A DNA stretch of 64,000 nt from Haladaptatus caseinilyticus (GTDB lineage Archaea > Halobacteriota > Halobacteria > Halobacteriales > Haladaptataceae), in contig NZ_CP111036.1 of the NCBI RefSeq assembly GCF_026248685.1, forward strand, positions 2,170,001-2,234,000. The letters are read 5' to 3'. Positions 1 to 64,000 of the stretch are shown one piece after another; position 1 is the stretch's first letter, and every line of letters begins with the position of its first letter. The notes under the pieces were generated by a model. That model was not told the DNA's origin. It made no database searches and saw only the letters and a program-made list of their open reading frames with translations. Position numbers and translations under genes: made by a program.

Positions 1-167
1 GGGACATTCCCCTTCGTACCCGCTCGGACACGGCTACTGCCACGGTGACGACTGCCAAGGGGTGGTTTTCGAGCGGGACTTCCCTCCTCTGATTTCGCAC
101 CGAGCTTCGACCGCTGTTTTGCGTCGGTGCGGAAAGATCGAAGTCGATCGGGGGCATCTAGCATGGT

Positions 168-485
168 ATGCCAACCGTCCGATTTCGTGGAAGGGAAATA
201 GATTGTGACGAAGGTGCAGTGCTCCGGAACGTGCTCCTCGACGCGGGCGAGACGCCGCATAACGGCACTGCAGCATATCTGAACTGCCGCGGCAACGCGG
301 TCTGTGGAACGTGCGCCGTCGAACTGGACGGGGATGTGAGCGAGATGCGGACGATAGAGAAAAACCGTCTCTCGAAACCGCCGCACGATCTCGAATCCGT
401 GCTTCGACTCGCGTGTCAGACCCGTGTCCTCGGTGATGTGGACGTGAAAAAACACGACGGGTTTTGGGGGCAGAAAGTGGACTGA
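168..485 (+). CDS. Plant-type [2Fe-2S] ferredoxin
   Basis: A 105-residue soluble electron carrier. Seen: Cys40, Cys46 and Cys49 (NCRGNAVCGTC) followed by Cys83 (LACQ), the usual four ligands of a plant-type [2Fe-2S] cluster, in a protein close to the normal family length. The ligand loop is one residue longer than the commonest CX4CX2C form. It lacks the long acidic N-terminal insertion of the major haloarchaeal ferredoxin, so it is probably a secondary ferredoxin with an unknown redox partner. Its TGA overlaps the ATG of the next gene, so the two are likely translated together. Bases 1-167 upstream contain no gene I can support. Confidence 0.9.
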   Translation: MPTVRFRGREIDCDEGAVLRNVLLDAGETPHNGTAAYLNCRGNAVCGTCAVELDGDVSEMRTIEKNRLSKPPHDLESVLRLACQTRVLGDVDVKKHDGFWGQKVD

Positions 486-892
486 TGACCGAGGCAGTCG
501 ATCGAATCGTCGCGGAAGCGTCGAACTGGGATGGTATCGAGGCGGGGGAGCACCGATTCGGCGGCACCGAGTTCCGTCTCGGCCCGCGGGAAGTCGGTCA
601 CGTCCATCAGTGGGGGATTCTCGATATCGCGTTCCCACGGCGGGTGCGCGACCAGTTGGTAAGCGAAGGAAAAACCGGGCCGCATCATATCTATCCGGAG
701 TCGGGGTGGACGACGTTTCGAATCGAGGCGTCAGATGACGTGGACGATGCGCTCTGGCTGCTCCGGCTCTCGTATCTGAGTCACGCAAAATCCCTGCAAC
801 AATCGGGTGTCGGGGGCGCGCTATCGGATCTCGACGTGGACCGCGAACTCGCCGACCTCGAACCGGGTGCGGAACTGCAGGCGGTTCTGTAG
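485..892 (+). CDS. DUF5519 (luciferase-domain) family protein
   Basis: A 135-residue protein. The stretch GPREVGHVHQWG, followed by a segment rich in His, Pro and aromatic residues (GPHHIYPESGWTTF), matches my memory of the DUF5519 family, which databases label luciferase domain although no light-emitting activity is implied. I chose the ATG at 485 because it overlaps the ferredoxin stop (ATGA); an in-frame ATG at 464 lies inside the ferredoxin gene. The coupling suggests a shared role with the ferredoxin, but the biochemical function is unknown. Confidence 0.75.
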   Translation: MTEAVDRIVAEASNWDGIEAGEHRFGGTEFRLGPREVGHVHQWGILDIAFPRRVRDQLVSEGKTGPHHIYPESGWTTFRIEASDDVDDALWLLRLSYLSHAKSLQQSGVGGALSDLDVDRELADLEPGAELQAVL

Positions 893-895
893 CGG

Positions 896-1126
896 TTAGC
901 TCTCCGCCCAATCCGTCGCCTTCTCGACGGCGTCCGCCCTCGAATCGGTTTCCGCGACGGTTTCCCACTCGTCGGACGCCACGTCGTAGGAGTATACCGC
1001 GTACCCTTCGTTACGGTAGGTCAGGTTCTCGACGTACAGTTCCTCGCTGCCGTCGTCGGTGAGCCAGATTCGAATCTGTTTCCCCCCCTCCAAATCCTCC
1101 CGGCGTCGCCACCCTGCAATCGACAT
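896..1126 (-). CDS. Small conserved haloarchaeal protein, function unknown
   Basis: A 76-residue protein, converging on the DUF5519 gene with 3 bases between the stop codons. I start it at MSIAGWRRRED, because the 19 residues before that Met do not look haloarchaeal. It is acidic and shows a beta-rich pattern (IRIWLTDDG, LYVENLTYR, YAVYSYDV), with no cysteines, membrane segment or recognised motif. Its composition supports a real gene; no function can be assigned. Confidence 0.6.
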   Translation of the reverse strand: MSIAGWRRREDLEGGKQIRIWLTDDGSEELYVENLTYRNEGYAVYSYDVASDEWETVAETDSRADAVEKATDWAES

Positions 1127-1351
1127 TACGACGACCCCCGGTCGGTGACAGCCGACGGACGAAACGGACAGATGGTCATGCAATCCGTGACGACGCTGTC
1201 CGACTTGTACGTTGGGGTGGGGAAATCGTTCCTAAAATCATCACGAGTTTGACCACTCTCGTCGTGAACCGTCCCCGGTTCGGGTGGTTCGATCGAGCCG
1301 GTACTAAAAGCCAACTCGTGGTAGATGACGTGGACGGCGAAAGCAGCAGGT

Positions 1352-2341
1352 TCAGTGCCGATAATAGACGTTGCCCGAGACGACTACCGTTTCCGGGGAC
1401 GACCCACCCGGAAGCGTGCGCGATGGCCGACGGGCAGCGACGACGCCGCGTTTCAGCGTCGCCCACTTCAGCAGGACGAACCCGGCGACGATGACGAGGA
1501 AGCCGAGTATCGTGCTCTCGGTGATCGGTTCGCCGAGTAGCAGCCAGCCGAACAGGGTGGCGACGACCGGAACGACGTAGTTCACGAGATTTGCCTCGCT
1601 CGCACCGATTCGTTCCAACAGGTCGAAGTAGACGAAGTAGCCTGCGATGCTTGCGACGAGGGCGAGATATGCGAGCGAAGCGAGCGCGGACGGTGATGGC
1701 GACACGCTCGGAACGCCGCGGATCGCGGCGCTCGTCACGTGGAGGAAGAGAGCGCCGACGACCATCATCCACGTTTGTTGTGTTATCGTCGGGAGCGTCG
1801 TTCGGATCTTTTGGGTCAGCACCGATGCGATGGCGAAGACCAGTGCGGCGACGAACAGCAACCCGACGCCGACGGTTCCGCCGCCGAGAGAGGTCGGGTT
1901 TGCGACGACGATGACGCCGACCAACGCGATCAGTACGCCCCCGATTTGAAGGGGGCCGAATCGTTCGTTCGGCAACAGCGTAACCGCGAACAGCGGTGTG
2001 ACGACTGGTTTCAAGCTCAGGACGACGGCGGCGACGCCGCTCGTGACGTACTGTTGTCCGGTGAAGATAAGCGCGAGATAGAGGCCGAAGATGAACACAC
2101 CGCCGATGCCGACGAGGAGCCATTCGGGACGCGACGCTGGTCGCCATCGGTAATCGTCTTTCCGGGCAGCGAGTTCACCAACGACGGCTAGCATCACCAC
2201 GCTGGCAACGTCGTATCGAAGTGCCGCGAACAGCACGGGGGGAAAGCTTCGAAGCCCGGTTTCGATGGCGACGAACGATGATCCCCAGATGAACGACAGG
2301 AGAACGAATAGGACCGAATTCCGATAACGTGACAGATTCAT
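1352..2341 (-). CDS. EamA/DMT-superfamily transporter
   Basis: A 329-residue integral membrane protein with about ten hydrophobic segments in two repeats, the layout of the drug/metabolite transporter (EamA, RhaT-like) family. The first repeat opens with FIWGSSFVAIETGLRSFPP and the second ends near LLLGEPITESTILGFLVIVAGFVLL; both are typical EamA signatures. These proteins usually export amino acids or other metabolites, and the substrate cannot be read from sequence. The last 30 residues form a basic, Ser/Pro-rich cytoplasmic tail. It is divergent from the ThDP enzyme, with about 160 bases between them. Confidence 0.88.
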   Translation of the reverse strand: MNLSRYRNSVLFVLLSFIWGSSFVAIETGLRSFPPVLFAALRYDVASVVMLAVVGELAARKDDYRWRPASRPEWLLVGIGGVFIFGLYLALIFTGQQYVTSGVAAVVLSLKPVVTPLFAVTLLPNERFGPLQIGGVLIALVGVIVVANPTSLGGGTVGVGLLFVAALVFAIASVLTQKIRTTLPTITQQTWMMVVGALFLHVTSAAIRGVPSVSPSPSALASLAYLALVASIAGYFVYFDLLERIGASEANLVNYVVPVVATLFGWLLLGEPITESTILGFLVIVAGFVLLKWATLKRGVVAARRPSRTLPGGSSPETVVVSGNVYYRH

Positions 2342-2473
2342 GCGATTTCGTGGAACACTCCTTCGTGGTTGTGGAATACGGATAATAGCTTATCGTACTT
2401 CAAAATTCTCGGAACCGGGATACCAATTCACAAAGACACACGCATCAAATATGATGACAAACACGCCCGGAAA

Positions 2474-2481
2474 CGGTTTAT
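2474..2481 (+). promoter_or_regulatory. TATA-like element of the ThDP enzyme gene
   Basis: CGGTTTAT lies 23-30 bases before the ATG at 2504, the spacing of an archaeal TATA box for a leaderless mRNA. It supports the start at 2504 over the in-frame upstream start at 2369. Confidence 0.5.
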
Positions 2482-2503
2482 CGTCTCGCGTTTAGTCGTC
2501 GGT

Positions 2504-4207
2504 ATGGCAGCTATCCGCACGGGGGCCGATGTGTTCACCGAGACCCTCGAGTCCTACGGCGTTCGATACGTCTTCGGCAACCCCGGGACGACGGAACTTC
2601 CCGTCATGCGCGCATTGGGCGACAGCGAGTTGGAGTACGTCCTCGCACCGCACGAAGACATCGCGGTCGGGATGGCCGCTGGTTACGCCAGTACCAGGCA
2701 GTACGATGCCCGGAAAGGGGGATGTCCCGTCGGCGTCGTCAACCTCCACGTCGCACCGGGTGTCGCTCACGGTCTCGGGAACCTCTACGGCGCGTCGGTA
2801 ACGGGGGCACCGGTCGTCGTGACGGCAGGAGCGCACAGCCTCGATTTCCGCCACGAGGAACCGATTCTCTCGGGAGACCTGCTCGCCATGACCGACCAGT
2901 TCACCAAGTGGAGCGCGGAAGTCACCGACGTTTCGACGCTCCCGGCGATGCTCAGGCGGGCGTTTCGCGTGGCCCAGACGCCGCCGACCGGCCCGGTGTT
3001 TCTCTCCCTCCCGCTGGACGTGATGATGGCCGAAACGGATGTCGAACCCGAGCGAATCGGTCGGATTCAGAACGCCGGTGCTGGCGACCCCACGGCGGTC
3101 GCTGAGGCCGCCACGGTGCTCACCGACGCGGATGACCCGGTGCTCGTCGTCGGCGACCACATCCCTCGACACGGTGCGTATTCGGACACCAACCCGATCG
3201 ACGCGGCGGTTCGACTCGCGGAGGCAACCGGGGCGCGCGTCCACGCTGAAATTCTCACCTGCGAGGTCTCGTTCCCGGGGACACACGACCAATGGGTCTC
3301 ACACATTCCGCCGGACGAAGACCTCGCGTCGGCAGTGATGAACAGCGATACGGTCGTTTTCGCCGGGTGTTCGACGAACACGACGCTTACCCGCCACGAA
3401 CGCGACCTCGTTCCCGACCACGCGACCATCCTCGACCTGAACGATGATCCGTGGCAGGTCGGGAAGAACACGCCCGCAGACGTTGCGATAACGGGCGATC
3501 TCGGGCTCGTCATGGACGAAATCGCGGAACAGGTCGAACTCGCCGCCGACGAGCTGGACGGCCGATTGGAGCGCGTCGAGCAGTTCAAAACCCTCGTACA
3601 GCAAAAACTGGCCGAAGGTGGCGAAGACGCGGAAGACGGATCGAGGCGCGACGATGCTCGCGCCTCGAAAGCCGAACTCGTAGACTCCCTGCGAGCCACC
3701 GTTCCGGATCCCTACATCGTGGACGAGGGCGTTACCGCGAAGTACGCCATGCTCACGCGCTGGCCCTTCGAACGCGAAGGCTACATCTCGAACAAGGGCG
3801 GCGGGCTGGGCTACGGCCTACCCGCCGCGGTCGGCGCCGGAATGGCCGAGGCCGAGAAAGACGACCCTCGACAGGTTATCGGCTTCATCGGCGACGGGTC
3901 GTACCTTTACTATCCACACTCGCTCTACTCCGCGGCCCGGTACGACGTGGATTTGACCGTCGTCGTCTCCGACAACCGTGACTATCGCATACTAAAGGAC
4001 AACACCATCAAACTGTTCGGTGGCGAGGACGAGGATCACGAGTTCGTCGGCATGGATTTCGACCCTCCGGTCGATATCCCGAAAAACGCCGAAAGTCACG
4101 GTGCAAGTGGCTATCTCGTCGAATCAGCCGACGATATCGGAGACGCGCTCGAAACCGCACTCGCGGAGGACGGGCCAAGCGTCGTGGATGTACTCGTTCA
4201 CGACTGA
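2504..4207 (+). CDS. Thiamine diphosphate-dependent enzyme (acetolactate synthase/benzoylformate decarboxylase type)
   Basis: A 567-residue three-domain ThDP enzyme. The N-terminal Pyr domain has GNPGTTELP followed by PHEDIAVGMAAGYA with the likely catalytic Glu51. A central FAD/Rossmann-like domain follows. The C-terminal PP domain contains GDGSYLYYPHS and, about 30 residues on, SDNRDY, the Mg/ThDP-binding motif. The family makes or breaks C-C bonds next to a carbonyl (2-oxoacid decarboxylases, acetolactate synthases). No small ALS subunit or ilvC lies nearby, so branched-chain amino-acid synthesis is not supported; a 2-oxoacid decarboxylase is as likely. About 60 charged residues in the linker (EDAEDGSRRDDARASKAE) are typical of halophiles. 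Confidence 0.88.
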   Translation: MAAIRTGADVFTETLESYGVRYVFGNPGTTELPVMRALGDSELEYVLAPHEDIAVGMAAGYASTRQYDARKGGCPVGVVNLHVAPGVAHGLGNLYGASVTGAPVVVTAGAHSLDFRHEEPILSGDLLAMTDQFTKWSAEVTDVSTLPAMLRRAFRVAQTPPTGPVFLSLPLDVMMAETDVEPERIGRIQNAGAGDPTAVAEAATVLTDADDPVLVVGDHIPRHGAYSDTNPIDAAVRLAEATGARVHAEILTCEVSFPGTHDQWVSHIPPDEDLASAVMNSDTVVFAGCSTNTTLTRHERDLVPDHATILDLNDDPWQVGKNTPADVAITGDLGLVMDEIAEQVELAADELDGRLERVEQFKTLVQQKLAEGGEDAEDGSRRDDARASKAELVDSLRATVPDPYIVDEGVTAKYAMLTRWPFEREGYISNKGGGLGYGLPAAVGAGMAEAEKDDPRQVIGFIGDGSYLYYPHSLYSAARYDVDLTVVVSDNRDYRILKDNTIKLFGGEDEDHEFVGMDFDPPVDIPKNAESHGASGYLVESADDIGDALETALAEDGPSVVDVLVHD

Positions 4208-4210
4208 AAC

Positions 4211-4849
4211 TCAGCGGGGAGAACGCGCCGACCGTTTTTCGTCGCCCCGAAACACCCGAAGCGTATCGCGTTCCAACTCCTCGGACTCGGCTTCGTCGAA
4301 GCCGAACTCGGTGAACACATCGCACCAGTTTCGGTAGTAGAGCGGAAACTCGTCGTTGACGTAGCTCACGTCGATTTCGTCCGACTCGTCGTCTTCGCCT
4401 TCGTTTTCCACCGTGATGAGCAGGTCGTCCGTAATCCGGGCGATTTCCGCGAACACCCGCTCGTCGTCGGGATGGAGATGTTGGAGCGTTTCGACCGAGA
4501 ACACGACGTCGAACTGCCCATCATCGAAATCGCCGACGACGTTCTCTATCGCGTCGTGGTAGAACGTCCCCCGTTCGGCGAGGTCCGGATAGGTTTCGGC
4601 CATCACGTCGAACGCCTCGCCGTTGATTTCGATGCCGTGGAGGTTTTCGTAGCCGTTGTCGAGAAGGTGGGAGAGATGTCTGCCCGAACTACATCCGAGT
4701 TCCAAGATGGCCGTGTTCGAACCGAAACGGGAGTCGAGGCGAGCGCATATCGATTCGCTCGTCTCGTTCGGTCCGTAGTAGGCGTAGTAGTCCGGCGAGT
4801 ACTCCCCCGACCGCTCTGCCCATCGGTTTCGGACTTCGTTCGGATCCAT
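4211..4849 (-). CDS. Class I SAM-dependent methyltransferase
   Basis: A 212-residue protein with a Rossmann-fold methyltransferase core: motif I ILELGCSSGRHLSHL, an acidic residue ending the second strand (LHGIEING), then FDVVFSVETLQHL as motif IV. This is the Methyltransf_11/25 layout. The stretch VENEGEDDESDEIDVSYVNDE before the C-terminal strand is unusually acidic and may form a lid. It converges on the ThDP gene with only three bases between stop codons. The substrate is unknown. Confidence 0.85.
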   Translation of the reverse strand: MDPNEVRNRWAERSGEYSPDYYAYYGPNETSESICARLDSRFGSNTAILELGCSSGRHLSHLLDNGYENLHGIEINGEAFDVMAETYPDLAERGTFYHDAIENVVGDFDDGQFDVVFSVETLQHLHPDDERVFAEIARITDDLLITVENEGEDDESDEIDVSYVNDEFPLYYRNWCDVFTEFGFDEAESEELERDTLRVFRGDEKRSARSPR

Positions 4850-4989
4850 TCATTCCGCTACGAGTCGTGACCGTAAAGTCCCGGTGGTCGACCGGTTCGC
4901 AACGCTCGATCGAAGTGGTCGAACTCGATGGCAGTCGATTTGTCGCGGAACCAGCGTTAACTGGCTGGACGTTGAACGTCAGGGCGCAC

Positions 4990-5094
4990 ATGTCGAACCT
5001 CCTTCTGTGTCCGGAATGCGGTTGGACTGGGTCGAAAAACGACGGAAGCGCGGAGACGATCTGTCCGGCGTGTGGTGCCGACATCGAGACGTAG
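4990..5094 (+). CDS. CPxCG zinc-ribbon mini-protein
   Basis: A 34-residue protein with two zinc knuckles, Cys7/Cys10 (CPECG) and Cys25/Cys28 (CPACG), so a single-zinc ribbon is expected. Haloarchaea encode many such CPxCG micro-proteins, some with regulatory effects on biofilm or swarming. An in-frame upstream ATG at 4867 would give 75 residues, but the added segment lacks features, so I prefer the internal ATG. It lies between the divergent methyltransferase and the convergent oxidase gene, so is probably transcribed alone. Confidence 0.65.
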   Translation: MSNLLLCPECGWTGSKNDGSAETICPACGADIET

Positions 5095-5112
5095 ACGCCG
5101 ACGAGTCGGGGT

Positions 5113-6522
5113 TCAGTTTCGAATCCGCCCGCCACCCATCGTCTCCGGAAACAGTTTCCCGGGATTCAGCGTATCGTTCGGGTCGAGTGCTCGTTTTATC
5201 CGGCGCATCGCTTCCACGCTTTGTTCGCCGTGTTCACGTTCGAGATACTCGCGTTTTCCGCGGCCGATTCCGTGTTCACCCGTGCAGGTACCGCCGACCG
5301 CGATCGCGTTTTCGACGATTTCCGTCTGCACCCGTCGAGCGCGTTCGACCTGGTCGTCGTCCGATTCGTTCACCAACACGGAATAATGGAGGTTGCCGTC
5401 CCCGGCGTGACCGAAACAGGGAATCAGCAGGTCGTGTTCGTCCCCCAACCGGTGAACGAGACGAACCATCTCCGGATAGCGGCTGATGGGTACCGTCACG
5501 TCGCCGGAATGGAGGGGCGAAAGGTCCGTATCGAATGCTTGTACGGCGAACGCGAGTTCCCGACGGGCCTGCCACAGGTCGTCCATCTCGTCACCCGCAG
5601 CGATTTCGAATCGCGTGATGTCGTGTGCCTCGAACACCGAGCGACAGAAGTCGATTTCCGCTTCGATGCCGTGGTTCGCGTGGAACTCCACGAACACCAT
5701 CGGGGCGTCCGGAAGTGACGATCCAGTGTAGGCGTTCGCCATCGCCGCGCTCGTCCCATCGACGAGTTCTATTTTCGCGACGTCCACCCCGGAACGAACG
5801 GCGTCGGATACCGCCTCCACCGCATCCGAGAGGGTTTCGAAGATAGCACGACCACCGCGAACCTGTTCCGGTAGTCCAGCGAGTTCGAGCGTCGCTCGCG
5901 TAACGACTGCCAGCGTCCCCTCACTCCCGACGATGAGGTCTTTCAGATTGTACCCGCTGGACGTTTTTACCGCCTTGCTCCCCGCCGTGATAACCGATCC
6001 GTCGGCCAGCACTGCTTCGAGTTCCAGTACCCAATCGCTTACCTCGCCGTATCGGACGGTCTTCATCCCGCTGGCGTCGTTCGCTATCATCCCACCGATC
6101 GTGGAGATGTCGCCCGACGACGGCAGTGGCGGAAAAAACAACCCGTGCTTCGCCACCGTTTCGTCCACGGTCGTTCCAAAAACACCGGGTTCGACATCGA
6201 TCTGGAGGTCGTCGGGGCGGACGTCGAGTACGTCGACCATCCGCGTCATATCGAGGCTGATTCCGCCGCGCGACGGTGTCGCGTTCCCTTCGAGGCTCGT
6301 CCCCGCGGCGTAGGGCGTCACCGGAACTCCTTGCTCGTCCGCACTCCGCAACGCCGTTGCTACATCCGCAGTCGATTCGGGCCAGATAACTGCGTCCGGG
6401 CGGACGTACTCGTGCTCCGGTGTCCCCCAGTCGCCGGACCGTTCCGTCCGATGGGAATCGCCGAACGAGATTTGGTCCGCATCGAGTGAACAGTCGTGGA
6501 GAAACGAACAGTCATATGTCAT
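5113..6522 (-). CDS. FAD-linked oxidase, glycolate/D-lactate dehydrogenase (GlcD) type
   Basis: A 469-residue flavoprotein of the VAO/PCMH family. The FAD-binding half has PVTPYAAGTSLEGNATP and GMIANDASGMKTVRYG; the C-terminal FAD-linked oxidase cap has CFGHAGDGNLHYS and GGTCTGEHGIGRGKREYL, the family signature. It probably oxidises a 2-hydroxyacid such as D-lactate or glycolate to the 2-oxoacid. Unlike GlpC- or GlcF-fused relatives there is no Fe-S domain and no partner gene next to it. The start at MTYDCSF (6522) agrees with a TATA-like element about 27 bases upstream; the 26 residues before it look non-coding. Confidence 0.9.
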   Translation of the reverse strand: MTYDCSFLHDCSLDADQISFGDSHRTERSGDWGTPEHEYVRPDAVIWPESTADVATALRSADEQGVPVTPYAAGTSLEGNATPSRGGISLDMTRMVDVLDVRPDDLQIDVEPGVFGTTVDETVAKHGLFFPPLPSSGDISTIGGMIANDASGMKTVRYGEVSDWVLELEAVLADGSVITAGSKAVKTSSGYNLKDLIVGSEGTLAVVTRATLELAGLPEQVRGGRAIFETLSDAVEAVSDAVRSGVDVAKIELVDGTSAAMANAYTGSSLPDAPMVFVEFHANHGIEAEIDFCRSVFEAHDITRFEIAAGDEMDDLWQARRELAFAVQAFDTDLSPLHSGDVTVPISRYPEMVRLVHRLGDEHDLLIPCFGHAGDGNLHYSVLVNESDDDQVERARRVQTEIVENAIAVGGTCTGEHGIGRGKREYLEREHGEQSVEAMRRIKRALDPNDTLNPGKLFPETMGGGRIRN

Positions 6523-6544
6523 GCGATACCACACGACGCACTGT

Positions 6545-6554
6545 GGAATAAATC
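6545..6554 (-). promoter_or_regulatory. TATA-like element of the FAD-linked oxidase
   Basis: On the minus strand GATTTATTCC lies 23-32 bases before the ATG at 6522, a good haloarchaeal TATA position for a leaderless transcript. Confidence 0.45.
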
Positions 6555-6621
6555 TGTTCGAACCGCTTCGTTTTCGAATCGAAAATACGTGGGGGTTCAC
6601 AGCATCCGGTCGTCGGTGGCG

Positions 6622-7311
6622 CTAACCCGGTATCCATCCCGCTTCGATTTCCACGCGCCGACCATCCAGCACCGAAAACCGTTCATCACGTCGCTGTTCG
6701 AGCCAGTACAGCAGTCGTTCCGCCCAAACGAGTTTTCGACGCTTCATCTCGTCCACGGCCGGGTCGTCGAAATCCCATCCGAGGAAGACGAGTTCGTCGG
6801 CCCCGAAATGATCGGCGAGGAACGCGGCTCGGTCCCCATCCGTGAACCCGCCGAAGTTTTCGACCGGGCCGTGTGGTTCTGCCTGCGTCGTGGCCAACAC
6901 GTAGTTCGTGTCGAACGTCGGGACCAGAGTACGGATGGCAGGGATGTTGTCCCCGTGGGCGTGTGCCACAACTGGTATCCCCCGTTCGGTCAGTTTACGG
7001 GCTGTCCCCGGGTTCTTATCGAGGTCGGTAACCATGCAGTCCACGCCGATTCCAGCGGTAAGGAGCACGTCCGTCGCAGTCGATGCTGCCAGCACCACAT
7101 TCGCGGCTCTTGCCTTGTCGAGCTCGGCTTCGAGCGACGGTCCGGCACCGGCGACTGCCACCGTCGCTCCCGAAAGTCCATCGAACCGTGCGCTGTCGAA
7201 CGGTTCCGCAAGATCGGCAAGCACGTCACGGGCGTGCTCGTCGCGCGCCCGTGAGAACCCGAAATCCCTGCAGATCTCGGAGTACACCGGTTCCCAATCG
7301 ACGAAGTTCAT
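6622..7311 (-). CDS. mptE: 6-hydroxymethyl-7,8-dihydropterin pyrophosphokinase MptE
   Basis: A 229-residue DUF115-family enzyme. MptE is the archaeal replacement for bacterial FolK; it transfers pyrophosphate from ATP to 6-hydroxymethyl-dihydropterin, giving the substrate of dihydropteroate synthase. Seen: the nucleotide-binding GAGPSL (55-60), VTDLD (94-98), and HAHGDN (117-122), then FLGWDFDDP near the end. It lies 6 bases after folP on the same strand, the expected order for consecutive folate/pterin steps. The pairing strongly supports the assignment. Confidence 0.9.
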   Translation of the reverse strand: MNFVDWEPVYSEICRDFGFSRARDEHARDVLADLAEPFDSARFDGLSGATVAVAGAGPSLEAELDKARAANVVLAASTATDVLLTAGIGVDCMVTDLDKNPGTARKLTERGIPVVAHAHGDNIPAIRTLVPTFDTNYVLATTQAEPHGPVENFGGFTDGDRAAFLADHFGADELVFLGWDFDDPAVDEMKRRKLVWAERLLYWLEQRRDERFSVLDGRRVEIEAGWIPG

Positions 7312-7317
7312 GTGATT

Positions 7318-8133
7318 TTACTCGCTCTTGCAGCCGAATTCGTCTCCGATCAGCGCGGCATCGAGCGTCTCCGCCACGTCGTGCGTTCGAATCACGTTTG
7401 CACCGCGTTCGACCGCCAACGCCGTTGCCGCGAGACTCGCTGGTAGGCGGTCGTCGGTATCCCTGCCGACGACTTCCCCGAGGAAGTTCTTCCGATTGAT
7501 GGAGACGAGGATGGGGCGCTCGAGCGCCTGAAACTCCGCGAGTCGGTCGAACGTTTCCCGGTCGTCTGCCAGCGTCTTCGCTTCGCTCCAACCGCCGAAT
7601 GCCGGGTCGAGAATCGTCTTGTCGGTGAGCGGTTCGCGTGCCAGTGCGTCGTAAATATCGTCCACGCGCTCTATCGCACCCGGGCGTTGCAAATCAGGAG
7701 GGCTCGCCATCTTCACGACGGCCGCATCGTGGCGCTCACAGACCGACGCCATCTCCGGGTCGGCGAAACCACAGATGTCGTTTACCATGTCGAACCCACG
7801 CGAGAGCGCTTCATCGGCGACTTCGGCGTACCGCGTTTCGATGGAGAACACCGCGTCGCCCGCTCGTTCGATCGTATCGAGTGCGACGTCCAAACGGTCG
7901 AGTTCCGCTTCGGCGCTGAGCACTTCGAACCGTTTGTTCGCCGATTCGAGGCCGACGTCGATGATATCCGCACCCTCCTCGATGAGTTTCGAATCGACGT
8001 ACTCTGCGGCGGCGTCCGGGTCGTCGTAGACACTCGGGTCGTAGGGCGACTCCTCGCTGACGTTCAACACGCCCATGATACGAGGCGGATGCGCCGGTCC
8101 GATACCCAACCCTCCTGCGGAGACATTCTGCAT
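7318..8133 (-). CDS. folP: Dihydropteroate synthase (divergent, archaeal type)
   Basis: A 271-residue TIM-barrel pterin-binding protein. It condenses hydroxymethyl-dihydropterin pyrophosphate with p-aminobenzoate. The N-terminal motif reads IMGVLNVSEESPYD instead of the bacterial N-x-T-P-D-S-F, and the next loop is DVGLESANKR instead of the usual Gly-Glu-Ser-x-x-Pro-Gly. MVNDICGF, KTILDPAFGGW and SINRKNFLGE keep the rest of the family pattern. The missing loop residues leave room for a different aryl-amine acceptor. A TATA-like element 22-32 bases upstream supports the start at MQNVSAGG. Confidence 0.85.
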   Translation of the reverse strand: MQNVSAGGLGIGPAHPPRIMGVLNVSEESPYDPSVYDDPDAAAEYVDSKLIEEGADIIDVGLESANKRFEVLSAEAELDRLDVALDTIERAGDAVFSIETRYAEVADEALSRGFDMVNDICGFADPEMASVCERHDAAVVKMASPPDLQRPGAIERVDDIYDALAREPLTDKTILDPAFGGWSEAKTLADDRETFDRLAEFQALERPILVSINRKNFLGEVVGRDTDDRLPASLAATALAVERGANVIRTHDVAETLDAALIGDEFGCKSE

Positions 8134-8154
8134 ACTCGAATGAGGGAAGTGGAA

Positions 8155-8165
8155 GAATAAAAATC
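8155..8165 (-). promoter_or_regulatory. TATA-like element of the folP-mptE operon
   Basis: On the minus strand GATTTTTATTC lies 22-32 bases before the folP ATG. It falls between the folP start and the stop of the upstream CHAT gene, so the pterin operon has its own promoter. Confidence 0.5.
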
Positions 8166-8172
8166 GGCCCTT

Positions 8173-10281
8173 TCAGTCGAGGTCACGAGCGCTGATATCG
8201 TCGCTCCAGTAGAGGTCGCCGTCGTACTCTACGGGCATCGACTCTAGTTCAAAGAATCGGTCGAGTTCGTCGGCCGTCAGTTCGAACGTGTCGAACACCC
8301 CTGGAGTCAGATATTTGCAATCTGCGGCATCGAGGTGGATGGACCCGAGTGTCCCTGGAGGACAGTACCGGGTGGAGTATGAACGAAATTCGAACAGATA
8401 CGACCCCGTAGTCGATCGCGTAACGGTACCGTAGCTGCACATCCCGGAGATCGATTGGCAGAGCTCCGTTCCACCGTCGCCGATCGTGATATATTGGTAG
8501 CCGGAAAGGGTTCGTTTTCGAGCGATCGCAAGCGCAGAACGGAACGGGTATCCAACGTTGAGCAGGCGGGTGAGGGTCCGACCGACTTTCGTTGCGGCGG
8601 GGTTAGATACGTCGGAGAGCGTCACGACACCGACGCGACTCCCTTTCTCTATCAGTTCGGCTCCTTGCTTGTACGACCGACACGCATTGAGCAGGAACGT
8701 TCTGACCCCGACGTCCTCGATGGTACGTGTATCCAGAATACCATCCGTGCATTGGATTCCATCGTGGTCCACATGCCCGATATAATGGAGGAAATCGATC
8801 GGACTCGCTATCAAATCTCGGAGTTCGTCCGTCGTGCGGTCGTATTTGATATCCACATCGTACTCCACCAGTTTACGGAAGCCATACAGTTCTTTGACCG
8901 TCCCTTCGGCAGCCATTTTCTCGTCGTTACAAACGACGCGAACCTGAATCTCCGAATTCTCGGGCGTCGTTCGGTCGATATGCCGTCGTCGAGAACCGAT
9001 CGTGACCTTGTTGCTCCCGAGTGGATACCCGTCGCCGACCCACGCATGATCGATGGTTTCGACGGGCTTCGGTTCGACGATTCGCTGTTTTTCAACGGCT
9101 CCGTTGGGTTCCGTTGCGGAACTTCGGCAGAAGTTGCCGATTACGGCTGGCGACGACTGGGGGGGTCTTTTTCTCGGGGATTCCGGACAGCGAACGAGTG
9201 AAAGGTCGTCCGCGACGAACGGGAGAAATTCGACGTTTTCGGGCGTGGGAATCACATCGGTCGTGAGTGGCCACTCGGGAATATGCGGTTGAAGCGTTTC
9301 GAAGGGGTACGTAAGGTATTCACGTAGCCGCTCCGCGAGCGGTGTGTCGTATAGTCCGGCGAAATCGATGTCGAGGGACCGTTCGACCTGTTGTCGTTCG
9401 TGGAGCTTCGTGTCGTATAGCCCCTCCGTTCGCGTGAGACAATCGAGGAAAAACACGTGTTGGAGAACCTTCCCGACGGTCGTTTCGTAGTCCGCTGGCT
9501 CGTCGAGAGGATGTTCGATACCGTCCGTAACCAGACGAGGGCTGGTTCCTGAGACGACGTCCGCTCCGAGATAGTAGGCGAGGGATGTGGCGGGATACAC
9601 GTATTCACGGCTCGGTGGAAGGACGAGTTTGACGCCCATATTCGGCGATGAAATACCACCGGTGACCGAGAACGCATCGCCACGTTCGATAATCGGTGGG
9701 TGGCCGCGGAGCGTGGGAAACGACCGTTCCGGACTGGTCGTTTTCAGCGCCGATCCGAGCAACGAAACGGCACGCATCGTCGCATCGATGTCGTCCGGTA
9801 CCGTAATCGTTCCCGCGGGTCGCTTATGAACGGACCGTGCGCCAAGCGTGACCGTGGTTTCCGATTCCAGTTCGATGACGGTATTCGGGCCATCGGAAGA
9901 GACCGCAACGGGACCGTTGACGCCCAAGTATAGGTTGATAGCTCCGTGTTCCAGTTGTAAGTATGGGACGTTGTCCGCCGATAGTTGGCGACCGACATTG
10001 TCGGACCAGCTGAATATGAGCTCGAAATCGCAGTTTCGTGCGTAGACGGAGAGGAGCTTCGGAATGGTGATCGTCGTCGCGGAAAACGTCGTCGCTGCGG
10101 ATACCGGAAACGGAACTTCATCGACATCCACCAGGTCAAGCGTGACGTCAGTTTCCGTGTACAGTTCGAATCGAACGTTTTGGATCGAGTCGTAAACCAA
10201 CACTCCCGACGGATCTGAGAGCGTCTCGAACGCCGGCCGAGGTGAATCATCGAAATCGAACGAGAACGATGTGTCAGTCAT
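8173..10281 (-). CDS. CHAT-domain (caspase-like) protein with a large uncharacterised N-terminal region
   Basis: A 702-residue protein. The C-terminal part, about residues 440-640, looks like a CHAT peptidase domain (clan CD, related to caspases and separases). DFLHYIGHVDHDG supplies the likely catalytic His503 and TFLLNACRSYKQGAELI the likely Cys534; VGVVTLSDVSNP and the following helix (PFRSALAIARKRT) match the rest of the fold. Residues 1-340 are beta-rich and unrecognised, and a Pro/Ser-rich linker lies near 360-400. No signal peptide or membrane segment is seen, so it is cytoplasmic. I chose the ATG at 10281 because it overlaps the stop of the upstream gene (ATGA), implying translational coupling. 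By eye the codon third positions are less GC-rich than in the neighbours. Cellular target unknown. Confidence 0.8.
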   Translation of the reverse strand: MTDTSFSFDFDDSPRPAFETLSDPSGVLVYDSIQNVRFELYTETDVTLDLVDVDEVPFPVSAATTFSATTITIPKLLSVYARNCDFELIFSWSDNVGRQLSADNVPYLQLEHGAINLYLGVNGPVAVSSDGPNTVIELESETTVTLGARSVHKRPAGTITVPDDIDATMRAVSLLGSALKTTSPERSFPTLRGHPPIIERGDAFSVTGGISSPNMGVKLVLPPSREYVYPATSLAYYLGADVVSGTSPRLVTDGIEHPLDEPADYETTVGKVLQHVFFLDCLTRTEGLYDTKLHERQQVERSLDIDFAGLYDTPLAERLREYLTYPFETLQPHIPEWPLTTDVIPTPENVEFLPFVADDLSLVRCPESPRKRPPQSSPAVIGNFCRSSATEPNGAVEKQRIVEPKPVETIDHAWVGDGYPLGSNKVTIGSRRRHIDRTTPENSEIQVRVVCNDEKMAAEGTVKELYGFRKLVEYDVDIKYDRTTDELRDLIASPIDFLHYIGHVDHDGIQCTDGILDTRTIEDVGVRTFLLNACRSYKQGAELIEKGSRVGVVTLSDVSNPAATKVGRTLTRLLNVGYPFRSALAIARKRTLSGYQYITIGDGGTELCQSISGMCSYGTVTRSTTGSYLFEFRSYSTRYCPPGTLGSIHLDAADCKYLTPGVFDTFELTADELDRFFELESMPVEYDGDLYWSDDISARDLD

Positions 10282-10973
10282 AGCTGCACCCAGTTCGTCG
10301 TTTGGTCGTACTTCGGAACGTGCCACCGTTGCTCTGGGACGAGGCTTTCGGTCTGTCGAAGCTCGACACGGGCGTCGAATAGCGGCGATAGTTCCTGTAC
10401 TATTTCGGTATCATCGGGCAACGGTAGATGATAGTGTGCCATCCCTGATACGCCTCGAATCAGCGCCGTAACCGTTCGAAGAAATCGTTCGACGGTCGGT
10501 TGCTCGTGCTGTTCGAGGGGTTTGATGAGTGAATCCAGCGAGAATCGGAGCTCCGATGCGCCGAGACCATCTGCCCACTCGTCGTAGAAGCTGACGGCGG
10601 AGGTGATCTCCGAGCGGAGTTCGCGGAGCCCGTCATCCGAAACCGGTCGTGGGACGGTCGGCATCGGAACTGACTCCGTAATCGCGCGTTCGTCGTTTCC
10701 CCAATCGATGACCCAGACGTCCGGGTCGTCGATGGTCGTGCCGGCAGGGAGTTTCGAGTTCACATATCTGGCAGTCGTTCCCGTCAGAACCAATACGCGT
10801 TTTCGCTCCTCGGTGGAGGCTCCGAGAAGCTGTATGGTCGTCCGATTCGTGGTGGTCTCAGAGACCCTTCCAGTAACGAGAATATTACACCCGTGCCGTT
10901 TGAACTCGGAGAGAACAGTGTGAAATTCGGGCGAAGAATCCCCGCCACGGAATGAAATCCCTTCGGAACCCAT
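10278..10973 (-). CDS. KaiC/RecA-like protein without a Walker A motif (DUF7504 type)
   Basis: A 231-residue protein that I match from memory to the haloarchaeal DUF7504 family, degenerate relatives of KaiC/Rad55 ATPases. Where a P-loop is expected the sequence reads ILVTGRVSETTTNRTTIQLL, with no GKT/S, followed by a strand RVLVLTGTT. The C-terminal half has SELRFSLDSLIKPLEQH and VSGMAHYHLPLP, the family hallmark. It therefore probably folds like a RecA core but cannot bind ATP in the usual way. It precedes and overlaps the CHAT gene by four bases. The start at 10973 is supported by a TATA-like element at 11001-11012; longer upstream forms are rejected. A partner or sensor for the CHAT protein is the natural inference. 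Confidence 0.75.
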   Translation of the reverse strand: MGSEGISFRGGDSSPEFHTVLSEFKRHGCNILVTGRVSETTTNRTTIQLLGASTEERKRVLVLTGTTARYVNSKLPAGTTIDDPDVWVIDWGNDERAITESVPMPTVPRPVSDDGLRELRSEITSAVSFYDEWADGLGASELRFSLDSLIKPLEQHEQPTVERFLRTVTALIRGVSGMAHYHLPLPDDTEIVQELSPLFDARVELRQTESLVPEQRWHVPKYDQTTNWVQL

Positions 10974-11000
10974 TGTTAAATAACTGATGGGATTCGGTGA

Positions 11001-11012
11001 AGATAAAAATTT
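11001..11012 (-). promoter_or_regulatory. TATA-like element of the CHAT operon
   Basis: On the minus strand AAATTTTTATCT lies 28-39 bases before the ATG at 10973. It is the only AT-rich block between the KaiC-like gene and the divergent 11192 gene and fits a leaderless operon transcript. Confidence 0.5.
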
Positions 11013-11191
11013 GGATGATTTCGACCCATGAAATCGGGGGTGTATTCCTCGTGCGACCGTTGTTGTTGGAAATGTAACGTTACCGCACCGATCGGTGTTG
11101 GCCACCACCGGAACCGATAGCCGTGAACCGGTTTTTATCGGCCACATCGCAGACACGCTCTTTTTGTCCTTCCAGTCGCTACGGACGTGTA

Positions 11192-11716
11192 ATGGGTAAA
11201 GTGAGTATCGGGCTCCGCGGCTGGCGATTCGACGAGGAAGAGGTGTTCACCGAGGACGGAAACTACCGACCGATGGACGAGATATCCGACGACACACAGC
11301 GACGACTCGGTCGGTTGTCGGCCCTCGTCGGTTCGCCCTGTGATGCCTGTTGGCTGATCCACGGCGACGAAAATCTGCCGAACTGTAACGTTACCGAAGT
11401 GGTGTACGGCGAACCGCTCTCGGAGGTCGCGGTCTGTTCCGAACACGAGACGGACTTTCTCTACTGGTATTTCGAACGGGACGGCGAGCAGTTCCGTGGC
11501 GAGGACGAACTCCAAGACGAGTTCCACGAATGGTTCGCCGACGGCGGACGCGCACCGGACGGATACGGTTCGATGGAGCACATCGATACCGACCCTGATG
11601 ACCTGCCGGAACCCCCGGAACCCGACCTCGAAGCGATGAACGTCGAACTTCCCGAGGACGAAAAGGAGAAAATCGACCTTCGAGACGTAGACATCTCCCA
11701 AGAGTATCCCAAATGA
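11192..11716 (+). CDS. Conserved haloarchaeal acidic protein upstream of trmJ
   Basis: A 174-residue very acidic protein. Four Cys residues occur: SPCDACWLIHG, then LPNCN and VAVCSEHETDF. Together with nearby His this could form a metal site. The C-terminal 50 residues are Pro/Asp/Glu-rich (DPDDLPEPPEPDLE) and probably disordered. It overlaps trmJ by four bases, so it is likely made with the tRNA methyltransferase; a role in RNA metabolism is only inference. A TATA-like GGTTTTTATC lies about 60 bases upstream of the ATG. I do not recognise the family. Confidence 0.7.
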   Translation: MGKVSIGLRGWRFDEEEVFTEDGNYRPMDEISDDTQRRLGRLSALVGSPCDACWLIHGDENLPNCNVTEVVYGEPLSEVAVCSEHETDFLYWYFERDGEQFRGEDELQDEFHEWFADGGRAPDGYGSMEHIDTDPDDLPEPPEPDLEAMNVELPEDEKEKIDLRDVDISQEYPK

Positions 11717-12462
11717 AACCCGCAGTCGCCGTCGTCGAACCGAAGACACCCGGCAACATCGGAACCATCGCTCGTGCGATGAAAAACTTCGGCATGGACG
11801 ACCTCAAACTGGTAGACCCGCCCGAAATCGAGCGTGATGGCGACGCCTATGGATTCGCCGCGCAGGCTCGAAACGACGTCCTACCGAACCACGACGAAGT
11901 GACGTTCGACGAGTTGGTTGCGAACTACCACACCGTCGGGATGACGGCGACGACGAACGAGGATGCCAGTCGCCACGTCCGATTTCCGTTCAAAACGCCG
12001 CGCGAACTGGCCGAACGTCTCGCCGAAGTCGAGACGGAAACGGTTCTCATCTTCGGACGTGAGGCGAACGGCCTGACGAACGAAGAACTCGCGCGCGTGG
12101 ACGAAATCTGTTCGATTCCGGCGAGTGCGGAATATCCCGCGCTTAACCTCGGACAGGCCGCTACCATCACGCTTTACGAACTCCGCGATTTGACCGTCGA
12201 TGAGCGACAACTGCCGGATATCGAGCGGGAGCGTGCGACCGAGCCGGAAATCGAGGGCTTTTACGAGACGTTCGCCGACCTGCTCGAAACCAGCGGCCAT
12301 CCGGAGGAAAAACGGCCAAAAGCGATGCGGATGATTCGTAGGGTAATCGGGCGTGCCCATCCCACTGGTCGGGAAATAACGACGCTCCGAGGTATCGTTC
12401 GACGGGCGAACCAGCGCGCAAGGGCGTCTGACGGGCGTCGAACGACTCGAAACGATAGGTAA
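11713..12462 (+). CDS. trmJ: tRNA (cytidine/uridine-2'-O-)-methyltransferase TrmJ
   Basis: A 249-residue SPOUT (SpoU) methyltransferase expected to 2'-O-methylate nucleotide 32 of tRNA using SAM. The three SpoU motifs are present: PGNIGTIARAMKNFG near the N-terminus, LIFGREANGLTNEEL in the middle, and YPALNLGQAATITLYEL forming the trefoil knot. The C-terminal 90 residues are helical and basic at the very end (RRANQRARASDGRR), suited to tRNA binding. Length and motif order match archaeal TrmJ. It starts with ATGA overlap to the upstream acidic gene. Confidence 0.92.
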   Translation: MKPAVAVVEPKTPGNIGTIARAMKNFGMDDLKLVDPPEIERDGDAYGFAAQARNDVLPNHDEVTFDELVANYHTVGMTATTNEDASRHVRFPFKTPRELAERLAEVETETVLIFGREANGLTNEELARVDEICSIPASAEYPALNLGQAATITLYELRDLTVDERQLPDIERERATEPEIEGFYETFADLLETSGHPEEKRPKAMRMIRRVIGRAHPTGREITTLRGIVRRANQRARASDGRRTTRNDR

Positions 12463-12472
12463 CTACTTTATG
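12463..12472 (+). promoter_or_regulatory. TATA-like element of the PAP2 gene
   Basis: CTACTTTATG directly follows the trmJ stop and lies 27-36 bases before the ATG at 12499, consistent with a separate leaderless transcript. Confidence 0.45.
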
Positions 12473-12498
12473 TCGTGTCGTCAGAGTAACTGGTAGCA

Positions 12499-13335
12499 AT
12501 GCTGTCCGCCCTCCACTTTCATTCCCTTCCACTCGGAACTCAGTTTACGCTGATAGTAGCGATTCCGAGTATTCTGATGCTTCTCATCGGTAAACAGGTG
12601 TTTCTTCCGGATGCTCGTATCCGGACCCTGTTCCATGATTTTTACAAGACCGACTGGAAATACCTCGGCGTGGCGTGGGTCGTCACGAACATCGTGAACA
12701 CTCTCGCACTGCACTTCCACGCGGGCCGTACCTTCACCGAGTTCGTCTACGCGATCGAAGGCGCGACAGTCGCGACCTTTCAGGTAGTCGCTTCGACACC
12801 ACTGACGCTCGCGTTTACCGCCGTGTACCTCGTCGGTTTCCCGTTTATCGTGCTGTTTACCTATTTCAAGCTGAAAGCACACGACGAAGAGGAAGCGAAG
12901 CGATACGCACTGGCGTACGTGTTCCTCGTTCTGTTGGCCGTTCCCTTCTTCATTCTCTTCCCTGTGAAGGTGTCATCGCTGTACTTGACGACCGTCGAGC
13001 CCCTGATGTACGAACTCGACCCTGCAATCCAGCACGGAATCCACTCGACAGACACGCTCGTAAAGGCGTTTCCTAGCCTTCACACCGGACTCTCCGTCCT
13101 CGCCGCACTCTATGCTCGGAAAGCCGATACCGCCTATGCCTACACGACCGGGATCCTTGCGATTGCGATCATCCTTTCGACGCTGTATCTGGGCGTTCAC
13201 TGGGTAACGGACGCGGTGTTCGCCGTCATCCTCGTCGGCTGTGCCTACTATCTCTCCCAACGGGTCAGCGAACCGCGGTGGTCGGTCGTCTCGCGTGAGG
13301 CACTGGCAGCGGTCCGACGAACTGCTGGCAGATAA
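12499..13335 (+). CDS. PAP2-family membrane phosphatase/phosphotransferase
   Basis: A 278-residue protein with about six membrane helices. The PAP2 active-site pattern is present in reduced form: KAFPSLHTGLSVLAAL (motif 2, Ser-Leu-His in place of Ser-Gly-His) and STLYLGVHWVTDAVFAV (motif 3, His with downstream Asp). The Leu in motif 2 is common in the inositolphosphotransferase/AUR1-like branch. Such enzymes act on phosphorylated lipids or isoprenoid phosphates at the membrane; the substrate here is unknown. It is followed by the DUF389 gene on the same strand 56 bases later. Confidence 0.85.
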   Translation: MLSALHFHSLPLGTQFTLIVAIPSILMLLIGKQVFLPDARIRTLFHDFYKTDWKYLGVAWVVTNIVNTLALHFHAGRTFTEFVYAIEGATVATFQVVASTPLTLAFTAVYLVGFPFIVLFTYFKLKAHDEEEAKRYALAYVFLVLLAVPFFILFPVKVSSLYLTTVEPLMYELDPAIQHGIHSTDTLVKAFPSLHTGLSVLAALYARKADTAYAYTTGILAIAIILSTLYLGVHWVTDAVFAVILVGCAYYLSQRVSEPRWSVVSREALAAVRRTAGR

Positions 13336-13391
13336 ACGGCGCTGCATATTCAGCCACCAGCCATTTTACGGCGCTTTCCGTCCGTTCACTC

Positions 13392-14804
13392 GTGCGGTTA
13401 ATAGAACTGCTCGTCGGGGACGAGCGTCGGGATGCGACGCTCTCCATTTTGGACGACAACGACATCGACTACGCCGTCATCGAAGAGGCAGGGGAACGAC
13501 AGGAATCCACGCTCGTCCACTTTCCGATTCCGACGGAAGCAGTGGACGACCTACTCGACACACTCCGGGAGGATGCAAACATCGACGAGCAGGCGTACAC
13601 TGTCATCACCGAAGCCGAAACTGCGACGACCGAGCATATCGACGAACTGGAGGAACGCTACGCCGAGACGGACGAGAACAGCGACGACACCCTTCCGTCT
13701 GCGGAATTGGTTACAAAGGCGCGAGCGCTGAACCCCAACAGCCGAACGTACTACGCGATGACGTTCTTCAGTACCATCATCGCCGCCGCCGGGTTGTTGC
13801 GGAGTTCGCCGGAAGCTATCGTCGGGGCGATGGTCATCGCCCCGTTTTTCGGGACTGCGCTCTCGGTTGCGGCCGGCGTCTGCTGTGGCGAGGAAGACAT
13901 GTTCTTCGACGGGGTTCGTTCGCAGTTCCTCGGCGTGTCGGTCGCTGTCCTCGGGTCTGCGATGTTCGCCGTGGTCGCTCGTGAGATGGGCTTCGTTCCA
14001 CATGGAATGGTACTGACCAGGAGCTCGCAGTACACCCTCTTTATGACGCCCAGTTTTCTGTCCGCAGGTGTCGCAATCGCGGCAGGTGCGGCGGGTGGGT
14101 TCGCGCTCGCAACGTCGTTGCCGGTTGCGCTCGCCGGTGTTGCCATCGCGGCCGCGATTACCCCATCGGCGGCCGCGCTCGGCATCGCTCTCGCTTGGGG
14201 AAAGCCCGTACAGGCGGCGGGTGCATTCGTCCTCCTCGCGGTGAACGTGGCCGCGGTGAACCTGATGGCCATCGCGGTAATGACGTACCTCGGCTATCGT
14301 CCGTCCCTGCCCGTTACACTTTCGTCGTCGTTGTCACCGCGCCAAATCGCCCGCGCCATCGTCGTCGCCGTCATCGTCCTGTTCGTCGCCGGGACCGGCG
14401 CGGCCGCTTATCAGCAGGTCGAGTTCAACCGAACGGTCAACGACGAGGTCCATCACACCATCAGCGAGGAGTACCCCATGCTCGAAGTCGGTGACGTCAC
14501 GACGGAGTACAACGCGGGCGTATTGCTTCCGCGATCTAAATCCGTCACCGTGACCGTCATTCGAACGTCCGAGCGGAACTATCCGAAGCTGGCACGGAAG
14601 TTGGACGCTCGAATCAGCAAACGAGTGGACGACGACGTGGAAGTCAAAGTCCACTTCGTAACGTTCGAAGGCACTGGTAAACGAGACGAGAGCAAGGGAC
14701 GGCAGAAATCGTTCGGAAACGACGCGGTCCGATTCGATCCAGCGTCGAACGAGCAAGCACTTGTAGGACGTTCCGCAATCGACACCCATGGATTCGATGT
14801 CTAA
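13392..14804 (+). CDS. DUF389 (TIGR00341) membrane protein
   Basis: A 470-residue protein. Residues 1-110 form a soluble domain with a ferredoxin-like pattern; then come about eight membrane helices with the DUF389 hallmark SPEAIVGAMVIAPFFGTALSV and the repeat GVAIAAAITPSAAALGIAL. A soluble C-terminal region of about 110 residues follows (residues 335-470). The function of the family is unknown; transport has been proposed. It starts with GTG, giving MRLIELLVGDERRD, the usual N-terminus in haloarchaea. The 3' end overlaps the HPP gene by 17 bases, so the two are probably one transcription unit. Confidence 0.87.
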   Translation: MRLIELLVGDERRDATLSILDDNDIDYAVIEEAGERQESTLVHFPIPTEAVDDLLDTLREDANIDEQAYTVITEAETATTEHIDELEERYAETDENSDDTLPSAELVTKARALNPNSRTYYAMTFFSTIIAAAGLLRSSPEAIVGAMVIAPFFGTALSVAAGVCCGEEDMFFDGVRSQFLGVSVAVLGSAMFAVVAREMGFVPHGMVLTRSSQYTLFMTPSFLSAGVAIAAGAAGGFALATSLPVALAGVAIAAAITPSAAALGIALAWGKPVQAAGAFVLLAVNVAAVNLMAIAVMTYLGYRPSLPVTLSSSLSPRQIARAIVVAVIVLFVAGTGAAAYQQVEFNRTVNDEVHHTISEEYPMLEVGDVTTEYNAGVLLPRSKSVTVTVIRTSERNYPKLARKLDARISKRVDDDVEVKVHFVTFEGTGKRDESKGRQKSFGNDAVRFDPASNEQALVGRSAIDTHGFDV

Positions 14805-15357
14805 ACCGAAGGTACGAGGGGAAACGCCGCGCGTCGCGTTCGTCGCGAGTATCCTTCTCGTTCTTCTCGGCGCGCTCGCGTGGGCGAGCGGGCTTCCGTT
14901 CCTGTTCCCCAGTCTCGGCCCGTCGGCGTTCCTCCTCTCCTCCAAGGTCGGTGAGCGAGTGAGCGAACCGCGACGAGTCGTCGGTGGACACGTCATCGGT
15001 GTCGTCGTCGGATTGTTCACCTATCATCTCGTCGCACCGGGACTCACCGTCATGCAGCCCTCACCGCCGTTCTCGATGGCGGCGCTCCGACTCTCGTTGA
15101 GCGGTATTCTCGCGGTCGGGCTGACGACGGCAGGAATGGTCGTCACCGACCTCCGCCACCCACCAGCGTGCGCGACGACGCTCATCGTCGCGTTAGGACT
15201 CCTCACGAAGTTGACAGACGGTGTGATCGTCGTCGTCTCCATCGCCATCCTGGTTGCTGTCCAACAGGGGCTCGCGTATCTCGAAACGGTGCCACCGGCA
15301 CCCGACGTGTTCTACCGAGGAGAAGCAGGCGATGAAACGGGACCGAAAGGCGACTAA
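14788..15357 (+). CDS. HPP-family integral membrane protein
   Basis: A 189-residue protein with four to five hydrophobic helices. The family pattern is clear: LFPSLGPSAFLL in the first half and DLRHPPACATTLIVALG in the second, the latter holding the His-Pro-Pro that names the family. Some HPP proteins transport nitrite in chloroplasts; that role is not established in archaea. The start at 14788 overlaps the DUF389 gene by 17 bases; a second Met at 14797 is an alternative. It converges on gatE. Confidence 0.87.
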   Translation: MDSMSKPKVRGETPRVAFVASILLVLLGALAWASGLPFLFPSLGPSAFLLSSKVGERVSEPRRVVGGHVIGVVVGLFTYHLVAPGLTVMQPSPPFSMAALRLSLSGILAVGLTTAGMVVTDLRHPPACATTLIVALGLLTKLTDGVIVVVSIAILVAVQQGLAYLETVPPAPDVFYRGEAGDETGPKGD

Positions 15358-15372
15358 GACGGGAAATCGCGT

Positions 15373-17241
15373 TCAGGCGCGCTGTTGTATTTCTTCGCGT
15401 AGAACTTGACTCACGAGGTCACCGTCGGCTTTCCCGCGGAGTTGACCCATACACTCGCCCATCAGGCCGGAGAACGCGGCCATCCCTTCTTCCTCGACCT
15501 GTTCTTCGTTGCGCTCGACGACCGTAACGACCGCTTCGCGGACTTCGGCCTCGCCGACGCCTGCGAGACCTGCCTCCTCGACGGCGTCCTCGGGAGATAG
15601 GTCGGGATTTTCCGCGAGGAGCGTCAACACGTCGTTGACTCCCTCTTTTGCCAACTCGCCGTCGGTGACGAGTTCGACGACGCCGAGGAAGTGGTCGTCG
15701 TCGAGGTTCTCGACCGGCACGTCCTCACGCCGTAGTTCCGTCACCGTACTTTCGAGTAGTCCGGCGACGAAGGTCGGGTCAGCATCGGTTTCGACCGCGC
15801 GCTCGAACAGGGGCATCCGGCGACCGTACGCAACCTGTTCGGCGAGGCCCGCTCCGAGCGAGAACTCGGATTGGTAGCGCTCGACCTTCTCGGTGAGTAG
15901 TTCGGGGGTTTCGACTTCAGTTGGGTCGAGGTCAACCGGGGGAACGTCGGTCTCGGGGTACATCCGCGCCGCGCCGGGGAGTGGCCGGAGGTATCCGGAG
16001 GTCCCGTCCTCGTTCGCGCCACGCGTTTCTTCCGGCACGCCTTCGAGCGCGACTCCCGCACGCTCGGCGGCGGCCTCGATTGCGCCATTCGCGACCGTCG
16101 GACTTGCGGCGACGATAGCAACCGCGTCGTCGGTACCCGCATCGACCGCACTACGGAGCGCTTCGACTTCGTCATCGGTGATGCCGTAAGCCGGGAGTTC
16201 GTCGGTGTGGAAGATTCCGCCCGCGCCGTGGCGTTTGGCGTGGTCGGAGAGTTCAGTTCCGAGTCGGCGGTCCGGTTGGATTTCATGTCCCACGAGGCCG
16301 TCGAAGCCGTACAGCGGGACAGCAGTTACCTTCCCGCCGTCATCGAGTGCACCTCGGATAACGCCGCTGTCGGTGTCCTCGAACACGTCCGTTACGTCCC
16401 GTACCTCGCCAACGCTTGCACCTCGGTCGTCGAGTTCGTCACGGATGGCGAGCAGTTCGACCTGTCGCCCGACCTCGTGGCGGACGAGGTCGTCGATGTC
16501 GTCCAAACTCTGGACACCCTTCATTTCTACGCGGGCACCCTCCGCGATGGAGACGTTCACGTCCTGCCGGATGGTGCCGAGTCCGCGTTTTACGTGGCCG
16601 GTCGAGCGCAGGAGCATTCCGATTCGCTCGGCGGCCTCGCGCGCTTGCTCCGGCGAGCGAATGTCCGGTTTCGTACCGATTTCGACGAGTGGAATGCCGA
16701 GTCGATCGAGGCTGTAGAGGACGCCGTCCTCCCGCTCCTCGATGCGTTGGGCGCTTTCCTCTTCGAGCATAAGGTCTTCGACGCCGACAGGACCGTCGCT
16801 CGTTTGGATTTCACCGTCCGTCGCGACGAGCGTCGAACGCTGGAATCCGGAGGTGTTCGACCCGTCAACGACGATCTTCCGCATCAAGTGAGCTTGGTCG
16901 ATGACGTCCATATCGAGCAGTTGGGCGATTTCGAGAACGACCTCCCTCGCCTCCTCGTCAAGTCGGTGTGGCGGTTCGTCATCTTCCTCCACGAGACACG
17001 TAGAATCGTAGGCGAGATATTCGAACTCGCGGTCGATTTGGCTCTCCTCCAGCGCCGCGTCGTCGATTTCCCCGAGTTCACTCCGCGTCGGATGGAGGAA
17101 TCGAGTAAACGTTCGGGACGACTCTTCGGGGTCGCTCAGATCGGTCGGACACTCGCAGAACAGTTTCGTCTCGGTGTCGAGTTGCTGGTGAATCTCCAGC
17201 CCAGCCACGAGACCGAGGTCCTCGTAGTCGTACTCGCTCAT
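15373..17241 (-). CDS. gatE: Glutamyl-tRNA(Gln) amidotransferase subunit E
   Basis: A 622-residue GatE, the archaeal tRNA-binding subunit of the GatDE amidotransferase that converts Glu-tRNA(Gln) to Gln-tRNA(Gln). Seen: the N-terminal GatB/E cradle beginning LGLVAGLEIHQQLDTETKLFCECP, KIVVDGSNTSGFQRS, the catalytic-domain segment GTIRQDVNVSIAEGARVEMKGVQS, an inserted GAD domain (about 270-400), and a helical YqeY-like tail. Length matches GatE rather than the shorter GatB. The partner gatD is not in this window. GGTTTTTTACCC about 25 bases upstream of the ATG suggests a leaderless message. Confidence 0.95.
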   Translation of the reverse strand: MSEYDYEDLGLVAGLEIHQQLDTETKLFCECPTDLSDPEESSRTFTRFLHPTRSELGEIDDAALEESQIDREFEYLAYDSTCLVEEDDEPPHRLDEEAREVVLEIAQLLDMDVIDQAHLMRKIVVDGSNTSGFQRSTLVATDGEIQTSDGPVGVEDLMLEEESAQRIEEREDGVLYSLDRLGIPLVEIGTKPDIRSPEQAREAAERIGMLLRSTGHVKRGLGTIRQDVNVSIAEGARVEMKGVQSLDDIDDLVRHEVGRQVELLAIRDELDDRGASVGEVRDVTDVFEDTDSGVIRGALDDGGKVTAVPLYGFDGLVGHEIQPDRRLGTELSDHAKRHGAGGIFHTDELPAYGITDDEVEALRSAVDAGTDDAVAIVAASPTVANGAIEAAAERAGVALEGVPEETRGANEDGTSGYLRPLPGAARMYPETDVPPVDLDPTEVETPELLTEKVERYQSEFSLGAGLAEQVAYGRRMPLFERAVETDADPTFVAGLLESTVTELRREDVPVENLDDDHFLGVVELVTDGELAKEGVNDVLTLLAENPDLSPEDAVEEAGLAGVGEAEVREAVVTVVERNEEQVEEEGMAAFSGLMGECMGQLRGKADGDLVSQVLREEIQQRA

Positions 17242-17621
17242 TGGTCGGACGTGGGACGTGGAAGGGTAAAAAACCGTCCAGTTCGCACGAGTCGATCTTG
17301 AGGTTGAGTGCGGGGGGAACCGCGGTGAGAATCGAGGGGGTCGTCGTCATCACTATCGGTGATGAAAGCGTGAAGGCATTCGACGCCGAACACGTCAACG
17401 GTCGAGGTTAAACTGTTCGTGTCACATCACAGTATCTGTCCGTCGTACGTACACCATTCGAAATCGGGTAATTGTATACTGTCCGATCCTTTCACTTGCT
17501 CATGTTTATAATATGATTCTCAAAACGTTGTGGATTTTCTTATTTAATACCGTGTGATGGCTATATTATTGGAAATTTGACAAACCATAGATACAAAAAC
17601 GAAGGCGACAGAGGTAGTTGT
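17242..17621. other. 380-base intergenic region, partly AT-rich
   Basis: The half next to gatE is GC-rich and contains a perfect inverted repeat at 17347-17365 (arms TCATCAC/GTGATGA, loop TATCG). A 28-codon open frame from a GTG at 17325 to a TAA at 17409-17411 spans that repeat and uses mostly G/C third positions, but nothing else supports it. The half next to the receiver gene is AT-rich, with several possible TATA boxes (for example TATTTAATAC near 17540 and CTATATTATT near 17561), fitting a promoter for the gene at 17622. Confidence 0.4.
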
Positions 17622-18791
17622 ATGACTGATTTCCTCACGGCGGGAAATCTCCCCGTAGACACGCCGATCCGTATCCTGCACGTGGACGACGACCCGGCAC
17701 GAATTCGCCTTTCTGCATCGTTGTTGATGGAACACATATCTAACGCAGAGATATATACAGAAACAGATCCGATGGAAGCGTGTACTCGCCTCAACGACGG
17801 CCTTGTAGTGGACTGTATCGTCAGTGATTTCGATATGGGTCCGATGAACGGACTCGATTTTCTAGACGCGGTGCGCGAGCAGTTTCCGGACCTCCCGTTT
17901 ATCCTTTTCACTGGGAAAGGAATCGAAGAGATCGCCAGTGAGGCCATTTCCGCCGGAGCCACCGATTACTTGCAGAAAAGCGGCGGCACCCAATGCTATG
18001 CTGTACTGGCCAACCGCATCGAGAATACCGTCCGTCAGCATCGCACGGAACAGGCCACAGTATCGTACCAAGAACGGATCCGATCCGTCTACGAACGAAT
18101 AACCGACGCTTTTCTAGCCCTCGATGATGAGTGGAAGCTTACGTTCGTCAACGAGCGTGGAAAACGTCTCTTGGACCGGTCGGAGGAGGAACTGCACGGA
18201 GCGGTTTTTTGGGACGTGTTTCCCGGCACCATCGACTCACGATTCGAAGCCGAGTATCGGCGGGCGATGGAGAGACGAGAACCAACGACGTTCGAGGCAT
18301 CTCTCGACTCGTTGGAAACGTCACTCAACGTTCGCGCCTACCCATCCACGAACGGGTTATCAGTGTTCTTCAGGGATGCGACCGCGGAAAATCGGCTTCG
18401 GGAAGAACATCGCCGCGAGAAGGCGCTATTGGAGCAGGTGTTCGAGACGAGTCCACTCTGTCTCGCAATCATGGACGAAAATGGCGTCATCAGACGAGCG
18501 AACGACCGGATGGTCGAACTGCTCGAAATTACAGAGGAGGAGATAACGAACCGAACCTCCGACTCCTCGCAGTGGACGATTACGGACGAGAACGGCGACG
18601 ACCTGCCGGACGATAAACGTCCACTCACCGCTGTGTTCGAGAACGAGGCGACGGTCAGCCGTGAGCGAATCGGTTACGAGAGTCCGAGTGGCGAATGGAG
18701 TCTTCACACAGTCAGTGCGGCACCGATTCACGCCGAACCCGGCAAGATGGACCGAGTCGTCGTCGCCATCGAGGACGTTTCCGAACTGTAA
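17622..18791 (+). CDS. Response regulator receiver with two PAS domains and no kinase domain
   Basis: A 389-residue signalling protein. Residues 14-135 are a CheY-like receiver: acidic pocket DDD at 22-24, phospho-acceptor Asp69 (VSDFDMGPMNG) and Lys99 (LFTGKG). Two PAS domains follow, about 150-260 (LALDDEWKLTFVNERGKRLL) and 275-385 (AIMDENGVIRRANDRMVELL). The protein stops at VVAIEDVSEL, where haloarchaeal kinases of this layout normally continue into HisKA/HATPase. It may act on a separate kinase or be a shortened one. I chose the ATG at 17622, preceded by a GAGGTAG ribosome site; an upstream TTG is rejected. Confidence 0.85.
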   Translation: MTDFLTAGNLPVDTPIRILHVDDDPARIRLSASLLMEHISNAEIYTETDPMEACTRLNDGLVVDCIVSDFDMGPMNGLDFLDAVREQFPDLPFILFTGKGIEEIASEAISAGATDYLQKSGGTQCYAVLANRIENTVRQHRTEQATVSYQERIRSVYERITDAFLALDDEWKLTFVNERGKRLLDRSEEELHGAVFWDVFPGTIDSRFEAEYRRAMERREPTTFEASLDSLETSLNVRAYPSTNGLSVFFRDATAENRLREEHRREKALLEQVFETSPLCLAIMDENGVIRRANDRMVELLEITEEEITNRTSDSSQWTITDENGDDLPDDKRPLTAVFENEATVSRERIGYESPSGEWSLHTVSAAPIHAEPGKMDRVVVAIEDVSEL

Positions 18792-18803
18792 CAGTCGATC
18801 GCG

Positions 18804-20279
18804 TTAGTTACGGTCGAACTGTTTCGACCCGACATCCTCGACGCGAACGTTCTCCGCACGTGCCCGAATCTGTCGCCCGAGTTGCCGGACGACGACGTCT
18901 CGAAACTCGCTCGCATCGTCCGCATCTATATCCGCGGCGTGGGCTTCTTTCCCCCCGAACCCGACGGAGCTTGCGGTATCGACGATAACGGTACCCAGTC
19001 CCCACCTGCGCTGAAATGGTGTCTCACGCTGGATAACGGTTTGTACCCGATAGTAGGGAACGACGTGGGTTTTTCTACGCCAGAACCCGTTTCGTGTCTG
19101 TACATACTCCTTACCGACGTGATAACCGCGATGCTTCCACTGATACTGTCCGGCCACTGGCGCGAGTATGAGTAACGCAAGAAAGACGTACCAGAGGCCC
19201 AGCAGTCCGGTGAACCGATCGACCACGTACGCGCCTGCCGTAACTCCTACAACAATGACTGAATATCGAACCGTGTATCGACGCCGGGTCCGTTTCGGTG
19301 GCCGAACGAACGTCGGGTCGTCGAAGGATTCGATAGAGTGTGCAAGTTGGAGGACTCGACGACGTGTCGCGATGGGAATCGCTGCCTCTGACCCACCGGA
19401 CGGCCCTTGACCCGGTGCATATCCCGCGGTCTCGACCGAGAGTGTTGCATACCCGAAACGCCGCATGAGCGGATTTTCCCGAAGTGTAAGCGTCTGAATC
19501 TTGTCGAGCGGGATCGACCCGTCGTAGCGCTGCAACAGTCCACGCTCGTATCTGAGTTCGTCATCTACGCGCGTCAGCGTAAAATCGTAGTGGCGTGCGT
19601 ACGTCACCATCGCGCTGGCGACCCAGAGAACGACGACCGAGATGGCCAACTGAGTGAGTCCGAGCAGGAGCGAAACCACATCGAGCGGGTTACTGGCGTC
19701 GGTCAGAAACGGTACGACGAGGAAGACGAGCCCGAACACCCGGGGTTCTATCGAGATGAGCGACAGCAAAAGCAGTTCGGGCGAGCTAATCTCGTACAGT
19801 ACATCTGGTTGCGCGTCTGTTTCCGTCTCACGTCGTCCATCGCCCCGTTTTCGTCGCTGAATCTCGCGCTGAAGCCGCCTCGCCTCCCCGTAGGCGACGA
19901 ACCGAAGATTGGCTTCGGTTTCACCCCCTCCCGCCGTTTCGAACCCGACGGAAGCGATTCCGAGGACGCGCTGGACGACGTTTCGCCGGATATCGACGTT
20001 CTGAATCCGTCGCAGTGGAATCTCTCGGCGTCGTCGCGAGATGACTCCGGAGTCGATATCGAGCGACTCGTCGGTGAGGACGTACTCGAACCGACGGTAG
20101 TAGGTGAGTTCCCAGAGTCCGGTAACGAGGAGTCCGGCGATGACGAACGCGAGCGCGACGACGATATCGATGGACGCCACCGCACCCGCGAGCGTCGTCC
20201 CGACGAAAAAGAGCGTGAGCGCGACGCTCGCGCTCCGCGTAAACAGTCGATAGGGAAGCGACAGGGGGTGGAGTTTCAT
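18804..20279 (-). CDS. Membrane protein with bacterial PH (bPH2/DUF304) domains, YdbT type
   Basis: A 491-residue protein built from pairs of membrane helices followed by bPH2 domains. The clearest PH strands are VLTDESLDIDSGVISRRRREIPLRRIQNVDI near residue 70, DDELRYERGLLQRYDGSIPLDKIQTL near 245, and KEYVQTRNGFWRRKTHVVPYYRVQTV near 400, so three copies. The Ile-Pro-Leu/Tyr-x-x-(I/V)-Gln core motif repeats in each. Bacterial YdbT proteins have this layout; function remains unclear (membrane stress or antibiotic tolerance has been suggested). Its ATG overlaps the stop of the shorter PH gene, so the two form a unit. Confidence 0.85.
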   Translation of the reverse strand: MKLHPLSLPYRLFTRSASVALTLFFVGTTLAGAVASIDIVVALAFVIAGLLVTGLWELTYYRRFEYVLTDESLDIDSGVISRRRREIPLRRIQNVDIRRNVVQRVLGIASVGFETAGGGETEANLRFVAYGEARRLQREIQRRKRGDGRRETETDAQPDVLYEISSPELLLLSLISIEPRVFGLVFLVVPFLTDASNPLDVVSLLLGLTQLAISVVVLWVASAMVTYARHYDFTLTRVDDELRYERGLLQRYDGSIPLDKIQTLTLRENPLMRRFGYATLSVETAGYAPGQGPSGGSEAAIPIATRRRVLQLAHSIESFDDPTFVRPPKRTRRRYTVRYSVIVVGVTAGAYVVDRFTGLLGLWYVFLALLILAPVAGQYQWKHRGYHVGKEYVQTRNGFWRRKTHVVPYYRVQTVIQRETPFQRRWGLGTVIVDTASSVGFGGKEAHAADIDADDASEFRDVVVRQLGRQIRARAENVRVEDVGSKQFDRN

Positions 20280-20737
20280 ACCGCGTCCTCGTACTCGCTT
20301 TCGATTGCGAGGTTCCGGAGGCGACGCTGCAGATTGCTCGCCCGTTCGGGCGTGAGACCGGGAATCGTCACGTCAGCGCCGCGCGACCCGGCAGTGTAAA
20401 CCACGACGCTTCCGAGTCCGACGAGTCGCTCGATGGGTCCACGTTGGGTATCGACATGTTGAACGCGGACGAACGGGACCACCGTCGTCACGCGGGTGAA
20501 CACCCCACGTTCGAGATACAGGTTGTCATCGCGGATTTCGAACTGCCACGAGCGATATTTGAGAGCGACGTAGGTCCCTCCGACCACGAGTATCACGAGC
20601 GGAATCACGACTGAAATCCATACCGCAAAATCGGCCACGAATCGGCGTGCTCCGAACAGCCCACCTCCGATCAGTGCCGTCGTGAAAAGAACTCCCACAA
20701 ACCAGACCAGTCTGACGCGGGAGTCGAGTGTCTCCAT
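20276..20737 (-). CDS. Membrane protein with one PH (bPH2) domain, YdbS type
   Basis: A 153-residue protein: two membrane helices (about 10-30 and 38-60) and one bPH2 domain with RDDNLYLERGVFTRVTTVVPFVRVQHVDTQRG. It pairs with the long three-domain protein by ATGA overlap, the same arrangement as bacterial ydbS-ydbT. The start METLDSRVRLVWF was chosen because the region further upstream is not haloarchaeal in composition. Confidence 0.85.
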   Translation of the reverse strand: METLDSRVRLVWFVGVLFTTALIGGGLFGARRFVADFAVWISVVIPLVILVVGGTYVALKYRSWQFEIRDDNLYLERGVFTRVTTVVPFVRVQHVDTQRGPIERLVGLGSVVVYTAGSRGADVTIPGLTPERASNLQRRLRNLAIESEYEDAV

Positions 20738-20915
20738 GCTTGCATATCCGGAGTATCCCCGTATAAAAGTAGGCGTCGCATAGCGTCCGAAATCTTCGCA
20801 GTACAGGCATCCTACCGATCCGAAGGGGGTTCGTACCGTTTCGTTCGATTGGCTCTGATTCGAATCAGTCGGCGTGGAACAAAGACACCAGCGGACCGTA
20901 GCATTCGTGGACAGC

Positions 20916-21839
20916 ATGACCGAGAACTCGACCACTATCGACCGTCGCCGGTTCATCCAGGCGACCATGGCCTCCACAGCAGTGCTTGGAGGAGTCTCGT
21001 CGGCAGGTGCACTCCAGTCGTCCGGTAACACGCAGTACTCCATCGAACAGAAAGGCAAGTGCATCCCGATAGAACCGCTTTCGATGTCGGGACTCCCCGT
21101 CGAGGAGTTCTACGACTACCGCACGCCGGATACGGACCCGATGTCGTACAAGTACGCCTCCTTCGGAACTGAAAGCCTCCAGCGTGACGACACCAGTCTC
21201 CTGTTCCTGTACGAGGGACCGAAAGGACTGAGCCTCGTCATGATTCACGACAAGCTGGACAGTGACGGCGGCGGTGCCGTTTCGTTCCGCATCACGAGCC
21301 TCCCCGTGCAAGGGAAATTCGTCATCAAGGACGACCAGTACGACGGATCCACAAACCGTGATACGTTCGACTACTCCGTCACCCGCGACTGGAACGGAAA
21401 CAAGTCCGCGAACGCGGTCGTCCACTGGACGTGGCAGGGTGGCCGCTCCGACGGGGGCGTCTATCGTGGACTGGGCAACGATTTCGAGTTCACGATTCAT
21501 CCCCAGTTCAACAAACAAGCTCTCCTCTCCGACGAGGGTGGCGAATATCAAGGTGACGTGAAGAAATGGGAGGTCCTCTCCGGCAACGTCAACAACCCGA
21601 CGCGGACGGAGTTGAAGATGAACGAGCCGGTCAAGATAACGAGCAAGAGCTGTAGCGCGGAAACGACGGCACAGCAAAAGACGACGAGCGGAGGTGGCGA
21701 GAAAACGACGAGTCCGGCCAAAACTACCTCGAAGCCGTCCGACGTGAACAGCGGTGGAAAATCGTTCTTCGGCAAACTCTGGGACGGTATCGCCTCCGTG
21801 CTGAACTCGGTGGTGTCGTTTTTCACCAGCCTGTTCTGA
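20916..21839 (+). CDS. Twin-arginine exported protein, function unknown
   Basis: A 307-residue protein with a Tat signal (DRRRFIQ at 9-15, then a hydrophobic stretch ending SSAGALQSS), so it is probably folded and then exported. The mature part is beta-rich, with no recognised enzyme motif; two Cys residues (KCIP and SCSAE) could form a disulfide. Around 250-285 lies a Thr/Ser/Lys-rich linker, and the last 30 residues are a hydrophobic, Phe-rich helix (SFFGKLWDGIASVLNSVV) that could be a membrane anchor. I prefer the ATG at 20916, since the 14 residues before it do not belong to a Tat leader. Confidence 0.7.
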   Translation: MTENSTTIDRRRFIQATMASTAVLGGVSSAGALQSSGNTQYSIEQKGKCIPIEPLSMSGLPVEEFYDYRTPDTDPMSYKYASFGTESLQRDDTSLLFLYEGPKGLSLVMIHDKLDSDGGGAVSFRITSLPVQGKFVIKDDQYDGSTNRDTFDYSVTRDWNGNKSANAVVHWTWQGGRSDGGVYRGLGNDFEFTIHPQFNKQALLSDEGGEYQGDVKKWEVLSGNVNNPTRTELKMNEPVKITSKSCSAETTAQQKTTSGGGEKTTSPAKTTSKPSDVNSGGKSFFGKLWDGIASVLNSVVSFFTSLF

Positions 21840-21892
21840 TCCTGCCGACGGTTTCGGTAGTGGTTGGATCTACAACTGAAACGTGACCCGTT

Positions 21893-23305
21893 TTATTCGT
21901 CTTGACCGAGGATACCGCGATGAGTCATCGCTTCCGGGTCGATGATCTCGTCCGCCTCCTCCTCGCTTAGGTACCCCTTTTCGACGACGACTTCGCGGAC
22001 CGTCTTGCCTTCCTTGAGTGCCTCTTTGGCCGCCTTCGACGCTTTGTCGTAGCCGATGTGCGGGTTGAGCGCGGTGGCCAACGCCATGCTCTGTTCGACT
22101 TGCGTTTCACAATGTTCCGCATCGACGTCCAACTTCTGGACGAATTTCTCCGCGAACACCGTGCTACTGTTGGAAATGAGTTCGGCGGATTGGAGGAAGT
22201 TGTGCGCCAACACGGGTTTGTACAGGTTGAGATCGAGTTGTCCTTCCCCTGCACCGTATTCGACGGCGGTGTCGTTGCCGACGACTTGCTTGTGCATCTG
22301 GTTGACTGCCTCGGCGACGACGGGGTTGATTTTGCCGGGCATGATGGAACTGCCGGGCTGGTTTTCCGGTTGGTCGATTTCGCCGAGTCCGTTGCGCGGA
22401 CCCGATGCCAGCAGACGGAGATCGTTTGCGATCTTGTTGAGCGAGCCTGCAACCGTTCGAAGCGCGCCGTGCGCCTCGGCCATGGCGTCGTGAGCGGCCT
22501 GCGCCTCGAAATGGTTGTCGGCCTCACGGAACTCGATCCCAGTCTCCTCGCTGATGTACTCCGCGGCGAGCGACGGGAACTCCGGATGTGTGTTGAGACC
22601 GGTTCCAACCGCGGTCCCACCGAGGGCCAGTTCGGCGAGGTGGTCGCGCGTGTGGTCGATACGGGCGAGGCCTTTCTCGATCTGCGTTCGATAGCCACCG
22701 AACTCCTGCCCGACACGGACCGGAGTTGCGTCCTGGAGGTGGGTACGACCCGTCTTCACCACATCGTCATATTCTTCTTCTTTCTCAGCGAGTGCTTCGC
22801 GGAGGGTGTCGAGTGCCGGGAGGACGTCCTTCTCGACGGCTTCGAGCGCCGAAACGTGCATCGCGGTCGGAATCACGTCGTTACTCGACTGGCCGAAGTT
22901 GACGTGGTCGTTCGGGTGGATGTCACGTGAGCCGACTTCACTGCCATAGATCTCCGCGGCACGGTTCGCGATGACTTCGTTCGCGTTCATGTTCGAGGAC
23001 GTGCCGCTGCCGGTTTGGAACACGTCTACCGGGAACTGGTCGTCGTGTTCGCCAGCGATGACTTCGTCGGCGGCCTGGATGATGACGTCCGCTTCGTCCT
23101 CTTCTATCATTCCGAGGTCACGGTTGGCCTGCGCCGCGGCCTTTTTGACCACGCCGAGGGCACGGATGAACCGCCGCCCGAACGTAATTCCCGAGATGGG
23201 GAAGTTCTGCACCGCGCGCTGCGTTTGTGCGCCCCAGTAGGCGTCGGCGGGCACTTTCATCTCCCCGAGACTGTCCTCCTCGATTCGGTAATCCTCGTCG
23301 CTCAT
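21893..23305 (-). CDS. fumC: Class II fumarate hydratase
   Basis: A 470-residue tetrameric, iron-free fumarase of the TCA cycle interconverting fumarate and L-malate. Seen: DAYWGAQTQRAVQNF at the N-terminus, SGTSSNMNANEVIANRA, KTGRTHLQDATPV, and the family signature GSSIMPGKINPV. Length matches FumC. The start MSDEDYR was chosen over an in-frame Met seven residues earlier because a TATA-like element sits 22-32 bases before it. It is divergent from the sugar ABC operon across 231 AT-rich bases. Confidence 0.95.
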   Translation of the reverse strand: MSDEDYRIEEDSLGEMKVPADAYWGAQTQRAVQNFPISGITFGRRFIRALGVVKKAAAQANRDLGMIEEDEADVIIQAADEVIAGEHDDQFPVDVFQTGSGTSSNMNANEVIANRAAEIYGSEVGSRDIHPNDHVNFGQSSNDVIPTAMHVSALEAVEKDVLPALDTLREALAEKEEEYDDVVKTGRTHLQDATPVRVGQEFGGYRTQIEKGLARIDHTRDHLAELALGGTAVGTGLNTHPEFPSLAAEYISEETGIEFREADNHFEAQAAHDAMAEAHGALRTVAGSLNKIANDLRLLASGPRNGLGEIDQPENQPGSSIMPGKINPVVAEAVNQMHKQVVGNDTAVEYGAGEGQLDLNLYKPVLAHNFLQSAELISNSSTVFAEKFVQKLDVDAEHCETQVEQSMALATALNPHIGYDKASKAAKEALKEGKTVREVVVEKGYLSEEEADEIIDPEAMTHRGILGQDE

Positions 23306-23325
23306 ACCCGTGGGGTCTTGGGCCA

Positions 23326-23337
23326 CGAATAAATAAT
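23326..23337 (-). promoter_or_regulatory. TATA-like element of fumC
   Basis: On the minus strand ATTATTTATTCG lies 21-32 bases before the fumC ATG at 23305, fitting a leaderless mRNA. Confidence 0.5.
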
Positions 23338-23477
23338 GTGCTCAATCAGATCCACTTACACACGTTAGTAACCCTACTAATCTCGAACAGTAAAATCACA
23401 CAGTAATTATTTCAATACCTCTAGCTAGGATATAAATATAGTTTGTATTTTTAATGATTAACTCGCCTCAGAATTAA

Positions 23478-23493
23478 CTTAACAATAATTAAG
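23478..23493. repeat. Inverted repeat upstream of the sugar ABC operon
   Basis: CTTAA, six bases, TTAAG: a perfect five-base-arm palindrome 44-59 bases before the ATG of the binding-protein gene. It could be an operator half or chance in AT-rich DNA. Confidence 0.3.
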
Positions 23494-23512
23494 TGGGTCT
23501 TTCGATATGGTT

Positions 23513-23528
23513 CTGATACACTTATCAG
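23513..23528. promoter_or_regulatory. Candidate operator of the sugar ABC operon
   Basis: CTGATA, CACT, TATCAG: a perfect inverted repeat with six-base arms, 9-24 bases before the ATG at 23537 and overlapping where a TATA box or transcription start would lie. This position suits a repressor or a TrmB-type regulator. No regulator gene is adjacent. Confidence 0.4.
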
Positions 23529-23536
23529 GTGTGACT

Positions 23537-24862
23537 ATGGCAAACAATGAAAACGGCGGTATGTCACGACGGGACTACGCGAAATATGCCGGTCTTGCAG
23601 GCGTCGTCGGTACCACAGGTCTTGCAGGCTGCCTCGGCGGCGGGAACGGAGACGAGGGAAAGGACGGGTCCAAGAATGGTGGAAACAAGGTCGAAGTCCA
23701 GCACTGGTGGACGGGGGGTGACGGTAACGCGGCCATCACGGCACTCTTCGAAGGGTTCGAGAAGAAACACGACATCACGGTTAAATCGAACCCGGTCTCC
23801 GGCGGAGCCGGACAGAACTTGAAAAACGTCATCAAAAAGCGCGTTCTCAACAGCGACCCTCCAAGCACGTGGCAGGCATGGCCTGGAAAGAACCTTCATC
23901 CCTACGTCGAGGCAGACAAACTGGAGGACATCGGTGAATCGGTCTGGTCCAAAAACGACATGAAAAACGCATACCTGAAAGGACCGAAAGAGGCGGCGAA
24001 ACCCAACGGAAAGTTCGTTACTGTTCCGCTCAACATCCATCGTCTAAACAATCTCTTTTACAACGTCGAAGTCGTCGAGAAGGCAGGTGTCGATCCATCC
24101 AGCATCTCGAAACCGAGTGACCTCGTGGATGCGATGAAGACGGTGGAAAACAATACGAATGCGGTCGGGATGGCCCATCAAACGAAATCCGGATGGTCGA
24201 CGCTACAGCTGTGGGCACAGGTACTCCTCGGTGAACACGGCGAGCAAACGTATGCGGCGTTCACTGATGGAAAGGTAAAACAGAACAAGCAGGCAGTGAA
24301 ACAGTCGCTCTCGCTGGTAAAAGAGTACCACAAACATTTCAACGGCGACGCGGGGTCCATCGATTGGCAGCAGGCGAACAAGAAACTCATCAACGGAAAG
24401 GCTGCGTTCATCCATCAAGGAGATTGGGCTGCCGGGATGTATCGCGCTCAGGACAGCTTCGAGTTCGAAAAGCAATGGAACATGGTTCCGTTTCCCGGCA
24501 CGAAGGGGAAGTATTCACTCGTCATGGACTCGTTCCCATTCCCGAAGAACAACCCAACGAAGGAGGAGACCAAAAAGTTCCTTCAGTACGTCGGCTCAGT
24601 CGATGCGCAGGAACGATTCAACCCGAAAAAAGGATCGATTCCGCCACGCACGGACGTTCCGAAGGATAAGTTCGGTCCGTTCCTTTCGCGTCAAATGGAC
24701 CAGTTCAAGAGTTCGAAATCACAGCCACCGTCCATCGCACACGGACTCGCGACGACCCCCGAGACATTGACGAAACTCGACGACGCAGCCACGTCCTTCA
24801 ATTCGAGTTGGAACGTGGACAAGACGTACAATAAGTTCGTCTCGGCGTTCGAACCGAACTGA
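23537..24862 (+). CDS. Carbohydrate ABC transporter substrate-binding lipoprotein
   Basis: A 441-residue family-1 solute-binding protein. The leader has SRRDYAKYAG followed by LAGC with Cys32, so it is a Tat-exported lipoprotein anchored outside the membrane. The mature part starts VEVQHWWTGGDGNAAITALFEGFEKKH, typical of sugar-binding proteins, and resembles glucose-type binding proteins (QAWPGKNLHPYVEADKL). I use the ATG at 23537, since the extra ten residues upstream would precede the twin-arginine leader and overlap the palindrome. It is the first gene of a four-gene importer; the exact sugar is not determined. Confidence 0.88.
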   Translation: MANNENGGMSRRDYAKYAGLAGVVGTTGLAGCLGGGNGDEGKDGSKNGGNKVEVQHWWTGGDGNAAITALFEGFEKKHDITVKSNPVSGGAGQNLKNVIKKRVLNSDPPSTWQAWPGKNLHPYVEADKLEDIGESVWSKNDMKNAYLKGPKEAAKPNGKFVTVPLNIHRLNNLFYNVEVVEKAGVDPSSISKPSDLVDAMKTVENNTNAVGMAHQTKSGWSTLQLWAQVLLGEHGEQTYAAFTDGKVKQNKQAVKQSLSLVKEYHKHFNGDAGSIDWQQANKKLINGKAAFIHQGDWAAGMYRAQDSFEFEKQWNMVPFPGTKGKYSLVMDSFPFPKNNPTKEETKKFLQYVGSVDAQERFNPKKGSIPPRTDVPKDKFGPFLSRQMDQFKSSKSQPPSIAHGLATTPETLTKLDDAATSFNSSWNVDKTYNKFVSAFEPN

Positions 24863-24880
24863 TCTCGCGCTCGATTTTCC

Positions 24881-25933
24881 ATGCAAAGGATACGTAAATC
24901 ACTGAAAAAAGTCAGACGGCGTCTGAGACGTACCCGTATTCACACTACTGGCGTCCTCGTGAGTGACGACGGAGCGAACGAAGGCTCACCGGAACTTCGC
25001 TCCGATGGCGGGACGATAACCGAGGAACGACGCGAGACCGAACAGTCGATCTTCCAAAACGAGTTCGTCCAAAGTATTCCGTTCTGGTTGCCCCCGTTCT
25101 TGCTGATGGGATTCTTCGTCTACGGCGCAATCGGGTGGAATCTCATCATCTCGCTTACCGACTTCGCGTCGCTCACGCTCCCGACGTATGACCCGACGAC
25201 GTTTGACCTCGAGATGTACCGACAGGCGTGGAACGACCCCAACTTCTGGAACGCGGCGCAGAATACGTTCGTTCTGCTGATCGTGTTCACCGCACTGTGT
25301 CTGGTCGTTGGACTCGCGTTAGCGATCCTCATCGATCGCGGAATTCGATTCGAAAACGCATTTCGAACGATCTACCTCCTGCCAATGAGCCTTTCGTTCG
25401 TCGTGACGGCGAAAGTCTGGGCGTGGATGTACAACTTCGAAAGCGGAATGATAAACGTCACACTCAGACAGTTCAGCTTAGGGTTTTTTAGCTATCACTG
25501 GATAAGCAACCCGACGACAAAACTCGCCGCAGTCATCTTCGCGCTTATCTGGCAGTTCAGTGGCTACGCGATGGTCGTCTACCTCGCAGGATTGCGGGCG
25601 ATTCCGGACTCTCACTTCGAGGCTGCACGAGTCGATGGCGCAAGCACGTGGCGAATGTACCGCCGTGTGATTGTCCCGCAGTTGCGTTCGTCAACGATGG
25701 GCGCGGCGGTGGTATTGATGGTGTTCGCGCTCAAGGCCTTCGACTTCCTCTACGTGATGTTTGGGACGAATCCCGGCCCGGCGGCAGACATCCTGGCGAC
25801 GATGATGTTCCGTGAAGCGTTCGCATCCAACCAATGGGCATACGGGTCGGCGATCGCAATCGTCCTCTTTGCCATGGCGCTCACCGTCGTCGGTCCGTAC
25901 CTCTACAGCGAGTACAAGCGAGGTGAACTATGA
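24881..25933 (+). CDS. Sugar ABC transporter permease (MalF/UgpA type)
   Basis: A 350-residue inner-membrane permease with six helices after a basic and then acidic 70-residue N-terminal tail. The EAA loop that docks on the ATPase reads EAARVDGASTWRMYRRVIVPQL. It lies 18 bases after the binding-protein gene and overlaps the second permease by four bases. The strongly basic start (RKSLKKVRRRLRRTRI) is unusual and may be wrong by a few codons; a GTG at 24959 is an alternative start. Confidence 0.88.
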   Translation: MQRIRKSLKKVRRRLRRTRIHTTGVLVSDDGANEGSPELRSDGGTITEERRETEQSIFQNEFVQSIPFWLPPFLLMGFFVYGAIGWNLIISLTDFASLTLPTYDPTTFDLEMYRQAWNDPNFWNAAQNTFVLLIVFTALCLVVGLALAILIDRGIRFENAFRTIYLLPMSLSFVVTAKVWAWMYNFESGMINVTLRQFSLGFFSYHWISNPTTKLAAVIFALIWQFSGYAMVVYLAGLRAIPDSHFEAARVDGASTWRMYRRVIVPQLRSSTMGAAVVLMVFALKAFDFLYVMFGTNPGPAADILATMMFREAFASNQWAYGSAIAIVLFAMALTVVGPYLYSEYKRGEL

Positions 25934-26796
25934 AATCGAAGAAAGGACGAGTGGCGCTCTACTGCGTCCTGTTCGCACTTGTCGCGTTCTATTTGGCACC
26001 GCTGGAGTCGGCAATCATGACTGCCTTCAAGACGTCCAGCGCATTCAATGAGACGCTCCCGTTTGCACCGCCAGGACTGGACGGATTCACCCTCGACGCG
26101 TGGCGAGTGGCGACAACCAAACTCTCCCACGGTATCCTGAACAGTCTGCTGTTGGCGATTCCAGCGACGATACTGTCGGCCACCCTCGGGAGTCTCGCTG
26201 CGTACGGCGTGACCAACGTTGAGTGGAAGTACCAGATGCCGATTATCGCATTGTTCGTCGCAGGCATCTTCATCCCGTATCAGGCGGTTCTGGTGCCGCT
26301 GTCGCGACTGTTTGCCATTGTGGACACCCAGTCTTTACTGGCACCGTTGTGGGGACTGCCGCTGATGCGCGCCCACTACGCGAACATCATCAACCTCATC
26401 ATCGCACACACGGCGTACGGGATTCCGATTACCTTCCTGCTGTTCCGTTCGTACTATCGGAACCTCTCGGAAGAGATGCTGGAAGCGGCCCGTCTCGACG
26501 GGGCGAGCGTGTTCAGCATTTATCGGAACATCGTGCTCCCGCTGTCGAAGCCGATGTTCGCGGTGACGCTTATCTATCAGTTCACACAGGTGTGGAACGA
26601 TCTCCTGTTTGCGCTGGTCATCCTACCCGGCGGAGCAGGAGCGGGCGAACCAGTGACCGTCGCCCTGACGAACCTCAGCGGCGGAATCATCCAATCGTTC
26701 GGACTACAGATGGCGGGCGCGTTCGTCGCGGCAGTGCCCACGCTCATCGTGTACATTGCATTCGGGGAACAGTTCGCAAAAGGAGTTGCTAACTAA
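25930..26796 (+). CDS. Sugar ABC transporter permease (MalG/UgpE type)
   Basis: A 288-residue permease with six membrane helices and the EAA loop EAARLDGASVFSIYRNIVLPLS. It forms the channel with the upstream permease, to which it is coupled by an ATGA overlap. The periplasmic loop after helix 1 (LPFAPPGLDGFTLDAWRVATTKLSHGI) is the usual MalG-type pattern. Confidence 0.9.
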   Translation: MKSKKGRVALYCVLFALVAFYLAPLESAIMTAFKTSSAFNETLPFAPPGLDGFTLDAWRVATTKLSHGILNSLLLAIPATILSATLGSLAAYGVTNVEWKYQMPIIALFVAGIFIPYQAVLVPLSRLFAIVDTQSLLAPLWGLPLMRAHYANIINLIIAHTAYGIPITFLLFRSYYRNLSEEMLEAARLDGASVFSIYRNIVLPLSKPMFAVTLIYQFTQVWNDLLFALVILPGGAGAGEPVTVALTNLSGGIIQSFGLQMAGAFVAAVPTLIVYIAFGEQFAKGVAN

Positions 26797-26835
26797 TGAT
26801 ACGAAACGATACGATGGAACGGAGGAACCGGAACG

Positions 26836-28038
26836 ATGGCTGAACTCACACTCGACGGCGTGACGAAGTGGTTCGACGACGACAGCGACCGGATCGTCGC
26901 AGTTGATGACGCGAATATCGACATTGAGGACGGGGAGTTCCTCGTCCTCGTCGGCCCCTCGGGATGCGGAAAATCGACTACGCTCCGGATGATTGCCGGA
27001 TTGGAAACCATATCGGACGGTGCGATCCGCCTCGACGGACGAACCATCAACGACCAACCGCCGACGACGCGGGACATCGCCATGGTGTTCCAATCCTACG
27101 CGCTCTATCCGCACATGACGGTTCGGGAGAACATGAGCTTCGGATTGGAGGAGTCCACGGACCTCTCGGACGACGATATTTCACGGCGCGTCGAAGAGAC
27201 CGCCGAGATGATGGGCATTTACGACTTGCTCGACCGAAAGCCCAGTGAACTGTCCGGCGGTCAGCAACAGCGTGTCGCGTTGGGACGAGCGATCGTCCGC
27301 GACCCCGAGGTGTTCCTGATGGACGAACCGTTGTCGAACCTCGACGCCAAACTGCGGTCACAGATGCGCACCGAACTGCAGCGATTGCAGGAAGACCTCG
27401 GTGTGACGACGGTGTACGTCACGCACGACCAGACGGAGGCGATGACGATGGGTGACCGAATCGCCATTCTGAACGACGGAAAACTCCAGCAGGTTGCGAC
27501 CCCGATCGAGGCATATCACCGGCCTGCGAACCGATTCGTTGCAGGGTTCATCGGCGATCCGTCGATGAACTTCTTCGAGATGAAACGCGACGGGGACACA
27601 CTGGTCGGCGAGAACTTCGAGTATTCACTCTCCGCGGAGGCGCTCGATGAAGTCGGCGACACCGAGCGCGTAACGCTCGGCATCCGCCCGGAGGATATCG
27701 AACTCGTCTCAAGCGACGAGAGCGCACACGAGTTCCGGACCGTCGTGGACGTCGTCGAACCGATGGGCAACGAGAACAACGTCTACCTTCGGTTCGCGTC
27801 GGCGAACGACCGGTCGGCGAAGGGACAAGTAGCAGCGGAGCAACCGACCGAAGACGGACCGACAGGGGAACGACGGACGTTCGTCGTCACGGTCGGTGGG
27901 ATGCAGACCATCGACGAAGGGCAAGAAGTGGTCTCCCGGATACCGGAGACCGCGATACATCTGTTCGACACAGAGACGGGTACTGCACTTCGGAATCGAG
28001 CGCTCGATCTATCCGAGGCGTCGGTTCCGAACCGCTAA
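26836..28038 (+). CDS. Sugar ABC transporter ATP-binding protein (MalK/UgpC type)
   Basis: A 400-residue ATPase that drives the importer. Walker A GPSGCGKST near residue 39, Q-loop FQSYALYPHM, signature LSGGQQQR, Walker B VFLMDEPLSNLDAK and switch His in VYVTHDQTEAMT are intact. The C-terminal 170 residues form the TOBE/regulatory domain (RVTLGIRPEDIEL) with a Gly/Asp/Ser-rich insert near 335. It ends the operon, 39 bases after the second permease. Confidence 0.92.
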   Translation: MAELTLDGVTKWFDDDSDRIVAVDDANIDIEDGEFLVLVGPSGCGKSTTLRMIAGLETISDGAIRLDGRTINDQPPTTRDIAMVFQSYALYPHMTVRENMSFGLEESTDLSDDDISRRVEETAEMMGIYDLLDRKPSELSGGQQQRVALGRAIVRDPEVFLMDEPLSNLDAKLRSQMRTELQRLQEDLGVTTVYVTHDQTEAMTMGDRIAILNDGKLQQVATPIEAYHRPANRFVAGFIGDPSMNFFEMKRDGDTLVGENFEYSLSAEALDEVGDTERVTLGIRPEDIELVSSDESAHEFRTVVDVVEPMGNENNVYLRFASANDRSAKGQVAAEQPTEDGPTGERRTFVVTVGGMQTIDEGQEVVSRIPETAIHLFDTETGTALRNRALDLSEASVPNR

Positions 28039-28056
28039 CCGTCTTCCTGCGGGTCG

Positions 28057-28302
28057 TTACTGTTCGTACTCTTCGGGCGTGTAGGTTTTCAGTTCGAGCG
28101 CGTGGATGTCCGTCGTCATGTGATCGCCCAGCGCGTCGTAAACCAGTTGATGCTGTTGCACCAGCGTTTTGCCCTCGAAGGCGGGCGAGACGACGAGTGC
28201 GGCGAGGTGGTCCTCATCGTGTTCGCCACGAGGGTGCGTGACCGTCACGTCGGCGTCTTCGAGTTCCGATTCGATGAGTGCAACGACTTCGTCGGCGTTC
28301 AT
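28057..28302 (-). CDS. BolA-family protein
   Basis: An 81-residue protein of the BolA fold. The invariant His-rich strand LVQQHQLVYDALG is present and the N-terminal helix MNADEVVALIESEL is typical. BolA proteins pair with monothiol glutaredoxins in Fe-S cluster trafficking in bacteria and eukaryotes; the archaeal role is inferred only. It converges on the sugar ABC ATPase. The 248 bases upstream (28303-28550) hold no supported gene. Confidence 0.88.
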   Translation of the reverse strand: MNADEVVALIESELEDADVTVTHPRGEHDEDHLAALVVSPAFEGKTLVQQHQLVYDALGDHMTTDIHALELKTYTPEEYEQ

Positions 28303-28550
28303 GGATGATGATATCGCCTGAAGGGTTAAAAAGTCGGAGGAACGGAGCGCGTGATGGGTCGAAGCATGCTTCCGACGATGGACGACCGGGACGAGCGCGA
28401 GCGGGTGACGGGAATCGGTTGGGAAAGGTGGTCGTCACGAAGCGAAGGCGGTACGACCGTTGCTGGAAATAGTTGTCACCGAACCTCGGGAGTGGAAACC
28501 GGTCGTGAGAAAGTGCGCTTCCGATACCGTACCTCGTCTCCGACGGGGGA

Positions 28551-28814
28551 CTAGCTCCACCAGCCGAACTGTTCTTTGGCCTGTTCGATGGCGCCCTCGA
28601 CTTTCTTCTCGAGTTCGTCGATGGACCGCTCGACATGGTGGACTCGCTCGCGGGGAATCCGGCGGACGATATCGTCGCCCTCGTCGTTCTCACCGACCTT
28701 CACGAGCCAATGGTCGTCGAAGTACACAATATCGTCGTTTTCGACTTCGCGTTCGGTCGTTCCATCCGGAGCGTCGTAGACGATGGTCGCCGTACCGACA
28801 TCTGGGTCGGGCAT
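28551..28814 (-). CDS. Small haloarchaeal protein, function unknown
   Basis: An 87-residue acidic protein. Its first half is a compact beta pattern (ATIVYDAPDGTTEREVENDDIVYFDDHWLV), and the second a helix predicted to coil (VHHVERSIDELEKKVEGAIEQAKEQF). No metal-binding or catalytic motif is visible. Haloarchaeal codon use and a normal ATG support it as real. The fusion gene upstream reads in the same direction and ends 54 bases before this ATG. Confidence 0.65.
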   Translation of the reverse strand: MPDPDVGTATIVYDAPDGTTEREVENDDIVYFDDHWLVKVGENDEGDDIVRRIPRERVHHVERSIDELEKKVEGAIEQAKEQFGWWS

Positions 28815-28868
28815 GATTCGTTCCTGTGCCCGGAAAACAGAAACGTCTGTTGGCCGGAAACGAACGTG

Positions 28869-30191
28869 TCACTCCTCAAGCGCCCGACGTTTCAAATCGA
28901 CGCGATAGTCGGAAAGTACGTCTCGACCCATGATGAGTTGATATCGCATGTGGCTACGGTCGACGACGCTTGCGGTCGTCCGATGCCATCTGTCGCCGAT
29001 GACGATGTCGACGTCCACCAGGGGACGTTTCTTGCTCGACTGCTGGCTCCCCGACCGGACCGTGGTACTGCTTTTGATCGGACCGGCACCCACCTTTGCG
29101 GCGAGGTCGATTCCGATGCTCGTCCGTTTTGCCCCGGTGTCGGCTTTGGCGACGACCGAATCGAGCCCCACCATTCCGTTGACCAACACGCGCTCGGTGT
29201 AGCCGACCGTCCGGGGATTACCGTCGGAATTCGAATTCGCAGGGGTGGGTTTACAACGGGGAACCGAGTCGTCGAACGTGTCGGCGAGTGTTTCGACTTG
29301 CTCGTTCGAGACCGACCCGCCGACCCGCTCGATAGCGAGGCGTGCGATAGAGGGTGCTGCACTTCTCCCCGTGGCGCGATAGAGTCCCCTGAATCCTGCG
29401 GTTGGGTTTACTTCGAGGACGTACCACTCCTCGTTCCACCTCATCAAATCGACGCCAGCGATATCGAGGCCGACAGCGACTGTTGCTTCTCGGGCGACGG
29501 TGCCGACTTCGTCGGCCAGTTCGTCGGTCGCATCCTCCGGAACGCCACCGCGGGCGACGTTTGTCCGCCAGTCGCCATTGGGCGCCAAGCGACGCATTAT
29601 CCCGACTATCTCGCCGTCTACGACGTACGCGCGAACGTCCCACTGCCGGTCGTTTTGATCGAGAAATCGCTGGACAAACGTATGTCGCCGTCCGACGAGA
29701 TGACTGGGGTGGCCCGTGTCGTCGAGTTTCCACGTCGTTTCTCCGTGCGTTCCAACGCCGGTTTTTATCACTAATGGATTTTCGAGGTGGTCACGTCCCG
29801 CGGCGAACGAACTGCTGCTCAGTGCAAAATACGAGTCGGGCGTCCGAACGCCGTGGTCGGAAAGGCGGACAGCAGTTGCGTATTTATGTACCGCAGTCAG
29901 CACGTTGTGGGGGTGATTGAGCATCGGACGGATTCCGGCGAGGATGTTGGCGATCTCTAGCTCTTCGAGTGGGTCGTCGATAGTCGCCAGCAGAAGACGG
30001 TTCACGAGTACATCGACGCTCGGAACGAGGCGTGCTTGGTCGTCGATAATTTCGACGTGTGTGTTTGCCTTTCGAAGCCAGATCGGAGTGTGTCCCAACG
30101 CCTCGATTGCGTTCAAGATGGCTTTCGTCTCCTTACTGTTGTGAAAACTCAGAACACCTACTCGAACGGAACCATCGCGTGAGACTGCCAT
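28869..30191 (-). CDS. RimK-like ATP-grasp ligase fused to a retropepsin-like (PF05618) protease domain
   Basis: A 440-residue two-domain protein. Residues 10-290 are a RimK-type ATP-grasp enzyme (PLVIKTGVGTHGETTWKL as the ATP lid region, DVRAYVVDGEIVGIMRR, and YVLEVNPTAGFRGLYRATG as the metal site). Residues 330-440 are a retropepsin-like domain with the motif VAKADTGAKRTSIG (Asp351-Thr-Gly), of the family once called ATP-dependent zinc protease. RimK enzymes add Glu to proteins or make peptide bonds; bacterial genomes often place RimK beside a separate gene of the second family. The fusion suggests one protein both adds and trims a peptide tag. Substrate unknown. Confidence 0.85.
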   Translation of the reverse strand: MAVSRDGSVRVGVLSFHNSKETKAILNAIEALGHTPIWLRKANTHVEIIDDQARLVPSVDVLVNRLLLATIDDPLEELEIANILAGIRPMLNHPHNVLTAVHKYATAVRLSDHGVRTPDSYFALSSSSFAAGRDHLENPLVIKTGVGTHGETTWKLDDTGHPSHLVGRRHTFVQRFLDQNDRQWDVRAYVVDGEIVGIMRRLAPNGDWRTNVARGGVPEDATDELADEVGTVAREATVAVGLDIAGVDLMRWNEEWYVLEVNPTAGFRGLYRATGRSAAPSIARLAIERVGGSVSNEQVETLADTFDDSVPRCKPTPANSNSDGNPRTVGYTERVLVNGMVGLDSVVAKADTGAKRTSIGIDLAAKVGAGPIKSSTTVRSGSQQSSKKRPLVDVDIVIGDRWHRTTASVVDRSHMRYQLIMGRDVLSDYRVDLKRRALEE

Positions 30192-30290
30192 ACGTACCGT
30201 AGGGGTGGCACGAGCGTGTCGTTTTCGCCACGTATATTCAGTATGAGAGGAGCGCGCGGAAGCGAACGATGTTCGATATCCTGACTCCGG

Positions 30291-31343
30291 CTACAGCCCC
30301 ATGGCCTGCACCAGTGAAATTCCGCTCGCGAGCGCGCCGACGAGATAGCCGCCGATTGCACCGCCGTTTAGGAGCGGGAGACCGGCGTGTGCACGACCTT
30401 TGAGAACCATCCAAAGGAGGACGACCAGTCCGGCCAGGGTCCCGACCATCGCGGTGAGAGCGGGCAGGTTCAGTGCGAATCCCGAAACGAGGGGTTTGGC
30501 GGGCGAGAAGAAGGCTGCACTGGCGACGAGCACGGTCGGCATCACGGCATCACCGAGTCCGATGAAGAAAGCGTCCCTGTCGCCCGAGTCGGCGTCGGGT
30601 TCGCCGGATTCCTCGTCTCCGCTTGACTCCACGATTTCGTCCGATCTGCCAGTCTCGTTCGATTCACCGGCCTCGTCCGATTCGTCACCTGGCGACACCG
30701 CACCCTCGCTGGTGGCCTGTGCGGTGTCCTCCAGGAACGAGTATGAGAGCGTCATAGGAATGACGAGGATGACGGGGATTTTCAGGTCCATCACGCCGGA
30801 AGCGAGCGTGAGCATATGTTCCGTGCCGTAGACGCTGATAGCGTCGTAGATGGCGAGCACCGCTAGCAGTATGATCGCGGGAAGCAGGCCGAAACTGATG
30901 CCGAACAGTCCCGCCGCGCCCGCACCCATGACCACTCCGGCAGTGTCGATGACGTACCACTCGGGATACACTGCGAGCGCGAGCGCGACGAGTCCCGCCG
31001 CGCCCCACGCGATGACGTTGACCGGTGCGCCGCCAACCGTCACCTCGACCGTGGGTGGGATAACGACGCTAAACACGTACAGCGATAGCATGCCGCTCGT
31101 GAGGATGATGACCGCTCGAAGAATCCATTCGACGCCGAGTTTGATGACCGCGAGCATTCCGGCGGTGAAGACGAGGATGACCCCAACGTAGACGAGACTG
31201 TTGGTCGGGTCGGAGGGGTCTTCGACCGTCTGGTAACCCGCCGATTCGAACGGTTCGACAAGCGCCAACGCGCCGAGTTGCACCCCGAGGAAGATGGCGA
31301 TGGTCAACCCGGACGCGAATAGCACTCGCGTTCGTTTGTTCAT
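30291..31343 (-). CDS. Presenilin-type intramembrane aspartyl protease (PSH)
   Basis: A 350-residue membrane protease with nine or so helices. The catalytic aspartates are Asp167 in AIYDAIS and Asp265 in GLGDAVMP, and the PAL motif is at 294-296. Between the two catalytic helices lies a very acidic loop of about 55 residues (EGAVSPGDESDEAGE onward), the place where presenilin is cut on maturation. Archaeal homologues cleave membrane-spanning substrates in the bilayer. The start MNKRTRVLFASG at 31343 gives the usual N-terminus; the longer frame upstream lacks it. Confidence 0.9.
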   Translation of the reverse strand: MNKRTRVLFASGLTIAIFLGVQLGALALVEPFESAGYQTVEDPSDPTNSLVYVGVILVFTAGMLAVIKLGVEWILRAVIILTSGMLSLYVFSVVIPPTVEVTVGGAPVNVIAWGAAGLVALALAVYPEWYVIDTAGVVMGAGAAGLFGISFGLLPAIILLAVLAIYDAISVYGTEHMLTLASGVMDLKIPVILVIPMTLSYSFLEDTAQATSEGAVSPGDESDEAGESNETGRSDEIVESSGDEESGEPDADSGDRDAFFIGLGDAVMPTVLVASAAFFSPAKPLVSGFALNLPALTAMVGTLAGLVVLLWMVLKGRAHAGLPLLNGGAIGGYLVGALASGISLVQAMGL

Positions 31344-31579
31344 GGCCGAAGCAATGAAGTGACCCCTCTTTGTGGTTTTGGGTTCGACATTTCCGTGCAG
31401 TGTCGTGTTTTCTTCCCGATTCGGTACCCATGAGTGCGTTCGACTGCATCGCGCTTTCGCTGGTCCGTGAGTCGGCACGTTTTGTGACTGGCGGTCGGAG
31501 CCGTGACTTCCTCCGATTGCGATGAGTGCGTGAGACGCTATTCAGAGTATTCTCGTTCCGCATCCGATGACGGTACGTG

Positions 31580-32578
31580 CTATTCCCCGGTTAACGCCTC
31601 ACTCGCGGGTGAGAGGGAAATCGTCGAACCCAACCCTTCCTCCCGAGCTTTCTCGTAGAGCAGGTACGCGGACGCAACAGTTTCGATGCCCGTTCCGCCA
31701 CTGTCGAAGACGGTGATTTCGTCCTCCGATTCTCGGCCTGTGGCTTCACCCGCGACGATTTCGCCGAGTTCGGCGTGGATGTGGTCGTCGGTGACGGCAC
31801 CCGTTTCGACCGCGGCGAGGAACGACCCGGCGTCTTGTGTCGCTCGCTCGCGCAGGTCGGGGACGTACGTCGCACGCTCGATGGTTGTCGCATCGAGTTC
31901 GCGCTTTTTTGGGTGGTACTGCCCCATCGCGGTAACGTGTGCACCGTCTTCGAGTAGGTCGCCATCGAACACCGGTTCGTTCGCCGTCGTCGCGGTAATC
32001 ACGATTTCCGCGTCCTCGACAGCGGCGGCACTGCTCGCGACGGCGGCAACCGAAGCGTCGAGTCCCTCGTTCATCTCCCCGGCGAACGATTCGCGGCTCT
32101 CCTTCGTCGGGGAGTAGACCGAGACCGTTTCGATGTCGCGGACGGACGTCACGGCCTTCAGCTGTCCACGTGCCTGTGCGCCGCTTCCGATGATGGCGAG
32201 TTTCGTCGCGTCTTTCCGAGCGAGTGTATCCACGCCGACCGCACCGGTCGCACCCGTTTTGAACGGATTCATGCTCGCGCCGTCGATAAGTGCGATGGGT
32301 GCGCCGCTGTCGACGTCGAACAAGGGTGTCATGAACCACGCATCCTCCGCACCGAACCCGGCGGAGTACATGTACCCGCCCATCGCACCCGTCTCGGGGA
32401 GGATCGCGGAATATCCAGTCAGCATTCCGGCGGGGTCATCGTTCGGGAGCGTCGTGCGTGGTTTTGCGGGCGCACCCCTACCTCGCTGGCGGTATCCTTC
32501 GCGGACAGCATCGACGTACTCTTCCGGCGTTGCCAGTCCTGCAACGTCGTCGCTCGTCAGAAACAGCGCATCTGTCAT
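31580..32578 (-). CDS. Ornithine cyclodeaminase/alanine dehydrogenase-family protein
   Basis: A 332-residue NAD(P)-dependent enzyme of the mu-crystallin/ornithine cyclodeaminase family. Seen: the N-terminal substrate arm (LFLTSDDVAGLATPEEYVDAV), a Rossmann fold with KLAIIGSGAQARGQLKAV, and EIVITATTANEPVFDGDLLEDGAHVTAMGQYHPKKRELD. Close relatives in archaea act as alanine dehydrogenase or ornithine cyclodeaminase; I cannot tell which. The start MTDALFLTSDD was chosen because the 67 residues before it are not haloarchaeal. Confidence 0.88.
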   Translation of the reverse strand: MTDALFLTSDDVAGLATPEEYVDAVREGYRQRGRGAPAKPRTTLPNDDPAGMLTGYSAILPETGAMGGYMYSAGFGAEDAWFMTPLFDVDSGAPIALIDGASMNPFKTGATGAVGVDTLARKDATKLAIIGSGAQARGQLKAVTSVRDIETVSVYSPTKESRESFAGEMNEGLDASVAAVASSAAAVEDAEIVITATTANEPVFDGDLLEDGAHVTAMGQYHPKKRELDATTIERATYVPDLRERATQDAGSFLAAVETGAVTDDHIHAELGEIVAGEATGRESEDEITVFDSGGTGIETVASAYLLYEKAREEGLGSTISLSPASEALTGE

Positions 32579-32672
32579 GGCTGGCAAGAGAACAGCCAGT
32601 GACAAAACCGTTGAGGAACGGGAGAACGTGACGGGAAAGTGAGTACGGAAAAGGGAAGGGAGAGGGAAAAGA

Positions 32673-32888
32673 TCAGTCCGCGGAATTGACTGGAGTGGAC
32701 GTCTGGGCGGCAGGGGTGTCGTCGACAGGTCCGTTGATGAACAGCGCATGGCCGATGAGGAGAACCGCCGCGGTTGCACCGAGCGGAATCGCAGTCGTCA
32801 GTGCGAGTCCAGCAACGCTGAGTGCTCCGGTTACGCCAACGAGTGCGAGTGGAATCAGGCCCAGAATGAGGTCGTAGTACCCAGTCAT
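32673..32888 (-). CDS. Two-helix small membrane protein
   Basis: A 71-residue protein with two hydrophobic stretches (about 5-30 and 35-52) and a short polar tail. No function is known. A TATA-like element at 32913-32925, 25-37 bases before the ATG and inside an imperfect inverted repeat, supports expression from a leaderless message. Confidence 0.6.
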   Translation of the reverse strand: MTGYYDLILGLIPLALVGVTGALSVAGLALTTAIPLGATAAVLLIGHALFINGPVDDTPAAQTSTPVNSAD

Positions 32889-33281
32889 AATCTATTATAG
32901 AATATGCGGGGAGGGTATATAACTCTTCCCCATATGAGAGCCAGTCGTTCTGTGTATCTACTCTATATTCTCAGACTCATTGACGAGTTGCTTTGGCATA
33001 AGTTATAGAAATTACCTTCAGATACGGGGCCTGAAAGTCCTAAATTCGGCATTTTGCGGCAATTCCGGATATGACTACAGATAATTTTCATACTAATGTT
33101 CCATGTTAACTATTAGCTCAATTTTCGATGCCGGGAATGTCGGGGAGAAAATATCCACGAGTAATCACGCGCCGGGCACTCGAAGAATAGGGCCCTCGCA
33201 CCGAGACCTACCAAACGGAAAACCGAGGAGTATGTGAATGGTCCGCGTAGGTTTATTAGGAAAAACGATTAAACTCTCCCC
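32889..33281. other. 393-base AT-rich intergenic region with divergent promoters
   Basis: No gene is supported. Near the left end an AT core (TATATAA at about 32916) is flanked by GGGGAG and CTTCCCC between 32908 and 32931, an imperfect palindrome. At the right end GTTTATTA (33251-33258) sits 24-31 bases before the ATG at 33282, a good TATA position for the SdpI-family gene. The middle part (about 32960-33120) is notably AT-rich and has no open frame of length. Confidence 0.45.
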
Positions 33282-33923
33282 ATGAAGGTGCGAACACAGT
33301 ATCTCGTTGCAGCCTTACTCGTCGCCGTCGCGTTCGGCGTCAGTGTTTTCTTTTACCCGCAGATGCCGGACCGGATGGCGACCCATTGGACCACGAGTGG
33401 CGACGCCGACGGGACGATGGGAAAACTGTGGGGAGCGTTTTTACTCCCGACGGTGACCGCGGTCCTTCTCGCCCTGTTCGCAGTAATTCCACGAATCGAC
33501 CCGCTGGATGAGAACATCAGTGTGTTTCGAAAACAGTACGCACTGTTCGTCGTGCTGTTCGTAGCATTCATGCTGTACGTCCATTCGTTCGTCATCCTCT
33601 GGAACCTCGGGTATCGATTCGATTTCACTACGGTTCTCGCGCCCGCCATCGGCGCCCTGTTTTATTTCATCGGCGTGCTGATGAACCGCGTCGAGCGCAA
33701 CTGGTTCGTCGGGGTCCGAACTCCATGGACGCTCTCGAACGATGAAGTGTGGAAAAACACGCATAGCAGAGCTGGCCCGCTGTTCAAACTCGCTGGACTC
33801 GTCGCGATCGTCGGCGTGTTCGTTCCAACCTACGCGATATATCTCATGGTCGTCCCCGCCGTCGGCATCGCGATCTATCTAACCGTCTACTCCTACGTGG
33901 AATATCGCCGCGTCACGGTGTGA
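33282..33923 (+). CDS. DUF1648/SdpI-family membrane protein
   Basis: A 213-residue membrane protein. The DUF1648 segment YPQMPDRMATHWTTSGDADG follows the first helix, and near residue 145 the SdpI signature FVGVRTPWTLSNDEVWKNTHSRAG is present. Bacillus SdpI gives immunity to the SDP toxin and senses it; the archaeal members have unknown roles. About six helices. It overlaps the convergent DUF3054 gene by eleven bases at the 3' end. Confidence 0.87.
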   Translation: MKVRTQYLVAALLVAVAFGVSVFFYPQMPDRMATHWTTSGDADGTMGKLWGAFLLPTVTAVLLALFAVIPRIDPLDENISVFRKQYALFVVLFVAFMLYVHSFVILWNLGYRFDFTTVLAPAIGALFYFIGVLMNRVERNWFVGVRTPWTLSNDEVWKNTHSRAGPLFKLAGLVAIVGVFVPTYAIYLMVVPAVGIAIYLTVYSYVEYRRVTV

Positions 33924-34326
33924 CCGCTGCGACGAGTCCGCGCCAGAAAACGAACGCAACGAGACCGAGCCCCATTACGACGAGGACGAACGAAAGCGGT
34001 GAGTCGCCGTGGAACACCGTCGTTGCTCTCAGTCCGGCCCCGATGAGCGACGCGATGACCCACGTTCCACCCGCCAAAAGTGCCGCGTCACGAACCGATC
34101 GGCGTGCTCGTTTGCTGTAGACGCCGACGAGAACTGATGCCAGTATCCAACCGATGAGAAACGGTGCAACCGTATCCGCGAATGCCAGAGGCGATTTTAT
34201 CGGATTCGCGTTGTGCCGGAGGCTCCCCATCCAGAGAAGACCCACTAATACGACGAGGTCTCCGACGACGAGTCCGGCGGTGGCTGGCGAGCGGTCGAAG
34301 CGCCCGGCGGCGAAGGCACTGCTCAT
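33913..34326 (-). CDS. DUF3054-family membrane protein
   Basis: A 137-residue protein with four hydrophobic segments, matching my memory of DUF3054 (LVVGDLVVLVGLLWMGSLRH and PFLIGWILASVLVGVY). It has a basic loop after helix 2 (SKRARRSVRD). Role unknown. Its last bases overlap those of the SdpI-family gene on the opposite strand. Confidence 0.75.
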   Translation of the reverse strand: MSSAFAAGRFDRSPATAGLVVGDLVVLVGLLWMGSLRHNANPIKSPLAFADTVAPFLIGWILASVLVGVYSKRARRSVRDAALLAGGTWVIASLIGAGLRATTVFHGDSPLSFVLVVMGLGLVAFVFWRGLVAAVTP

Positions 34327-34349
34327 ACGTTTCTCTCGGAACGCCGGGG

Positions 34350-34958
34350 TTATGTCGTTCCCGGTGTGCGTTTGACGCCTGCGACCGTGTAGTCGAACCC
34401 ACGATTTCGGACACGCGGGACGAGCCCAGCATCTGAAAGCATCCGTGAGAGTTTTTCTGGCGTGAAAAAGGCCGAATTCATGCCGATGGCGTGTTCCCCT
34501 CGAACGAGAAGTTTTCCCCGGATGGTCGCCGGATTGAACTCCCGAACGACGAGGACGCCATCGGGCCGAAGTACGCGTACCACTTCCGCGACCGTTTCAC
34601 TCGCGTCGCCGATGTGGTGGAGGGCATCGGAAATAACGACGGCGTCCACCGACTCCGAATCGAGCGGGAGACGGGATGCATCTCCGCGAACGCAGTCGAG
34701 TTCATGTCCCCGCGCCTGCGTAAGCATTCCGACGGATGCATCGAGGACGATTCGTTCGTCCGAATCGAGCGTTCTCACCGCTCGCCCGGTTCCGCCGGCG
34801 ACGTCCACGACACGCTCGATCGACCGGTCCGCCTGTGCTATCCCTTCACCGAGAACGTCGGCGTCGGCATCGGGCGAAAACATATCGTAGAATCGTGCAA
34901 CACGGTCGAAGTAGGCTACGTCCCCATCTGGGAGGGAGCGGGAGTGAGGTCGTCGCAT
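34350..34958 (-). CDS. Class I SAM-dependent methyltransferase (UbiE/MenG-like)
   Basis: A 202-residue methyltransferase with motif I VVDVAGGTGRAVRTL, an acidic strand end (IVLDASVGML), VDAVVISDALHHIGD as motif IV, and RVLRPDGVLVVREFNP, as in Methyltransf_11. The opening FDRVARFYDMFSPDADADV resembles quinone and lipid methyltransferases, so a membrane-lipid or menaquinone-related substrate is possible. I start at MRRPHSRSLP (34958). Confidence 0.83.
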   Translation of the reverse strand: MRRPHSRSLPDGDVAYFDRVARFYDMFSPDADADVLGEGIAQADRSIERVVDVAGGTGRAVRTLDSDERIVLDASVGMLTQARGHELDCVRGDASRLPLDSESVDAVVISDALHHIGDASETVAEVVRVLRPDGVLVVREFNPATIRGKLLVRGEHAIGMNSAFFTPEKLSRMLSDAGLVPRVRNRGFDYTVAGVKRTPGTT

Positions 34959-35037
34959 GCGTCCGAAAACGCGCGCCAGCGAGTAAAATCCGCCGGGCAC
35001 CCGACGGATGGATGTGGGTTGCGTCCACATTGTCGGT

Positions 35038-35553
35038 ATGGAGTATGCGATACTGGGCTGGCCCGAGGACGAACCTACCTTGCGCCTCGATTACGAGGTG
35101 TTTAGCTACGCGGGAAAGTTCGTGATGTCGAACTCGGGGAAATCGGTTGCCCGAGAGGACGGAAGGCTCGTTGCCGCGATCGCCTTCAACGAGGACCGGA
35201 CCGACGAGGAGACGATGTGGCTCCGGTACGTGACGGTTCGCTCGAATCGGCGCGGCGAAGGTATCGGTTCGGAACTCGCACGATTTACCACGGAACGCAT
35301 TCACGACCGGGGGTATCGCTGTGTTCGAATCGCGGTGAACAACCCGTTCGCGTATCAAGCGCTCTACGGGGCCGGGTTCGGCTGGACCGGCGAGGAAACC
35401 GGACTGGCTGAACTCGTGTTGGAACACCCGGCAGTACGAACCGACGGGACGTATCAGTCCGGATTGGACGTGTTTCGCGACCGTGACCTTTCGGCGGATG
35501 AAATGTCATTTTTGGCGGGAAAGCGAGGTGCAAAACCACCGTCATCCTCCTGA
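35038..35553 (+). CDS. GNAT-family N-acetyltransferase
   Basis: A 171-residue acetyltransferase. The acetyl-CoA pocket is WLRYVTVRSNRRGEGIGSELARF, followed by the terminal helix NNPFAYQALYGAGFGWTGEETG. Substrate unknown. The ATG at 35038 gives MEYAILGW; the longer frame starting at 35008 overlaps the head of the opposite gene less plausibly. Confidence 0.83.
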   Translation: MEYAILGWPEDEPTLRLDYEVFSYAGKFVMSNSGKSVAREDGRLVAAIAFNEDRTDEETMWLRYVTVRSNRRGEGIGSELARFTTERIHDRGYRCVRIAVNNPFAYQALYGAGFGWTGEETGLAELVLEHPAVRTDGTYQSGLDVFRDRDLSADEMSFLAGKRGAKPPSSS

Positions 35554-35609
35554 ACGGAACATATTCTGCCGGCGCTTGTTTCCTTCGATTTACGCATTAA
35601 CACCTGATT

Positions 35610-35622
35610 AACGAAGTTCGTT
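35610..35622. promoter_or_regulatory. Perfect palindrome upstream of the DsbA-like gene
   Basis: AACGAA, G, TTCGTT: six-base arms with a one-base centre, 18-30 bases before the ATG at 35640, the spot where TATA or a repressor would sit. A redox- or metal-responsive operator is possible, but only the symmetry supports it. Confidence 0.4.
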
Positions 35623-35639
35623 ACCGATGACGTTCAGTT

Positions 35640-36647
35640 ATGAAGACGAGTCGGCGGACAATACTCGGTCTCCTCGGTGCAGGGCTTTCGGCCGGAGCGG
35701 CCGGATGCTCGGCGCTTTCGAACGAGCAGTCAGATCCAAAGCGGACCTCCGGACCGGATGGAACGCCGAAAGACGACGGAAAAACGACTACGACCGATAT
35801 CGATACCGACGAGGAGACGACGGACAGGGAAGAAACGAGTGAACCAGGGGAAATCGAATCCCCACAAGGACTTTACGAGTCCGTAAGCGTTCCGAGCAAC
35901 CCGACCGAATTCACCTACGCGAGAATGGGTTCCGACGATGCTCCCGTCACCGCGACCATCTACGGTGCGTGGAAGTGTCCGCACACGAAGGAGTTCGTGC
36001 ACGGGTTTATGAGTGACATCGTCGAAAAATACGTCAAATCCGGCGACGTGACGCTCGAATTCCGTGCGGTTGCCTATCGGGATGGCGAAGGATTCCACGG
36101 CCCCGACGAACCACGTGCCGCACGAGCGGGCCTCGCAGTCTGGAATAACGACCCCGAATCATACTGGGATTTCTTCGAATACATGTTCCAAAACCGTAGC
36201 GGGGTTGATGGCTGGGCAACGACGGAGACGCTCATGCGAATTGCCGAAAAAGCGGGCGTCGAAAACCGCGATACGATTCGGTCGGAGATAGAGAGCGGGA
36301 AGTATCAGCAACGGATCGAGAAGACGATGAAGCGGGTTCGCGAGATACCTATTTCCGCCGTCCCTCGCATCGTGGTCGATGGGAAAGTAACTGCACCGAC
36401 CGTAGAACCAAAGCGGACGATTGAACAGTTGGACGCCGCTCTCGGGAACGGGTCGGAGACGACGACCACGACGGACGAGACGACGACTACGACGGACGAT
36501 GAAACAACGACGACCACGACGGACGAGACGACGACTACGACGGACGATGAAACAACGACGACCACGGACGGAACTACTACGACAAGCGACGGAACCCACA
36601 CGACACCCGAAACGACGACTACGACAACGACGACATCGGAGCAATAG
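35640..36647 (+). CDS. DsbA-like thioredoxin-fold Tat lipoprotein with a Thr-rich tail
   Basis: A 335-residue exported protein. The leader SRRTILG and AAGC (Cys23) mark a Tat lipoprotein. A 50-residue charged spacer leads to a Thioredoxin_4/DsbA fold: TIYGAWKCPHTKEFVHGFM with Cys113 as CPHT, so the second active-site Cys is Thr, and cis-Pro in ISAVPRIVVDG. No other Cys exists in the mature chain apart from the lipidated one. The tail after about residue 280 is nearly all Thr, Glu and Asp and includes a perfect DNA repeat; it is likely a glycosylated spacer. A monothiol mechanism, for example isomerase or chaperone-like, is inferred. Confidence 0.8.
   Translation: MKTSRRTILGLLGAGLSAGAAGCSALSNEQSDPKRTSGPDGTPKDDGKTTTTDIDTDEETTDREETSEPGEIESPQGLYESVSVPSNPTEFTYARMGSDDAPVTATIYGAWKCPHTKEFVHGFMSDIVEKYVKSGDVTLEFRAVAYRDGEGFHGPDEPRAARAGLAVWNNDPESYWDFFEYMFQNRSGVDGWATTETLMRIAEKAGVENRDTIRSEIESGKYQQRIEKTMKRVREIPISAVPRIVVDGKVTAPTVEPKRTIEQLDAALGNGSETTTTTDETTTTTDDETTTTTTDETTTTTDDETTTTTDGTTTTSDGTHTTPETTTTTTTTSEQ
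36459..36554 (+). repeat. Two perfect 48-base tandem units coding a Thr-rich spacer
   Basis: Unit 1 is 36459-36506 and unit 2 is 36507-36554, identical by eye; a third, partial copy follows. Each unit encodes sixteen residues rich in Thr with Asp/Glu. Identity at synonymous positions points to recent duplication or ongoing slippage. Confidence 0.8.
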
Positions 36648-36706
36648 GGTCACGGCTTCGACGGAGGACGGGACTTTCAAGCCACCACCGCCCGTAGCTC
36701 CAGCTA

Positions 36707-37687
36707 ATGGGAAACTCCGCACTTCGGCAACTCGCAGCGCTCGAGGACATCGGCTTCGACGAGGTAGAAGGCTCGCTCGTCGCGGTTGACGCACATAACT
36801 GGCTCTATCGATATCTCACGACGACGGTAAAGTGGACCCGCGACGAAGTGTACACCACCGAGGACGGGACTGAAGTGGCAAACCTCGTCGGTATCGTCCA
36901 AGGCCTGCCCAAATTCTTCGAACACGATCTGACACCCGTTTTCGTCTTCGATGGGAGCGTCACCGACCTGAAGAGCGACGAAATCGAAAGCCGGCGTGAA
37001 CAACGCGAGAAATTGGAGGACCAATTGAAGGACGCGAAAGAGGCGGGTGACGCTATCGAAGTCGCTCGACTCGAAGCACACACCCAGCGACTGACACCGG
37101 TGATTCAGGAGACGACCCGGGAACTGCTCGACCTCCTCGACGTGCCGATCATCGAGGCACCTGCTGAGGGCGAAGCACAGGCCGCACATATGGCTCGTAC
37201 TGGGGCGGTCGACTACGCCGGAACGGAAGACTACGACGCCCTCCTGCTCGGCGCACCGTTCACGCTCCGTAAGCTCACGAGCAAGGGAAACCCGGAACTG
37301 ATGGACTTCGATGCCACGCTGGAAGAACACGATATCACGTGGGAACAGTTGGTGGATATCGCAATCCTTTGTGGAACCGACTTCAACGAGGGGATCTCCG
37401 GTGTCGGTCCGAAGACGGCCCTCAAAGGGGTCAAAGAACATGGGGACTTGTGGGGCGTTCTCGAAGAACGTGGCAAATATATCGAGTACGCGGATCGGAT
37501 CCGGGAGATGTTCCTCAACCCCAAGGTGACCGACGAGTACGAGTTCGACGCCGAGATGAACCCCGATATCGACGCGGCCCACGAATACGTCACGGAGGAG
37601 TGGAAGGTCCACGCCGCCGAGGTAGAGCGCGGATTCGAGCGGATCGAAGAAAGTGTGACGCAAACCGGCCTGGACCAGTGGACGTAG
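36707..37687 (+). CDS. fen: Flap endonuclease 1
   Basis: A 326-residue structure-specific nuclease of replication and repair that removes RNA-DNA flaps at Okazaki junctions. Seen: [13 protein letters not shown] with the first metal-binding Asp, [33 protein letters not shown], and [17 protein letters not shown] (helix-hairpin-helix). The C-terminus ends QTGLDQWT, a PIP-box-like sequence for PCNA. Length matches archaeal Fen1. Confidence 0.95.
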
Positions 37688-37727
37688 GGCCGATACGTTG
37701 ACGGGATTCCGGACGGTATGCCGAATC

Positions 37728-38030
37728 ATGAGCGACGAACTGTCGCCGAACGATTTGACGGAGGGAATGACCGTCGAGTTCGAATGGGCACCGAAGGGAC
37801 CGGGAAGCGGCGGCACCGTCGAGGGGGAGATAACGCGGGTGTGGCGACCCGAGGAGAGCGTTCGGGAGTTCACCGTCCGCGAAGACGACGAAACCGATTG
37901 GAACGTCTATACGGAGTATCGAACGCCGCCGGTCGAACGAGTCGAAGTAGGTGATGGCGATGAATCGGATGGGGAACCGGAGACCGAGACGGTCGGTCGA
38001 TTGAAACGAATCGTTTCGACACGTCGGTGA
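37728..38030 (+). CDS. Small haloarchaeal protein downstream of fen1
   Basis: A 100-residue acidic protein read in the same direction as fen1, 40 bases later. A beta-rich core (GMTVEFEWAPKGPGSGGTVEGEITRVW) is followed by an acidic stretch (VEVGDGDESDGEPETETVG) and a short basic end (RLKRIVSTRR). No motif recognised; a nucleic-acid-binding small domain is conceivable. The start MSDELSPNDL was chosen over an in-frame upstream start. Confidence 0.6.
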   Translation: MSDELSPNDLTEGMTVEFEWAPKGPGSGGTVEGEITRVWRPEESVREFTVREDDETDWNVYTEYRTPPVERVEVGDGDESDGEPETETVGRLKRIVSTRR

Positions 38031-38154
38031 CTTTCGATAGCATCGAGAGCGTTTGATCGCCTCGTATCCGTATGGCTCGCGTTCCGCACGGTTCGTCGGT
38101 GCGTTGCTACCTTCTGCCGACTCCGAACACGGTCGTCGGAGGGGTTTGTCCCCG

Positions 38155-38382
38155 CTATCGAGCGTAGAGTTTCGATCCGACGAGCATCGTAAGCCGGGTG
38201 TCATCGTCCGGCGAAACGGCCACGTAGGGCCGTGAAACAGGGCCGAACACGTCAACCACCCTGCCGACGTTCTGGAGGCTCTCATCGACGACAATGGTTC
38301 CGATGTCCGGATATTCCTCGCTCGGCGATTGGACGATGGCGAGGTTCTGTGCGGTCCGGACGACCTGTCCCAATCGGTGCAT
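38155..38382 (-). CDS. gar1: H/ACA ribonucleoprotein protein Gar1
   Basis: A 75-residue protein of the archaeal H/ACA guide-RNP, which makes pseudouridine in rRNA. The Gar1 beta-barrel pattern is clear: VDESLQNVGRVVDVFGPVSRPYVAV, with Gly-Pro-Val conserved. Haloarchaeal Gar1 is normally this short. It starts right at the end of srp19 (TAATG), as in many archaea. Confidence 0.9.
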   Translation of the reverse strand: MHRLGQVVRTAQNLAIVQSPSEEYPDIGTIVVDESLQNVGRVVDVFGPVSRPYVAVSPDDDTRLTMLVGSKLYAR

Positions 38383-38663
38383 TAGTTTCGCATGGCCGCG
38401 ACGTATGCGGCGACGGCCTGAATGAGGTCGTTCTTCGAGGAGTCGTCCGCGTTCTTGACGAGGACGCGGCCGCGTTCCTCCCATCCTTCGCGCGAGTAGG
38501 CTTTGTCGCGTTCGATGACGGTATCGTAGCCGACCTGTTGGACGGCCCGAGCGATTTCGTCCACCGTCGGTTCCTCGACGGCGGATGCTTCCGGCACCCG
38601 CCGTCCTTGCTTTCGAGTCAACTCCGCGTCGAGATACGCGGGCCAGATGACTTTTTCGACCAT
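38382..38663 (-). CDS. srp19: Signal recognition particle 19 kDa protein
   Basis: A 93-residue SRP19, which binds the tip of 7S RNA and helps SRP54 assemble. Seen: [37 protein letters not shown], the family core, then [24 protein letters not shown]. The start [13 protein letters not shown] is the standard N-terminus. It is followed by gar1 with one base overlap, a common archaeal pair. Confidence 0.95.
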
Positions 38664-38703
38664 ACTCCACCCTCTGTTGCGACCCGTTAAACGCCTTTTC
38701 GTG

Positions 38704-39780
38704 TCACTCGCGTCGAGCGAGGAGTGTGACAAGCGCGAGTGCACCTGCAACCACCGAGATACCGGCACCGAATCCGGGCTGGCCGCCGGACGCCGTGGTC
38801 GTTTCGGTGGCCGTATTGCTCGCCGATTCGGTCGTCGTTCCGTCATCCGTTTCGGTCGTTGTCGTCGTCAGATTCGCCTGTGCGTACGCCTTCGGGTGGA
38901 ACGTCTTCGCCAATTTCGTAATCGGGTGAACGATTCGCGGCGCGGGCTGACTCACGTAGTTCGAGTTCAGCGAAACGGTCCGGTTGTGTTTAGCGGCCGG
39001 TGTGTCGCTATAATCGTTCGGCACCGACGCGCCCGCCGAAACGATGAACCAATCGGGATTCTGCTTTACGACCACTTCGGTACTGATCTGTTTGTACCCG
39101 GAAATCCCGGCTTCCGCGGCGACGTTCGTCCCGCCTGCCGTTTCGATGATTTTGTCGACGAAGGTCCCCTTGCCGGCGGTGAATCCGCCGCTCATGACGT
39201 ACAGCACTTTCGGGCTGTCCTCGCCGGAAACCGCCTGTTGAACTGTGTTGACGCGGTCTTTCATCCACGAAACAGTTTTCGCTGCCCCCTCACACTCGCC
39301 GGTGAGTTTCCCGGTCTGTTCGGTTTTCGAGTAGATGTCCTCGATGGACTTCGATTCGCGGAACTTGTACACCGTCAGCCCCGCATCACGCAATTTTTGG
39401 ACGGTCTGGTCGGGAATGACGTTCGGCGCGAGGACGAGGTCCGGGTTCTGCGCGACGACTTTCTCGGGGACGACCGTAGTCATCCCGGAACCGGAAACGT
39501 TCGCCGTCCCGCTTGCGCCGTCGAGATAGGCCGAAAACTTCGTCGTCGCGACGACTTTTTCTTTCCCGCCGATTTCCCACATCGTCTGTGCCGCGCTCGG
39601 CGAGAGGGTGACGATTCGCTGCGGTTCCGTTTCGATCGTTACGTCAGTCCCCGTGGCATCGGTTTTCGTCACCGGGAACGAGCAGGTTCCCTGTGCCCCT
39701 GCAACGCCCACTGGCCCGATCGCGATACCACCGACGAATGTTGCGACGACGAGCATCGCCGACAACAGTAGCTGTTTCAT
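38704..39780 (-). CDS. btuF: Corrinoid ABC transporter binding protein with PGF-CTERM anchor
   Basis: A 358-residue class III solute-binding protein for vitamin B12-type corrinoids. After a Sec-type signal peptide ([22 protein letters not shown]) come [27 protein letters not shown] and [24 protein letters not shown], the BtuF fold. It has no lipobox. Instead a Thr/Glu-rich spacer and [27 protein letters not shown] give a PGF-CTERM signal, so it is probably fixed to archaeal lipid at the C-terminus by an ArtA-type enzyme. It is divergent from btuC across 63 bases. Confidence 0.9.
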
Positions 39781-39807
39781 GACAGTCGGCACGTCGAGTG
39801 TGTTCAA

Positions 39808-39817
39808 TAAATATTTA
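39808..39817. promoter_or_regulatory. Symmetric TATA palindrome shared by btuF and btuC
   Basis: TAAATATTTA reads the same on both strands. Its edges are 28-37 bases before the btuF ATG (39780) and 27-36 bases before the btuC ATG (39844), so one element can serve as TATA box in both directions at leaderless spacing. It is the only AT block in the 63-base gap. Confidence 0.65.
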
Positions 39818-39843
39818 CCTAAAGCAATCAGACTTGCATATCG

Positions 39844-40953
39844 ATGCGATATGGGACGCGCGTAACCACGTGGTGTGGCGGATTAGCGGCGATGCTTATC
39901 ATCGTCGTGCTGGGTAGCGCCGCAACTGGGCCGACTTCACTCTCCCCATTACTCGTGGCAAAAGCCCTGCTCAACGAATTGGCGATACCGACCGGTATCC
40001 GGATCGCGGAGCACACGCTTTCCGTCCCGGGCGTGCTCTCCGTCGGCGTTCCGCTCCCGAAATTTTCGTACACGTCGATGTTCTCGTTTTCAGTCCCCAA
40101 AACCACGGAAGTCATCGTCGTTACCCTCAGAATGCCGCGAATCGTCCTCGCGGGAGTCGTTGGATTCGCCCTCGCGACCGCGGGAGTCGTCATGCAAGGG
40201 TTCTTCCGAAATCCGATGGCCGACCCCTCTATCATCGGCGTCTCGTCCGGGGCCGCAGTCGGAGCGGTCGCGACCATCGCTTTCTCGATTTCTCTCCCCT
40301 TCGCACTTCCCGTATTCTCCTTCGTCGGCGCAATACTCGCAGCGTTCGGGGTCTATCTACTGGCCACGCAGGATGGACGAACGCCGGTCGCGACACTCCT
40401 CCTCGCTGGGGTCGCAGTCCAGACTCTGCTCGGCGCTGTCGTCTCGTTTCTCCTCCTCGAAAGCGGGGAAAGCCTTCGAGAGGCGGTTTTCTGGCTTATG
40501 GGACACCTCCATTACGCCTCGTGGCGAAAGGTATGGATCGCTTTGCCGGTCGCACTGCTCAGCTTTTCCGTCCTCGCCCTATTTGCGCAGGAACTCAACG
40601 TTCTCCTGCTCGGCGAGGAGGACGCCCACAACCTCGGGGTCGAAGTCGAGCGAACCAAGCGCCTCCTCCTCGCAGTCGCGAGCATCGTCACTGCCGCCGC
40701 AGTGGCGGTATCAGGAGTCATCGGGTTCGTCGGCCTCGTCGTTCCCCACGTGATGCGCCTGCTGGTCGGACCGGACCACCGAATCTTGCTCCCAACCAGC
40801 GCCCTCGCCGGGGCCGTCTTCCTCGTCGCAACCGACACGGTCGCCAGATCTGCCACGGGTGCGGCTGAGCTCCCGGTCGGCATCGTCACCGCCTTCCTCG
40901 GCGCACCGTTTTTCCTGTATCTGCTCCGTAAGCGTGAGGTGCACGCGTTGTGA
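39844..40953 (+). CDS. btuC: Corrinoid ABC transporter permease
   Basis: A 369-residue FecCD-type permease with about ten membrane helices. The family pattern RMPRIVLAGVVGFALATAGVVMQGFFRNPMADPSIIGVSSGA and SGVIGFVGLVVPHVMRLLVGPDHR is clear. An insert of about 45 residues between helix 1 and this region (residues 40-90) carries hydrophobic and Pro-rich patches. It couples to BtuD through GTGA overlap. Confidence 0.93.
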   Translation: MRYGTRVTTWCGGLAAMLIIVVLGSAATGPTSLSPLLVAKALLNELAIPTGIRIAEHTLSVPGVLSVGVPLPKFSYTSMFSFSVPKTTEVIVVTLRMPRIVLAGVVGFALATAGVVMQGFFRNPMADPSIIGVSSGAAVGAVATIAFSISLPFALPVFSFVGAILAAFGVYLLATQDGRTPVATLLLAGVAVQTLLGAVVSFLLLESGESLREAVFWLMGHLHYASWRKVWIALPVALLSFSVLALFAQELNVLLLGEEDAHNLGVEVERTKRLLLAVASIVTAAAVAVSGVIGFVGLVVPHVMRLLVGPDHRILLPTSALAGAVFLVATDTVARSATGAAELPVGIVTAFLGAPFFLYLLRKREVHAL

Positions 40954-42200
40954 TTCGCATCGACGACGTATCGGTGACGCTCGGCGAATCACTGGTTCTC
41001 GACGGGGTAAATGCTCGCGTCTCGGACGGGACGTTCGTCGGCCTCGTCGGACCGAACGGCGCCGGCAAAACTACCCTGCTCCGAGTCATGAACGGTGTCC
41101 TGTCGCCCGATACCGGACGCGTGCAGGTCGATGGCGACACGATGGCAAACCTCTCCTCGAAGGCGGCCAGTCGGCGAGTGGCGACCGTTCCCCAGGACAC
41201 GACCCTCTCGTTCGGTTTCGACGTGCACGACGTCGTCGCCATGGGGCGAACTCCCTACCGGTCCCGATTCGGCAACGGCGATGGTGAAGACGAACGGAAG
41301 CTGGTGGAACGAGCGATGGAACGAACCGACGTCGCTGATTTCGCCGACCGACCGATCACTGCCGTCAGTGGCGGTGAGCGCCAACGAATCCTGCTCGCTC
41401 GTGCACTGACACAGGATACGCCCGTTCTCCTGCTGGACGAACCGACCGCCAGCCTCGACATCAACCACCAAGTGCGTACCTTCGAACTCGTCCGTGAACT
41501 GGTCACCGATGGGAAAACCGTCGTCGCCGCGATTCACGACTTGAACCTCGCGGCCCACTACTGCGACGAACTGCTCCTCCTCGATTCTGGCTCCGTGCTC
41601 TCGTCCGGGTCGCCGGCGAACGTACTTGCGGAGGAGACCCTTCGCGAGGCGTTCGACGCGCGGGCAGTCGTTTCCAGCCACCCTGTGACGGGTTCAACGT
41701 ACGTGACCGCCCTCCCGGAACGGACGGTTGGCGAAAGAAGGGCGAGCAAAGTTCACGTCATCGGTGGAGGAGGAACCGTCTCTCGCCTTCTCTACTTGCT
41801 CTCCGCGGCAGGGTATGAGGTATCCGTCGGCGTACTGAACGAGGGAGATTCCGACCTCGAAACCGCACGGTCGCTCGGATTAGAAACGATCGTCGAAGAA
41901 CCGTTTGCACCCATCAGTGCCGATGCACGTGAAGCGGTCGAATCGAAAGTTCAGGATGCCGACCTAACAGTCCTCGCGGACGTAGAGATCGGAGCAGGGA
42001 ACCTAGCAAATCTCGAAGTCGCATGCGAAGCGGACGCGGTGATCGTCGTGGAAGAACGCCCATTCGACGCTCGAAACTACGCCGGGAACACCGCCGTCGC
42101 ACGCTATCGAGAGCTGTGTGAACGCGGTCCGGTCGTTCCACCGGACGATCTGCTTTCGGTAGTCGCGAACGAGCTGTCGGACGCTGACAGTGACTCGTAG
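40950..42200 (+). CDS. btuD: Corrinoid ABC transporter ATPase with a C-terminal extension
   Basis: A 416-residue ATPase. Residues 1-255 are a FecE/BtuD-type ATPase: Walker A GPNGAGKT (34-41), signature VSGGERQR (139-146), Walker B VLLLDEPTASLD and switch His in AAIHDLNLAAHYCD. Residues 262-416 add a domain beginning RRASKVHVIGGGGTVSRLLYLLSAAGYEV, which looks Rossmann-like; its function is unknown and it is much longer than bacterial BtuD. It starts with GTG, coupled to btuC. Confidence 0.92.
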   Translation: MIRIDDVSVTLGESLVLDGVNARVSDGTFVGLVGPNGAGKTTLLRVMNGVLSPDTGRVQVDGDTMANLSSKAASRRVATVPQDTTLSFGFDVHDVVAMGRTPYRSRFGNGDGEDERKLVERAMERTDVADFADRPITAVSGGERQRILLARALTQDTPVLLLDEPTASLDINHQVRTFELVRELVTDGKTVVAAIHDLNLAAHYCDELLLLDSGSVLSSGSPANVLAEETLREAFDARAVVSSHPVTGSTYVTALPERTVGERRASKVHVIGGGGTVSRLLYLLSAAGYEVSVGVLNEGDSDLETARSLGLETIVEEPFAPISADAREAVESKVQDADLTVLADVEIGAGNLANLEVACEADAVIVVEERPFDARNYAGNTAVARYRELCERGPVVPPDDLLSVVANELSDADSDS

Positions 42201-42231
42201 GGACTCCCTTCCGGGCCACCGATGACCGCTT

Positions 42232-42540
42232 TTAGGAATCGATGGTAGTCCGATACTGCACCAGTTCGAACAGCATCAACGCGGCAAAGGTGCTTGCCGC
42301 GAGCATAACGATGGCTGCGACACCCACACGTACCGAGGGCGCGACAACGAGGCCAGTTCCGAGGGTTGCACCTGTAATCAGGGCCATGACGAACCGTTTG
42401 ATCTTCGTCAGGGAGACGAATCGCTGTGCGACGGTCGGGTCGAGACCGACGATTCGAGACCAAACGACGTACAGCGAGAGCACGATGAGGAACGAAATGA
42501 GGACAACACCGAGCAGTAACGAGAATACGACGACTTCCAC
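42232..42540 (-). CDS. Small three-helix membrane protein
   Basis: A 102-residue protein with three hydrophobic segments (VEVVVFSLLLGVVLISFLIV, then FVMALITGATLGTGLVVA and VGVAAIVMLAASTFAALML). I start it at a GTG at 42540, the first plausible start; a longer frame extends upstream without haloarchaeal composition. The cytoplasmic loop is basic (AQRFVSLTKIKRF). No function known. Confidence 0.55.
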   Translation of the reverse strand: MEVVVFSLLLGVVLISFLIVLSLYVVWSRIVGLDPTVAQRFVSLTKIKRFVMALITGATLGTGLVVAPSVRVGVAAIVMLAASTFAALMLFELVQYRTTIDS

Positions 42541-42649
42541 GATGTTAGCCCCTCTCGAGTGTGAACCTGTCGCGTGTCGATATAATTCTACCGAATGACA
42601 CGTATTTTCCGAGGTAAAGATGTGCAGTGCGGGAGTAAAGTACCCCGGG

Positions 42650-42787
42650 ATGAGAACTTTCGTGGGAGGGTTGGTGACACTTTGGAAGGAGGCCAACCTT
42701 CCGCCAGAGCCTCCGGCACCGCCGGAATACGACGCTCACACTAGCACGCTTGCGCGCCCGAGTCAGGCAGGCGCATCTAAACAGTGA
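42650..42787 (+). CDS. Possible 45-residue small protein (weak)
   Basis: ATG at 42650, TGA at 42785-42787. The product starts MRTFVGGLVTLWKEANLPP and has a Pro-rich middle. Codon third positions are less G/C-biased than in the neighbours and the frame contains both hairpins, so a structured untranslated RNA or plain intergenic DNA is as likely. Confidence 0.2.
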   Translation: MRTFVGGLVTLWKEANLPPEPPAPPEYDAHTSTLARPSQAGASKQ

Positions 42788-42870
42788 CCCCACGTCCCCT
42801 TTGTTATACGCCAGCTAAATCGTGGCGGAGGGAGCCTTATCCAGTGACAAAACCCTACAGGTCGGGGAGA

Positions 42871-42880
42871 CGTTTTTATC
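42871..42880 (+). promoter_or_regulatory. TATA-like element of the crtD-lyeJ-cruF operon
   Basis: CGTTTTTATC lies 24-33 bases before the ATG at 42904, a strong TATA position for a leaderless operon transcript. It also rules out the in-frame upstream ATG start at 42784. Confidence 0.6.
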
Positions 42881-42903
42881 AGGTTCGCGCCCTGACATCC
42901 TGT

Positions 42904-44385
42904 ATGAATCAGGCGGAGGTTGTCGTTGTCGGCAGCGGATTTGGCGGTCTCTCAACGGCTTGCTATCTCGCCGACGCCGGTGCTTCTGTAACGGTCGTGG
43001 AGAAAAACGAACAACTCGGCGGCCGCGCGAGTCGGCTGGAAGCGGACGGATTTCGCTTCGATATGGGGCCGTCGTGGTACCTCATGCCCGACGTGTTCGA
43101 GCGGTTTTTCAGCCACTTCGACCGGACGCCGAGCGATTACTACGAACTCCAGCGACTCGACCCGCATTATCGCATCTTTTTCAAGGACGGAGACGAGGTC
43201 GATATCCTCCCGGACCTCGATCGAAACAAGGAACTGTTCGAGTCCTACGAACCGGGGGCGGGCGAGGAACTCCAGCGATATCTCGACCGTGCGGAACAGA
43301 ACTACGGCGTCGGGATGGAACATTTCGTCTACACGGATCGCACCCGGTTTCGGGATTACGTCTCGTGGGATGTGGCGAAAAACGCTCGTGGATTGAACCT
43401 CCTCGGGTCGATGCAAGACCACGTCGAGGGCTTTTTCGATCACCCGAAACTGCAGCAGATAATGCAGTACACGCTGGTCTTCTTGGGCGGATCGCCGAAC
43501 AACACGCCAGCCATTTACAACCTGATGAGCCACGTCGATTTCAATCTCGGTGTGTACTACCCCGACGGCGGGTTGGGCGGCGTCGTGGATGGCATCGTCG
43601 AACTCGGTTCGGAGTTGGGCGTCGAATACGTCACGGAGTACGAGGTGACGGATATCACGGGACACGAGGGCGATTTCCTCGTTCACGGTGGTTCCGAGTC
43701 GATGGCCGCAGACCTCGTCGTGAGCGACGCCGACTACGCCCACACCGAACAGGACCTGCTCCCGCCGGAAGCACGCAAATACGACGCCGACTACTGGGAG
43801 TCGCGGACCTACGCACCGTCCGCATTCCTGCTGTATCTCGGCGTCGAGGGTGCTGTCGAGGAACTCGCCCACCACACGCTCGTCCTCCCACCGCACTGGA
43901 ACGACCACTTCGAGCAGATTTTCGAGGATTCGGCGTGGCCCGACGATCCCGCGTACTACCTCTGTGTTCCCAGCAAAACCGACGACAGCGTGGCTCCGGA
44001 GGGACATAGCAACCTGTTCGTTCTCGTCCCGATCGCACCCGGACTGCCGGATGGGTCGGCGATCCGTGACGGATATCGGGAAAAGATTTTGGACGATATC
44101 GCCGAAAACACGGGCGTCGAACTCCACGACAGGATCGTCTTCGAGAAACAGTTCTGCGTTTCGGATTTCGCCGAGCGATATAACAGTACGCAGGGAACCG
44201 CCCTCGGACTTGCGCACACGCTTATGCAGACGGGTCCGATGCGACCTCGACATCGCTCCCCGAAAGTCGACGGGTTGTACTTTACCGGATCGTACACGAC
44301 GCCGGGCATCGGCGTTCCGATGTGCCTTATCAGTGGACAACATACCGCCGACGCCGTGTTAGAAGACCACTATATCCGAAAATGA
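42904..44385 (+). CDS. crtD: Carotenoid 3,4-desaturase (bacterioruberin pathway)
   Basis: A 493-residue FAD-dependent phytoene desaturase-family enzyme. The dinucleotide-binding motif VVVGSGFGGLSTACYLADAGASVTVVEKN opens the protein, followed by GGRASRLEADGFRFDMGPSWYLMPD. The C-terminal signature GLYFTGSYTTPGIGVPMCLISGQ is present. The order crtD-lyeJ-cruF is the same as in the Haloarcula japonica cluster where these steps were assigned, so CrtD is preferred to CrtI; the two cannot be separated by motif alone. It introduces double bonds into the C50 precursor. Confidence 0.8.
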   Translation: MNQAEVVVVGSGFGGLSTACYLADAGASVTVVEKNEQLGGRASRLEADGFRFDMGPSWYLMPDVFERFFSHFDRTPSDYYELQRLDPHYRIFFKDGDEVDILPDLDRNKELFESYEPGAGEELQRYLDRAEQNYGVGMEHFVYTDRTRFRDYVSWDVAKNARGLNLLGSMQDHVEGFFDHPKLQQIMQYTLVFLGGSPNNTPAIYNLMSHVDFNLGVYYPDGGLGGVVDGIVELGSELGVEYVTEYEVTDITGHEGDFLVHGGSESMAADLVVSDADYAHTEQDLLPPEARKYDADYWESRTYAPSAFLLYLGVEGAVEELAHHTLVLPPHWNDHFEQIFEDSAWPDDPAYYLCVPSKTDDSVAPEGHSNLFVLVPIAPGLPDGSAIRDGYREKILDDIAENTGVELHDRIVFEKQFCVSDFAERYNSTQGTALGLAHTLMQTGPMRPRHRSPKVDGLYFTGSYTTPGIGVPMCLISGQHTADAVLEDHYIRK

Positions 44386-44393
44386 GTCGATAG

Positions 44394-45224
44394 ATGATAT
44401 TTCGAAATTTACTCAAACTTTCGCGTCCGCGGTTTTGGCTCTACCTCGCTGGCCCGGTACTGGTCGGTATCGCATACGGAGCGACGAATCCCGGCGAACT
44501 GTTCTCGGTTCCCGCAGTTGCGCTCTTCGCGTACTTCCTGCTCCCCGCGAACGTCTTCCTCTACGGCATCAACGACATATTCGACGCCGACGTGGACGTG
44601 GAGAATCCGAAGAAAGACGAGCGAGAAGTCCGCTATCAGGGGAGCATGGCCGTGCCGATCGCAGTCGTGCTTTCCGCGGCTCTCGGGATCGGCCTGCTGG
44701 CACTTTCCCCGAACGTCGCCTGGCCGTGGCTTCTCGGCTTTCTCGTACTGGGAGCGGAGTATTCGGCACCGCCGTTCCGATTTAAGACGACGCCCCTGAT
44801 CGATTCGATTTCGAACGGGCTGTACATCCTGCCGGGTGCTGCGGCCTACGCCGCTCTTTCGGGAAGTCAACCGCCGCTCCTCGCCGTCGCTGGCGGATGG
44901 CTTTGGGCGATGGCTATGCACACGTTTTCCGCGATTCCGGACATCGAACCCGACCGTCGGGCTGGAATCCGGACGACTGCGACGATACTCGGGGAACGTC
45001 GGACGCTCGCGTACTGCGCGCTGTGTTGGTCGCTCGCGGCGGGCTGTTTCGCTCTTCTCGACCCACGTGCGGGCCTTCTGTTGCTCAGTTATCCCGCGCT
45101 CGTCGTGGCGTGGGTCGCCCGCGACGTGGCGATCAATCGGGCCTATTGGTGGTATCCGGCCATCAACACCGTCGTTGGGATGCTGCTGACGGTCGGCGGT
45201 CTGTGGAGGGTCGTCCGTGGATAG
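44394..45224 (+). CDS. lyeJ: Lycopene elongase/1,2-hydratase (UbiA-family prenyltransferase)
   Basis: A 276-residue UbiA-type membrane prenyltransferase that adds C5 units to each end of lycopene en route to C50 bacterioruberin. The first Asp-rich motif reads INDIFDADVDVENPKKDERE and the second DIEPDRRAGIRTTATILG. About seven helices. The gene lies 8 bases after crtD and overlaps cruF by eight bases. Confidence 0.87.
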   Translation: MIFRNLLKLSRPRFWLYLAGPVLVGIAYGATNPGELFSVPAVALFAYFLLPANVFLYGINDIFDADVDVENPKKDEREVRYQGSMAVPIAVVLSAALGIGLLALSPNVAWPWLLGFLVLGAEYSAPPFRFKTTPLIDSISNGLYILPGAAAYAALSGSQPPLLAVAGGWLWAMAMHTFSAIPDIEPDRRAGIRTTATILGERRTLAYCALCWSLAAGCFALLDPRAGLLLLSYPALVVAWVARDVAINRAYWWYPAINTVVGMLLTVGGLWRVVRG

Positions 45225-46050
45225 ACGTGACGCGGAAACGTGGCTGTCGGCAGTCGTTCGTGAAAATCGATTCACTATCGCCGTCGTCTTTCCGCTCGTC
45301 GGTGCGCTCATGTTCGTGGCGGGTCACGAAGCGTGGCTTCCGGGATGGCTCGCTCGAAATCCGTTGCTCATCATCTTCGGAACGCTGGTCATGCGCTCGC
45401 CACTCGTGGCCGGACTCCTTCCTCAAATCGACCGCAGAGCGGGAATCGCACTCGTCGTGCTGGCGGCGTACACGTACGGTATCGAATTTCTCGGCGTGAC
45501 GACCGGGTTTCCCTACGGACGGTTCCACTACCAACTCGAACTCGGGCCGATGCTGTTCGGGACGGTTCCTGCAGGGCTCCCCGTCTTCTTTTTCCCACTC
45601 GTGCTGAACAGCTACCTGCTCTGTCTGCTTCTGCTCGGCCCACACGCGAACTCCAGACTCGCACGGCTTACAGCCTCGCTCGCCGTCGTTCTCGTCATCG
45701 ATCTCGTGTTGGACCCCGCCGCAGTCGCCCTCGGGTTCTGGGCGTACGACGGAGGCGGAATGTACTACGGCGTTCCACTATCGAACTATCTCGGATGGGT
45801 GCTCAGCGGGGTCATCGCCGTCGGATTGGTCGAGTTCGGATTCGACTGGCGGACGCTCCGTGACCGCCTCGATCAGTGTGAATTCATGCTGGACGACATG
45901 GTAAGCTTCGTCATCCTTTGGGGTGCGATGAACGCCTACTTCGGGAACTGGATTCCCGTCGCGATTGCGCTGTTTCTGTTCGCTGGACTCCGTCGAATCG
46001 ACCGGTTCGATTTCGTCGTCGGCTTACCGGCACGCGAAACGCTACGATGA
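45217..46050 (+). CDS. cruF: Bisanhydrobacterioruberin hydratase
   Basis: A 277-residue membrane protein of the CruF carotenoid-hydratase family, catalysing the last hydration step to bacterioruberin. Seen: YTYGIEFLGVTTGFPYGRFHYQ and VLVIDLVLDPAAVALGFWAYDGGGMYYGVPLSNYLGW, both typical. The start is a GTG overlapping the lyeJ stop. It converges on crtB, 21 bases between the stops. Confidence 0.88.
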   Translation: MDRRDAETWLSAVVRENRFTIAVVFPLVGALMFVAGHEAWLPGWLARNPLLIIFGTLVMRSPLVAGLLPQIDRRAGIALVVLAAYTYGIEFLGVTTGFPYGRFHYQLELGPMLFGTVPAGLPVFFFPLVLNSYLLCLLLLGPHANSRLARLTASLAVVLVIDLVLDPAAVALGFWAYDGGGMYYGVPLSNYLGWVLSGVIAVGLVEFGFDWRTLRDRLDQCEFMLDDMVSFVILWGAMNAYFGNWIPVAIALFLFAGLRRIDRFDFVVGLPARETLR

Positions 46051-46071
46051 CGACCGAAACGCCCGAACAGG

Positions 46072-47019
46072 TCAGCGTACCGGTGCCGGTGCGCCGGTTC
46101 CGGCACGATAGTCGTTCGCCTCGGGAATGCTGCTTACCGCCCTGAAAACCGTTTCCGGGTCGCGCGAGATTCGCCAATGCCAGCGAGTTCTGACGAGAAC
46201 CCACAGTCTTCGAGTGAGACTCAACTGCGGCGTCGTCGATAGAACATCGTACTCATGCCCCCGAATGAGTCGGTGATGCTCCGCGTAGAGAACTGACGCG
46301 AGCAATACCGCGAACTGGCAGTCCTCGGGAAGATACTGGATACCGTTCACTCCCTTCCAGTACAGCGATTCCGCACGGCGAAGTTCGTCGCGTATCACCC
46401 TGGAAAACGACTCCGAATGGTCACGGTGTATGATTTGCTCGTTCGTGACCCCATGGCGTTCGAGCGTGGTTTGTGGTAGATAGATTCGGTTGCGCTCCAC
46501 GATGTCCTCTCGCACGTCCCGAAGGAAGTTGGTCAACTGGAACGCCTCCCCGAGCGCCGTCGCGTGCGGTCCGGCCCACTCCGGGTCCGCCGTATCCATG
46601 ATTGCGACCATCATCCGTCCCACGGCGGCCGCGGATCCACGCATGTACGATTCGAGTTCGCCATAAGTCGCATATCGCGCTTTCTCGATGTCCGTCTGCA
46701 TGGCATCGATAAACATCTCGATTTCCGCATCGGGGATGTCGTGTTCGTCCGCGACCTCACGAAAAGCGGCGAGAACGGGGTCGTCGGGCGATTCACGGCC
46801 GAGCGCCTGCTCCCGAAGCCGTTCAAGTTCGACCCGTTGTTCGTCCGGTGATACCCCTGCCGCGTCGTCTACGACTTCGTCCGCAGTCCGAAAGAAGGCG
46901 TACAAAACGTAAGTTGGGTGGCGCACTCGTTTCGGCAAGAGGCGAGTGGCGACGTAGAACGTTCGTCCGGTTCGGCGATGTATCGTCTTACTGGTGGTGA
47001 GTTGGCGTTCTGTGACCAT
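46072..47019 (-). CDS. crtB: Phytoene synthase
   Basis: A 315-residue squalene/phytoene synthase that joins two GGPP to phytoene, the first carotenoid step. Both Asp-rich motifs are seen: FRTADEVVDDAAG near residue 55, and AFQLTNFLRDVREDIVERNRIYLP near 170. The start MVTERQLTTSKTIHRRTG fits the family better than the upstream frame. It faces the crtD-lyeJ-cruF operon, so the two parts of the pathway have separate promoters. Confidence 0.93.
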   Translation of the reverse strand: MVTERQLTTSKTIHRRTGRTFYVATRLLPKRVRHPTYVLYAFFRTADEVVDDAAGVSPDEQRVELERLREQALGRESPDDPVLAAFREVADEHDIPDAEIEMFIDAMQTDIEKARYATYGELESYMRGSAAAVGRMMVAIMDTADPEWAGPHATALGEAFQLTNFLRDVREDIVERNRIYLPQTTLERHGVTNEQIIHRDHSESFSRVIRDELRRAESLYWKGVNGIQYLPEDCQFAVLLASVLYAEHHRLIRGHEYDVLSTTPQLSLTRRLWVLVRTRWHWRISRDPETVFRAVSSIPEANDYRAGTGAPAPVR

Positions 47020-47104
47020 CGGAACCCCCGTTTCGGCCTCGGCGTGACGTGGAAGTACGACGCCATATGCCATAAATCGTTTGCGAAGACAGTCACTTGT
47101 GCGA

Positions 47105-47419
47105 TCATTTCCGTCGCTTCAGTAGCCAACCGAGAACGAACCCCGCTACGAGCGCCAAGGTGGCTCGGCGTGATTCGTCGAATCGAATCCATCGCGTTTC
47201 ATTCGGCGATATTTCGACGACACCGACTGGGGTCGCACGGACACCGCCACCAAATCCGCTACCGTCATCGTCTCCCCCGCCACCGAATCCATAACCGACG
47301 TTCGCTACCGGGACGACGGTTCGATCATCCACGGATATCGGATCGCCGTACACCCGCTCGACGGTCCCACTTCGGTGAAATCGCACCATCGCTGATTCGA
47401 TTCGGTCGAAATCGACCAT
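47105..47419 (-). CDS. GerW (YtfJ)-family protein
   Basis: A 104-residue protein with the GerW pattern: VYGDPISVDDRTVVPVANVGYGFG, a Gly/Asp-rich loop, and GVRATPVGVVEIS. A C-terminal hydrophobic stretch (TLALVAGFVLGWLL) and RRK suggest a membrane anchor. GerW is a spore protein in Bacillus; archaea form no such spores, so its role here is unknown. I prefer the start MVDFDRIESAM (47419) to an upstream Met. Confidence 0.75.
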   Translation of the reverse strand: MVDFDRIESAMVRFHRSGTVERVYGDPISVDDRTVVPVANVGYGFGGGGDDDGSGFGGGVRATPVGVVEISPNETRWIRFDESRRATLALVAGFVLGWLLKRRK

Positions 47420-47533
47420 GGTAGCCAGTTCGTCGAATATCGACAAGATACTTTCTGCGGGCCAAACGGCCGCCTCAAATGGATCAGCCGACGGCAAACT
47501 CCGAAAACACCTCCCGAGACGTATATAGTACAA

Positions 47534-47659
47534 TTAGCGACGTTTTTTATATTTCCCCCTCACCAACCAAGCGTGGCGCAACACGGTGTCGCCGTGACTA
47601 ATACATTGGAACGTCATCCACCATCCACCTGCCAGCCAGCACACCGCGCCACACACCAT
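47534..47659 (-). CDS. Possible 41-residue Trp/Cys-rich small protein
   Basis: The frame starts MVCGAVCWLAGGWWMTF and ends in a basic KYKKRR tail; three Cys and four Trp. It lies 23 bases after the stop of the gene at 47683-47967 on the same strand. GAGGAG sits right before the ATG, too close for an ideal ribosome site, so the actual start may be a few codons later. The amino-acid pattern looks selected, but evidence is thin. Confidence 0.3.
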   Translation of the reverse strand: MVCGAVCWLAGGWWMTFQCISHGDTVLRHAWLVRGKYKKRR

Positions 47660-47682
47660 CTCCTCGTCGAATGATCGACCGG

Positions 47683-47967
47683 TTAGGCTTCCGTCCGTCC
47701 CTGCAGGAGCAACCCTATCCCGAGCAACCAACAGCTAACGCCCAATCCGACGAGTCCGAGCGTGAACGTCGTCTGCGGGGTACCCAAGACGAACCCATTC
47801 GCCGGGATCGAGTTCGAGAGAACCGCTACCGCTTCTTCTAGGGATGTCGTACGCGCAACGAGATCTGCACTCGCAAGGAGGATCGCCGGTATCGAAAGTA
47901 CGAACAGCGCTACGCCGGACGCTATCGACAGCGTGCCGATGGTATGGATGGTTCGCTGATCGAGCAC
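47683..47967 (-). CDS. Two-helix membrane protein, function unknown
   Basis: A 94-residue protein with hydrophobic segments at about 8-33 and 64-88 joined by a loop (LVARTTSLEEAVAVLSNSIPANG). It starts MLDQRTIHTIGTLSIASG. No family recognised; it has haloarchaeal codon use and no overlap with other genes. Confidence 0.6.
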   Translation of the reverse strand: MLDQRTIHTIGTLSIASGVALFVLSIPAILLASADLVARTTSLEEAVAVLSNSIPANGFVLGTPQTTFTLGLVGLGVSCWLLGIGLLLQGRTEA

Positions 47968-48023
47968 ACACGCACCTCGTCCGATGATACCGTATGTTGC
48001 GACTTAACGATGGCTCGTCGTCG

Positions 48024-48881
48024 TCAGTTCGACCTCTGTCCAGTACGGATGTACCACACCACAAACCCGAGCACGAGAATCAGCGCGCCACCCAGGAAAA
48101 AGAGGACACCTGGTGGGAGACCAGCGTTCGCCGACCCCTCCGCGACCGTTCGAACCGTCGTCGTGCTCTCCCCGACGAACTCCGTCGTCTGGTCGAGAAC
48201 CGTCGTCGTAGCGTCTCCGACGGATTGTGTCTGCGTTTCGGTGGCGCGTGTCGCCGCCTCCGTCGTTCCACCATCGGATGATAGCTGAGTCGTCGCCCCT
48301 CCATCCGCATCGGTGTTCAGTGCAGTCGTCGCCTCGTTGCCCGCGTTACCGTTTCCTGCACCACCCGAACCTGCATCACCGGCACTATCTCCGCCGGTAT
48401 ATCCGCCACCGCTGTTCGACATCCCACCGAACGAGAACAAGCTTCCCGTCGACAATCGCTGAACGACGAGACTCGCCAGTCCCAGGACGCCGAGTCCCCC
48501 GAGGAGATTCGAGAGAGCGGATTTCAGCCCGACGGTATCCGACTCGTTTCCGGCAAACAAGACGAGGGGTCCCGATGCTGGCGCATACACCTTCATCTCA
48601 CGGCCTTTTTCCGAGTAGGCCGTATCCGCGACTTCGATAAGGTTGCCGTCTTCCAGTTTTGTGAGGTGATACTGGACGTTTTGAAGCGAGGTATCGACTC
48701 GCTCCGCGATGGTTGCCGGAGTCGCTGGTTCCTCGTAAAGGGTTGAGAGGATGTTCCGCCCGGTTTCCGACGAAAGCGCGGCGACGAGCTTGTCGGCATC
48801 CTCGCTATCGACGCCGACGACGCGGGGGTCACGCTCTTCCTCCGCGACGGAGTCGACGGTGGAGGGCAAAAAGTCGACCAT
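48024..48881 (-). CDS. Winged-helix (ArsR-like) regulator anchored in the membrane
   Basis: A 285-residue protein. Residues 25-105 form a winged helix: LVAALSSETGRNILSTLYEEPATPATIAERVDTSLQNVQYHLTKLEDGNLI. A possible hydrophobic helix near 145-165 (LLGGLGVLGLASLVV) is followed by a long Gly/Ser/Thr/Asn-rich spacer (170-250) and a clear membrane helix near the C-terminus (LPPGVLFFLGGALILVLGFVVW). The layout suggests a DNA-binding domain in the cytoplasm linked to a surface or membrane sensor. The start MVDFLPSTVDSV (48881) is supported by a TATA-like element at 48902-48912. Confidence 0.82.
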   Translation of the reverse strand: MVDFLPSTVDSVAEEERDPRVVGVDSEDADKLVAALSSETGRNILSTLYEEPATPATIAERVDTSLQNVQYHLTKLEDGNLIEVADTAYSEKGREMKVYAPASGPLVLFAGNESDTVGLKSALSNLLGGLGVLGLASLVVQRLSTGSLFSFGGMSNSGGGYTGGDSAGDAGSGGAGNGNAGNEATTALNTDADGGATTQLSSDGGTTEAATRATETQTQSVGDATTTVLDQTTEFVGESTTTVRTVAEGSANAGLPPGVLFFLGGALILVLGFVVWYIRTGQRSN

Positions 48882-48901
48882 ATATGACCATTTCAGTGGG
48901 C

Positions 48902-48947
48902 GATTATAACTCTGCCCGACTGGGACTTCCCGGCGTTTTATTACTAC
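48902..48947. promoter_or_regulatory. Divergent TATA-like elements between the HTH genes
   Basis: Minus strand: GAGTTATAATC (48902-48912), 21-31 bases before the ATG at 48881. Plus strand: CGTTTTATTACTAC (48934-48947), 35-48 bases before the ATG at 48982, so the right-hand gene may have a short leader. Confidence 0.45.
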
Positions 48948-48981
48948 CCGGCCAAAACGCCTCTTTCGATAGGACGAGTCC

Positions 48982-49323
48982 ATGGATGGTGAGCCGAATT
49001 CGCTGGGAACGTTGCTACAGATTCTCGCGGAGCCACGACGACGGTACGCGCTGTATCATCTTCGACGACACGACGAAACCACGGTGACACGGCTCGCCGA
49101 TAACGTCGCAGGGTGGATGGATGCCGTCCAAAGCGAGCCGTTATCCGCGCAGGCACACGTCCAAATTTACACCGAACTGCATCACACCGACATCCCAAAA
49201 CTCACTGCAGCGAAAATCGTTCGCCTTCACGAGGACGACGAGCGGGTAGAAGTCATCCGGTTCCCCGAAATGCTGAGCAATCTGCTCGATGTGACCCTCG
49301 AATACGATGACGAAGCGAGCTAA
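48982..49323 (+). CDS. DUF7344-type HTH domain protein
   Basis: A 113-residue single-domain protein of the haloarchaeal HTH family I recall as DUF7344: LGTLLQILAEPRRRYALYHLRRHDETTVTRLADNV at the start, then a second helical part with TELHHTDIPKLTAAKIVRLHEDDERVEV. Likely a DNA-binding regulator, sometimes linked to membrane-protein control. Divergent from the membrane-anchored regulator, so the pair may regulate each other; this is inference. Confidence 0.78.
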   Translation: MDGEPNSLGTLLQILAEPRRRYALYHLRRHDETTVTRLADNVAGWMDAVQSEPLSAQAHVQIYTELHHTDIPKLTAAKIVRLHEDDERVEVIRFPEMLSNLLDVTLEYDDEAS

Positions 49324-49583
49324 CGTCTCATCGTCGTACGGTTTATTCACTTACTAACACGGTTCATAGTCACCGAATCGTCGGTCGTGATGAACCTCCC
49401 ACACAGCGCGAACGAGGAGGTGACGACGAATGTGACTCGGAAGATGGACGTGACGCGCGAACGGGGACGATTCGGAAAGCGACCGCGAAGGTGAACCGAA
49501 CGCGGGGAGCGAAACGGACCCGAAAATCAGGGAGCCAGGGATGATGGGAACCGGGGAGTCGGAAACGGGTAGCCGAACCCTTT

Positions 49584-49778
49584 TTACCCGCCCCACTCGC
49601 CACCCATGTCGCTAGCGATTCGCTCGCGCCAGGCGTCGTACTCGGTTTCGCATCGTGGATTCGCCCGAATGTGAGCAATGAACCCCCACCCGCCATCGTT
49701 GAGGTGAGCGTCGCAAAACGGACACCGTTCCGGATTCGTCCAAGAGGTCCTTCTTGTTCTTTGCGTTTGGGACGACAT
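49584..49778 (-). CDS. Small zinc-binding protein (CPFC type)
   Basis: A 64-residue protein with Cys19, Cys22 (CPFC), His36 and Cys43, giving a plausible zinc site, in the form CPFCDAHLNDGGWGFIAHIRANPRC. It resembles a conserved haloarchaeal small-protein family; I do not name its function. The 260 bases between 49324 and 49583 hold no supported gene. Confidence 0.65.
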   Translation of the reverse strand: MSSQTQRTRRTSWTNPERCPFCDAHLNDGGWGFIAHIRANPRCETEYDAWRERIASDMGGEWGG

Positions 49779-49955
49779 AGGTGGTCATACAACGACATAT
49801 TATAAAATATTTCGAGTCAAAGAGGATATTCGTACACATATGCTCCCGTACGGTGACTATATTTCCAAAAATGAGTGCCGCGATAGTCGATTCGTCGATT
49901 CCTACGGCGATACGTAGACAGCGGATTGAAGATGCACTTCTCCGTCACTAGCGTT

Positions 49956-50735
49956 ATGAAAGCGTTTGCACCTGGGAGCGTCACGGCGGTATTTGCACCG
50001 ACCGAATCGGGAGACGAGTCGAGGGGCGCGAGCATGGCTATCGAAGACGGCCTCGTTGCGGACGTGCGGGCAGCCGACCGAACCGATGTGGTGCTCGACG
50101 GCGAACGAACCGAGTTCGAACCGGTCGAAAACCTTCTCGATGAACTCGGCGTTACAGCACGGGTCGAACTCGACGCCGACGTTCCCATCGGCTGTGGGTT
50201 CGGCGCAAGCGGAGCGGCGACGCTCGCAACCGCACTCTCCGCGAACGAGCGGTACGAACTCGGTCGTTCCCACGACGAACTGGTTCAGTTATCGCATCTC
50301 GCGGAAGTCGAAGCAGGCACCGGACTCGGCGACGTATTCATTCAGTCGGCGGGCGGCCTTTTGATGGACGACGGGAGGGGAAAAAGACGATGGGAACCGG
50401 CGGACATCGTGGAGTACGTTTCGTACGGCGGCATGTCCACGAGTGAAGCGCTTGGCGACGACGAGCTCATGAGTCGTGTCCAAACGGTGGGCCGCCGAAT
50501 CCTCACGTCGTTTCCCGAGAACCCGTCGCTCGAGCGGGTGACACGCGATGCGTGGGCGTTCGCCCGCGAACTCGAACTCCCAACGAGCCGCGTTCGCGAC
50601 ACCGTCCTCGAAGTCGAAGCTGAGGGTGGCACCGCGAGCATGGCGATGCTCGGTGAAACGGTGTTCGCCGTCGGAATCGACGGCGTCCTGCCGAACAGTA
50701 CCCAAATATCACACGAAGGCGCACACCTTCTGTAA
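49956..50735 (+). CDS. Pantoate kinase
   Basis: A 259-residue GHMP-superfamily kinase that phosphorylates pantoate, the archaeal first step toward 4'-phosphopantothenate and coenzyme A. Seen: AFAPGSVTAVFAP as motif 1, VPIGCGFGASGAATLATALS as the GHMP phosphate loop, AEVEAGTGLGDVFIQSAGG downstream. The partner phosphopantothenate synthetase is not in this window. An ATG at 49932 would add eight residues; I choose 49956 because MKAFAPGSVT matches the family start more closely. Confidence 0.87.
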   Translation: MKAFAPGSVTAVFAPTESGDESRGASMAIEDGLVADVRAADRTDVVLDGERTEFEPVENLLDELGVTARVELDADVPIGCGFGASGAATLATALSANERYELGRSHDELVQLSHLAEVEAGTGLGDVFIQSAGGLLMDDGRGKRRWEPADIVEYVSYGGMSTSEALGDDELMSRVQTVGRRILTSFPENPSLERVTRDAWAFARELELPTSRVRDTVLEVEAEGGTASMAMLGETVFAVGIDGVLPNSTQISHEGAHLL

Positions 50736-50924
50736 ATACACACCACCATCTACCTAAACGAGTGACGCGCTGGGAAACGGAAGCATCAACTGGTCGAGTA
50801 ACGTGACGTTCCGGCGACTGAACCACTCGGCTTCGGACCCCTGATTCCATCGTGTTCGTGGCCCGTCTTTCGGCGAAGAGCTGCCATCGTCTTTTTGTTT
50901 CTCGGTGGCTTGTCTTAGTCAGCG

Positions 50925-51764
50925 ATGACGGACTCGGCGGTCGGCATCGACGATACCCCGACGGACACCCACGAATCGGCCCACCACGAGCGCAGTCGAT
51001 GGCCGATCGTTTCAGCGGTCGGTGCCAGCGTGTTGTATGCGGGGGTCGCACTCGCACTGTTGGGGCGGGTGACCGATGTCGTTCCGACGATTTTCGGCCT
51101 CGTACTCGCGATTCTCGGCTTCGTCGTGTTCGTCGGCGGGCTGGCTGGCTGGCTCAACCAAGCCTATCTCACGAGTTACTGGCAGGAGCGAGCAAGCAGC
51201 GAAAAACGCAACGCATACCGTGTAACGATGGGGTTGTTCTTGCTAACGGACGTTGCAACGTTTGGCGCGGGGTTCGCCTACTATTTTATCGTCCGTCTCG
51301 GTGAATGGCCATCGACGGAACTTCCCAACGTGTTGACCTCGCTCGTGCTCATCAACACGGGTGTTCTCGTTCTCAGCAGTTTTACCCTCCACTTCTCGCA
51401 TGTCGCACTCGAGGACGAACACCGGAATCGGTTTCTCGCTCTCCTCGGCCTTACGATCCTACTCGGTGTCGCATTCGTCGGGGGGCAGGTCTTCGAATAC
51501 TATCAGTTCGTCGTTCGAGAGGGATTCACACTCACGTCCGGCATCTTCGGAAGCGCCTTTTTCGGTCTCACCGGACTGCACGGACTACACGTCTCGCTCG
51601 GTGTGGTTCTGCTCGGAATTGTGTTCTGGCGGGGACTGCGTGGCCAGTACGACGCTGACCGGGATACGTCGGTTGCTACGGTGTCGTACTACTGGCATTT
51701 CGTCGATGTCGTTTGGCTCTTTCTCGTCCTCGTGCTCTATTTCGGTGCGGAGATTACCCTGTAG
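50925..51764 (+). CDS. coxC: Heme-copper oxidase subunit III
   Basis: A 279-residue subunit of cytochrome c oxidase with about seven membrane helices: FLLTDVATFGAGFAYYFIVRLGEWP, LHFSHVALEDEHRNRFLALLGL, GQVFEYYQFV, and FFGLTGLHGLHVSLGVVLLGIVFWRG, a COX3 hallmark. The closing helix (VSYYWHFVDVVWLFLVLVLYFG) is also typical. It faces coxA across a DUF gene that is coupled to coxA on the other strand. Confidence 0.93.
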   Translation: MTDSAVGIDDTPTDTHESAHHERSRWPIVSAVGASVLYAGVALALLGRVTDVVPTIFGLVLAILGFVVFVGGLAGWLNQAYLTSYWQERASSEKRNAYRVTMGLFLLTDVATFGAGFAYYFIVRLGEWPSTELPNVLTSLVLINTGVLVLSSFTLHFSHVALEDEHRNRFLALLGLTILLGVAFVGGQVFEYYQFVVREGFTLTSGIFGSAFFGLTGLHGLHVSLGVVLLGIVFWRGLRGQYDADRDTSVATVSYYWHFVDVVWLFLVLVLYFGAEITL

Positions 51765-51793
51765 GACTACCGGGTCAAAAATTCTGCCTGCCG

Positions 51794-52351
51794 TCACCGG
51801 GGCGTGCGTCCCGCCCGTTCCTCGCGTTCGAGCAGTTTCCGATAGAGGGGCGGCGTGAGAATACCGAGGATACCGAGGAGTATCGCCACGACGCCCAGTG
51901 GAAAGAGGAGTGGATCTACGGAGAGACACGGATTCGTCGAGGAGATAGTCACGTACCGGGCGGTTCCACCGGTCGTGACGAGAACCCCGCGTCGAAACGC
52001 ATCGCGATGGACGAACTCCGACCGAACGTCGGCGACCTGTCTCGGACTTCGAAGTGCCTCCTCGAACGCGTGCCGTTCACCTGCGGTCAGTTCCGCGGCA
52101 CTGAACCTCTCGAGTGTTGGCCCCCCCGGGTTCGTGTACTGTGCCGTTTCCGCGGGCGAATAGACGACGATCGTCGGATTGCCACACAGTCCCAGCTCCG
52201 ACTGTGCGATGGCGTATCCACCGAGGGTGCCGCCAGCGAGGCCGACGGCGACGAGAAGCGTTCCAAGAAACGGCGCACCGTACGTCAGGACGACCGAACC
52301 GGTCGATTCGTCTTCGGACAGGGGACTCGAATATCGCTCGTCCCCCGTCAT
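51794..52351 (-). CDS. Cox-cluster membrane protein, function unknown
   Basis: A 185-residue protein with a membrane helix near residues 25-50 and another near the C-terminus (LFPLGVVAILLGILGILTPPL). Between them lies a mostly polar domain with two Cys (LGLCGN, TNPCLS) that may form a disulfide outside the cell. The ATG at 52351 overlaps the coxA stop by four bases, so it is made with coxA and may be an accessory or assembly factor of the oxidase. Confidence 0.65.
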   Translation of the reverse strand: MTGDERYSSPLSEDESTGSVVLTYGAPFLGTLLVAVGLAGGTLGGYAIAQSELGLCGNPTIVVYSPAETAQYTNPGGPTLERFSAAELTAGERHAFEEALRSPRQVADVRSEFVHRDAFRRGVLVTTGGTARYVTISSTNPCLSVDPLLFPLGVVAILLGILGILTPPLYRKLLEREERAGRTPR

Positions 52352-54612
52352 CCTTCGACCTGCCATCGTGAACTGAGGTATTGGAACGTGACCGCCAGTC
52401 CGAATCCGTAGAACCAGTGAGCGATGAGAACGAACACGACGTAGCCGAGGAGTTGGAGCCCTGTCTGTCCGGTGTAGAACGCCAGCGCAAACCCGACCGA
52501 AATGATCGTCGCGTAGGCCAGCCCGGTGATGATTCGCGGTCGTCCGGGCAGATATTCGGCGAACACGGCAAAGAGGAGTGCCCACGTCGTCATCCCACCC
52601 GCGAGAAAGAGGAGGTAGCCGACGGAGACGCCCCGTGCACCGACCAACTCCGCGAGTTCGGAGAACGACGAGAGGTCGAATATGCCCAGTATCGTCGCGG
52701 TGAACAACACACCCGACATGAGTGTCGTCCCGACGAGTCCGCCGATTCCGGCGGCGAAAGCGATTCTCGGGACCGTTCTCAACAGCGGTTCCACGCTCCG
52801 GAGAACCGTCGGGCTTCCCTCACCGGGAACGGTCGTCGAAGACGGGCGCGTTATTTCGGGTTCCGTCGGTTCGACGCCGTACCGTTCTTCCAACCGCCCT
52901 TCGAACCACTGCCACTCCCGCGTGAACTGTTGTGTTCGTTTCAGCCCCCACACGTCAGCAGTTCGAACCGGCTCACCGCTCCAGTACGACCATAGCATGT
53001 TGTACAACCACAGAAGCACGCTCAGGCCGATGAGAAACGCACCAACGGTCGCTACCCGCTGAAACGGGGCGAACTCGGGTGGGTAAACGGCGTATCGGCG
53101 CGGAAGGGCGAGCAACCCCATCACGATGAGCGTCCCGAAGGTTATCACGGAACCGAAGACGAGGAGCAGGGACTGAAACAGCGCGAGTTGGCGGTCGTAC
53201 AACCGTCCGGTAAGAATCGGATACCAGTAGTAGCTCGCCGCGAACATCATGAAGGGAATGATGCCCATGATTATCATGTGGAAGTGGCCGACGACGTAGT
53301 ACGTCCCGTGATAGAAGATATCGACAGGAATCGTCGCGAGAAACACGCCGGTTACACCGCCGACAACGAACATTCCGATACTGCTGATACAGAGTACCAT
53401 CGGAGCGGAGAGCCTGATGTTTCCCGACCAAATCGTCGTTATCCAGTTGAACACCTTGATGGCGCTCGGAATGGCGATAGCGATGGAAACAGCCATGAAA
53501 CTCGCTCGTATCTGCGGGTCGATGCCGGTGGTAAACATGTGGTGTGCCCAGACGCCGAAGGAGAGCACGCCGATTCCAAGCGTCGAATAAACGACGAACG
53601 TGAAGCCGAACAGTTTTCGCCCCGTGAACTTCGGCAGGATAAAGCTCATCAATCCTGCGGCGGGGAGGAAGATGATATACACCTCGGGGTGGCCGAAAAA
53701 CCAGAAGAGATGTTGCCACAAAATCGGGTCACCGCCGTCCGGTGTGAAGAACGTCGTGGCGAAGTTCCGGTCGAGCAGGAGCATGATGACCGCACTCCCC
53801 AAAAGCGGGAACGCGAAGAGGATGATGCCGCTCGTCGTGAGGATGTTCCAAACGAAGATGTCGAGATGTTCCCAGCCGATTTCGTTACCACGTTCGTATG
53901 CAATCGTGACGATGAAGTTGATGGCGCCGAGCGTCGTCGCGATGCCGGAGAGATGCAACCCGAGGAGGAGGAAGTTCACCTGTGGGTTCGGCGACTGTAT
54001 CGAGAGTGGTGTGTACAGCGTCCAACCGAGTTCCGGTTCCTGGAGCGTCCAAAAGAACCGAAAGAGGTCACCGTGAACGCCGAACAGACGAAGAAACTGG
54101 CCGACAACTTGAGCGGGAAGTCCACCACGTGCGAGGAGCAAGGACGGTGGTAGAAGCCAAAACCCGATGGCGTTGAGCCGCGGGAACGCCATATCGTCCG
54201 CTCCGATAAGAAGTGGGACGAAGTAGTTCGCGATGCCGAAAAACACGGGCGTCACGAAGAAAAAGAGCATCGTGATTCCGTGTGACGTAAAGAGGGCGTT
54301 GTAGGTTTCCACCGACCAGATATCCGCGCTGGGCGTCAGCAGTTCGGTTCGCATCATCATCGCCTCAACTCCACCCCAGAGCGCTGCAAACGTGCCAAAG
54401 AGGATGTACAGTATCCCGACCTCTCGATGGTTCGTCGTCGTCGTCCAGTGAATCACCGTTTGCTTGAGCGTCTCCAAATCCACGTCGATTTCGCGTGTCG
54501 ACTGATAGCCACCGTCCGGTTGTGTTGCGCGGCGGCGGGAGAGCCAAAATACGAGCCAACAGCTACAGAGAACCGTCCCGAAGATGCTCAGTTCGATGAC
54601 TGCACGATTCAC
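52348..54612 (-). CDS. coxA: Heme-copper oxidase subunit I with a long C-terminal extension
   Basis: A 754-residue COX1. Canonical features: LFTSHGITMLFFF (heme a ligand His), FGHPEVYIIFLPAAG (CuB His and cross-linked Tyr), VWAHHMFTTGID (CuB His pair), and YVVGHFHMIIMG (heme a and a3 His). This is a proton-pumping aa3-type terminal oxidase. After about residue 600 comes a linker, then four more helices (GGLVGTTLMSGVLF onward), which look like a small haloarchaeal membrane family fused on. I start at a GTG (54612) because GGAGGA precedes it and it overlaps the stop of a tiny upstream frame; a TTG 36 codons further upstream is less likely. Confidence 0.9.
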   Translation of the reverse strand: MNRAVIELSIFGTVLCSCWLVFWLSRRRATQPDGGYQSTREIDVDLETLKQTVIHWTTTTNHREVGILYILFGTFAALWGGVEAMMMRTELLTPSADIWSVETYNALFTSHGITMLFFFVTPVFFGIANYFVPLLIGADDMAFPRLNAIGFWLLPPSLLLARGGLPAQVVGQFLRLFGVHGDLFRFFWTLQEPELGWTLYTPLSIQSPNPQVNFLLLGLHLSGIATTLGAINFIVTIAYERGNEIGWEHLDIFVWNILTTSGIILFAFPLLGSAVIMLLLDRNFATTFFTPDGGDPILWQHLFWFFGHPEVYIIFLPAAGLMSFILPKFTGRKLFGFTFVVYSTLGIGVLSFGVWAHHMFTTGIDPQIRASFMAVSIAIAIPSAIKVFNWITTIWSGNIRLSAPMVLCISSIGMFVVGGVTGVFLATIPVDIFYHGTYYVVGHFHMIIMGIIPFMMFAASYYWYPILTGRLYDRQLALFQSLLLVFGSVITFGTLIVMGLLALPRRYAVYPPEFAPFQRVATVGAFLIGLSVLLWLYNMLWSYWSGEPVRTADVWGLKRTQQFTREWQWFEGRLEERYGVEPTEPEITRPSSTTVPGEGSPTVLRSVEPLLRTVPRIAFAAGIGGLVGTTLMSGVLFTATILGIFDLSSFSELAELVGARGVSVGYLLFLAGGMTTWALLFAVFAEYLPGRPRIITGLAYATIISVGFALAFYTGQTGLQLLGYVVFVLIAHWFYGFGLAVTFQYLSSRWQVEG

Positions 54613-54680
54613 GGCCGCAGGTCCTCCGCTTCGTGGCTGATTTCCTCCGCTCCGCGTTCCGATCCCCACCCCTCGTACAT
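54609..54680 (-). CDS. Possible 23-residue peptide gene overlapping coxA
   Basis: ATG at 54680, TGA at 54609-54611, overlapping the coxA GTG by GTGA. The product begins MYEGWGSERGAEEISHEAED and is acidic. A TATA-like element at 54710-54719 would place the transcription start almost at this ATG, so it may be read from a leaderless message and coupled to coxA. It could be a real oxidase-cluster peptide or a translation-coupling leader. Confidence 0.4.
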   Translation of the reverse strand: MYEGWGSERGAEEISHEAEDLRP

Positions 54681-54709
54681 GCGTACATACTCGCGTCGGG
54701 AGCCAGTAC

Positions 54710-54719
54710 GATAAAGACA
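54710..54719 (-). promoter_or_regulatory. TATA-like element of coxA
   Basis: On the minus strand TGTCTTTATC, 30-39 bases before the ATG of the tiny upstream frame and about 100 before the coxA GTG. Confidence 0.4.
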
Positions 54720-54765
54720 AAGGCCACGGGAAACATTAAAATACTGATATTTGGGCAGGGACGGG

Positions 54766-54777
54766 GTAAACTATATC
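54766..54777 (+). promoter_or_regulatory. TATA-like element of coxB
   Basis: GTAAACTATATC lies 25-36 bases before the coxB ATG at 54802, separate from the coxA element. Confidence 0.4.
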
Positions 54778-54801
54778 CGAACGTCAGTTGACTCGGCTAC
54801 A

Positions 54802-55584
54802 ATGCGACTTCGTCGCGTGGGGGTGTTCGCCTGTCTTCTGGTCGTCGTCGGAATCGCCGCTGTCGCGCCAGTGGCCGCACAATCGGTCAACAAACGGCTC
54901 ATCGATCAGTTGAACTTCCAGCTCATCTACGTGGCACTCCCGTTGACGCTGTTCGTTGAGGTCATTCTCATCTACGCAGTCGTCCGATTCCGGGACAACG
55001 ATGACCCACTCCCGACGGCGGAAGACCCGGCGCTCGAAATCACATGGACCATCGCGACGGCCATCATCCTCCTGTTCGTCGGTCTCGCGGCCTATACGGT
55101 GCTCGCCAGCCCATACATCACACCCCAACAACCCGGTCAACCCGGCGAATCGTCCAGTGGATTGGCACCGATGGCCGAAACCAACGGCTCGGCCTCGTCG
55201 AACGCGGTGAGAGTGCATGGTCTCTCCTATCAGTGGGGATGGGAGTTCGAGTATCCTGAATCGAACCGTACGACCCAGGATGAACTCGTCATTCCGGCGA
55301 ACAGGGAGGTATACGTCAGAATGACCTCCGCGGACGTTATCCACTCGTTGTTCGTTCCCGAACTGGGTCTCAAACAGGACGTGTTTCCCCGTCGAACGAC
55401 CGTTATCCATACGCGCGTTACCGAACCCGGGACGTACCGTGGTTACTGCACCGAGTTTTGTGGGGCGGGCCACGCACGAATGCGGACGACCGTCAGGGTG
55501 CTTCCCCAGAACGAGTACCGCCAGTGGCTTCGAGGGAATTCGACGGCACGGATGGAGTCGAACGCCACCAGTGCAACGGGATAG
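54802..55584 (+). CDS. coxB: Heme-copper oxidase subunit II (CuA)
   Basis: A 260-residue subunit II. A cleavable signal (MRLRRVGVFACLLVVVGIAAVAPVAA) and two membrane helices (40-60, 85-103) precede the cupredoxin domain. CuA ligands are visible: His181, Cys216, Cys220, His224 and Met227, in VIHSLFVPELGL and YCTEFCGAGHARM. A polar insert (PQQPGQPGESSSG) separates helix 2 and the domain. It is divergent from coxA. Confidence 0.93.
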   Translation: MRLRRVGVFACLLVVVGIAAVAPVAAQSVNKRLIDQLNFQLIYVALPLTLFVEVILIYAVVRFRDNDDPLPTAEDPALEITWTIATAIILLFVGLAAYTVLASPYITPQQPGQPGESSSGLAPMAETNGSASSNAVRVHGLSYQWGWEFEYPESNRTTQDELVIPANREVYVRMTSADVIHSLFVPELGLKQDVFPRRTTVIHTRVTEPGTYRGYCTEFCGAGHARMRTTVRVLPQNEYRQWLRGNSTARMESNATSATG

Positions 55585-55685
55585 CTCCGAACCGAGTATC
55601 CCGCCAGAACTGTACCGTTCACGGTGACTTCGACCGGAAAAACGAACGGGACGAGACGATAGTAAGAGAAAACCCAAATCGGCGG

Positions 55686-56048
55686 TCAGTTACCGTTCGA
55701 GAGTTCGACGTTCTCCAGAGTCACGCCGACGTTCTCGAGGGTCAGTTCGATTCGGCAGATTTCGTACGTTTGGCCGTTTATCGACAGTGAGACCCCTTCG
55801 ATGGTCGTCGTCGTCTCTTCGACAGTGTAACTTCGCTCTTCGATCGTGGTATCTGGTAGTCCCGGCCCCTCGAGATGGGTGTCCGCGATGGTTACCGTGG
55901 CGTCGCTAACGGTTATCTCCTGGCCGCCGACATCGTGGACGCCCGCATCCGAGGCGTGATCGTCCGCCAGTGCGACGGTCGCGCCGCCGCTGATGAGTAG
56001 TATGCTGACAAGCACGCTTGCAACGAGTCGTCGTGGTGTTACTCGCAT
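55686..56048 (-). CDS. Small secreted protein, function unknown
   Basis: A 120-residue protein with a signal peptide (MRVTPRRLVASVLVSILLISGGATVALA) and a mature beta-rich domain rich in Thr, Val and Glu. There is one Cys near the end (YEICRIEL). No family recognised. The AT-rich 268 bases beyond its start hold only a weak 62-codon frame on the other strand, rejected. Confidence 0.65.
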   Translation of the reverse strand: MRVTPRRLVASVLVSILLISGGATVALADDHASDAGVHDVGGQEITVSDATVTIADTHLEGPGLPDTTIEERSYTVEETTTTIEGVSLSINGQTYEICRIELTLENVGVTLENVELSNGN

Positions 56049-56316
56049 GGTATAGTCAGTAATCCGCTGGGAACGGCAAAAAGCAGGAAGATCGTTGGGG
56101 CTAGTTCGAATCGGTTATTCTGCGTTTGTTTCGTACATTTTCTATATGAAAAATCAATCAAAAGTCGTTGGAATTGTTCTTCTCCGTTCTGATACGGTTG
56201 CAGGAAACGTAAATATATTCCCTCGAACGCGTTGTTCGATGGAACAGTTTCCAACGATACAGGCACCTCTAAACGTATCGTAGGGTGGGCCTATCGCCTC
56301 ACCGGTCCCTTCGCCG

Positions 56317-57033
56317 CTACTCGGTATCCTTCCACTCCCCTGATACCTCGCCGTGAAACTCCCCTTTCGCTTCGCGCTGTTGCGGCCAGAGCATGATGAG
56401 CGTCAGGACGAAGTAGTACACGCCAACCGCCGCTACGACGATTTCTCCGGTCACCCCTGGAACGGAGGCCGTTTCGCGCCACGTCTCTCTCGGAACGAAA
56501 ACCGTTATTCTGAACAGCCACGCTACGCCGAGGAGAAAAAGGAGGAGGTAATACACACGTTGAAGCCTCCGTGACAATGCTTCCCTGTACGATACTTTGA
56601 GCATCGGCTTCCGAAGGTCGTCTCCGATCTCTTCGCGCCACTCCTCGACCGGTGCGCCTGCGGGGTCGAACGCGTTCGCATAGACGTTTTCCTCGATGAG
56701 ACGAACGCGAGCACGAACCGCATCGTACATCCGGTATCGCCGCACGTCGAAGATGAGGAACATCGATACGGCTACCATACCGATGAGCAGAAGGTACGGG
56801 GAGGAGTCGGTACTCTCGAACGCAAGCGCGAGAACGGCGGTGACTAAGGCAATCGCCCAATCGACGGTGAGATCCAGTCTGTCCAGGAACTTTCCTGCGG
56901 TCGAAACCTCACCCCGATAGTAATGGGGGACCAGCGAAAGGAACTCCTCGCGGTCGTATGCAGCATTCTTTGCGACTTCCCGTGCCGTGTCCCCGGTCGA
57001 ATCGAAGTTCTCGGGACTGTCGTTTGTCATCAT
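56317..57033 (-). CDS. DUF2270-family membrane protein
   Basis: A 238-residue protein with four helices and a family pattern I recall as DUF2270: VPHYYRGEVSTAGKFLDRLDLTVDWAIALV, RRYRMYDAVRARVRLIEENVY, and REALSRRLQRVYYLLLFLLG. Cytoplasmic helix-rich regions dominate. Two adjacent ATGs (57033 and 57030) are possible starts. Function unknown. Confidence 0.8.
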   Translation of the reverse strand: MMTNDSPENFDSTGDTAREVAKNAAYDREEFLSLVPHYYRGEVSTAGKFLDRLDLTVDWAIALVTAVLALAFESTDSSPYLLLIGMVAVSMFLIFDVRRYRMYDAVRARVRLIEENVYANAFDPAGAPVEEWREEIGDDLRKPMLKVSYREALSRRLQRVYYLLLFLLGVAWLFRITVFVPRETWRETASVPGVTGEIVVAAVGVYYFVLTLIMLWPQQREAKGEFHGEVSGEWKDTE

Positions 57034-57125
57034 ATACCATAGTCTCGTGACGGCGAAAAGGTTACTACTCGAATGATTTCGGCAGCGGTATTGATCGAGC
57101 GCCGACGGATTCACAGACGACGCCC

Positions 57126-58670
57126 TCAGTCGTCCGACTGCGCCCCGAGTTCGAACCGTTGTACCTTTCCGCTCGTCGTCCGCGGAAGCGTCCGAACGAA
57201 CTCGATGATTCGCGGATGTTTGTACGCCGCCATCGTCTCCAAACAATGGTTCCGAAGCTGGTCTGCATCGGGTGATTCTCCGGCTTTTGGAACGACGTAG
57301 GCCTTGATAGTCTCGCCACGTCTGTCGTCCGGTTCGCCGACCACCGCAGCGTCCGCGACGGTCGGATGGTGATGCAGTACCTCCTCCACTTCCTTCGGAT
57401 AGACGTTGTAGCCCGCAGTGAGGATCACATCGGATTTTCGGCCGAGCACTTCGTAGTAGTTGTCGTCATCCCGGCGAACGATGTCGCCGGTCCGAAAGTA
57501 GCCGTCTTCGGTAAATACCGTGGCCGTTTCCTCGGGCAGCCCGTGGTATCCCTTCATCACATGTGGCCCCCGGACGAGCAGTTCTCCGGATTCGCCGGGT
57601 TTGACTTCGTCCTCGTTCGCGTCCACAACCTTGCAGTCGGTCGCTCTGAACGGTTGACCGATGGTTCCGGACCGTGGGCCAAACGTCGCGTTGATTCCGG
57701 CGTGTGTTCCCCCGCCGGTTTCCGTCAGGCCGTATGCTTCGAACAGTTCTAGACCGGCACCCGCTTCGAACGTCTCTTGAACCGCAGTCGGCATCGTCGT
57801 CCCTCCTTCCATCGACTCTTTCAGGCTCGATAGATCGTACTCGCCGAAGGAATCGTGTTCGATGATATCGACGTACATCGTCGCGACGGCGCCGAATTTC
57901 GTTATTCGTTTCGATTCGATGGTCGCCATCGCGTCCTCCGGGTCCCACGATTCCGGGTCGCGGAGATAGACGCTCGCACCGCGAATGAGGGGTTGCCACG
58001 TTCGATTGACGAATCCGGCGATATGTGACAGCGGGAGCACCGAGAGAAATCGCTCCTGTTCAGCATCGAGGGTGGTTCGCTCGAATCCCATAAACGATTG
58101 CGCTCGCAGGTTTCTGTGGGTGAGCAAGACACCCTTCGGGTCTCCCGTCGTCCCGCTCGTGTAGGGTTGCATGGCGACATCGTCGTCCAGTCGCTCGACG
58201 AGCGTGGGGTCCCCATCGATAGTTGCAAACGAATGGTCCCAACGGTCACCACGTCCGATGATGATTGGGTCGCCATCGAGTTCGTTCGTCACGGCGTCGA
58301 CGGTCCCCCGAAGCGCTTCGTCCGTGACGATGGCAGTAGCACCGCCGTCTTCCAGCCGATAGACGGCCTCCCGAGTACGGTACTGTGGATTCATCGGGAT
58401 GAACGGCGTCCCCGCCTTGAGCGCCCCGAGTGCGGCGACGACGAACTCCGGGCAGTTCGGTAAGAACAGGGCGATTCTATCGCCGGGCTGTAGTCCAAGC
58501 GCGTGAAGACCGCCTGCGAACCGTGCGGAACGGTCACGAAGTTCGGCATACGTGTAACGCTCGTCGTTCATTTCGAGCGCGAGTTTCCCCGGATGGGTGT
58601 CCGCAGTTTCGTCGTACAGTCGCGCTACGTTCCCCGAACGAGCCACGACTGAAAACGCGTCTGCCTTCAT
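57126..58670 (-). CDS. AMP-binding acyl-CoA synthetase (fatty acid-CoA ligase)
   Basis: A 514-residue adenylating enzyme. The AMP-binding signature is YTSGTTGDPKGVLLTHRN, then LFEAYGLTETGGGTHAG and GYFRTGDIVRRDDDNYYEVLGRKSDVILTAGYNVYPKEVE, with the terminal catalytic Lys in RTTSGKVQRFEL. It probably activates medium or long-chain acyl groups to CoA. No other beta-oxidation genes are adjacent. The start MKADAFSVVARSG was chosen over one nine codons earlier. Confidence 0.92.
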   Translation of the reverse strand: MKADAFSVVARSGNVARLYDETADTHPGKLALEMNDERYTYAELRDRSARFAGGLHALGLQPGDRIALFLPNCPEFVVAALGALKAGTPFIPMNPQYRTREAVYRLEDGGATAIVTDEALRGTVDAVTNELDGDPIIIGRGDRWDHSFATIDGDPTLVERLDDDVAMQPYTSGTTGDPKGVLLTHRNLRAQSFMGFERTTLDAEQERFLSVLPLSHIAGFVNRTWQPLIRGASVYLRDPESWDPEDAMATIESKRITKFGAVATMYVDIIEHDSFGEYDLSSLKESMEGGTTMPTAVQETFEAGAGLELFEAYGLTETGGGTHAGINATFGPRSGTIGQPFRATDCKVVDANEDEVKPGESGELLVRGPHVMKGYHGLPEETATVFTEDGYFRTGDIVRRDDDNYYEVLGRKSDVILTAGYNVYPKEVEEVLHHHPTVADAAVVGEPDDRRGETIKAYVVPKAGESPDADQLRNHCLETMAAYKHPRIIEFVRTLPRTTSGKVQRFELGAQSDD

Positions 58671-58872
58671 GTGGACCGTGCCGTGGTTCGTCGGCAAAAG
58701 TGTAGCAAACCGTTCACTGAACGCAGAGTCGAACTATCGATTTAGCTGGTTGCTTCGGACCCGATAAGCTTGCCGTACCGATTTTCACCGGTTTTGGAGC
58801 GGGGACGACGACACTGCTTATTTCCCGAACGACCCTCGCGATTTACAGACTTCGTCCACGACGATTCATCTG

Positions 58873-60012
58873 ATGGCCGACAGAACGTACGAGGCGTCCA
58901 CGACCGATTCGTACCGGATTCGCCAGTACGAACCCGACGACAGAGCCGGTGTGTTGGCGCTGTACGAGACGGTGTTCGGCGACCGCCGAGGACGCGGCGA
59001 CTGGTTCGATTGGAAGTTCGGAGCGAATCCATACCGGTCGCGCGTACCGATTTGCATCGCCGAACGGGACGGACAGGTCGTGGGTGCTCGTCCGAGCCTG
59101 CCGATTCCGCTGTGCGTCGGCGGGGCGCGAGAACTCGCACTCGTACAGGTTGATCCGATGGTGCACCCCGACCACCGAAGACGGGGTCTGTTCACTCGGA
59201 TGGCACAGGGAGTGTACGACTACTACGGACCGCGAGAACCGTCGATCGTCGTTGGATTCCCCAACGAGGCCGTGAAGGCTGGACTCGAAAAAATGGCGAA
59301 AACGCTGTCGCTCCGGGATGGTATCATGTCGAAGTTCGTCGAGTTTTATCGCGTGCAGAACCCGCGAGCACTGGCCGACTCTCCCCTCAGCAGTGTCGCG
59401 GTGCCGGGTGTGCGCGGCTATCTCGCGACCCGCGATCTGATGGCATCGACGGCATCGGACAGTCGAACGGACCGCTACACCGGTGTCCCGGTCTCGGTCC
59501 TCGCGGAAATCGCGACCCGCCACCGGACCGAACGCGTCCACGCCGTTCGAGACGAGGAGTTTTTGGGGTGGCGGTTTGCCAACCCACGGTACGACTACAC
59601 GACCTACGTCTTCAGTGGGGAGGACGGACCTGTCGCGATCGTCGTCGGTGAACAGCGAAATACGGACGCGAACATCGTCCACCTCTCGGATGTGCTCCCG
59701 GTCGTCGGCGGCTGGTCACGAGCAAAGGCGCTTTCGGCACTGCTCGGTCGAATTCTGGCCGACTATCGAGACGCCGACGTGGTCGTTGCTGCCGGAACGA
59801 CGATTCCGCGTTCAGTACTGGCCCGGCACGGCTTTTTCGGAACCGACCGATTCCCGCTTTCGAGGCTCACCTCCGCGTACTGGTTCTCCGCGCGACCACT
59901 GGTCCCGTCGGGTCAGCAAACCGACCCACGGAAGCCGTGGGTCGTGAACGGGCAACCATTGGCCGACGAAAATCGCTGGAACCTGTCGTTCTGTGAGTTA
60001 GAAGTTGGATAA
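58873..60012 (+). CDS. Two-domain GNAT-family acetyltransferase
   Basis: A 379-residue protein, double the usual GNAT length. The N-terminal half holds the acetyl-CoA motif ALVQVDPMVHPDHRRRGLFTRMAQGVYD. The C-terminal half (VPVSVLAEIATRHRTERVH onward) has a pattern like a second GNAT-type fold: YTTYVFSGEDGPVAIVVGEQR and HLSDVLPVVGGWSRAKALSALLGRIL. Such proteins resemble Eis-type or cell-wall-related transferases; substrate unknown. Confidence 0.8.
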   Translation: MADRTYEASTTDSYRIRQYEPDDRAGVLALYETVFGDRRGRGDWFDWKFGANPYRSRVPICIAERDGQVVGARPSLPIPLCVGGARELALVQVDPMVHPDHRRRGLFTRMAQGVYDYYGPREPSIVVGFPNEAVKAGLEKMAKTLSLRDGIMSKFVEFYRVQNPRALADSPLSSVAVPGVRGYLATRDLMASTASDSRTDRYTGVPVSVLAEIATRHRTERVHAVRDEEFLGWRFANPRYDYTTYVFSGEDGPVAIVVGEQRNTDANIVHLSDVLPVVGGWSRAKALSALLGRILADYRDADVVVAAGTTIPRSVLARHGFFGTDRFPLSRLTSAYWFSARPLVPSGQQTDPRKPWVVNGQPLADENRWNLSFCELEVG

Positions 60013-60056
60013 GCCGCATCCGCCGTCGAACGCCTCAAACGCCATCACGACCGCGT

Positions 60057-60302
60057 TTATAGATAACGCTGATACTCGCACGAGGAGCAATGAAGGCGGT
60101 CCGCGGTTCGGAGGATGATCCCGTCGCCGCAACTGACACAGATTCCTTCGTACCCATCGAAACGGACGGTTCGCGTTCTGGATTCCCTTTGGAGCAGTTC
60201 GAGCGTGGACAACTCCGCTCGGTGCTGTTCGACCTCCCGCTGGAGTTCCTTTATTTGCTCGACTAAGCGACTGCGTCGTTTCCCTACTAACGGTCCCTCC
60301 AT
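60057..60302 (-). CDS. Coiled-coil zinc-ribbon small protein
   Basis: An 81-residue protein. Residues 12-40 are a heptad-like helix (LVEQIKELQREVEQHRAELSTLELL). Cys55/Cys58 (CVSCG) and Cys72/Cys75 (CSSCEY) give a zinc ribbon. It resembles DksA/TraR-like dimers in layout, but family membership is not shown. I use the ATG at 60302; a GTG nine bases upstream is an alternative. Confidence 0.65.
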   Translation of the reverse strand: MEGPLVGKRRSRLVEQIKELQREVEQHRAELSTLELLQRESRTRTVRFDGYEGICVSCGDGIILRTADRLHCSSCEYQRYL

Positions 60303-60449
60303 CGGAATCACCTATAGTATACGTAGGGGAGGGAAGTACTTAGACTGGCCGTACCGATTCATCGAAAAAAGCCACTAATCGCTGACGGTCTTTTCTCGTT
60401 CGAAATCAAAAACGAACTTGTCCCCCTCGTGGAATCGTTCGTGATAGAA

Positions 60450-60524
60450 AGCCGGTGGAGGGATTTGAACCCTCGGCCTATTCCTTACGAAGGAATCGCT
60501 CTAGCCAGTCTGAGCTACACCGGC
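60450..60524 (-). tRNA. tRNA-Thr(CGU)
   Basis: The 75-base transcript folds as a full cloverleaf: acceptor GCCGGTG/CACCGGC, D arm GCTC-AGACTGGCTA-GAGC, anticodon arm ATTCC-TTCGTAA-GGAAT with anticodon CGU (codon ACG), T arm GAGGG-TTCAAAT-CCCTC. The discriminator base is U, as in archaeal threonine tRNA. CCA is not encoded and no intron is seen. A TATA-like CTTATGCAC lies about 45 bases upstream. Confidence 0.95.
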
Positions 60525-60615
60525 CCGATGTAGCTTACTGCAATCAAATGTAGACACCACGTAGTGCATAAGGGTTGCGAAATGCCTGCGGTCTCCCGGC
60601 TTAATCCATCACGAA

Positions 60616-61596
60616 CTAGCGCGTTAATCGCACGTCCAGACAGACGTTCAGTTCGTGCGGTGCGTATGATCGAACCTCTCGTCTCGTCTCGACCGAAACG
60701 TCGTACTCCGGTTCCGCCGCGCCGCGAATCGCCGCTTCACCCGGGCCGAACGGGTCGTCTTCGTGCTGGATGTCGTAGTAGTGGATTACGCACTCGTCTC
60801 CGGCGAGGCTGACTGCGGTGTCGAGGAACTCGTTCGCGCTGTGAGGGAGGTTCATCACGAGACGGTCCGCCCAGTCTTCGTACTCGGATGCGACTTCCCG
60901 AACGTCGCCAGCGATCGCCGTCACTCGGTCTTCGATCCCGTTCCGACGTGCGTTTTCCCGAAGGTACCCTATCGCCACGTCGTTGAGGTCAGTTCCGACG
61001 ACCTGTGCATCTCGCTTTGCGAAAGGAATAACGAACGGGCCGACACCTGCGAACATATCGAACGCTCGCTCGTCGGGGACGACCTGTTCCGCGACGCGGT
61101 GACGCTCGGTGGCGAGACGAGGGGAAAAGTACACCCGTGCGACGTCCAGTGCGAACTCACAGCCATATTCGCGGTGAACGGTTTCAGTCTCGTCGCCTGC
61201 AAGCAGGTCCCAATCGCGGACGCGGGTCTCGCCCTTGATTTTCGACGCACGGTTGAGCACCGTTTTAACGGGAAATGCGGACGACACGAGTGCATCGGCG
61301 ATTTCTCGCGCACGGTCGTCGTCGTCCTCGTCGATGAGGACGATGTCCCCGAGTCGCTCGTACGTCGGTTCGAATCCGAGGATATCGACGGGCATATCCG
61401 GGGTTTCACGGGTTGGAACGTCGTGTTCAACGACTTCGAGCGCGTCCGGAACACCATCAGGATCGACGATCGGAACGAAAAGCCACCCGCCTTCGACGAC
61501 GATTTCGAGGTCTTCCGCTATCAGGTCGGACTCCGCGAGTTGGCGGCGCGTCGTTTCGCCGCGTTCCCGTTCGACGCGCACACAAGGCGCTTTCAT
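60616..61596 (-). CDS. trm5: tRNA (guanine(37)-N1)-methyltransferase Trm5
   Basis: A 326-residue archaeal m1G37 methyltransferase, which protects the reading frame. The SAM site is ERAFDMFAGVGPFVIPFAKRD, followed by VVGTDLNDVAIGYLRENARRNGIEDRVTAI and the catalytic NLPHSANEFL. The N-terminal D1 domain is shortened and acidic. The start MKAPCVRVERERGET was chosen; the longer frame upstream looks non-coding. Confidence 0.93.
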   Translation of the reverse strand: MKAPCVRVERERGETTRRQLAESDLIAEDLEIVVEGGWLFVPIVDPDGVPDALEVVEHDVPTRETPDMPVDILGFEPTYERLGDIVLIDEDDDDRAREIADALVSSAFPVKTVLNRASKIKGETRVRDWDLLAGDETETVHREYGCEFALDVARVYFSPRLATERHRVAEQVVPDERAFDMFAGVGPFVIPFAKRDAQVVGTDLNDVAIGYLRENARRNGIEDRVTAIAGDVREVASEYEDWADRLVMNLPHSANEFLDTAVSLAGDECVIHYYDIQHEDDPFGPGEAAIRGAAEPEYDVSVETRREVRSYAPHELNVCLDVRLTR

Positions 61597-61970
61597 ACAG
61601 TGGTCTTGCCGGAAGCGAGCGTTAACGCTGACGCTTCGGGCGCGGGCAACGTTCGAATTCGTCCATCCCAACGGACACTTGAGCGTCAAAAACCGTCGCT
61701 TGTCGAGGGAGCGGGGTGTCCGTTGTTGACACGGTAATCGAACGGCGTCGTTTCGATTTTTCGGAAGAACGGTCCCAGCGTGGGCGAAACCATCATATTA
61801 TAATCAGTTGTTTGACGAGCCGATACCGGGGGGAGGATTCGTCCCGGAGCCGCGTACGAAGCCATAGTTATCGAGGTAACTAGCTAAACGATTTCGAACA
61901 GTGGCATCGATTTATTCCCAGTCTCGCTGTACCGCGGTTTGGCTCGAACGCACAGAGCCGGTGTACCATC
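61597..61970. other. 374-base divergent intergenic region
   Basis: No gene is supported. AT-rich blocks occur at about 61790-61805 (ATATTATAATC) and 61907-61916 (GATTTATTCC). The latter is 55-64 bases before the ATG at 61971 and could be its TATA box with a short leader. I see no long repeat or hairpin. Confidence 0.4.
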
Positions 61971-62621
61971 ATGGCACAACAATTCCAACAGCGACCGGAG
62001 ACACAGCAACCGGAGACACAGCAACAGTACGGAACCAGCGAACAGTCACAGCGATATCGACCGATCGGCCAGCAAGTGCGCCAGCGATACGAAGAGTCGG
62101 TTCCCAGCGAAGTCCGTCTCGCCGTCGATGATTTGGAAAAAGTTTCGACCACGGCCGAGTGGGCGAAAGTGAAAGCGACCCAGCGTGGGCTCCCCCACGT
62201 TGCGAGCGTCTGCGATGACATTCAGGAGATTTCGGAACTCCAGAAGAAACTCATCATCCGCCAGTCGCCGTTCAGTCAAGCGATCGGTCAGTGCTCGCTG
62301 CAGGTCATGCAGGACGGTCTCCAGCAACTGCAACAGCACGTCGACAAGCCTGAAGTGCAGGATACCATCGAACACACACGACAGTCGCTCGACTCTATCG
62401 GCAAGGGGATCGGTGCGCTCCAGTCCCTTCAGGAGCAACAAACCGGAGGACAGATAGGACAGGGTAGCGAGCAGATGGGCCGACAATTCGGCGGAATGGG
62501 TCAACAAACCGGTGGTCAGATGGGCCAACAGGGCAGCGGAATGGGCCAGCAAGGTGGCAAACAAATGGGCTATCAAGGCGGTATGCAACAATCGGAGCAG
62601 TTCCCCGGACAGCAGTACTGA
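61971..62621 (+). CDS. Gln/Gly/Met-rich low-complexity protein
   Basis: A 216-residue protein in three parts. Residues 1-45 are Gln-rich with short repeats (PETQQ twice). Residues 45-150 are helical and carry the only ordinary sequence (VRLAVDDLEKVSTTAEWAKVKATQRGLPHVASVCDDIQEISELQKKLI). Residues 150-216 are Gly/Gln/Met repeats such as GQMGQQGSGMGQQGG. This tail resembles prion-like or phase-separating segments of eukaryotic proteins. No catalytic motif or membrane helix; function unknown. Confidence 0.8.
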   Translation: MAQQFQQRPETQQPETQQQYGTSEQSQRYRPIGQQVRQRYEESVPSEVRLAVDDLEKVSTTAEWAKVKATQRGLPHVASVCDDIQEISELQKKLIIRQSPFSQAIGQCSLQVMQDGLQQLQQHVDKPEVQDTIEHTRQSLDSIGKGIGALQSLQEQQTGGQIGQGSEQMGRQFGGMGQQTGGQMGQQGSGMGQQGGKQMGYQGGMQQSEQFPGQQY

Positions 62622-62700
62622 ACGACTCCGACGAACGATCCTATTTCTTCGACCGGGTGCGTTTCGCGCCGTTTAACCGACGGCAACGCAGAATAGCCGT

Positions 62701-63507
62701 ATGCTCACCTTTATCGGACTCGGCCTGTACGACGAGCGTTCCATCACCGTCGAAGGCCGTGACGCGATCGCCGACGCGGACAGACTGTTTGCCGAATTCT
62801 ACACCAGCAAACTTATCGGAGCGGATGTCACCGATCTCGAATCGTTCCACGACAAGGATATCGAGGTCCGTGACCGCGCGGGTGTCGAGCAGGACCCCGA
62901 AACGATACTCGCCGCCGCGGAATCGGGACACGCCGCCTTCCTCACCGCGGGGGACACCATGATTTCGACGACCCACGTCGACCTTCGACTCCGCGCCGAA
63001 GAGCGTGGTATCGACACGCGAGTCATCCACGCCCCGACGGCCGAATCCGCTGCGAGCGGACTCACCGGACTGCAAAACTATCGCTTCGGGAAGGCAACGA
63101 CGCTTCCGTTCGACTACGCCCACGGCGCGGACGGTCTCCCGGCGAGCGTGACGAACGTGCTTGACGAAAACCGGAACCGTGGCCTCCATACCCTCGTCTA
63201 CCTCGATATCAAAGTCGGCTGGAACCCGTCCGGAACGGGTGACGCCGATGCGGAAGACGAGTACATGACCGCCGACCTTGCCGCGGAGATGCTCGCCGAT
63301 GGATACGAGGACGTGCTCGCCGTCGTCGTCGCACGTGCAGGCAGTCCCGAGCCGCTAGTCGAAGCCGACCGGTTGTCCGAACTCACAAAACGCGACTTCG
63401 GCGACCCGCTCCACCTCCTCGTGATTCCGGGCGACCTGCACCACATCGAAGCGGACGCCCTCGAATCGCTCGCAGGCGCTCCGAGCCAGCTTCTCGACGT
63501 CGAATAG
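62701..63507 (+). CDS. dphB: Diphthine synthase
   Basis: A 268-residue tetrapyrrole-methylase-fold SAM methyltransferase that trimethylates the modified histidine of elongation factor 2 in the diphthamide pathway. The N-terminus MLTFIGLGLYDERSITVEG, the middle AAFLTAGDTMISTTHVDLRLRAEERGIDTRVIHAPT and the segment AASGLTGLQNYRFGKATTLPF are all typical of archaeal DphB. Confidence 0.93.
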   Translation: MLTFIGLGLYDERSITVEGRDAIADADRLFAEFYTSKLIGADVTDLESFHDKDIEVRDRAGVEQDPETILAAAESGHAAFLTAGDTMISTTHVDLRLRAEERGIDTRVIHAPTAESAASGLTGLQNYRFGKATTLPFDYAHGADGLPASVTNVLDENRNRGLHTLVYLDIKVGWNPSGTGDADAEDEYMTADLAAEMLADGYEDVLAVVVARAGSPEPLVEADRLSELTKRDFGDPLHLLVIPGDLHHIEADALESLAGAPSQLLDVE

Positions 63508-63622
63508 CGGTACGAAACGTCGTTGTTCTTCGTAATACAGTCCCGTTCGATAGCGCCGCCGCTCAGCGATCGAGTGCGTCAAAAATGGGATTCGTTAGTC
63601 GAAGTCGGACTCGGTGTCCGGG

Positions 63623-64000
63623 TTAGTTCTCTCGGCGGAGCGCGAGGAGCGCAGCGGCGAGGAGTGCGACAACGGAGATGGCGACACCGAAACCAGGCTG
63701 ACCGTCACCGTTCGTGGTGGACGTCGTGGTCGTCGTGGTGTCGTTGTTCTCGTCCGGCGTGGTGGACGTCGTCGTGGTGTCGTCCGTGCCGGGCGAGGTG
63801 GTCGTCGTGGTCGTCGTGGTCGTCGTCGTGGTCGTCGTGGTGTCCTCTGGGTCTTCCTGAGCGTTGTTCAGGACACCCTCGATGGAGGACGACTGACCGT
63901 TGACGATTGCTTTGACCGTGAACTCGGTACCGTTCTCGTATTCGCTGAAGTCCATCATGCCTTCGAAGGAACCGTCTTCGCCGACCGTCAGGTCGTTGAG
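63623..64000 (-). CDS. C-terminus of a PGF-CTERM surface protein (partial)
   Basis: The open frame runs off the right end of the window and its start lies beyond it. The visible part is beta-rich surface-domain sequence (LTVGEDGSFEGMMDFSEYENG), a Thr-rich spacer of about 50 residues with Asp, and a final GDGQPGFGVAISVVALLAAALLALRREN. The last part is a PGF-CTERM signal, normally processed by archaeosortase ArtA and tied to lipid. The domain resembles the ends of haloarchaeal S-layer glycoproteins, but most of the protein is outside the window. The Thr codons form a low-complexity DNA tract at about 63700-63850. Confidence 0.75.
   Translation of the reverse strand, partial: LNDLTVGEDGSFEGMMDFSEYENGTEFTVKAIVNGQSSSIEGVLNNAQEDPEDTTTTTTTTTTTTTTTSPGTDDTTTTSTTPDENNDTTTTTTSTTNGDGQPGFGVAISVVALLAAALLALRREN

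Follow-up and report, generated by a model that had tools for sequence, protein, structure and literature searches.

A CHAT-like protease family and its P-loop-less KaiC-like partner in haloarchaea: a candidate unit of regulated proteolysis

The two overlapping genes described here encode a KaiC-like protein lacking the P-loop and a larger protein with a caspase-type fold, in which a His and a Cys are placed as in the active sites of CHAT and separase proteases. We judge it rather probable that they form a two-gene signalling unit, in which the dead KaiC domain switches a site-specific protease of the CHAT/separase type. More tentatively, and with appreciable doubt, the pair may be read as part of a haloarchaea-wide form of regulated proteolysis, where a dead KaiC switch of a separase/caspase-type protease would be an undescribed proteolytic output of the KaiC/HalOD1 network.

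The gene pair and its predicted proteins

The window, meaning the whole stretch of 64,000 nucleotides that was analysed, corresponds to positions 2,170,001-2,234,000 on the main contig of the genome (4.8 Mb) of the haloarchaeon Haladaptatus caseinilyticus. Among named relatives, Haladaptatus species are the closest at this locus. The first gene of the pair (10278..10973; the pair and all of its features located below lie on the minus strand) encodes a 231-aa DUF7504 (PF24336) protein, which has a KaiC/RecA fold according to Pfam, AlphaFold2 and Foldseek and lacks the P-loop. The second (8173..10281) encodes a 702-aa CHAT/clan CD protease-like protein, whose start codon overlaps the DUF7504 stop in the sequence ATGA. 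The reading frames, their overlap and their housekeeping surroundings are as the preliminary description had them, with mptE-like, folP, trmJ-like methylase, PAP2 and GatB-like genes around the pair. A promoter of its own had also been proposed, and is supported by a TATA-like box (TTTTTATC, 11002..11009) 28 nt before the DUF7504 ATG, which is a consensus match only. As folP, downstream of the pair, has a separate TATA-like box within a 39-bp gap, the sequence indicates that the DUF7504 and CHAT-like genes are probably one transcription unit. Beside trmJ, the segment 11192-11716 encodes a conserved 174-aa protein that occupies the same place in five related loci and has no Pfam match at E 1e-4.

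The AlphaFold2 model of the 702-aa protein, built from a 58-sequence alignment (pLDDT 88.6, pTM 0.90), has the alpha/beta fold of caspase-type (clan CD) proteases. In a Foldseek search of the PDB it matched separase (5fby, E 1.4e-6), SAVED-CHAT (8tl0, E 2.6e-6), gingipain (E 2.4e-5), the Craspase TPR-CHAT protein (7zoq, E 3.9e-5) and, weakly, procaspase-3 (E 0.019); the global TM-scores reach no more than about 0.2 by query length, as the alignment is confined to the protease part. A profile of the family gave no match to solved structures by sequence. The Pfam CHAT model (PF12770) scores 10.8 bits on the window protein, below its curated cut-off of 24, and for this reason we call the protein CHAT-like and regard it as a divergent branch; within the family, 21 of 58 members match at E<=1, the best of them at E 2.1e-5.

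Four regions can be distinguished in the model. Residues about 1-160 (9802..10281) form a beta-rich domain, delimited by AlphaFold2 secondary structure, that has no Pfam match. They are followed by an alpha/beta region of residues about 161-440 (8962..9801), with the motifs LRGHPP and FFLDCLTRTEG, which is the most conserved of the non-catalytic parts. By analogy with separase and Csx29, this middle region is possibly a pseudo-caspase or regulatory half, and Foldseek gives long alignments of the model to gingipain and separase. The caspase-type catalytic core comprises residues about 441-610 (8452..8961), as judged from strand-helix order, active-site positions and Foldseek, and residues 611-702 (8176..8451) make up a C-terminal beta-rich extension in the AlphaFold2 model, with conserved G643, P683 and W692.

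Within the core the modelled strands come in an order that fits clan CD (beta1 445-451, beta3 495-501, beta4 526-532, beta5 550-554). The putative catalytic residues His503 (codon 8773..8775, in HYIGH) and Cys534 (codon 8680..8682, in LLNAC) follow beta3 and beta4 in the model, the strand ends expected for catalysis, and their contexts resemble the active sites of CHAT proteins and separase. Both are invariant across the relatives (112/112 distinct proteins), and so are H499, N532, S536 and a second cysteine near the catalytic His, Cys511 (codon 8749..8751). Because one of the two scan patterns included HYIGH, the His was partly pre-selected in the loci so found, which does not hold for the Cys; the loci collected by profile search carry no such bias for either residue. 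The model makes the 702-aa protein a probable clan CD cysteine endopeptidase, of the CHAT/separase type. The preliminary description had proposed a CHAT-type protease and had staked this on three points, namely that homologues should keep the His and Cys, that the two genes should not rarely occur together and that the fold should be caspase-like; both residues are kept, the genes are often paired and the fold is of that kind, and the proposal therefore survived on all three.

Clan CD proteases recognise the P1 side chain with residues in loop 1/helix 1 and in the loop after beta5 (PMC4357240; PMC4626109). The reading residues are Arg in caspases and acids in the Arg-cleaving MALT1 (Glu500; PMC4357240), and in gingipain a single helix-1 Asp reads P1 (PMC4626109). 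Across the relatives of the CHAT-like protein, D453 (97%) and E459 (99%) are acidic residues near alpha1, and the predicted S1 acid in the loop after beta5, Asp557 (codon 8611..8613), is Asp or Glu in 102/112, these positions having been placed by secondary-structure order (topology) and not by superposed coordinates. By the same topology, the family has Asp/Glu where the caspases of C14A, with their basic S1, have an Arg after beta5. Acids at the P1-reading places thus suggest, as far as the model goes, cleavage after Arg or Lys and not after Asp.

The partner is assigned to DUF7504 by Pfam with E 1.8e-54 (185.4 bits, cut-off 27). Its AlphaFold2 model (pLDDT 89.2, pTM 0.87) has KaiC as the best Foldseek match in the PDB (E 6.8e-9), and KaiC is also the closest relative when the DUF7504 profile is compared with the PDB (E 0.0016). 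The Walker A motif GxxxxGK[ST] is found in none of 55 DUF7504 relatives, while a Walker-B-like Asp147 is retained in 44 of them. The partner is a pseudo-ATPase member of the KaiC-like (RecA fold) superfamily, and the earlier recognition of a KaiC-like protein without P-loop was correct.

Distribution, pairing and decay

The protease family is present in 366 of 392 haloarchaeal genomes and in 78 of 86 genera, and each of the 15 genomes of the genus identified as Haloferax has one copy. The position between folP and trmJ is common to four other Haladaptatus genomes and Halomicrococcus; some related genomes have tandem copies at this site, and in Halomicrococcus there is no adjacent DUF7504 gene. 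A variable or foreign islet, as first supposed, is not borne out by this distribution and conserved synteny, and we also rejected a mobile origin. The codons were seen as less G/C-biased, and GC3 is indeed slightly low in the pair (0.642 and 0.629, median 0.698); four paralogs are similarly low (0.617-0.661), which makes low GC3 a family trait and no sign of foreign origin. Among the control genomes, the Pfam CHAT model found no match in Haloferax volcanii, and this model is too distant even for the H. caseinilyticus copies (best 12.1 bits).

Twenty-five records place the protease on plasmids, where the copies are annotated as 'hypothetical protein', once as 'caspase family protein' and once as 'CHAT domain-containing protein'. 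Outside the haloarchaea, the phylum sample gave matches in four genomes of one family only. These loci (L156-L159) hold distant solo relatives of the protease with shared neighbours, from one non-haloarchaeal family, possibly Methanocellaceae, and one of the relatives (L158) has lost both catalytic residues.

In the H. caseinilyticus genome, four of the five CHAT-like genes lie directly behind a DUF7504 gene on the same strand. In 117 haloarchaeal gene records, which contain a few genes fetched twice and represent 112 distinct proteins, DUF7504 is immediately upstream of the protease in 59 and just downstream in 8, and none is found within 1.5 kb in 47. All eight named Haloferax loci are paired. 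On the protease tree, genes with and without the partner are mixed, which indicates that pairing was gained or lost several times. The divergences of the two partners correlate (rho 0.75, 56 pairs), and they do so also within the Haladaptatus copies, where a species has several pairs (rho 0.70, a value reached by 0 of 2000 permutations). This co-divergence within a genus shows that the operon duplicates as a unit; taken alone, it is no proof that the partners bind. Co-occurrence of the two genes is therefore upheld as a recurrent, co-diverging operon and not as an obligate one, since only about half of the records are paired. Unpaired proteases could be served by a distant DUF7504 gene, given that the domain was found in all 116 haloarchaeal genomes sampled, with 1-16 matches each. 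A different conserved partner for the solo copies was considered and discarded, as their neighbours (birA, a TbsP-like regulator, an AstE/AspA-family gene) vary by lineage.

The H. caseinilyticus genome has about fifteen DUF7504 genes, and other DUF7504 proteins encoded there bear HalOD1 domains or the winged-helix domains DUF7343/DUF7344. The partner of one CHAT-like copy (L032, at about 2.42 Mb of contig C1) is a fusion of HalOD1 (PF18545) with DUF7504, and HalOD1-iKaiC is reported as a haloarchaeal signalling architecture (PMC5847659). In the gene records, a small HalOD1 profile found this domain beside the CHAT-like gene at few loci only, and the fusion is accordingly suggestive and not general. 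Upstream of the HalOD1-DUF7504/CHAT pair of L032 (9496-12227), genes for proteins of 125 and 785 aa lie close together on the opposite strand. In Haladaptatus litoreus (L140, 5541-9774), two stand-alone HalOD1 genes and a DUF7504-DUF7344 gene flank the protease, all on one strand.

Some copies are broken. At the folP-trmJ site of Haladaptatus halobius (L080, 5965-8060) the protease is split over four frames and DUF7504 reads through. In H. caseinilyticus, a 72-aa frame similar to the CHAT-like C-terminus (L034, 3958-4176, minus strand, at about 668 kb of contig C1) lies downstream of a HalOD1-DUF7504 fusion (4246-5184, minus strand), and this locus is probably a decayed copy of the CHAT-like/DUF7504 pair. 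Another locus of the same genome (L043, about 5016-5597, at about 351.5-352.1 kb of contig C2) has a frame-broken DUF7504 without a CHAT gene.

Proposed mechanism and rival readings

In the mechanism that we propose, the dead KaiC domain of DUF7504 would take up signals from the KaiC/HalOD1 network of haloarchaea. The DUF7504 protein would bind the protease and hold or release it, acting as an allosteric regulator in the way of securin with separase or of Cas7-11 with Csx29, and the freed protease would cut a single host protein, or a few, at specific sites that are predicted to lie after Arg or Lys. Regulated proteolysis in signalling best fits a family that occurs almost throughout the haloarchaea, keeps its genomic place, is linked to a signalling domain and has no defence partners, and we infer a cellular role in housekeeping or stress signalling rather than in defence.

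An antiviral or abortive-infection function, in which the KaiC-like protein would sense infection and set the protease free, with death or arrest of the cell as the outcome, is an unlikely reading that we nevertheless keep as a minority one, because the copies multiply, reach plasmids and decay (L034, L043, L080), as typical defence genes do. Craspase and SAVED-CHAT, systems of defence in which CHAT proteases act, are moreover among the closest structures. Against it stand the presence of the family in nearly all haloarchaea, its single copy in every Haloferax genome searched and its fixed synteny; its neighbours are mptE, folP, trmJ and a gatB-like gene, and no killer partner such as a gasdermin or nuclease adjoins it. 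The link to defence that had been suggested was not found: PADLOC gave no match to either protein at E<0.01, with one chance match at 0.039, the search for defence genes near the pair returned a generic methyltransferase match only, and no sequence relatives were found in viral contigs or phages. A viral origin was discarded on this last result; at E<=0.001 a viral fold search added only two matches, both weak and partial.

Two further readings, both of them improbable in our view, concern the activity itself. Extracts of H. volcanii were shown in 2012 to contain a strong, zVAD-sensitive and stress-linked caspase-like activity, whose gene was then unidentified and whose identification was called for (PMC3615174). 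A clan CD protease kept as a single copy across the Haloferax genomes might be the source of this Asp-directed activity, but the predicted S1 acids D453, E459 and D/E557 favour a basic P1, which is the reverse of the caspase preference; the authors of that study themselves raised the proteasome, which has caspase-like sites, and none of the genomes searched could be named as H. volcanii. The family is for this activity a testable candidate and not a favoured one. It is equally doubtful that the protein is a non-proteolytic scaffold or regulator with a caspase fold, whose His and Cys would serve otherwise, for instance in a redox pair with Cys511. The Pfam CHAT score under the cut-off and the presence of a second invariant cysteine in the same domain would agree with such a role, but His503 and Cys534 stand at the catalytic strand ends and are invariant together, and among pseudoproteases one of the two would usually be missing from some family members.

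The preliminary description had presented the two genes as a candidate undescribed system. For the pair this stands in the literature searched, which has no description of DUF7504 with the protease, a mention in the 2017 KaiC-hub work being possible, and which has no haloarchaeal work on CHAT, archaea and protease; it does not stand for the inactivated KaiC domains of the DUF7504 type and their HalOD1 fusions, which were already described (PMC5847659). A nearly universal protease accompanied by a dead KaiC domain makes it testable what the many KaiC-like proteins of haloarchaea control, and whether they act by switching proteolysis. If the proposal is true, a regulated archaeal branch would be added to the separase/caspase class.

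Comparison with known systems

Caspases, the paracaspase MALT1 and gingipain R share the clan CD fold class with the CHAT-like protein. Its predicted S1 acids are like those of MALT1 and gingipain and unlike the S1 residues of caspases, and its architecture is otherwise unlike all of them. In Craspase Csx29 (TPR-CHAT) and in SAVED-CHAT, a CHAT catalytic domain is switched by a partner or ligand, which is the control envisaged here, and Csx29 consists of a pseudo-caspase half and an active caspase half (PMC10028731). The haloarchaeal family differs in having no TPR (by Pfam), no SAVED and no CRISPR association, in its KaiC-like partner and in being near-universal and chromosomal; type III-E TPR-CHAT proteins have TPR repeats and an adjacent Cas7-11, and here housekeeping genes are the neighbours. 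The DUF7504 partner belongs by Pfam and fold with the archaeal KaiC-like/iKaiC proteins (arCOG02452; HalOD1-iKaiC, PMC5847659; DUF7504, DUF7090, DUF835), for which PMC5847659 mentions neither a protease partner nor CHAT.

Separase (peptidase C50; ctSPD 5fby, human separase-securin 7nj1) is the best structural match, although identity is about 12% and the TM-score 0.22 by query length. No cohesin or securin is seen here, and the N-terminal part of the CHAT-like protein is beta-rich in the model, without a helical superstructure. The two proteins have in common the His-Cys dyad and a likely basic P1, and separase is regulated in eukaryotes by a bound partner, much as we propose that DUF7504 may control the haloarchaeal protease.
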